A stretch of DNA of 26,875 bases from a virus. Location of the stretch: IMG/VR virus record IMGVR_UViG_3300019927_000164, positions 1 through 26,875 of that record; one strand, given 5' to 3'. Of the stretch, positions 1 through 26,875 are shown piece by piece (position 1 is the first letter of the stretch; every line of letters starts with the position of its first letter). The notes beneath the pieces were generated by a model. It was not told the DNA's origin. It did not search any database and saw only the letters and a program-made list of their open reading frames with translations. Position numbers and translations under genes: made by a program.

Positions 1-786
1 TATTTTAACACCTTCAGATGTGCTTGTTGGTGCATTAATTTCAGCACTTGCACTTACGTCAATGTTTTCGCCACTATTGTTCGTCGCTGTTCCCGCAAGC
101 GTACCATTGAGATAGACGCTGGGGCTGAACGATGGATAGACGTTGGTGGAGTAGTCTGAATTGATTTCTGTGTTTATGTTGCTCGCTCCGTCAATCGTGA
201 TGTCGAGTTGATACTTGCTCAAGATTTGTATAAGATCGCTTGCTGATTCCTGTGGTGACTCCACCACAATGGTCTGTTCGCCTGGTGAGTTGATGACCGT
301 ATCAAACGTGACGTTGATCGACTCTTTGTCGTTGAGGTTCTTTGTTTTAGTGAGCGTTTCACCCGTATGTGTCATTACCACGTCTTGCTGAACGGGCGTG
401 ATTCCAATGTTTTCGATAGTCGCATCGACGCTAAATGGATCTCCTTCGACCGCTTCGGCTGGGGCATCCACGTTACTCACGTCGAACCAATACTCCAACA
501 GTACGTTATCGCCCTTCTCGTCGTAATCCCAGTTTGGTTCGAAATCCGTCAACGCCATCGCATCTTTCGTGTTCAACAAGAACGTGAGCTGTAGGTCTGG
601 GTTACTGTTGCCCCCAGCTGTCACGTCCACGGAGTTGTCGCCGTCGATGATGTCAGAAACGCCGAAGCCCAGTGTGGATTGTTCGTTGTTGAGGATCGGT
701 CCCGTGACGCTTTCTGTGACGCCGTTGAATGTGAAATCCACATCCTTGACGACGTTTCGCTCCGTCCAATCAAAACATAATAATAA
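1..786 (-). CDS. Tail fibre, C-terminal part with CARDB-like domain (partial, runs off left edge)
   Basis: This minus-strand frame is open from a double TGA near 787-792 to position 1 and continues beyond the window. It has no credible start of its own and is in the same frame as the fibre N-terminus at 1822-2439, but out of frame with the propeller segment between them. The translation begins near 768 with WTERNVVKD and contains a run starting at VEGDPFSVDATIENIGITPV (about 450-360), then LNDKESINVTFDT and GEQTIVVES. That pattern fits a CARDB-type beta-sandwich adhesion domain, common in haloarchaeal surface and viral fibre proteins. More beta-rich sequence follows (YLNGTLAGTATNNSGENIDV). 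Codons here favour C or G in third position, unlike the AT-rich propeller part next to it, so a recombination or assembly junction near 770-786 is likely. Function by inference: distal host-binding part of the fibre. Confidence 0.7.
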
Positions 787-1844
787 TCATCACCTATTGC
801 TGTATTTTGTATATATGTTGAATATTCATACTTTGTGTCTTTTATATCTATTATTTGATTATTAATACCATCCCAAACTTCAATATGTTCTGCGTCATCA
901 TCATATTGGTTAGTATTAGTAGCAGCAGTGATTATTTCTGTTCCAGTATCGTCAAAAGTAGATTGATCAGCAACTTGAGTAGGGAAACTAAATCCTCCTT
1001 GATTATTTCCATTAAAATCAAAAACATCAATTTTTGAATTATATCCATCAAACCATATTAAACCAACTTTATTATTATCATATAGTTGTAGATCGTATAT
1101 AGAATGAATATTGTCACTACTTATATCATTTATTAATGTACCAGTAGTATTGTTAGTTGAACTATCTAATTTGAATAAATCCAACCCGTGACTATCTACA
1201 GCATAGAAAATATACTGTCCATCATCAGAAACGGTAATACCATTAACACTTGAATCATTAATAGTGTAGTCTGCATTTTTTGATCCAGTTGATTTATCAT
1301 ACTCAAATATAGCACCAAAATCGTCAGATGAGTACATAGCGTACACTGAACTACTACCAATATACATTTCTTCTAAGTAATCATATCCAGTTTGTGAACT
1401 TGCTTCCCATATAAGATTCCCGTTAGTATCTAAAAGCCCTGGCTTTTGATAGGCTGTCTCTGTGAGTATATGATTACCGTCAACAGCAAGACCGTTATCT
1501 GCATCAGTTAGTTTTGTAGAATTACCTAATTCATCAACTTTCCAGACTGCATTAAATCTATCAAGAACAAAAATTTCACCAGAACTATTAACAGCAATAC
1601 GATGCATTGTCGATGAAATATTGCTAAGATCAGTTGACGATACCATATCTCCCACTAAATGATTTGGAGAAATAGTAACACTTTCATTAGATGGAGATAC
1701 TTTTCCATCAACATTGATAGTATCACCATCAGATTTTGACTGTGAGTAACTTATTGTATCACCATTTCCGTTAATAGTAATCGACTCACTCGTCGGCTGG
1801 TAGTTCCCGTTGACGGTAATGCTAAAGTTCAGTACCAGAAATAT
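621..1844 (-). CDS. Tail fibre, middle segment: beta-propeller-like repeats, out of frame with both flanks
   Basis: The frame is open from about 1844 (just after an in-frame TAG) to 621, but no ATG starts it. The first start-like codon is a GTG at 1655, in the middle of plausible coding sequence (FSITVNGNYQPTSESITING lies upstream, about 1826-1767). It therefore probably continues the fibre gene at 1822-2439 after a +1 shift. From about 1610 to 775 there are roughly seven blade-like units ending in hydrophobic and turn patterns, such as IAVNSSGEIFVLDRF, ITVSDDGQYIFYAVD, LQLYDNNKVGLIWFDG and AIGDDYYYVLIG. This reads as a seven-blade beta-propeller, a known receptor-binding fold in viral fibres. 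After about 770 the same frame gives low-complexity, Ser/Thr/Arg-rich nonsense to 621, while another frame becomes sensible. The true coding part is therefore about 1844-770. Confidence 0.65.
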   Translation of the reverse strand: MFLVLNFSITVNGNYQPTSESITINGNGDTISYSQSKSDGDTINVDGKVSPSNESVTISPNHLVGDMVSSTDLSNISSTMHRIAVNSSGEIFVLDRFNAVWKVDELGNSTKLTDADNGLAVDGNHILTETAYQKPGLLDTNGNLIWEASSQTGYDYLEEMYIGSSSVYAMYSSDDFGAIFEYDKSTGSKNADYTINDSSVNGITVSDDGQYIFYAVDSHGLDLFKLDSSTNNTTGTLINDISSDNIHSIYDLQLYDNNKVGLIWFDGYNSKIDVFDFNGNNQGGFSFPTQVADQSTFDDTGTEIITAATNTNQYDDDAEHIEVWDGINNQIIDIKDTKYEYSTYIQNTAIGDDYYYVLIGRSETSSRMWISHSTASQKASRDRSSTTNNPHWASAFLTSSTATTPWT

Positions 1845-2439
1845 CTACTGAAAGTGATGTTTCATTATTTATTGCACTAATAGCTTCGGAATCAGCATAT
1901 CGAGTATGATGAGCTGAAGCTGGAGCATCACTAAGATCACCGTGACTAACAGATGTTGATCCACCAATAGAAACGTTATTTCCAGCTACAGTAACCGTTG
2001 TATTACTTAAATTAGAATATGGAATTTCTTTATTTGTATTATCCCAAATAGTCACACCATCATTATCAGTTATATTACCAACACCATCAATATTATATCC
2101 ATTAAAAGATAATGACCCTGTTAGCGTATCACCATCTTTAAATAAAAGATCTCTCCATGTAGAATTAGTTGAATCCCACAATTTAAGCCGCTCTGCATCT
2201 TGATCATGGTAAAGGTGTGACGTTTCAGGAGAAGCTGGTTCACCTCCAGAAAGCCCTTTTGCACTTTCAATTCGGCTATTAGTAGTATTAATTAGACTTT
2301 TAATATCTTCAATAACATTATAATTAAACCAGTTATCAAAGACATCAACAGGCGGTACATCATCTGCAAATTTATAATTGCTAGGCGGCTTCGATCCAGT
2401 CGATCCCCACGTTTCAAGATTCGTTGAGTAAGATACCAT
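1822..2439 (-). CDS. Tail fibre, N-terminal segment
   Basis: This segment encodes 205 residues starting MVSYSTNLETWGSTG. The N-terminus (NLETWGSTGS, then VDVFDNWFNYNVIEDIKSLI) and the later HGDLSDAPASAHHTRYADSE resemble the attachment end and shaft motifs of haloarchaeal virus tail fibres. It would attach to the baseplate: the gene lies 2 bases downstream of the tail protein I gene, the usual place for a fibre. The middle contains beta-rich shaft sequence (DGDTLTGSLSFNGYNIDG). The frame ends at TAG (1822-1824) after SVDISGTEL, but the +1 frame carries on as NFSITVNGNYQPTSES, so the protein almost certainly continues. The stop context reads CTT-TAG-C, the same arrangement as the prfB +1 slippage site with TAG in place of TGA. 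A simple indel or an assembly error would give the same picture. Confidence 0.8.
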   Translation of the reverse strand: MVSYSTNLETWGSTGSKPPSNYKFADDVPPVDVFDNWFNYNVIEDIKSLINTTNSRIESAKGLSGGEPASPETSHLYHDQDAERLKLWDSTNSTWRDLLFKDGDTLTGSLSFNGYNIDGVGNITDNDGVTIWDNTNKEIPYSNLSNTTVTVAGNNVSIGGSTSVSHGDLSDAPASAHHTRYADSEAISAINNETSLSVDISGTEL

Positions 2440-2441
2440 AT

Positions 2442-3074
2442 TTATTCATCACCTTCATAATAATCGCTGTACGTACCACCAGACGTAACATTTCCATCTG
2501 CGTCAAGTGTACCATATCCGGCGGTAGTATCGTAATTGCTATTCTCGTATTCAGTTTTGCTAATGTAGTCAAGAGTCCCCGATTCAATGACATTGATGCC
2601 GTATGTTGTTGACGTAGAATTTAATAGTAGATCTACTACTTCATCAGTAGATCCAAATTCAGCATCAATAGATTCGCTTGGAACAATTATATTGAAATTT
2701 GGAGATCCATCTATATTTTCTAATTTAATATTTTCTTTTTCTACATTTAGTAGTGAAGATGCTGCTTGTAGAATTTCTTCAGGAGATCCGTGTGTTGTAA
2801 GTGAATTAAATGAACTTAGTACACGACTCCGAAACTTTTCTACAGTTTCATTTTCATCTATTGTTAATGAAAGTGGGTATGCAATTTCTTCAAGATCATC
2901 ACCAGTTGGAGCGTCTTGGAGGCGGAGTCCATTTTCAACACGTTCAATTTCTGCATCAAGCTCTGAAACGGCGGTCGCAGCTACATCAAGAATATCACCC
3001 ATTTCATTTTCTCTTGGCAACCACGGTGCAAGATCTTCTTCAAGATCATAAAGGTGTTGTTCTTTATTTTTCAT
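2442..3074 (-). CDS. Tail protein I-like baseplate protein
   Basis: The product has 210 residues and its ATG overlaps the stop of the baseplate J gene (ATGA), which argues for translational coupling. The N-terminal half is helical (LYDLEEDLAPWLP, then DILDVAATAVSELDAEIERV), followed by a region with RSRVLSSFNSLTTHGSPEEI. This matches the general pattern of P2 gpI-type proteins, in which a helical N-terminus is followed by a small alpha/beta domain that helps assemble the baseplate edge and joins it to the fibre. The C-terminus (about residue 165 on) is acidic, Gly/Tyr/Thr-rich and probably disordered. A position between gene J and the fibre gene is exactly where gpI sits in P2-like tails. The family call rests mainly on order and general pattern. 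Confidence 0.7.
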   Translation of the reverse strand: MKNKEQHLYDLEEDLAPWLPRENEMGDILDVAATAVSELDAEIERVENGLRLQDAPTGDDLEEIAYPLSLTIDENETVEKFRSRVLSSFNSLTTHGSPEEILQAASSLLNVEKENIKLENIDGSPNFNIIVPSESIDAEFGSTDEVVDLLLNSTSTTYGINVIESGTLDYISKTEYENSNYDTTAGYGTLDADGNVTSGGTYSDYYEGDE

Positions 3075-4297
3075 TGTAGCGTTGTGTTGATTGAGATATT
3101 AGAATGATCAATTACAGCTCGCTCGCTAAACCCTATTGAAATATTAGATGTTGAAGATGGAGTAGAAGATGTTCCTATTTGAAGCGAATTAATGTCATAT
3201 ACACCTTCAATTTCACGAATTGCAAATTCAATTTCCCCATATAGTACATCATCACTAACAGTCAAATTGCCATAAACAAGCTGACCAGTAGTTTTTGTAC
3301 CACCAATGTAATTTACAATTGAGTTTTTAACTTTCTCTATATTAACATCTTTTGTAGTTGTTGCATCAATATCAATATAAATATCAGTTTTAGTTGGAAC
3401 TGAATACTCAATTGTAAATGTTTGCCCATTTGGTAATCCAGCAGTTCCTGTAGTTGAATTACCATGTACACCGCTTACCATATTTGCACCCATAGCCATA
3501 CCATCAAAGATAATTTGTGCAATTTCATCAGTATGACCGGGTTCTGCATCAACAACTATTTCAACTTCATGTGCATTAAGACCGTCATTCGCTACATCAG
3601 CTGAATTATCTATTGGACGAACTTGCTGGACAACATCAAGAGCGTTTAGATCTTCGTAAATTTTTCGTAGCGAGCTGACTTGAATAGTTCCAACTGAATT
3701 TTGAATACGATTTCTATAATTATCATCTTCCTCTCTATCTCTTCCACCGCTAGTTCGATTATAATTTTCTATTGAATCAATACCAGAAATAGAAGTTTTA
3801 GATTGAGTAATTGAACCAGCAGCTACATTTCCATGACTACCAGCAACACGCGCCTCAATGCCACTTGTTACAGAAGTTTCACCTGATTTCAAAGAAACAG
3901 CTTCAATTGTTTGAAATTCAATTGGATCAGAGCTAGATGTTTGAACGATAGTACCTTTTGGGATTGAATAATCCTTAGAAACAGCACTATCACTTTCAAA
4001 TGTGACAAGACCATCACTACGACTTTTTTCTTTTCTCCCAACACCAAGCTCTTCACCTTTATAATCTAGTGCTTGTCCTTCAGCATCTTTAAGTCTAAGT
4101 GATTCTTGAACTTTTGCAAGTCGCTCTTCAAGTTCAGCTAACCGACCAGCAAACGGTTCGTAGATGTGATGAATGGAGCTACCATACCGTTCAGTAATAT
4201 CATCACCCCAATACTCTGTGCCATTATCAAGAACTTTATACAACCATTGCTCTTTAGTTAAAGGTTCAACTTCTGCTGTTTCTTCATTATATGTCAT
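3071..4297 (-). CDS. Baseplate wedge protein J
   Basis: The product has 408 residues. After a helical N-terminus (YEPFAGRLAELEERLAKV) it carries the hallmark baseplate J order: GLVTFESDSAVSKDYSIPKG (about residues 95-114), then FQTIEAVSLKSGETSV, GSHGNVAAGSI and GIDSIENYNRTSGG followed by DREEDDNYRNRIQ (about 187-200). In this family the protein forms the wedge that links hub to rim and triggers contraction. The gene overlaps its neighbours on both sides by ATGA-type junctions (gp25-like upstream, protein I downstream). One copy of the CATTGAGG word lies at 3853-3860, inside SGIEAR. Length is normal for the family. The call is firm from pattern and position. Confidence 0.93.
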   Translation of the reverse strand: MTYNEETAEVEPLTKEQWLYKVLDNGTEYWGDDITERYGSSIHHIYEPFAGRLAELEERLAKVQESLRLKDAEGQALDYKGEELGVGRKEKSRSDGLVTFESDSAVSKDYSIPKGTIVQTSSSDPIEFQTIEAVSLKSGETSVTSGIEARVAGSHGNVAAGSITQSKTSISGIDSIENYNRTSGGRDREEDDNYRNRIQNSVGTIQVSSLRKIYEDLNALDVVQQVRPIDNSADVANDGLNAHEVEIVVDAEPGHTDEIAQIIFDGMAMGANMVSGVHGNSTTGTAGLPNGQTFTIEYSVPTKTDIYIDIDATTTKDVNIEKVKNSIVNYIGGTKTTGQLVYGNLTVSDDVLYGEIEFAIREIEGVYDINSLQIGTSSTPSSTSNISIGFSERAVIDHSNISINTTLQ

Positions 4298-4635
4298 ATA
4301 CTATCTAATATTTGATTAATACTTTCTGATTGATTGTATCTCACGTTTACTCGATAACCAGATGAATCTTGATCTTCTGGTGCTGAATAAACTCGTTCAA
4401 TTTTAATATTTTGAACAGAGTTAATTATATCAGACTCTCTCGCAATTCGTCGGATAGTCAATTCAATCTTATTTTCAATATCGTCTTCTGAATAACGAGC
4501 TGAAATGCCATAGAGGCGGCGTTTAGTCTCAAGTCTGAGCCATTGATGAAACTCTTCTTGACCATCTATTTTAGAATAATCTTTTTCTTCAGTTAAAATC
4601 GGTTGAAGATCATCATTTAATTCAATATCACTCAT
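4294..4635 (-). CDS. gp25-like baseplate wedge protein
   Basis: The product has 113 residues from the ATG at 4635 (MSDIELNDDLQPIL). An upstream in-frame start at 4683 would add 16 hydrophobic residues lying deep inside the preceding gene and is unlikely. The pattern (LRLETKRRLYGISAR, NKIELTIRRIARESDIINSV, then IERVYSAPEDQDSSGYRVNVRY) fits the gpW/gp25 family, small wedge proteins at the centre of contractile baseplates that resemble a lysozyme fold without the enzyme. The start overlaps the 3' end of the PAAR-like gene by 8 bases, and the stop overlaps the J gene start by 4. A one-mismatch copy of the dispersed word (CATAGAGG) lies at 4509-4516. Confidence 0.82.
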   Translation of the reverse strand: MSDIELNDDLQPILTEEKDYSKIDGQEEFHQWLRLETKRRLYGISARYSEDDIENKIELTIRRIARESDIINSVQNIKIERVYSAPEDQDSSGYRVNVRYNQSESINQILDSI

Positions 4636-4987
4636 TTGTGGATAAAATATTATTTTGACTTGAAGTGTAATCAACGTCGCCACTAGAACCGGGATCAGTC
4701 GCTACACTAAGCTTGTTCAAATAAGCTTGCTTGCCATTAATAGACAAGATTCCAGATGTAGCTTCTTGTACTATCGAGTGTGATGAATATGAAATACAAT
4801 TACCATCACTATCTGTATCGTGACCGTGAGATGGTATATCAAGCGTACAATTATTTTCAATACCCACCTCAATGCCATTCACCGAAAGAATTGAACTACC
4901 AGCTAAAGATCCCGGTGCTGGTTCTGAGCAAGCTCCGGGGTGTCCATATGATTCAACAGAATCACCAATTACAGCAAAATTAGTCAT
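4628..4987 (-). CDS. PAAR-like spike tip protein
   Basis: The product has 119 residues and its start overlaps the stop of the spike gene (TAATG). The sequence has the PAAR pattern: an opening beta strand and GDSVESYGHPGACSEPAPGS, two repeated SILSVNGIEV and GILSINGKQAYL units, and several His and Cys residues (GHPGAC, NNCTLDIPSHGHD, GNCIS) that could bind a metal at the cone tip. PAAR proteins cap the gpV or VgrG spike and sharpen it for puncturing the cell envelope. The immediate spike neighbour supports the role. The C-terminal 25 residues (SVATDPGSSGDVDYTSSQ onwards) look disordered. A copy of the CATTGAGG word lies at 4867-4874, in NGIEVG. Confidence 0.8.
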   Translation of the reverse strand: MTNFAVIGDSVESYGHPGACSEPAPGSLAGSSILSVNGIEVGIENNCTLDIPSHGHDTDSDGNCISYSSHSIVQEATSGILSINGKQAYLNKLSVATDPGSSGDVDYTSSQNNILSTNE

Positions 4988-5511
4988 TATGTACTTGGAA
5001 CATTCGGATCAATATCTATATCCTTTGCATACCATTTAAACTGCCCTTCAGTATCAAGCGCCTCAATGCCATACCCATCTCCATCTGTTATTGTAAATCC
5101 GTTACCACCTTGAACGGTTACTTCTCCATCAACGTTAATATCTACGTTATATCCATTACTTCCGTACTCAACAGTAATAGATTCAACACTATCAGCCCCT
5201 TCTCTTGGGCCAAAGACAAGTGACATTGAAGCGGCGCTTTTGTTAAATCCTTCTTTAAGAGCGGCTTCATCTGAGCCGGTTGCTGGAGCTGAAGAAAGAA
5301 CACCTGTAATTATTTTTTCTCCGTTTACTTTTTCGACTAATACTTTTGCTCCTTGGGGTGGAACAGAAACCTCATAAGCAGAAGATCGAGCATAAATTAC
5401 TGGATCGTAGACTTTGTTTGGTGTGTCTTTATCTTCAACACGACAAATTACAGCGCCGTCTTGAATGAACACACTTTCAACATACCCTATTCGTTTATTA
5501 AATTCAGACAT
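4987..5511 (-). CDS. Baseplate spike protein, gpV-like
   Basis: The product has 174 residues. The N-terminal half (residues 1-75) looks like the OB-fold of phage baseplate assembly protein V: RIGYVESVFIQDGAVICRVE, then DPVIYARSSAYEVSVPPQG and GEKIITGVL. The C-terminal half is a run of short beta repeats (VEYGSNGYNVDINVDGEVTV) typical of the trimeric beta-helix needle. The protein would form the membrane-piercing spike beneath the hub, with the PAAR-like product of the next gene as its tip. The stop of this gene overlaps that start. The hub gene ends 2 bases upstream. A CATTGAGG copy lies at 5061-5068 (GIEAL). Confidence 0.86.
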   Translation of the reverse strand: MSEFNKRIGYVESVFIQDGAVICRVEDKDTPNKVYDPVIYARSSAYEVSVPPQGAKVLVEKVNGEKIITGVLSSAPATGSDEAALKEGFNKSAASMSLVFGPREGADSVESITVEYGSNGYNVDINVDGEVTVQGGNGFTITDGDGYGIEALDTEGQFKWYAKDIDIDPNVPST

Positions 5512-5513
5512 TA

Positions 5514-6839
5514 TTATGATGTAGCTTCAATGTATTCTCGGTGGTTGTATCCGTAAACTTCTTCAAACGTGTACGTTTGTTCTTCATCAAGATGGTACAA
5601 TTCAATATCAACTGTTAAATCATCACGAGACACAAGCGGTTGTGCGAGATTCATTGTTGCTTCCCATGTTGTATTAATATTGTGATTAACTTTATAAACT
5701 AAGTAATTGCCTGAAATATTAATGTTGTTAGTAAATGTACAAGATTGTTCAAATGGTCTAACTTCTAGTACATCACCAACTTTAGGAACAGTTTTTGTTT
5801 TTGAAGTTTCCATATCAACAGTCAATCTACCAGAATTTTCGTTGAGATCGGCAGCTTGGTAATATCGTTTTCCAAGAGCAATTAAATTATCTTCTGTTGG
5901 ATCAACGTTATCAACCGATGTCTTTTTTACAGAACCATTATTAACCGTTTCATTGTTAACGGTTATATGGAGTCGATACCGATCAGTATCTTTTGTTGGA
6001 TTAAGAAATTTAGCCAACCTTTTTTCTGTATCTTCTCTTGTTCTTGCTGTTCTTTTTTCTGGTATTTCTGGCCCTCGAATTTTTACTTTTGAAACTTTTT
6101 GTGTTGCATTACTAAATGCAGAAGACTTAATATGATAATCAGTCTTTTTACCCAAACGAGAAGCCGTCAATGTCGTTGGTTCTCCGTATGAGCCAACAAT
6201 TAATTTTCCTTCAGGGGAAATATGGGTATCAACTCCGTGCTTGTTTCGAGCTTCTTTTAGTGCCTGAAGTGGTGTGTCTCCGTCGAAGTGGATTCCATAG
6301 CTATATTTAATACCACCGCTATCAGAATCTTTCCATGGGTTATATGATCCAAAGTCAATTTTAATTAGATCTTCTTCAGCTTTATATTGGAGTACTTTCC
6401 CATCTTTTGCTTTTACTTTATAACCTGTAAAGAGATTTTGTTTTACTCTAGAGCTATAAATTTCATCAAATGTATCTTTTACAGTAGATGTACTAGAAGA
6501 ATAGACAACATTTCCTTTTTTCAAATGCTCATGCAGATCGTGAAGTTCAAGAAATCCGGTGTATTGGTCTGTTCTTTCTGTACCACCTAATTTCAGAAAC
6601 TTCGGCTCATAATACATCGACCGTACAGGTTTATCATTAATCTTCACAACCGCACGTTGAACCTCATTTAAAGCGTCATTGAGGTCAATTCCAATCTTGC
6701 TGGCTACATTAGCATCAAATTTACAATAAAACGTATCGTAAATATCTTTTCCATATTTAAAGCTGGATTGTTGGGGGTACAACGTTCCAGCATTAGAAAA
6801 ATCAATGCTTAATGGGCCAAAAGTAGAATCGCAGTTCAT
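5514..6839 (-). CDS. Tail hub protein, gpD/gp27-like
   Basis: The product has 441 residues. Its arrangement fits the contractile-tail hub family (P2 gpD, T4 gp27): an N-terminal beta domain with FKYGKDIYDTFYCKF and GFLELHDLHEH, a central region with TPLQALKEARNKHGVDTHIS and GKLIVGS, then a later barrel with VPKVGDVLEVRPFE and GNYLVYKVNHNINTTWEATM. The GVDTHISPEGKLIVG and YLVYKVNH motifs are typical of gpD-like hubs. It would cap the tube and hold the spike coded next. It starts one base after the stop of the preceding gene. A CATTGAGG copy lies at 6677-6684, where the coding strand reads DLNDA. Confidence 0.82.
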   Translation of the reverse strand: MNCDSTFGPLSIDFSNAGTLYPQQSSFKYGKDIYDTFYCKFDANVASKIGIDLNDALNEVQRAVVKINDKPVRSMYYEPKFLKLGGTERTDQYTGFLELHDLHEHLKKGNVVYSSSTSTVKDTFDEIYSSRVKQNLFTGYKVKAKDGKVLQYKAEEDLIKIDFGSYNPWKDSDSGGIKYSYGIHFDGDTPLQALKEARNKHGVDTHISPEGKLIVGSYGEPTTLTASRLGKKTDYHIKSSAFSNATQKVSKVKIRGPEIPEKRTARTREDTEKRLAKFLNPTKDTDRYRLHITVNNETVNNGSVKKTSVDNVDPTEDNLIALGKRYYQAADLNENSGRLTVDMETSKTKTVPKVGDVLEVRPFEQSCTFTNNINISGNYLVYKVNHNINTTWEATMNLAQPLVSRDDLTVDIELYHLDEEQTYTFEEVYGYNHREYIEATS

Positions 6840-6840
6840 C

Positions 6841-7500
6841 CTATTGGAATATATTGTCGAAGTCGTCTGTTAGCTCTTCTTCTGCATCTTCTGTATCTTC
6901 AACGGTACTATATGAATCACCAGTATCAATTTCTTCTCCGTTAAAAGAATCGTAAATGTCGTTGTCTTTATTGTTGAAATTAGTTATTGGTGATTCAGGT
7001 ACTTCAGGTATTTCAAATGAAGGATTTGTTTCATCTTCATCATTATTTTCAGGTTCGTAACTGCTTTCAGTAGGTGATTCTTGATATTCATCTCGTCCAA
7101 CGCTGACGAGATCAATTGTGTATTCAAACATCCATTCTTTTGCTGTTGGATATGCATCATACCCAATTATATCACCACGTTCAGCTGATTTTACATACGC
7201 ATCCATTCCACTACCAACAATAACAGGACTAATAACTTCAACTACTTCAGTTGTGTGAGCAAGTGAATCAAGCGCCTCCATGTCACTTGCATGGACCTTT
7301 CCTTTAACGTGTAGTTCTGAGTTTTTTAATTCATCAATACTAACACGCTGACCTTCACAATCAGCTGCTGTTCTATTTAATTCTTTTTCAGTTGTAATGC
7401 GAAAATTGGAAGGATAATAAAGCGGCTGAAAGTCAGGACCACCACTATAATAAATACCAAATCCAATACTTGCTGTTGGGCTATCTGGAAACTGTGTCAT
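6841..7500 (-). CDS. Baseplate or hub-associated protein with acidic tail
   Basis: The product has 219 residues. Residues 1-135 form an alpha/beta-looking domain: IGFGIYYSGGPDFQPLYYPS, then a region with SIDELKNSELHVKGKVHASD and EWMFEYTIDLVSVG. Residues from about 136 to the end are very acidic and likely disordered (ESSYEPENNDEDETNPSFEI). The place between tape measure and hub is where P2 gpU/gpX and T4 gp53 or gp48-like proteins sit. The mention of a small domain turning rotation into sheet (KGKVHA, VVEVISP) suggests a tube-initiator or LysM-like role, but I do not recognise the family. Its ATG overlaps the tape-measure stop (TAATG). A one-mismatch word copy (CCTCCATG on the plus strand) is at 7275-7282. 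Confidence 0.6.
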   Translation of the reverse strand: MTQFPDSPTASIGFGIYYSGGPDFQPLYYPSNFRITTEKELNRTAADCEGQRVSIDELKNSELHVKGKVHASDMEALDSLAHTTEVVEVISPVIVGSGMDAYVKSAERGDIIGYDAYPTAKEWMFEYTIDLVSVGRDEYQESPTESSYEPENNDEDETNPSFEIPEVPESPITNFNNKDNDIYDSFNGEEIDTGDSYSTVEDTEDAEEELTDDFDNIFQ

Positions 7501-9434
7501 TATTGCATTGTACCAAATCTACCTTGTTGGAGATCTTGGCTACTCTGCTGTTCTTTAGTTACATCTACGATACGTTGGCGGCTTTGATTGTCCATATCTC
7601 CATAGAAATTCATTGTAACTTCATCGCCACCAGATCTGCTACTGCCAAATGCAGAAGGACCACTTGAACCACCACCTCTTGTCGATGGTACTTCTGGATT
7701 AAGAGTACTTTGCAATTTCTTCACAGTTCCAATTGCAATTGCACCAGCAACACCAAGCGTCAATGCAGCAGCGAGAGCAGTTGCAAGGCTAGCTGCAACT
7801 CCAAGAACACCGTTAAGAGCCATTACTTGTGTAATTAGCCCTTGGATGCCTTTGATAGCACTTGCAATCCATGAACCGCCCCACATAGCTTGGATTGCGC
7901 CAAGTAATGAACCTTGCAATGCAAGTTGTCCATTAAGAGCAAATATAACAGCTATTAGAGATGCAAGCACTTTTGAGATAATAACTATAGTAGCAATCAT
8001 CGCTGCTCCGGCTGAAATTATTATCAAAATAGACTGTATGAATCTATTATCAAGCACATCTGCAATCCATGAAATAACTGATCCAAATGGGCGAAGTGCT
8101 GAAATCAAAGTCAAAATGAAGATTGAAAGTTGATATACAACTCGAAGCACATCCCAAAAGACATGGAGAACATTACTAAGAATATCTTGATGTTCAGATG
8201 CTTCTATAGTTGCTTTACGCAAGAATCCGGGTAAGTTATTTTTAATAAAACTACCAACCCGATCTCCAAGTTGAGTCAATATTGGTGCAAGATTGTTAAT
8301 TTGTGCAAATAAACCTTCAACAACTGCACCAGCACCACGGAGTCCACGTTGGAATATTGCACCGAATTGCCCAAACGCAGCTAACTCGTCATTGAGGCGG
8401 GCTACTTGCTGAACAATAATGTCCATAAAGCTCTCAAAGAGCGGCGCAAGTGTGTCAGCGGCAGGTTGAATTGCTTGGAATAAGTCATTCTTGAAATCCT
8501 GCATTTGATTTTCAAGATTATTCAAACTACCGGAGAGAGTATCTGCTTCCCCTCCAAGTGCGCCAAGAACACCAATTGCAAGACCAGCAACAGCCAAACC
8601 GCTGAGTGCAATGGCAGCGGAACCAGCAGCACTAGCTACACCAATCATTGCAGGAACTAGCAATGCAATAACTGAGTAAATTTGTCCAATAGTCGGTCGA
8701 AGACGGTGCATTGTTCGACCAACAACACCCATTGCATCATCAAGTCGATACATATGCTTTCGCATCTGCATCGATTTTTGTTTCATTCCAAAAGATGTTC
8801 TTTCAACCCCAAGACTATCTATAAAACTACGATTAGTTTTATCAAGTCTTGGTGTACTGAGATCTACTTCTTTTCTTAAATCAGTACTTGGACGTGGGTA
8901 ATTTAGATTTTCATCAGGACCAAGAGTAGCTCGAAGATTTTCAGTCAAATCATCAGCTGATGGGTATTTGAAATCATTATCTGAAAATTTACCTTCCCAA
9001 GCACCAAGCGATACATTATCATCACTATCACCACTTCCAAATGGGTCTTTAATCGCTAAATCTTCCGGATTAATATTACCCGTTTGTGTAGCTAATAGAC
9101 GGCGAATCTGTCCAAGTGTTCTGATGATTTTACCGAGTTGGCTTCTTTGAATAGAATCTTGACTTGAATCTACATCAGGCGGTGAGTCAGACTGTCCCAC
9201 ATCACCAGATGAAGGAACATCAAAATCCGCCTCAATGTCGTCAAAAGCACCTTGGATCTGTTTCTTTAGGTGGTCGTCGTCAAGATCAAGTTTTACTTCA
9301 GAAAAATCACCATCAAGAATATCATCAAGGTCAATATCTAAATCTAAATCTTCATCGAGTGTCTCAAGCTGGCCTTTTATTGCAGCAATATCTTTTTTAT
9401 CAAGCTCAAGATCAACTTTAATATCTACAGACAT
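7500..9434 (-). CDS. Tail tape measure protein
   Basis: The product has 644 residues and is the longest gene of the tail module after the neck effector. The N-terminus is acidic and coiled-coil-like (LDKKDIAAIKGQLETLDEDL). Three hydrophobic blocks follow, at about residues 247-293 (YSVIALLVPAMIGVASAAGS), 433-505 (SILIIISAGAAMIATIVIIS) and 541-575 (SLATALAAALTLGVAGAIAI). The end is Ser/Gly- and Gln-rich (RQRIVDVTKEQQSSQDLQQG). Helical stretches with central membrane-like blocks are the mark of tape measures, which fill the tube, set its length and enter the membrane at infection. At the usual 1.5 Angstrom per residue this would predict a tail near 95 nm (inference). It lies right after the chaperone pair. 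Word copies are at 8390-8397 and 9230-9237. Confidence 0.9.
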   Translation of the reverse strand: MSVDIKVDLELDKKDIAAIKGQLETLDEDLDLDIDLDDILDGDFSEVKLDLDDDHLKKQIQGAFDDIEADFDVPSSGDVGQSDSPPDVDSSQDSIQRSQLGKIIRTLGQIRRLLATQTGNINPEDLAIKDPFGSGDSDDNVSLGAWEGKFSDNDFKYPSADDLTENLRATLGPDENLNYPRPSTDLRKEVDLSTPRLDKTNRSFIDSLGVERTSFGMKQKSMQMRKHMYRLDDAMGVVGRTMHRLRPTIGQIYSVIALLVPAMIGVASAAGSAAIALSGLAVAGLAIGVLGALGGEADTLSGSLNNLENQMQDFKNDLFQAIQPAADTLAPLFESFMDIIVQQVARLNDELAAFGQFGAIFQRGLRGAGAVVEGLFAQINNLAPILTQLGDRVGSFIKNNLPGFLRKATIEASEHQDILSNVLHVFWDVLRVVYQLSIFILTLISALRPFGSVISWIADVLDNRFIQSILIIISAGAAMIATIVIISKVLASLIAVIFALNGQLALQGSLLGAIQAMWGGSWIASAIKGIQGLITQVMALNGVLGVAASLATALAAALTLGVAGAIAIGTVKKLQSTLNPEVPSTRGGGSSGPSAFGSSRSGGDEVTMNFYGDMDNQSRQRIVDVTKEQQSSQDLQQGRFGTMQ

Positions 9435-9436
9435 AT

Positions 9437-9730
9437 TTAATCTACAAATTCAACCTGATTTTTTGTTTCAAATTCTTGGTCATTTGAGTAATGATACTCT
9501 TGCGTATAACCGCCTTCGGTTTTCGGATTTCTGGCATTGAGCGCGCCAGACGGTGATGCTTTTCCTTGTTTTTGTTGCGCTTGTTCTTGTTGCCGTTTAT
9601 GTTCTTTTAAAAGAACTTGCTTCTGAAACGGAGTAAGATCGAGTTGGCTTTCTCCTGTTATTCCATATCCATATTCTTTTTCTAAGGTAACAACTTCAGC
9701 AGCCAACCCGCTATCTACGAAATTTTTCTG
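9437..9730 (-). CDS. Tail assembly chaperone, T-like extension made by frameshift
   Basis: This frame is open from about 9778 to its stop at 9437-9439 but has no ATG anywhere. The only start-like codon upstream is a TTG inside the preceding gene. The sensible protein begins near NFVDSGLAAEVVTLEKEYG and continues with GESQLDLTPFQKQVLLKEHK and a Gln/Lys-rich stretch (RQQEQAQQKQGKASPSGAL). This pairing with the acidic ORF upstream, right before the tape measure, is the gpG/gpGT arrangement of tailed phages, where a small fraction of ribosomes shift frame to make a longer chaperone. The junction is GCA-GAA-AAA-TTT-CGT. A +1 slip of Phe-tRNA from TTT to TTC, or a -2 slip on the A run, would each join the frames. 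Which one happens cannot be told from sequence. Confidence 0.75.
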   Translation of the reverse strand, partial: QKNFVDSGLAAEVVTLEKEYGYGITGESQLDLTPFQKQVLLKEHKRQQEQAQQKQGKASPSGALNARNPKTEGGYTQEYHYSNDQEFETKNQVEFVD

Positions 9731-10181
9731 CGTTGTCCTCGTCGTCAGCAATATCAAGTACGTCTTGAGCGACCTCAAGAGTCAGACCGCCACGAAGACC
9801 GATATTATCATCATCTTCTTCAGCAATTCCAAATACCGCTTCAAGATCGGCTTGACTGTGACCCTCGGCATCACCTTGCTCTTTGTCAATCCCTTCAACA
9901 GCAACGCGAGCCATAAGATTTACAAATTCTTCATCAAGTTTACCGGGATCAATGTCACCTTCATCGTCACGACTTTCTTCAATTTCTTCGCTCGCATCTT
10001 CAATATCCATTCCAAACTTTGACTGAAGCGCACCAGTCAACGGAATGAGCTTCTGGTCGGTGAGTGCTTTTAAAAACAGCGTCATTGTCTCACCGAAATA
10101 GTCGTATTCGTTTTCTTCTCGATATTCCTTACCTCGAATAGCCATCTCCTTTAGACGGCCTAGATTAGCTTCATCAGACAT
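9711..10181 (-). CDS. Tail assembly chaperone, G-like
   Basis: The product has 156 residues. It is helical and strongly acidic in the middle (DIEDASEEIEESRDDEGDID, then FVNLMARVAVEGIDKEQ and GLTLEVAQDVLDIADDEDNA) and ends KFRR. The position between the tube gene and the tape measure, plus an overlapping out-of-frame ORF with no ATG, identifies it as the G half of the tail assembly chaperone pair that coats the tape measure during assembly. The A run followed by TTT, just before the stop at 9711, is the likely shift site. The upstream gap to the tube gene is 22 bases. No enzymatic motif is visible. Confidence 0.75.
   Translation of the reverse strand: MSDEANLGRLKEMAIRGKEYREENEYDYFGETMTLFLKALTDQKLIPLTGALQSKFGMDIEDASEEIEESRDDEGDIDPGKLDEEFVNLMARVAVEGIDKEQGDAEGHSQADLEAVFGIAEEDDDNIGLRGGLTLEVAQDVLDIADDEDNAEKFRR
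9728..9740 (-). promoter_or_regulatory. Putative programmed frameshift site in chaperone gene
   Basis: On the coding strand the bases read GCAGAAAAATTTC just before the G-like stop TAG. P-site TTT can re-pair one base forward on TTC, both read by Phe-tRNA, giving +1. Alternatively Lys-tRNA on AAA can re-pair two bases back on AAA, giving -2. Both lead into the T-like frame. Most known phage chaperone shifts are -1, with -2 in Mu-type tails, so this layout is uncommon. Function is inferred from the frame geometry and the lack of an ATG in the second ORF. Confidence 0.55.
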
Positions 10182-10203
10182 AAAAATTGAAAGAGATTAC
10201 AGT

Positions 10204-10656
10204 TTAATTGTTGATCCGCTGCGCCATGAAGTCGTAGCCAGATTCAGTCGTATCTCCGCTTGACGCACTATACTCACTTTGCGTCACAATACAATTTGCA
10301 ATTGTTTCGGTGTCAGCCTTCGCATCAGCATCAGTCGGATCCTCGTGTGCAACTGTGATGTTAAACACAACCGGAGATCCATCATCATCGAAAAGAAGCT
10401 GATCTAGATTTCGAGTGCCACCACTCGGCAATCGAACTTCATAGCCAGCAAAAGAAAGAGAGCCGTCAATGTCAACGGCATTGATCGAGTATCCGTCAGG
10501 GTACAGCCCCATTTCCCGAACACGCTCAACATCAACGTCTTTCGTGAAATCAATTTCAGAAACCGGAATCTCGAACGCTTCATCTCCAACGCTCATTCGG
10601 ACATAAATATTTGCAGCCGACTCTACTCGTTCAAAATTATCAGGTGCATCAACCAT
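10204..10656 (-). CDS. Tail tube protein
   Basis: The product has 150 residues. It begins with a disordered-looking lead, then a beta-rich body: NIYVRMSVGDEAFEIPVSEI, KDVDVERVREMGLYPDGYSI, GSLSFAGYEVRLPSG, FNITVAHEDPTDADAKAD and ETIANCIVTQSEYSASSGDT. The last strands with a Ser/Thr-rich turn (TTESGYDFMAQRI) are typical of inner tube proteins, in which the domain adds to sheath gene neighbours as hexameric rings. The gene follows the sheath by 23 bases and precedes the chaperones, the standard order. Short length and single domain match T4 gp19 and P2 FII-like tubes. The gap upstream is AT-rich (about 10657-10679) but too close to the start to be a clear promoter. Confidence 0.83.
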   Translation of the reverse strand: MVDAPDNFERVESAANIYVRMSVGDEAFEIPVSEIDFTKDVDVERVREMGLYPDGYSINAVDIDGSLSFAGYEVRLPSGGTRNLDQLLFDDDGSPVVFNITVAHEDPTDADAKADTETIANCIVTQSEYSASSGDTTESGYDFMAQRINN

Positions 10657-10679
10657 TGGTATTTATCTAAATATATATT

Positions 10680-11969
10680 TTAAGCTTCGTTCTGCAAGGA
10701 TAGATCTTGACCGATCACAAACTCATTCTGAATAAATCGAATCGGTTCAGCAACGTCAGCTTGGAACGTAACTCGGGCGGTCGTCGGTGTGATCAGCGTC
10801 ACGTCAGCTCCATACTCATACACAACATTACTATCATCAAGCGGTCGCGCACTTTCGTTAAGCAAGTCTTCAAGCTGTCCAATTGCTCCAGGAGAATTGA
10901 ACTTGCCAATAAAGGGGGCTTCCATGTCGTGAACCTGTTCCATCAGGAAATCGACTGCCATCCGCGAAAACCCGTAGCGGTAATTCTGTTCTTCAGTATT
11001 GGTGTCGCTAACAGTCGTAATATCGTCAGCAATACGAACGCTTTGACCAATTCGTTCAAGCGGTGTTACGTTCATATCAACCAAGTTTGCTCTTTGGGTG
11101 GCATCGAGGCCCTGTACCGGACGAGATGGAAGCGGAACCTGTTGATTGATAATAGTCGTCGTCAGCCCAAGACGAGAACGCAAACCAACAATAGACGAGA
11201 GTGCAGATGTAGCGTCATTGAGGCGAACACCAGCAAATAGCTGAAGCCGAGAAGTGTCAAAGCTAATACTGATATTTTGCGGATCAATCGGACTCGGAAG
11301 AGCCGCATTGACAAACGCAAGACGCTTTTCTTGAGCAAGTTCCTGCACCGCACCAAGAGCTTCCGTAACAACCGATGTGCGTTCTTTTAGCGGCGTAATA
11401 ACATCCAGATCTCCTGTGTAATTAACAATTGCGTCAAAGGCGCTCGAATAATCAAGTGCCTCATATTCAATAGTACCAGAAGTACTCGGAGCTGAATCAA
11501 GCTCAAAAGAACCATTAGTCGGGTTAATTAGCACTTCATCAACATCAGGCGTTAGAGTGCCTGGATCTTGAAGCGTCCAAGAAACATCTTTGTCGGTACC
11601 ATCAATCGTGACAGTAATCGTGTCACGGTCTTCGAGAGCCGGTTCATCGAGAGTGCCACTAGTAGATCCAAGACTCGATAGATCTTGCGTAGTAGTTGTC
11701 GTAGCAGGAGCAACGGCAAGTACAGGCTGTGCGCCCTGATTCAACGCTCGCATAACGCTAATTCCAAGGTGAGAATCATTTCCAAAAAGAGTCTGTGCTT
11801 CAGCAGAATCAGAAACGCCATAAACTTTTTCTGCTTCAGCCGACCCATTTGTTAGATTAGCCCCACCAACAAACAGCGGTGTAGCAGGGGAATTATCAGA
11901 TGCGGTGACGGACGGCGCACTTCGTACATTAGACGTAACTCCGGGTTCGTCGTTGTTACCAATAGTCAT
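10680..11969 (-). CDS. Tail sheath protein
   Basis: The product has 429 residues. It starts MTIGNNDEPGVTSNVR, close to the common sheath opening of a short strand followed by PGV, and ends in a domain with VDFLMEQVHDMEAPFIGKFN and NVVYEYGADVTLITPTTARV. The C-terminal half carries the conserved sheath-type handshake region (INQQVPLPSRPVQGLDATQR, then ITTVSDTNTEEQNYRYGFSR). The N-terminal third (about residues 30-150) contains inserted beta domains exposed on the outside. The protein forms the contractile outer tube, proof of myovirus morphology. The upstream terminator gene overlaps by 4 bases. Word copy at 11216-11223 (coding strand RLNDA) and a weaker one, CATCGAGGC, at 11102-11110. Confidence 0.88.
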   Translation of the reverse strand: MTIGNNDEPGVTSNVRSAPSVTASDNSPATPLFVGGANLTNGSAEAEKVYGVSDSAEAQTLFGNDSHLGISVMRALNQGAQPVLAVAPATTTTTQDLSSLGSTSGTLDEPALEDRDTITVTIDGTDKDVSWTLQDPGTLTPDVDEVLINPTNGSFELDSAPSTSGTIEYEALDYSSAFDAIVNYTGDLDVITPLKERTSVVTEALGAVQELAQEKRLAFVNAALPSPIDPQNISISFDTSRLQLFAGVRLNDATSALSSIVGLRSRLGLTTTIINQQVPLPSRPVQGLDATQRANLVDMNVTPLERIGQSVRIADDITTVSDTNTEEQNYRYGFSRMAVDFLMEQVHDMEAPFIGKFNSPGAIGQLEDLLNESARPLDDSNVVYEYGADVTLITPTTARVTFQADVAEPIRFIQNEFVIGQDLSLQNEA

Positions 11970-12466
11970 TGTATATCAAGTTCAGTTTCGATTTCTTCAA
12001 TATTGTCGTAGTCGCTATCTTCGTAAATCAAGGACGAGTACAACGTCGCGGTCTGATTAAACTCAGATTCCGTCGTACTCACAAATTGATGTTGCACCCC
12101 GCCGCCACTATTCATCTCGACGCGGGAGATTCGATCCGATAACCGCTGCGGTCTTGCCTCAAGAGAAATTAATTCAGCTCTTACAGCATCAAACAATCGA
12201 CTCGATGCCACTTCACCGTGTTCGCGGATCATTAGCGACACTCGACACGAATATGGTATCCGAAATACGCGCGCTGTTTCATCACCAAGCTCGTCATACT
12301 CGGATCCAATATATCCGTTCATAGACCGATTCATATGTGACATATTCCAGTCTTCAAGAATAACACTCGGAACTGGTCTAGAATCAGTACCAGATACTAA
12401 TACAGGAACATCGAGCGCCTGATCTAAATGTGTCTGGAAAACATTAATTAACTCAGTAACTTCCAT
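11966..12466 (-). CDS. Tail terminator or completion protein
   Basis: The product has 166 residues. It begins MEVTELINVFQTHLDQALDV, then SVILEDWNMSHMNRS, and after a middle section with RIPYSCRVSLMIREHGEVAS it has SSRLFDAVRAELISLEARPQ. The arrangement of an N-terminal helix, strands and a central amphipathic helix fits the tail terminator family that caps the tube and sheath below the neck. Its place right upstream of the sheath gene, with ATGA overlap, agrees. The last 25 residues are acidic (YEDSDYDNIEEIETELDIQ). The family is known by order more than by sequence, so another neck role is possible. Confidence 0.65.
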   Translation of the reverse strand: MEVTELINVFQTHLDQALDVPVLVSGTDSRPVPSVILEDWNMSHMNRSMNGYIGSEYDELGDETARVFRIPYSCRVSLMIREHGEVASSRLFDAVRAELISLEARPQRLSDRISRVEMNSGGGVQHQFVSTTESEFNQTATLYSSLIYEDSDYDNIEEIETELDIQ

Positions 12467-12471
12467 TTCAG

Positions 12472-12666
12472 TTAAATACTCTTTTTAAACTCTTGCTCGA
12501 TCTTTTGCTTAACAAGCATTGGACCAACTTGCTCCATTTTAGATTCAGAAGCATCGGTGAAACGAGCCGCCTCAATGCCCTCTTCATAGATCTGTTCTTG
12601 CAACCAGAACGCTTTCCGGACAGTTTCTTCACCATGCTGATCAACGAGATCGTCAATACTAGCCAT
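12472..12666 (-). CDS. Small helical protein of unknown function
   Basis: The product has 64 residues, wholly helical by eye (MASIDDLVDQHGEETVRKAF, WLQEQIYEEGIEAARF, VKQKIEQEFKKSI). The start is ATG at 12666. A longer frame in another phase over the same bases is a shadow because its protein is basic and unlike the rest of this virus. The start lies inside the last codons of the preceding gene (8-base overlap), so the two are probably made together. A word copy (CCTCAATG) at 12570-12577 falls in EGIEAA. I do not recognise a family. It may be a small neck factor or, given the toxin-like gene upstream, part of an immunity pair (inference only). Confidence 0.6.
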   Translation of the reverse strand: MASIDDLVDQHGEETVRKAFWLQEQIYEEGIEAARFTDASESKMEQVGPMLVKQKIEQEFKKSI

Positions 12667-13036
12667 ACAATTCTACCCAACTCTTTATGTTGTTCCACAT
12701 TTCTTCATCATATTCGTCTTTATCAAGCTCATCATTTTTGTATTTTTCAACAAAATCGAGCTTTGCTTCCATGAAACCGCTGATCGTTCTTGAACTTCTA
12801 ACGCTATTTTTATGTTCTATATTAAGCGATTCCTTGAGCTGAGATAAGTTATTTTCACGGATAGCGTAGTAGAATGGGCCATCAAATCGTTCAAATAAAT
12901 CTTGATCGGTATACTCGTCAATTCCTTCTATATCAGCAAAGTTTCCTTTGTCATATACCCACTCTCCATCTTCCCACCGACCTTTAAGTTTAAGACTATC
13001 ACTATCTTCGAGTTTGTAGATAAGTACAACAGACAT
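12659..13036 (-). CDS. Unknown protein next to the neck effector gene
   Basis: The product has 125 residues. The N-terminal half is beta-rich with repeated short Trp-containing strands (MSVVLIYKLEDSDSLKLKGR, WEDGEWVYDKGNFADIEG), followed by DLFERFDGPFYYAIRENNLS and a helical C-terminus (SGFMEAKLDFVEKYKNDELD, EEMWNNIKSWVELYG). It starts 2 bases after the stop of the 1434-residue effector gene. In MuF-type phage toxin loci, small genes directly downstream often encode immunity proteins, so an immunity or chaperone role for the producing cell is possible, but nothing in the sequence proves it. It could also be an ordinary minor neck protein. Confidence 0.6.
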   Translation of the reverse strand: MSVVLIYKLEDSDSLKLKGRWEDGEWVYDKGNFADIEGIDEYTDQDLFERFDGPFYYAIRENNLSQLKESLNIEHKNSVRSSRTISGFMEAKLDFVEKYKNDELDKDEYDEEMWNNIKSWVELYG

Positions 13037-13038
13037 TA

Positions 13039-16000
13039 TTAGTAATCTTTGTTAGCGAACTTCTTAATATTTGATTTAATATTCTTCAACAAGCCTTTTG
13101 TTACTTTTTTGTCGTATGACTCCATTTCTTTAATTATGTTTGTTCCAGATACAGTAAAATTATCAGCATTAGAGTCATAGAGGCGCTGTGCTTGGCTTGT
13201 AGCTGCTAATAATACATTTTCGCGGAAATCTTTTTCGTTTACTATATCATTTAGACCAAGGGCTTTTGCACTTTTCCATAGTTCTCCAAGCGTTCTATCC
13301 AAAGCATCGTCGTACTGTGTCTTGGAACCCGGACTAGGCGAGTCCATGTCACCAGCACCATGATCGAGATCAATAAATTGGATTTCGGCATCTTCAGTAA
13401 CATAGACATTGTGAGAGTGAGCGTCCCAATTTCCTCCAATAACTTGCGAAGCTGCTTTTTCAATAAATTGATTTACATATATTTGATCATTAATATCATC
13501 GGGAATATTTTCAGCAGCCATATACCCATCAGAAACTTTTTTTGCAACCCAATTTACTTCATCATCTGCTTTGTGTGATGGAACAGATTCAGGAGAAAGA
13601 GCTTCTGATATTTTATATGTAAGTATTTCTCTGACACCAGTAGCAGTACCATGGCCTGTGGGAGAGTAATCAGTTTGAATTGCTAATCCTTTATATGAAT
13701 CATTTGTTGGATCATAGTGTGGAAGTTCAACCACCTCCATGTCGCTTGCACTTTTACCTGAAGCAAATCCATAATTACCGAGAGATCCTGTGCTTGAAAT
13801 GGCTGATTGGTCAAAATCTTCTAAGAAATCAAATTCATCCGGATCTTGACCCTTTAGAATTTCATCTATAACCTCTTGTGGTTGAGGATCTACTTCATCA
13901 GAAGGTTTACTAGGTGCATAATCAGGTGATATTTTTTCTTCCGTGATAGTTGGGTCGTTTTGAATATGATCCCAAAATTGTCTTACTCTATATGCACCTT
14001 CAGTTGATGTGATTGATTGATCATATTCATAGACATTTTTAAGATTATCACGTAGTGTTGTTAATTGTCCATGGTTATGTTGGCTAAAATCACCAGCTAC
14101 AAAATTATCGTCTATAATAGCACTATAGCTGTAATTTCCAATAGACAAACCTGCTGTATTAACAGTTAAATTTTCTCCATCAACCCACACTTCTTCTTCA
14201 CCACGATGTTTATGGCTATCAAGAGTGTCAACTGCTGCAATTATGTTTTCTTTTTTAATTCGTCCGGTGTGATTTATTCCTTTTGCCCATGACTTTTTAC
14301 TTGTGAATGAATAATTGTGTATTCTATTTCCATCCCAAGTGTGGCTATCATCTTCTGGATTTTCAAATATTTTTGGTGTAATTGCGCTAATTTGTCGTTG
14401 TTGAAATCCTCGATAAAGTTTAACACCTTTATCATTTACATCTATGTCACCTTCTTCATCCATTATCTCTATCAGCCGATCACTTAGCTCTATCATTGTT
14501 TCGGCTGCTTCAACTTTTTCAGGACTTACATCAACATGACCTCCCCTCGTTTCTTTTTCAAAGTTTTTTACTTCAGCAATTGCAGAAGCAATTTTTCGTA
14601 CTTCTTCTTTTCGAGGAGAACTATTAGATTTCCAATTTTCAATATAATCTTCTAAATCTGTATATGCTTTTCGTGATACATCTGTTTTATCTGCTAATAT
14701 ATTTCTAATTCCTTTTCTAGTGGCGCTGTCAAGCTGTCTTTTTTCTCGGGGTCTACTTCCAACTCCAATATCTAAATCAAGATTAAGCTCTTGATCTATT
14801 TTTTCAACAGCAACTTGAGCAGAACTTCTTTCTTCTCCGTTTTCAGCAGCAATTATTTTTATTGGAAATGCTTTATTTTCCGGATTTCTTTTTTCAGCTG
14901 TATAAAACCCAGAGCCTTCAGCAGATTTAAATTCTTTATAACCACGATCTCTTTTTTCAACAACTACAAACTGATCTTCTCGATAAGACCACGCCCAATA
15001 TTGCTTATCTTCAATAATTGAATCACTATTAATATGATCCCAATCAAATTTTTCAAAACCTGTTGGTGTGGTTATTGTATCAGTAAGTGGGGGGTTACTA
15101 AACTTATTTCTAAAGTCGGTTTCAAGTGATCGTTCTATAACTCGTTTGTCTGAGACTCTGTATTTTCTATCTTTTTCTTTGGAGTAAACAGTAATTTCTC
15201 CAAAGTTGTATTTATTACCACGAACATCTTGATCAGGAATGTAGCGACCAGTTATCTCTTCATCACCAAATTCAAATGTAATTAGATCACCAGCATTAGC
15301 ATTAGCAGCATCCCAAGCACCGCTGTACTCTTTTCGAGTACCAACGAAGCTATTAATATCAAGTGTGAATCTTTTTGTTTTTGCTCCAGAAGTTACGAAC
15401 GTTCTTTTAGTAGGTATAGCTTGATCTTCACCACTTACTCGAACTTTACCTCGTACAAGTGTGCTACCCCGATGATTATCAAGCCATTTGTCATTATCTA
15501 ATGCATCTTCAACATCAGCAATTATTTCATCATCAGTTTCAAGATTATAAAATGTTTCAACTTTTGAATGAATAGCTGCTATATCAAATTCTTGTTCAGC
15601 AAATTCGTCGTAATCAAATTTATATTCTAACAGCTCTCCATCTTCAGTAAAACCAGCTTTAACCTTAAATTTTCCACCAGTTCCACCAGTATACTTAAGA
15701 TCTGCTAAATACTTGTTTTCATCAACTTCTATAACTACATTACTTTTATCAGTATTAACTCGATCAAGGCTGCTGAATTTTTTTTCCGTTAATTCTGATG
15801 GTTTTACATATCCTCTTTCATTTGGATCAACTTTTTCTGCAAGATCTACTTCAGAAGCCCATTGATTAGGATATTCTTTTCTAGTACCAGCAAAATCACC
15901 ACCGTAACCACTCACATAGACTTTTTTCTGATTGAAGCCAGATTCAAATACATTCTCAGTATTATATTGAATATCGCCATCCTGATCAATTACTTTATTT

Positions 16001-17343
16001 TTTACTCTAAGATAAAGTTCTTCAGGATCAGAATTATAGCCTCCATCTTCAACGTAAATAAATTCATCTCCTTCAGAAAGTTCTCTAAAGTGAGTTTCTT
16101 CTTGACGTGCATAAATTTGATATTTGTTTTCATCAAAATTAACACGCGCTTCAAGATCACCTGAATGTTGAATTGTTACTACATTTGAATCTTCAAATAC
16201 TTCTGAAATTTCACCATCAAATGTATTTGACCCATTATCAAATTTAACGTCTAATCCCTCAACTACATCATCGGTGTCATTGAGGCGGGCTTTTTTAAAC
16301 CCATCTTCAACATCATATTCAGAGAGATCTTTGTAATTTGGAATACGCTCTGAGTAATCCGGGTCAATGTCGCTCTGTTTCCAAATTTTATTTGGATTAT
16401 AGACTGTTGTTGTTTTTTCAAGTCCAAACTTGTAATCGTAATTATTTACAAGTTCATAATCAAAGTCTCTAACTCCTACTGCTAAAATTTCAGCTGTTAA
16501 TCCATCACCGTTTTGAACTTCTTCAGGATATACAATTGCATATGCTAAATCCCCTCGCTGAAGCTCAAATTCAACTATATCTCCATCTTTTGCAGCACCA
16601 TCATAAGAATCCCACAATTTTCCTTCATCAAAATGTTCTAAGAGATTTTGATAAGTTTCTCTATGTGGAATAAGATCATTTAAGTCATTAGCATCAAATC
16701 TATCGTTATTGTAATTTTCTCCAAGTTCTTTGTAAGTAACGAACTTTTTATTGTTAGTTTTAGTATTTCTGATGGTATATCCACCAGTTTCTTCATTAAA
16801 AATTCGATAGAGATTATCGTCTTCTGAGTCGTTGCTTTCAATTACATCATATTCAGAATGTCTCTTAGCTTGAGTTTCGGCGCTGCTTTCTTCTAACTCA
16901 AAATCATCACCAGAATCATCTCTAGACTTTGGAATTGTACCATTATCGAGATCGGTGTCAATATCCCATCCACCCATTCGCTCCTTGACGAATTTGATCA
17001 TTTCGTCAAGCGGTGGCATCTTATTATCGTAGCTAAACGGCGTATCAGGCCGCTGTCGCTCGACACCAGACACACCTTTATCTATATACGCAGCGTGTTT
17101 GCGTGGATTTGTAACGTGCCCTTGGAGTGTATCTCCAAGATCAAATTGGTGTGTATCAAACGAATTGTGTAAGTGCGGTGTCGTATAAGGCCGTCTACTG
17201 GTTAGTAGCACAGCCCGAGCAGTATCCTCACCTGCATCCAGAGTGTCATTGAGGCCCTCTTCCGCCCCATCTTTGACCTTTTCCCACAGTTTCGCTAGCG
17301 TTGCATCAACGCTCTCTTCATCGAGGTCAAAATCAATATTCAT
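13039..17343 (-). CDS. Giant neck protein: HK97 gp10-like N-terminus fused to ADP-ribosyltransferase and kinase-like domains
   Basis: The product has 1434 residues; ordinary gp10-like neck proteins are about 110-150. Residues 1-125 show the gp10-like pattern (DTARAVLLTSRRPYTTPHLH, then HAAYIDKGVSG and MIKFVKERMGGW). Residues about 150-890 are beta-rich, acidic modules with a repeated GTRKEY motif near residues 485 and 667. A helical segment (about 895-970) leads to an ADP-ribosyltransferase core with the R-S-E signature: LYRGF with R978, YSFTSKKSW at S1012-S1015, and GEEEVWV with the E-x-E at E1049 and E1051. Residues about 1190-1434 look like a PI3/4-kinase or HipA-like fold: K1218, E1239, GGNWDAHSHNVYV with D1307 and N1312, and IDLDHG with D1325 and D1327. 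The virion would carry it in the neck or capsid and the enzyme parts would act in the host after entry. ART is well supported; kinase less so; delivery is inference. Confidence 0.8.
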   Translation of the reverse strand: MNIDFDLDEESVDATLAKLWEKVKDGAEEGLNDTLDAGEDTARAVLLTSRRPYTTPHLHNSFDTHQFDLGDTLQGHVTNPRKHAAYIDKGVSGVERQRPDTPFSYDNKMPPLDEMIKFVKERMGGWDIDTDLDNGTIPKSRDDSGDDFELEESSAETQAKRHSEYDVIESNDSEDDNLYRIFNEETGGYTIRNTKTNNKKFVTYKELGENYNNDRFDANDLNDLIPHRETYQNLLEHFDEGKLWDSYDGAAKDGDIVEFELQRGDLAYAIVYPEEVQNGDGLTAEILAVGVRDFDYELVNNYDYKFGLEKTTTVYNPNKIWKQSDIDPDYSERIPNYKDLSEYDVEDGFKKARLNDTDDVVEGLDVKFDNGSNTFDGEISEVFEDSNVVTIQHSGDLEARVNFDENKYQIYARQEETHFRELSEGDEFIYVEDGGYNSDPEELYLRVKNKVIDQDGDIQYNTENVFESGFNQKKVYVSGYGGDFAGTRKEYPNQWASEVDLAEKVDPNERGYVKPSELTEKKFSSLDRVNTDKSNVVIEVDENKYLADLKYTGGTGGKFKVKAGFTEDGELLEYKFDYDEFAEQEFDIAAIHSKVETFYNLETDDEIIADVEDALDNDKWLDNHRGSTLVRGKVRVSGEDQAIPTKRTFVTSGAKTKRFTLDINSFVGTRKEYSGAWDAANANAGDLITFEFGDEEITGRYIPDQDVRGNKYNFGEITVYSKEKDRKYRVSDKRVIERSLETDFRNKFSNPPLTDTITTPTGFEKFDWDHINSDSIIEDKQYWAWSYREDQFVVVEKRDRGYKEFKSAEGSGFYTAEKRNPENKAFPIKIIAAENGEERSSAQVAVEKIDQELNLDLDIGVGSRPREKRQLDSATRKGIRNILADKTDVSRKAYTDLEDYIENWKSNSSPRKEEVRKIASAIAEVKNFEKETRGGHVDVSPEKVEAAETMIELSDRLIEIMDEEGDIDVNDKGVKLYRGFQQRQISAITPKIFENPEDDSHTWDGNRIHNYSFTSKKSWAKGINHTGRIKKENIIAAVDTLDSHKHRGEEEVWVDGENLTVNTAGLSIGNYSYSAIIDDNFVAGDFSQHNHGQLTTLRDNLKNVYEYDQSITSTEGAYRVRQFWDHIQNDPTITEEKISPDYAPSKPSDEVDPQPQEVIDEILKGQDPDEFDFLEDFDQSAISSTGSLGNYGFASGKSASDMEVVELPHYDPTNDSYKGLAIQTDYSPTGHGTATGVREILTYKISEALSPESVPSHKADDEVNWVAKKVSDGYMAAENIPDDINDQIYVNQFIEKAASQVIGGNWDAHSHNVYVTEDAEIQFIDLDHGAGDMDSPSPGSKTQYDDALDRTLGELWKSAKALGLNDIVNEKDFRENVLLAATSQAQRLYDSNADNFTVSGTNIIKEMESYDKKVTKGLLKNIKSNIKKFANKDY

Positions 17344-17370
17344 GGTAAAACGGAAGAGTATGTCAATTAG

Positions 17371-17718
17371 TTACGGGTCGAAATCAGCTACAACTTGTTT
17401 ACCGAGTGCAACAGCGTGGCTTCGGTGTGGAGTCGGGGCGTCAAGTTCGTACCAATTACCTTCGTACTTCACACGCGCTCCAGAAGGCGGATAGTCGTCA
17501 GGATCAAAGAAAAACACCGGGCGATCTCGATTTAATTCGCCGCTGGTGTTATTCATCGTCGTGTTTCGATTTTGATACGACCGTGCTGCAAATACGTCTC
17601 GCTCAAACTGCCATTCTTTCGTTGCTTGCCCAAATTCGTCTTGAGAAGCAACTTGCTGTGTGTAAACAGGCACCTCCCGACCAAAGCGCCTCAATGCCGC
17701 TTTAACGCTCGCTGTCAT
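17371..17718 (-). CDS. Head closure protein
   Basis: The product has 115 residues from the ATG at 17718 (MTASVKAALRRFGREV). A start five codons upstream (17733) is also open, but the 17718 ATG has a partial ribosome binding site, AGGTGG, about 11 bases upstream on the coding strand, so I prefer it. The beta-rich body (VPVYTQQVASQDEFGQATKE, RPVFFFDPDDYPPSGARVKY, GNWYELDAPTPHRSHAVAL) is the small barrel of head-closure or stopper proteins (SPP1 gp16 type). The start overlaps the connector gene by 17 bases. It joins the connector ring to the tail. A word copy at 17689-17696 is read here in another frame (ALRR), useful proof that the word is not a peptide artefact. Confidence 0.75.
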   Translation of the reverse strand: MTASVKAALRRFGREVPVYTQQVASQDEFGQATKEWQFERDVFAARSYQNRNTTMNNTSGELNRDRPVFFFDPDDYPPSGARVKYEGNWYELDAPTPHRSHAVALGKQVVADFDP

Positions 17719-18130
17719 AGTTTCTACTTCCACCTGTACCGGATGTGCGCTCAGTTCGACCGCTAATAACAGCGGTACCGTAGCTTGCAGCCAATCGGTT
17801 CTTTGCGCTTCGGTAATTTTGATACCAGAGCGTTACATCATCACCGTTAGCTAACAGCTCACTTTCGTTGATTGCACCGACGCTAACTGATTTGGCATCG
17901 AGGTCTCCAACAATTACCTTGCTGAATAAAATCGTACACCAAAACAGCGCGTCTTCTTGGTACTTGTCACCGTACCAATCAACTTCATCATCCGGTAGCC
18001 GGGTTTCAAGCCGGATGTGTCTTTTAGCCCGGCTGATGGCAGTATCTACTTCAGGTCGGGAAATATCTCGCTCTCTATACTGACCGAAATCAAGAACTTC
18101 TTGTGTTAATTCTCGTTTGGATGATGCCAT
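17702..18130 (-). CDS. Head-tail connector, HK97 gp6-like
   Basis: The product has 142 residues. Its helical repeats (REISRP-like: RERDISRPEVDTAISRAKRH, then RLETRLPDDEVDWYGDKYQE and DALFWCTILFSKVIVGDLDA) match the all-helical adaptor ring below the portal. In the first phrase the residues seen are YRERDISRPEVDTAISR. The C-terminus (SGRTERTSGTGGSRNYDSER) is flexible. It lies between the major capsid gene and the head-closure gene, the expected place, 23 bases after the former. Length is normal for the family. Confidence 0.75.
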   Translation of the reverse strand: MASSKRELTQEVLDFGQYRERDISRPEVDTAISRAKRHIRLETRLPDDEVDWYGDKYQEDALFWCTILFSKVIVGDLDAKSVSVGAINESELLANGDDVTLWYQNYRSAKNRLAASYGTAVISGRTERTSGTGGSRNYDSER

Positions 18131-18153
18131 AATACCGGGCTATAAGTCTATGC

Positions 18154-19176
18154 TTAGTATCGGGTCTGAGTCGCGGTCCAGTCAACGTCAACGCCTTGGA
18201 ACTCAACCATAGCAAGCGGGTTGGTGTTCGCAAGACCGTAGGACATAGTAGCCGACCCATTGATAATATCGCCCGGATGCATGACAGGACCACCAGAAGG
18301 CTGCGTCAGCTGAAGCTCTCGATCCTGATACATCTTCACAGGCGAAATACCAGCATCGTAGATGATAAACTCATCACCAGTCAGATACGGCGACTGCATC
18401 AGCGTGACGCCGCCCGGAGTGGGGCCATCCATGTCTCGGATGCTGGTATTCCGAAGATTCTCCGCCATCGGAATATCGTAATCAGCACTATACGTCAGCT
18501 CATCCTTGATTTTGAACTTCCAATTCTTCGAGACGAGCGCAACCTTCTGTCCGGTGGTCCAGCCGTGGTGTCGAAGGTGTTCAGCAGCCGCCTCAATGTG
18601 CTGCTGTGCGGTGTATCCATCGCCAGCCGCATCAGGCACCTCAATGTCATTGAAAAGCGCCTGAGTATCCGGAACCTGATGGGAGTGCGTGTCGTCAAAC
18701 TGATACGCACCGTAATCAGGCACCTCAAACCAAAGACCACCAGAACCGTCATAGACGCTGTTGAAGATCACGTCGAAGACATCATCCATCATCGTCTCCG
18801 TAGCGCCGTCAACAACCTCTTCTACCTTCTCCTGAAGCTGCTCAGAAGTCGCATCTTCAACGTACTTCTGCGTCATACCGAGCGACTTGCCGTACTCGTT
18901 GGTACGGATCGTCAGCTCGTTGTAGCGCGGCTTGGACGTGTCGTTCTGGAAGCCGGGGAACTCACCTTCAGCCAGCTCCTCGAACTGATCCGGTCGCGCC
19001 TCATTGATCTCCTGAATGAAGGTCTGCTGACTCACTTCATCCACGAAGATGTCCATAAAGGGAACTTCAGCTTCGTTATTGAAGTAGTCAACAATATCTT
19101 CTACGTTCTCAACAACATCCTCAAGCGGAACATCATCTGCGGTGTGCAGATGCTTCTCACGTTCGTATTTAACCAT
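18154..19176 (-). CDS. Major capsid protein, HK97 fold
   Basis: The product has 340 residues. An N-terminal helical arm (MVKYEREKHLHTADDVPLED, VVENVEDIVDYFNN) leads into PFMDIFVDEVSQQTFIQEIN, then GFQNDTSKPRYNELTIRTNE and KSLGMTQKYVEDATSEQLQE, the E-loop and spine-helix pattern of HK97-type capsid proteins. The later part has AEHLRHHGWTTGQKVALVSK and EFIIYDAGISPVKMYQDREL, the A-domain. Position after scaffold and decoration genes fits. Two word copies lie 48 bases apart at 18591-18598 and 18639-18646 (HIEAA and DIEVP). Composition here is richer in G and C than in the tail genes. Confidence 0.88.
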   Translation of the reverse strand: MVKYEREKHLHTADDVPLEDVVENVEDIVDYFNNEAEVPFMDIFVDEVSQQTFIQEINEARPDQFEELAEGEFPGFQNDTSKPRYNELTIRTNEYGKSLGMTQKYVEDATSEQLQEKVEEVVDGATETMMDDVFDVIFNSVYDGSGGLWFEVPDYGAYQFDDTHSHQVPDTQALFNDIEVPDAAGDGYTAQQHIEAAAEHLRHHGWTTGQKVALVSKNWKFKIKDELTYSADYDIPMAENLRNTSIRDMDGPTPGGVTLMQSPYLTGDEFIIYDAGISPVKMYQDRELQLTQPSGGPVMHPGDIINGSATMSYGLANTNPLAMVEFQGVDVDWTATQTRY

Positions 19177-19211
19177 TGTTATATCTTAGAAATTAATATT
19201 CGTCAGCGCCT

Positions 19212-19721
19212 CTATGCCGTCTCGTACTCGTGATCAACATCAAGCCTGAACGTAGTCGGATCAACGGCTACGCCAAGGTACTGAATGATGTTTCCAGTAG
19301 TACCATCCGGCTTGCTCTGTGTCACGCCGCCACCTACATCCAAATAGACCGGCTCCTGCGGAGTAAGATCGAGTGCGCCATCAACATCCTCGACATAGAC
19401 GCCGCCGGTTACGTAGGTCGCTTCGTCTCCAAGCAGCGTGTAATTCTCACGCTCTCGGACACGTCGGCGCATCTGGCGCTGTTCGATATACGAGTCTTCA
19501 TACCCGCCGATATTGATGTCAGTCGGGTCTTGAACTTCTTCAAGCAGCAGCCCCATCGCAGGCTGTGCATTAGAAGCATCAGCGTCGGCCATTACAATCT
19601 CAGTTTCATTATCCGCGTTCTGAGTCAGACCAACAATATCGCCCTCTTCGCCCTTTACCTCAATCGTTTCACCATCGCGGTTAAGCGGATGGTTTCGCAT
19701 CTTAGCAAACTTCAGATCCAT
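19212..19721 (-). CDS. Capsid decoration or head-stabilising protein
   Basis: The product has 169 residues. It is beta-rich with a short opening (MDLKFAKMRNHPLNRDGETI), then GEEGDIVGLTQNADNETEIV, ADASNAQPAMGLLLEEVQDP and, toward the end, DEATYVTGGVYVEDVDGALD and TGNIIQYLGVAVDPTTFRLD. The fold hint (GD-VGL, PAMGLLLE, EPVYLDVGGGVTQS, YLGVAVDP) matches small capsid-coating proteins of the DUF2190 type. Its place between scaffold and major capsid protein agrees with such a role. The stop TAG sits inside a one-mismatch copy of the dispersed word at 19209-19216. Confidence 0.68.
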   Translation of the reverse strand: MDLKFAKMRNHPLNRDGETIEVKGEEGDIVGLTQNADNETEIVMADADASNAQPAMGLLLEEVQDPTDINIGGYEDSYIEQRQMRRRVRERENYTLLGDEATYVTGGVYVEDVDGALDLTPQEPVYLDVGGGVTQSKPDGTTGNIIQYLGVAVDPTTFRLDVDHEYETA

Positions 19722-19743
19722 TGTTAATTAGTGTAAAATTTAT

Positions 19744-20157
19744 TTAAAGCTGAACGCCGGAGATTCCGCTAAATGCCTGCTCGACGTGTTCAGGAACGCC
19801 GCCTTCATCACCCTCAGTTTGGGTTTCGCCGCGGGTTCCGCGATCCTCGAACTTGCTACCGTCACCATCTTCGCCACCATCTTCAGCAGACTCTTCGGTG
19901 GCATTGAGGTCGTCAAGAAGTGCGCGCTTTTCCGAAAACGGAAGTGCTGACGCAGCCTCTTCAGATAGCGAACTATATTCGATGATCTCGTCGGTGATCT
20001 CAGATTCAAACTCGCTAAATTCCTTGATTTCGCTCTCTACTTCCTCCAGCTCGCTAAGATTCTGTTCCTGAGCCTTTGCAAACTCTTGGACCAGTTCAGC
20101 AAGCCGGTCGCGCTCCATGTCATCAATGTCGTCAAATTCTACTTTGTGAAAATCCAT
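19744..20157 (-). CDS. Scaffold protein
   Basis: The product has 137 residues from the ATG at 20157 (MDFHKVEFDDIDDMERDRLA). A GTG start at 20196 would add 13 residues but looks less natural. The body is a long charged helix or coiled coil (ELVQEFAKAQEQNLSELEEV, ESEIKEFSEFESEITDEIIE), followed by a disordered acidic part (AEDGGEDGDGSKFEDRGTRG) and a short helical C-terminus (VPEHVEQAFSGISGVQL) that could bind the capsid protein. This is the typical design of scaffolds, placed between protease and capsid genes. A word copy is at 19902-19909 (DLNAT). Confidence 0.75.
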   Translation of the reverse strand: MDFHKVEFDDIDDMERDRLAELVQEFAKAQEQNLSELEEVESEIKEFSEFESEITDEIIEYSSLSEEAASALPFSEKRALLDDLNATEESAEDGGEDGDGSKFEDRGTRGETQTEGDEGGVPEHVEQAFSGISGVQL

Positions 20158-20177
20158 ATTTCTAAATTTTAGATTTT

Positions 20178-20216
20178 GTGTGTCGGGGATGGACACAATA
20201 TGAAACGTTGATCCCC
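20178..20216. other. Small inverted repeats between protease and scaffold genes
   Basis: Within the 63 bases between the protease stop and the scaffold ATG there are two overlapping, mutually exclusive inverted repeats. One is TGTGTC (20179-20184) with GACACA (20192-20197). The other is GGGGAT (20185-20190) with ATCCCC (20211-20216). Either could form a short RNA hairpin before the scaffold start. This may tune the scaffold-to-protease ratio, but short repeats of this kind also occur by chance. Confidence 0.3.
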
Positions 20217-20220
20217 ATCA

Positions 20221-22041
20221 TTAGCGGCAGTCTATTACAACCGCCGCCTCCGAGGACGTGTCCGAATAATCAACACCTAGCCCACCATTTTCATAGCCAG
20301 CCGGGAACGGTGTCGTAGAAAACTCCTGAATACGAGCATCAGTTAGTACTATTTCACCACTTTCATTTTCTTTGTAGTCATAACTATCACCAAATCCAAG
20401 CGACCCGTCCGGAATCGTCGGTGGCTCAAACGTTAGTCGCTTAATCACTTCGTCATGGATGTCAGAGCCAACATTGTAGGCCCTCGCCATGACCATGAGC
20501 TTTTCTTTGGTGTCGTCATACCACACATCTTTCACGAAGCCAACCTGTGACAGCGTGCTTCGGTCGTGATCCATCATGAACGGCGGGCTGTCAGAATAGT
20601 CTTTGTTAGCTACATTTTTCAAGAAATCTTTGGTAATCCGGACACCGTTTCTGTTTTCAGGCTCGCCCGGCTCCATGGCTTCATATACAGCGTCAACAGA
20701 TACCAACTTACCATCCTCGGTATTCTGACGGACACCGTATTCGTTAAAGCCAGATAGATCAGGTCGATCAGGGCGAATAGCCGATGCAGCAAATGTAATT
20801 GCTGAATCTTGAAGGTTAAGATCTTGGCTATTTTCTTGCGTACCTTGCGGATCACCATCAGGCATCCCATCGAACGGATTATACGCCCAGTTGAGCAACG
20901 AAATGGCCCACTCACTTGGGCAAGTGCCTGTATTGCCGCTCTTGGGATTCTCAGGTTTATTTTCCGAACTACTCATTCGACTAATGAATGAGACAGTTCG
21001 TTTACCGTCGTCAATGTCTTTCTGTGTCCACTCAGACTTATCTTTTTCAAGCAGCCGCATATTCCGATCTCGAACGGCTTGCGGATCTTTCGACCCTTCA
21101 TCACTACACGGATGCTCGCCCCACCGTTCGAGCTGTGAAGCAGTCATATTGACTGCATCAGACCATTCAGAATATGTTTCGTCTAGTTCTTCTTGATCAA
21201 CCTCGAACAGCAATTCTCGCTGCTGATCGAGCGCCATTTCCATTTCTTCATCCGGAATGGGTGGATCATCAAACGCTTTTGCTAACTCTCTCACACGGCT
21301 ATCATGCTCTTCTGCGGAAACAGGAGCGCCTTGTCCACCAAGATCCCACGCCGACGAGACATTACCACTCCGAAGATTGCCATCACCATCAACGACAGGA
21401 TATGAAGAATCACTTTTCGTATCTTCAGCATACATATAGTGATCTTCATAGCTATCGTTCGGAATTTCACTTTCAGTTAGCTTACCACCTTTCGTGCTGT
21501 CCCACGTAACTCCAGCAGCACTCTCGAAATTAAGTGCCGTTGTTTTTTTCGTAAATTCCGGATTCCCACCGGGCATCTGATCGAATGGATTCACACCTCG
21601 ATTAAGCAGATTGATTGCCCATCGAGACGGGCATGAACCGGGACCACCTTCCATCGGGTTATCCGGTTCTTCCCCATCCATCGCTTCTGAAATGTGGGTC
21701 AGATGTTTATTCGCAATCCAATAGCTATTGCTGTCCCATCCATCAGGCCATTGACCGAGCAACATGAGCGTTTCATCGCGGGTATTTTCACCACCATCAA
21801 CGCCTGCATCAGCGCATGGGTGTTCATCCCACATTTCCATCCGCTCATTGTTCATGTTGACCATCTGGCCCCACATTTCAGCAATGCGCTCTTTTTCCAT
21901 CTCTGTCATGAATGTCATTGAGGCGTCGTCGCCCTCAATGTCACTCACACCATCAAATTCAGATTTAACTGGACCTTGTTCAAAGTCACTATCACCACCG
22001 TCATTTTTAAATTCTACTGTTTTAACATTCAGTTCAATCAT
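20221..22041 (-). CDS. Prohead protease with tandem Cys-containing N-terminal domains
   Basis: The product has 606 residues, about three times a plain prohead protease. The protease domain lies at about residues 400-595: SAIRPDRPDLSGFNEYGVRQ, then PPFMMDHDRSTLSQVGFVKD with H492, and DGSLGFGDSYD with S547, followed by LTDARIQEFSTTPFPAGYE. These agree with the His and Ser of the herpes-assemblin-like fold that trims scaffold and capsid. The N-terminal part carries two copies of a domain (about 55-170 and 290-405) with HPC (C76, C312) and CPS-x-WAI (C137, C374), then NPFD-x-MP. The Cys spacing is 61 and 62 residues and the copies are about 237 apart. The domain's role is unknown; it could be metal or disulphide-stabilised or a recruitment part. 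Word copies at 21916-21923 and 21933-21940 form an inverted pair. Confidence 0.82.
   Translation of the reverse strand: MIELNVKTVEFKNDGGDSDFEQGPVKSEFDGVSDIEGDDASMTFMTEMEKERIAEMWGQMVNMNNERMEMWDEHPCADAGVDGGENTRDETLMLLGQWPDGWDSNSYWIANKHLTHISEAMDGEEPDNPMEGGPGSCPSRWAINLLNRGVNPFDQMPGGNPEFTKKTTALNFESAAGVTWDSTKGGKLTESEIPNDSYEDHYMYAEDTKSDSSYPVVDGDGNLRSGNVSSAWDLGGQGAPVSAEEHDSRVRELAKAFDDPPIPDEEMEMALDQQRELLFEVDQEELDETYSEWSDAVNMTASQLERWGEHPCSDEGSKDPQAVRDRNMRLLEKDKSEWTQKDIDDGKRTVSFISRMSSSENKPENPKSGNTGTCPSEWAISLLNWAYNPFDGMPDGDPQGTQENSQDLNLQDSAITFAASAIRPDRPDLSGFNEYGVRQNTEDGKLVSVDAVYEAMEPGEPENRNGVRITKDFLKNVANKDYSDSPPFMMDHDRSTLSQVGFVKDVWYDDTKEKLMVMARAYNVGSDIHDEVIKRLTFEPPTIPDGSLGFGDSYDYKENESGEIVLTDARIQEFSTTPFPAGYENGGLGVDYSDTSSEAAVVIDCR
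21914..21944. repeat. Inverted pair of the dispersed word
   Basis: Two copies face each other with cores at 21916-21923 (plus) and 21933-21940 (minus), 9 bases between the cores. Together they make a near-palindrome: the left arm reads TGTCATTGAGGCG and the reverse complement of the right arm reads TGACATTGAGGGCG. It lies in the 5' part of the prohead protease gene. The two arms are read in different frames on the coding strand (ASMT and DIEGD), so the symmetry is not caused by a peptide repeat. Confidence 0.8.
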
Positions 22042-22044
22042 ATA

Positions 22045-22308
22045 TCAGATAGGTACAAATCCAAGCATCCAAGCAAAAACAATACTTGTGCCTGTTACAA
22101 ACGCACTCAAAATAACTTGATTACGCCTACTACGATTATCAGCATTTTCAACTTGTTTTTCAAGTGGTTCAATACGTTGTTCGATAACTTGCTCCAACAT
22201 TTCGTTGGTATTTTTCGTGCGCTCGTCAATTCGTGCTATGATTGCTAGAATTTCTGAAGCATTACTTTCGCTTAAATCTTCTACGTCCATTTCATCTTCT
22301 TGTTTCAT
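22045..22308 (-). CDS. Small coiled-coil membrane protein, XhlA-like
   Basis: The product has 87 residues. Residues about 15-62 form a coiled coil (ILAIIARIDERTKNTNEMLE, QVIEQRIEPLEKQVENADNR), and residues about 66-87 form one membrane helix at the C-terminus (VILSAFVTGTSIVFAWMLGF). The IDERTKNTNE followed by PLEKQV pattern is that of haemolysin XhlA-type proteins, which in bacterial phages act with holins at the membrane. In an archaeal virus the role is unclear: lysis, membrane anchoring of the procapsid, or an unrelated function. It lies between portal and protease genes, an unusual spot for a lysis gene, with 5-base and 3-base gaps on either side. Confidence 0.7.
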   Translation of the reverse strand: MKQEDEMDVEDLSESNASEILAIIARIDERTKNTNEMLEQVIEQRIEPLEKQVENADNRSRRNQVILSAFVTGTSIVFAWMLGFVPI

Positions 22309-22313
22309 AATCG

Positions 22314-23795
22314 TTACCGATTTTCATCTTCCGTGGGAGATTGTTGCGGGCGGTCGTCGTCACCAGACGTATCTGTACTTGCATCTTCTCGACTGGTTAC
22401 TTCACGACCGCTTGACTGAGTACCTCCGCCGGTATCAGTTGGTCGCCCACCATCAGGATTTTGCGCAGCTTCTCCAGAAGTTTGACCGCTGCTGGCTAAT
22501 CCTTGAAGCGTTGGAATGACCTCTTCATTGAGCTGATCCATCGACGGTAGCTCAGTTTCAGGGTCAATTCCTGCTCGCTTGGCAAATGCATCACGAGTTA
22601 AGAATCCATTGTTGAATAATTTTAGTAGCTTATCAATTTCAAGTCGATTTTCTGCTGAACTATGTTCTCCAAATTCCCAAGATGGAATCAGGCCATCATA
22701 GTTCTCAATTTCAGTCCCTTGAATCGACTCAACAAATAGCGGGCGGATAATCTGTTCTTCAACAGCTTTTCTAAGAAGATTTTGATACCGTTTAATTCTG
22801 CGTTTAAACGAAGGCATCGTCACTTCAGCCGAACTGCCCTTGTTATCCATATTAGATAACGCAGCGGGAACGCCAATTCCAGTTACAATGCGGCGTTCGT
22901 GGTGTTTAAACGTCTCTTCTAATCGCATTGCGCCCGCGCTTGAAGACGTAGATGTAGTACCGACTACTTCTGCTTCAACATCGTGGGGTCCGGCGACCAT
23001 CGAATCTGGCTCTATTTTTTCAACTTGCTCAAGCCAATTCTCCATTTGCTCGTCGCTCCATTCACCATTTTCAGTACCACATTGCCAGAAAATAGGCGGA
23101 TACGCTTTTGAAGCGACGAATCGAGCGTAGTCGATCTCCATGTCGCGAAGAATATCAGCTTGCTCTTCGATTCGTTGTGGGAAGCCACGACCGTATTCTT
23201 CGTCTGGATGTTTGTGGAAATAGAACTCAGCTATATCACTCGGATCATAGACGGTCGCATCGTCAGCACTTGGCCCACCACCTTCAGCCGGTTCTAAAAC
23301 ATACTCTTTAACTACACCAAATTCATCAGTATGTTTATAAACTTTTTCCGGAGGTAAAATTCGAGGTTTAAATTGTTCGTCTTCAACAACAATCTCCATG
23401 TAGGCTTGTCCTTCAACAGCTGCTTCTTCGACCCATTCATTGAATTTTGTTTCAAAATCAGAGTTTTCAATCAAAAATCGAAGTGAAGCCAAATCTTCAG
23501 GCTCAAGTTCACCGTCTTCATAATCAGCTATATTTCGATCTGAAATATTGTATCCATCGGCAAGCATCCAATCGAGCATAATTTCGATTGAGTGCCCAAC
23601 GTGAGGATCGGTGTCATAGAGGGTCCGATTATACTCAAATTGATCTCGCGGCGGGTCCGGTGTTCGGTCGTCACCATAATTTGTGCCTCCGCTGGCATTA
23701 TTATTGGTAACAATGACCGGCCCTTTCGCTGAATCAACAACAAAATCCGCACTATCTTCAGGGGGATCTACAAAATTACTATTAGATTTAGACAT
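22314..23795 (-). CDS. Portal protein
   Basis: The product has 493 residues. After a flexible N-terminus come DTDPHVGHSIEIMLDWMLAD (about residues 60-79), FNEWVEEAAVEGQAYMEIVV, the stem-region sequence AEFYFHKHPDEEYGRGFPQR and GVPAALSNMDNKGSSAEVTM, then KRYQNLLRKAVEEQIIRPLF. These are the usual portal steps: wing helices, stem and crown. The C-terminal about 60 residues are Gly, Ser, Thr and Asp-rich and probably disordered. It forms the twelve-part ring for DNA entry and lies directly downstream of the terminase gene (9-base gap), as expected. Length is normal. Confidence 0.88.
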   Translation of the reverse strand: MSKSNSNFVDPPEDSADFVVDSAKGPVIVTNNNASGGTNYGDDRTPDPPRDQFEYNRTLYDTDPHVGHSIEIMLDWMLADGYNISDRNIADYEDGELEPEDLASLRFLIENSDFETKFNEWVEEAAVEGQAYMEIVVEDEQFKPRILPPEKVYKHTDEFGVVKEYVLEPAEGGGPSADDATVYDPSDIAEFYFHKHPDEEYGRGFPQRIEEQADILRDMEIDYARFVASKAYPPIFWQCGTENGEWSDEQMENWLEQVEKIEPDSMVAGPHDVEAEVVGTTSTSSSAGAMRLEETFKHHERRIVTGIGVPAALSNMDNKGSSAEVTMPSFKRRIKRYQNLLRKAVEEQIIRPLFVESIQGTEIENYDGLIPSWEFGEHSSAENRLEIDKLLKLFNNGFLTRDAFAKRAGIDPETELPSMDQLNEEVIPTLQGLASSGQTSGEAAQNPDGGRPTDTGGGTQSSGREVTSREDASTDTSGDDDRPQQSPTEDENR

Positions 23796-23804
23796 TATGT
23801 ACTA

Positions 23805-25469
23805 TCAGCGATCATGGCGTCGATTATATCGTCTCGATCTCCTATTCACCGTATTTGAACTTCCAGATACCGCAATTTTCACTTTAGAATTATCCTTATC
23901 TCTTGAACGGCGCTCAACAGCTAAATTACCAGATTTAAAGTCTTTACCGCCCTCAATGCCGTTAAAATTGTCTTCATCAGCCTGTTTAACTGTCTTTTCG
24001 CCGGTATTGAGATTTGGTGGATAGCTCGCAAGTGCTAATGCAATTGCAAGATCGTCTCGTCCTTCCGGTGCGTGGTCTTTTCCACTAAATCGAGGTGTTG
24101 AACCCTTGTTTTTCTTGTCTTTAATTATCGCTAAAATTTGTTTTCGAAGTTTTTCATCGTCAACAAGAGTAATTTGACCATTGTGGAAGCCATAGTTCAT
24201 GTCTTCCATCATTTCTTCAACACCATCTCGGTCGCTGAAGTTAAATGAGTTTATTCCACGGCCAATTGTTTCTCTAATCTCCGAATCAAAGCCTTCACCC
24301 ATGTTTGTCGCATCGGTAATAATCTGATCAACATTATTAGCTTTGTATAGTTGATGGATCCTCGATGCTACAGCGGATGGGTTGCGAGAATTAGCAGGTT
24401 TAATTCCTGCTGTATCAAGTTTAGAGTCATTGATTACTTCATGATAACGTAATCGGCGCTTTGACTCGTCGTGTTCAACAATACAAACAGCTGTCTCGTC
24501 GCTTCCACCACCAGCAAAATCAACAGCCATTATAATTCGTCCATCAACTTGAGAACCGACTGTTGGCCCATAACTGTATTCAGCTCGCGAGCCTTTGTTC
24601 ACAGCTGCGTTAACTGTATCTTCATCAAAGAACCGATACTGATTTTCAACCGGCTCACAAAGGTACTCTTGGCGGAATCCATCAGGATCTCGCGCTCTAT
24701 CACGCTCTGCTTTTTTGATATTGAGATACGGCATAACCGGCTCAACATCTTGTTCAAGAAGCGATTGTTTGGGGTCAATCTGTTCAGGATTTTCAAATGC
24801 TGGCTGATCAATGGCAATAATACCATTTTCACCATCAGGAGAACCAGCTTTCTGGTCCTGCATGAAAATCCCACTTTCAAGCTTGGGTGTTGAAACTTCT
24901 ATTGTTTCTGCATCACCAAGTGCGACAAACGGTGAAAACGCGCGCATGGACTCTTCTTGATCTTCCAAAAAGTCCATTTCATCAATATAAAGTATATCTG
25001 CACTATCAGCACCACGAGATGTATCAGGATTCCCTGAAAATGCCATCACAGTCGCGCCATTGGCAAACTCAATTTCATCTCGGTTATCAACAGGTGGATT
25101 AAAGTCAACTTTAGCCCACTCCATTAGATCATAGATGTCTTCAATCCGATCTTTAGCCTGTGACTTACTTGGTCCGGTGATAGCAAAAAAGCCGTGTGGG
25201 GTCGTCATTGCTGCAAGTAAAATAGTTGCACACGCAATGAATGAATATCCAGTTCGACGCCCCTTCAGCACGTTTACTGTAGATGCATCACCATACCAAA
25301 CAGCATGAACAAATTGGCGTTGATATGAAGTTAAATCAAGTTCTGAGATATTTTTTGTTTCAAGATCTCGAACTTTAAAAACATCTTCAATGACTTTATC
25401 AGGGCGACCATCCCATCGCTCAAGTAGAGCATCTGTGTCGTCATTGAGGCGCTCTGCTACTTCTTTCAT
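23805..25469 (-). CDS. terL: Terminase large subunit
   Basis: The product has 554 residues and powers and cuts DNA packaging. The ATPase domain shows a degenerate Walker A with K69, GRRTGYSF (residues 70-77), and Walker B DILYIDEMDF with D163 and E164. The nuclease domain shows its three acidic sites: MAVDFAGG with D317, ITDATN with D386, and GRDDLAIALAL with D472 and D473. The C-terminal tail (RRSRDKDNSKVKIAVSGSSN, then RRSRRYNRRHDR) is basic, unlike the rest of the acidic proteome, and could touch DNA or the portal. The start ATG at 25469 has word copy CATTGAGG at 25442-25449, 20 bases into the gene (RLNDD), and another at 23951-23958 near its 3' end. No small terminase subunit is recognisable next to it. 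Confidence 0.93.
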   Translation of the reverse strand: MKEVAERLNDDTDALLERWDGRPDKVIEDVFKVRDLETKNISELDLTSYQRQFVHAVWYGDASTVNVLKGRRTGYSFIACATILLAAMTTPHGFFAITGPSKSQAKDRIEDIYDLMEWAKVDFNPPVDNRDEIEFANGATVMAFSGNPDTSRGADSADILYIDEMDFLEDQEESMRAFSPFVALGDAETIEVSTPKLESGIFMQDQKAGSPDGENGIIAIDQPAFENPEQIDPKQSLLEQDVEPVMPYLNIKKAERDRARDPDGFRQEYLCEPVENQYRFFDEDTVNAAVNKGSRAEYSYGPTVGSQVDGRIIMAVDFAGGGSDETAVCIVEHDESKRRLRYHEVINDSKLDTAGIKPANSRNPSAVASRIHQLYKANNVDQIITDATNMGEGFDSEIRETIGRGINSFNFSDRDGVEEMMEDMNYGFHNGQITLVDDEKLRKQILAIIKDKKNKGSTPRFSGKDHAPEGRDDLAIALALASYPPNLNTGEKTVKQADEDNFNGIEGGKDFKSGNLAVERRSRDKDNSKVKIAVSGSSNTVNRRSRRYNRRHDR

Positions 25470-25478
25470 TATTAAAAA

Positions 25479-25649
25479 TTAAATGTGTTCGCGTGTATTT
25501 GTACCACTATTATTTTTAATAGTGGTTTCAATAATCTTCATCGGATCGTTTGGGTAGTCGTCTGGACGGTCATAATCGGTTTTGCTACAACTGTCAAAGT
25601 TTAGTTCAAACAAACCGTGTGCGTTTGTGAAATTGCTTTTGTCGGTCAT
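25479..25649 (-). CDS. Small ORF of 56 residues before terminase
   Basis: An ATG at 25649 opens 56 residues starting MTDKSNFTNAHGLFELNFDS and containing SKTDYDRPDDYPNDPMKI, ending in THIS-less NTREHI at the TAA 25479-25481. The composition is acidic and hydrophilic like the other genes, and it fills the space between the BppU-like gene and terL with short gaps. I know no family. At this place a small terminase would be expected, but 56 residues is too short for the usual one, so it is at most a remnant or a different factor. Its 3' part contains a perfect 10-base hairpin (25503-25526). Confidence 0.55.
   Translation of the reverse strand: MTDKSNFTNAHGLFELNFDSCSKTDYDRPDDYPNDPMKIIETTIKNNSGTNTREHI
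25503..25526. other. Perfect 10-bp inverted repeat with TTTT loop upstream of terL
   Basis: The arms ACCACTATTA (25503-25512) and TAATAGTGGT (25517-25526) are perfectly complementary around a four-base loop TTTT. It lies 34 bases upstream of the terL ATG, inside the 3' end of the 56-residue ORF. It could be an RNA hairpin that controls terL expression, an operator for a dimeric protein, or part of a packaging site. Only the symmetry is seen; the role is inference. Confidence 0.6.
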
Positions 25650-25661
25650 TTTAGTTCTTTT

Positions 25662-26030
25662 TTATGTATTAGAGTAAATTGTCCATTCACCTGTTGTTAC
25701 TGTCGCTACATCACCAACTGAATCGGTAATTTTAATTTTATAATAATAATCACCACCATCAATTTTACCGATTCCATCTGTGTCAGAACTATCGATTTTA
25801 ATAGCTATTTCACCATTTTCAACATCTGTTATGTTGATACCATCAGAAAGTGTTTTCTCAATAATAGGAGAATCACCAGCATACCGCGCAAGTACAAAAT
25901 TAATAGAAACGTTGCTAAGATCCGTATCGTCACTATCTGTTAACGTAATTGTTGCATTAATAACAGCGGTATCGCCCGCTATATATTTATCATCAGTCTG
26001 TGTTGGAAGATCTTGATTACTTTTAGTCAT
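25662..26030 (-). CDS. BppU-type baseplate/fibre beta-sandwich protein
   Basis: The product has 122 residues. The pattern is a run of strands with turns: KYIAGDTAVINATITLTDSD, DLSNVSINFVLARYAGDSP, IEKTLSDGINITDVENGEIA, IKIDSSDTDGIGKI, then GDYYYKIKITDSVGDVATVT and GEWTIYSN. The sequence of DGxxLxLxxxxVxF, then GxxxIxLxxxDT, GxYxYxI and GxxTI fits the N-terminal beta-sandwich of BppU (DUF2479-type) proteins used in baseplate and fibre attachment. The start overlaps the stop of the 20-residue-repeat gene by 4 bases (ATGA), so both are likely parts of one accessory structure. It sits upstream of terL, away from the main tail cluster. Confidence 0.7.
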   Translation of the reverse strand: MTKSNQDLPTQTDDKYIAGDTAVINATITLTDSDDTDLSNVSINFVLARYAGDSPIIEKTLSDGINITDVENGEIAIKIDSSDTDGIGKIDGGDYYYKIKITDSVGDVATVTTGEWTIYSNT

Positions 26031-26875
26031 TCAGTTGTATCCATTGTAATATTGTACGTTGTTTCAAAGTCACCCTCAACGTTGTTATTAATGCTAAATC
26101 GTCCAAGTACATTATAAATATGAAGTGCAGAAAATGTATTGGGTGAAATAGTAGATAAAGAAACAACAAAAGTATCACTATCTACTATTGATGTTTTAAG
26201 TAACTGCTGACGATCTGTTATTGTTGTTACGCTATCGTTATTATTAACAGAAAACGTTGGTTTCTGTATTCGTGTTGTAGAAGTTGTTATAGTATCAGTA
26301 TCTTTGTGTACTGCACCCAAAACACGGATCCGTTTTGGTTTTGTATTAATAGTCGCTACTTCATCGACTATTACTCCAGGTTGTTGTAAACGAGATGTTG
26401 TTGTCGTTACTGCATCAATGTCTCTTGATATAGAGTCAACATTTTGTATCCTAAATGGCGTAACAGTAATAATACCAGTATCTGTTAACGTTGTAGACAA
26501 AATATTTTCGTTATACGGACTGAATAACACCGACGTAGTTTGTATGTCGGTGTCGTTTACATTAAGTGTGAGCCGTTGTGAGCGGCTGAATGAGGTAGTT
26601 GTCGTATCCGTGTCTATCGCTGTCACCACAACTAACTGTGTTCGTGTAAGATCCGTTGTTGCAGTATCGAGGTCAGTACTTACTGTAGAAATGGACTGAA
26701 CACGGCTGGGAGTGACAGTAATAGTACCAAAATCAGTACTCACCGTAGAAACGGACTGAACACGTTGCGAGGTAGAAATTACTGAATCAATATCAGACGA
26801 AACAGTAGACAGTTTGTTAGATGATGGTGTATCATCACTTTCGTCACCGATGCCGAATCCCCCAATGCCAACCTC
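26027..26875 (-). CDS. Fibre-like protein made of 20-residue repeats (partial, runs off right edge)
   Basis: The frame is open from the right edge to the stop at 26027-26029, so the 5' end lies outside the window. A GTG at 26743 is not needed as start because coding sequence continues upstream (EVGIGGFGIGDESDDTPSSN). From about 26812 to about 26153 the translation is eleven tandem units of 20 residues (two are 21 and 23), for example STVSTDFGTITVTPSRVQSI and GAVHKDTDTITTSTTRIQKP. The consensus is roughly V-x-x-D-x-D-x-x-T-T-x-x-S-R-x-Q. Alternating hydrophobic and Thr positions suggest a beta-solenoid or stacked-strand shaft. The end (ALHIYNVLGRFSINNNVEGD) is a non-repeat cap. It is likely a structural or fibre-associated protein coupled to the BppU-like gene. 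Confidence 0.75.
   Translation of the reverse strand, partial: EVGIGGFGIGDESDDTPSSNKLSTVSSDIDSVISTSQRVQSVSTVSTDFGTITVTPSRVQSISTVSTDLDTATTDLTRTQLVVVTAIDTDTTTTSFSRSQRLTLNVNDTDIQTTSVLFSPYNENILSTTLTDTGIITVTPFRIQNVDSISRDIDAVTTTTSRLQQPGVIVDEVATINTKPKRIRVLGAVHKDTDTITTSTTRIQKPTFSVNNNDSVTTITDRQQLLKTSIVDSDTFVVSLSTISPNTFSALHIYNVLGRFSINNNVEGDFETTYNITMDTTE
26153..26812 (-). repeat. Eleven degenerate 60-bp tandem repeats in fibre-like gene
   Basis: The coding repeats correspond to a 60-base period at DNA level. Copies at the right end (RVQSVSTVSTD, RVQSISTVSTD) are nearly identical in sequence, while the leftward ones are diverged. That indicates stepwise duplication with recent copies at the 5' side. Such arrays gain and lose units easily, so length may vary among related viruses. 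Confidence 0.75.

Follow-up and report, generated by a model that had tools for sequence, protein, structure and literature searches.

A 20-residue repeat array encoded before a BppU-like adaptor gene, a candidate accessory fibre stalk of a contractile-tailed virus

The window analysed here, which takes in the complete 26,875-base record of a haloarchaeal tailed virus, ends in a gene for a protein with a regular repeat of about 20 residues, and this gene overlaps the gene of a BppU-like adaptor directly downstream. On balance, we believe that the repeat protein forms a stalk, rich in beta structure and held by the adaptor, for an accessory fibre of the virion. Among haloarchaeal viruses, few such fibres are understood. 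Should the module prove real, a phrog_1084 profile combined with a test for periodicity would find candidate host-contact fibres where sequence search sees nothing, appendages of archaeal and bacterial viruses would be linked, and there would be a new repeat fold to solve.

The repeat array and its adaptor

The region next to the gene of the terminase large subunit (TerL) contains the following features:

23805..25469 (-): TerL, by profile matches
25479..25649 (-): small ORF of 56 aa between adaptor and TerL, role unassigned
25662..26030 (-): BppU-like adaptor gene, 122 aa, by phrog_1084 match and fold match of the model
26027..26875 (-): putative repeat-stalk gene; ORF open at the window end, 282 residues seen, 5' end cut by the contig end
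26027..26134 (-): non-repeat C-terminal tail FSALHIYNVLGRFSINNNVEGDF..., a proposed adaptor-docking segment from comparison by eye with other partner genes
26135..26200 (-): repeat unit 11, 22 aa, degenerate
26201..26260 (-): repeat unit 10
26261..26320 (-): repeat unit 9
26321..26380 (-): repeat unit 8, degenerate
26381..26440 (-): repeat unit 7
26441..26503 (-): repeat unit 6, 21 aa
26510..26572 (-): repeat unit 5, 21 aa, degenerate
26573..26632 (-): repeat unit 4
26633..26692 (-): repeat unit 3
26693..26752 (-): repeat unit 2
26753..26812 (-): repeat unit 1
26813..26875 (-): Gly/Phe-rich segment EVGIGGFGIGDESDDTPSSNK preceding the array in the translation, possibly near the N-terminus

The contig end truncates the array gene on its 5' side, so that its start is missing and eleven units is the count for the visible part alone. 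These units occupy residues 22-247 of the array protein (26135-26812); eight are exactly 20 aa long, two have 21 aa and one has 22 aa, with a two-residue insert between units 5 and 6. Comparison with 2000 shuffles indicates that the period is not due to chance: the BLOSUM autocorrelation of the protein reaches z=10.0 at lag 20 and z=7.5 at lag 40, scores attained by none of the shuffles, and z=3.3 at lag 60 (2/2000). The period of about 20 residues proposed in an earlier, sequence-only reading is thus borne out, and the consensus given there is, in the form D-x-D-T-x-T-T-x-x-x-R-x-Q, a fair summary of the units.

The same reading held the copies nearest the 5' side to be almost identical and the array to be growing, and neither claim survives. 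Units 1 and 2, like units 2 and 3, have just 10/20 residues in common, and 36/60 and 34/60 bases, respectively. Since only about half of the residues are common to neighbouring units, Tandem Repeats Finder reports no DNA tandem repeat over the array, and the codon positions of the units show no excess of retained silent sites, the array is old and diverged rather than freshly growing. Growth by recent duplication is ruled out by the divergence of adjacent units (57-60% of bases in common) and the empty Tandem Repeats Finder result.

That the repeat is not a named one was confirmed in Pfam, PHROGs and NCBIfam, where the array matches nothing described and profile matches are limited to unrelated families at E 0.015 or worse; as far as can be judged from its sequence, the repeat is a member of no described family. 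Searches with tblastn of phages and plasmids, viral contigs and genome contigs yielded no relative of the array, although low-complexity masking may hide some, and an HMM of unit pairs found no credible relative in 391 haloarchaeal genomes. The single profile match to the array, L068, coincides with other reading frames and seems to be spurious, and a phmmer match to the baseplate component gp38 (8eon_D, E 0.28) was treated as chance. No homologues were observed that would reduce the array to a small portion of some known family serving another function.

The adaptor gene begins within the last four bases of the array gene (ATGA, 26027-26030), and the gene order proposed earlier, a coupled BppU-like gene with the terminase downstream, is present. 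Residues 9-119 of the 122 adaptor residues match phrog_1084 (E 8.7e-14), and in HCTV-16 a homologue bears the annotation 'phage BppU N-terminal domain'. Pfam BppU_N (PF10651) does not match the window adaptor, and the best relative, in locus L073, attains 16.6 bits versus a curated cut-off of 23.1. The AlphaFold model of the adaptor, built from a five-sequence alignment (mean pLDDT 65), has among its top matches in solved structures the 80alpha baseplate fibre (Z 9.3), the NF5 baseplate (Z 8.9), chain J in the neck model of Sf14 (which need not be gp30/gp31; Z 8.5), the TP901-1 device and the N-terminal domain of ORF48/BppU (Z 8.4) and the Bas63 connector (Z 8.3). Matches to beta-sandwiches of the BppU/FibU type thus span Z 8.4-9.3 with 101-112 residues aligned, for a model of pLDDT just 65, and unrelated Ig-type domains are intermixed at Z ~8-9; the phage adaptors rank high, by a small margin only. 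HFTV1 is missing from the best fold matches, an absence that argues against nothing. Matches of the model in BFVD include HCTV-1, SP-15 and several 'minor tail' or 'BppU' proteins. Family match, annotation and the 80alpha and TP901-1 folds together support the earlier naming of the neighbour as BppU-like. A partial literature search found no paper describing BppU in archaeal viruses.

Recurrence of the array and adaptor pair

Loci in other genomes were found via the adaptor, searching 391 Halobacteria genomes with phrog_1084 or an adaptor profile (4 and 13 loci, respectively). Of 13 haloarchaeal proviruses, most have a repeat-rich protein with a period of ~20-24 residues before the adaptor, as do the virus isolate HCTV-16 (gp43-gp44) and one uncultured phage. 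The partner genes differ widely in size as well as in sequence. In L073, L075, L099 and L100, a phrog_644-type or similar gene of 145-152 aa and usually a 110-aa gene are followed by the array protein, the adaptor and TerL/TerS; here the array protein has 712-882 aa and combines a globular N-terminal half, a LamG domain in L075, with a period-23 array. In L074 an array of period 24 precedes the adaptor, and in L106 a 1542-aa array protein is followed by the adaptor and then by TerL. The anatomy closest to the window is that of L101, whose 210-aa partner gene has an FG-rich start similar to the EVGIGGFGIGDESDDTPSSNK segment, a period of 22 and an ATGA overlap with the adaptor. In L076 and L102-L105, propeller-type or long Ser/Thr-rich proteins are encoded one gene further upstream. 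A gene for a phrog_240 'head protein' or a phrog_17792 gene often adjoins the pair. Regularity is highest in L111 (1272-4991), where a 1239-aa protein with a Gly-rich N-terminal part contains a 20-residue array of z 13.7 and is encoded directly before a BppU-like gene and then genes resembling head-tail connector genes. L107 is an exception, with two tandem adaptor-like domains in one protein and no array partner seen. The adaptor of L110 had no match among phage isolates.

For an enrichment control, all distinct ORFs of 190 aa or more in the adaptor loci (129) were scored for z>4 at a period of 17-27 residues, with the adaptor partner defined as the gene immediately before the adaptor or the next one upstream of it. 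This score was reached by 12/17 adaptor partners versus 6/112 other ORFs of the same loci (Fisher p ~3e-9, a value that overstates the evidence because several of the loci are relatives of one another and partners were chosen once the first arrays had been seen). In hmmsearch, the window units scored no better than shuffles against other arrays, and column permutation against the L111 array gave p=0.08. As no other array has significant similarity to the window units, homology of the arrays is not shown, and it is the arrangement that recurs.

Comparable proteins occur in named viruses. The 340-aa gp235 of Bacillus phage SP-15, which has no assigned function, consists of 20-21-residue Ser-rich repeats (period z 5.3) followed by a phrog_1084 BppU-like domain, but forms one polypeptide, has repeats that are not demonstrably related to those of the window, and is encoded in a neighbourhood of unknown genes, not ahead of TerL. 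L085 has a similar fusion whose repeats are suggestive only (z 2.3). The Haloarcula virus pair gp43-gp44 of HCTV-16 and HCTV-1 likewise consists of a Ser/Thr/Ala-rich array with a weak period of 20 and an adjacent BppU-like protein; however, the array protein is about twice as long, lacks the D-x-D...R-x-Q consensus and is not encoded beside the terminase. In view of this recurring coupling, with a clear fusion in SP-15, the earlier suggestion that an array coupled to a baseplate-type gene points to an extra fibre or whisker is a fair one.

We favour a fibre in which each 20-residue unit would probably form two short beta strands, and eleven or more units an elongated, beta-rich and Ser/Thr-rich rod. 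The C-terminal tail of the array protein would dock on the co-translated 122-aa beta-sandwich; contact between array protein and adaptor is likely in view of the SP-15 fusion. The adaptor would hold the rod on the virion, at neck/head or baseplate. The free N-terminal end would face outward and contact the host, and in relatives this end bears sugar-binding (LamG) or propeller domains. With considerable reserve, we suggest that arrays of period 20-24 before phrog_1084 adaptors might constitute a class of beta-rich fibre stalk, not described so far and common to archaeal and bacterial tailed viruses, encoded stalk-first and with a swappable N-terminal head (LamG, propeller or none), which would serve as a general accessory adhesion device.

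Placement of the fibre and other readings

A whisker at the neck or head, in which stalk and adaptor would sit on the neck/portal or capsid, in the manner of the Sf14 gp30/gp31 whiskers or the bead-chain neck fibre of phage A-1(L), and modulate loose adsorption or the retraction of tail fibres, is a serious possibility, which we rate a little short of even. Most haloarchaeal loci have the pair beside terminase or head genes. It adjoins TerS/TerL in the window and in L073, L075, L100 and L106, whereas in L076 and L103 it has the portal or protease gene on one side and capsid genes on the other; in several loci the small protein associated with the pair is the phrog_240 'head protein'. The whisker genes of Sf14 (gp30/gp31) likewise belong to the head block and follow the portal gene (PMC11821841), and the neck-model chain matching the beta-sandwich is among the top fold matches. 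However, gene order is weak evidence of location, the adaptor adjoins lysis genes in L085 and LIS04 and a hub/fibre-like gene in HSTV-1, and its top fold match is a baseplate fibre. No repeat array is described for the Sf14 whiskers, and the matching chain need not be a whisker protein. The bead-chain neck fibre gp82/81/80 of A-1(L) was rejected as the family of the window pair, with which its proteins have no PHROG in common (30025, 4368, 12121, 25864 and 21562).

Somewhat doubtful, by comparison, is an accessory fibre of the baseplate, with a BppU/FibU-like adaptor ring from which the stalk would radiate to S-layer or glycans. The best solved matches, the 80alpha baseplate fibre and TP901-1 BppU, agree with this placement, as does the name 'BppU' given to the HCTV-16 homologue. 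80alpha FibU combines a BppU-like domain with a thin collagen-like fibre and is dispensable (PMC7048315), and by analogy of adaptor fold and of a fibre shaft held by the adaptor it is the closest working analogue, with the opposite order along the chain. In FibU and TP901-1 BppU the adaptor is N-terminal and the shaft, collagen-like or a coiled coil, follows C-terminally in one chain, whereas here the array gene comes first, and the array is also first in the fusions. Furthermore, the baseplate J gene of the window (3071-4297) lies a long way from the pair. Owing to the location in the head block and the Sf14 neck match, we lean slightly toward neck or head, although the top fold match favours the baseplate.

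Either placement presumes a folded stalk. It is unlikely that the protein is instead a Ser/Thr-rich, low-complexity surface decoration or linker without a defined fold, kept for bulk or glycosylation. Ser and Thr do make up 35% of its residues, AlphaFold yields no confident structure for the array alone (pLDDT 35), and the partner genes differ in length and sequence, but the near-exact 20-residue spacing and the R and Q positions, kept in most of the eleven units despite low identity, argue for a folded unit. Judging from the composition, which is rich in T, S, V, I and D, a long alpha-helical coiled-coil whisker of the T4 fibritin type is also unlikely. A spurious or degraded reading frame, for which the lack of a sequence-level homologue might speak, is highly improbable given 282 open codons, a periodic protein with low DNA repeat identity, the ATGA overlap with a conserved gene and the same arrangement in other genomes.

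The site beside the terminase gene

The window belongs to a contractile-tailed virus, because it contains genes for sheath, tube, tape measure and baseplate J in addition to TerL, portal and capsid. Its TerL is 44-45% identical to those of Hafunaviridae, e.g., HF1/HF2 and VOLN27B, and 68% identical to those of the contigs L006, L007 and L009. In L006 and L009, the TerL relatives that reach far enough upstream, TerS directly precedes TerL and there is no array at this site, whereas in the window (25479-26875) no TerS-like gene lies between the fibre-like pair and TerL. Hafunaviridae isolates have a few small genes between TerS and TerL. Another TerL relative, L002, contains two pairs of a small and a larger virion-like gene (106+216 aa and 108+174 aa; 1681-3867) between TerS and TerL, for which no significant family match was obtained. 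Since L002 thus also has extra genes here, the place of TerS, which the fibre-like pair takes in the window, is probably a variable cargo site.

Two further proteins of the window stand apart from the fibre-like pair. A 1434-aa ORF (13039-17343, minus strand) has no significant Pfam or PHROG match, and at its place VOLN27B encodes a 1038-aa hypothetical protein between head connector and tail tube. A 606-aa protein (20221-22041, minus strand) has a DUF3140 match (residues 292-364) before a part resembling a head maturation protease (403-591).
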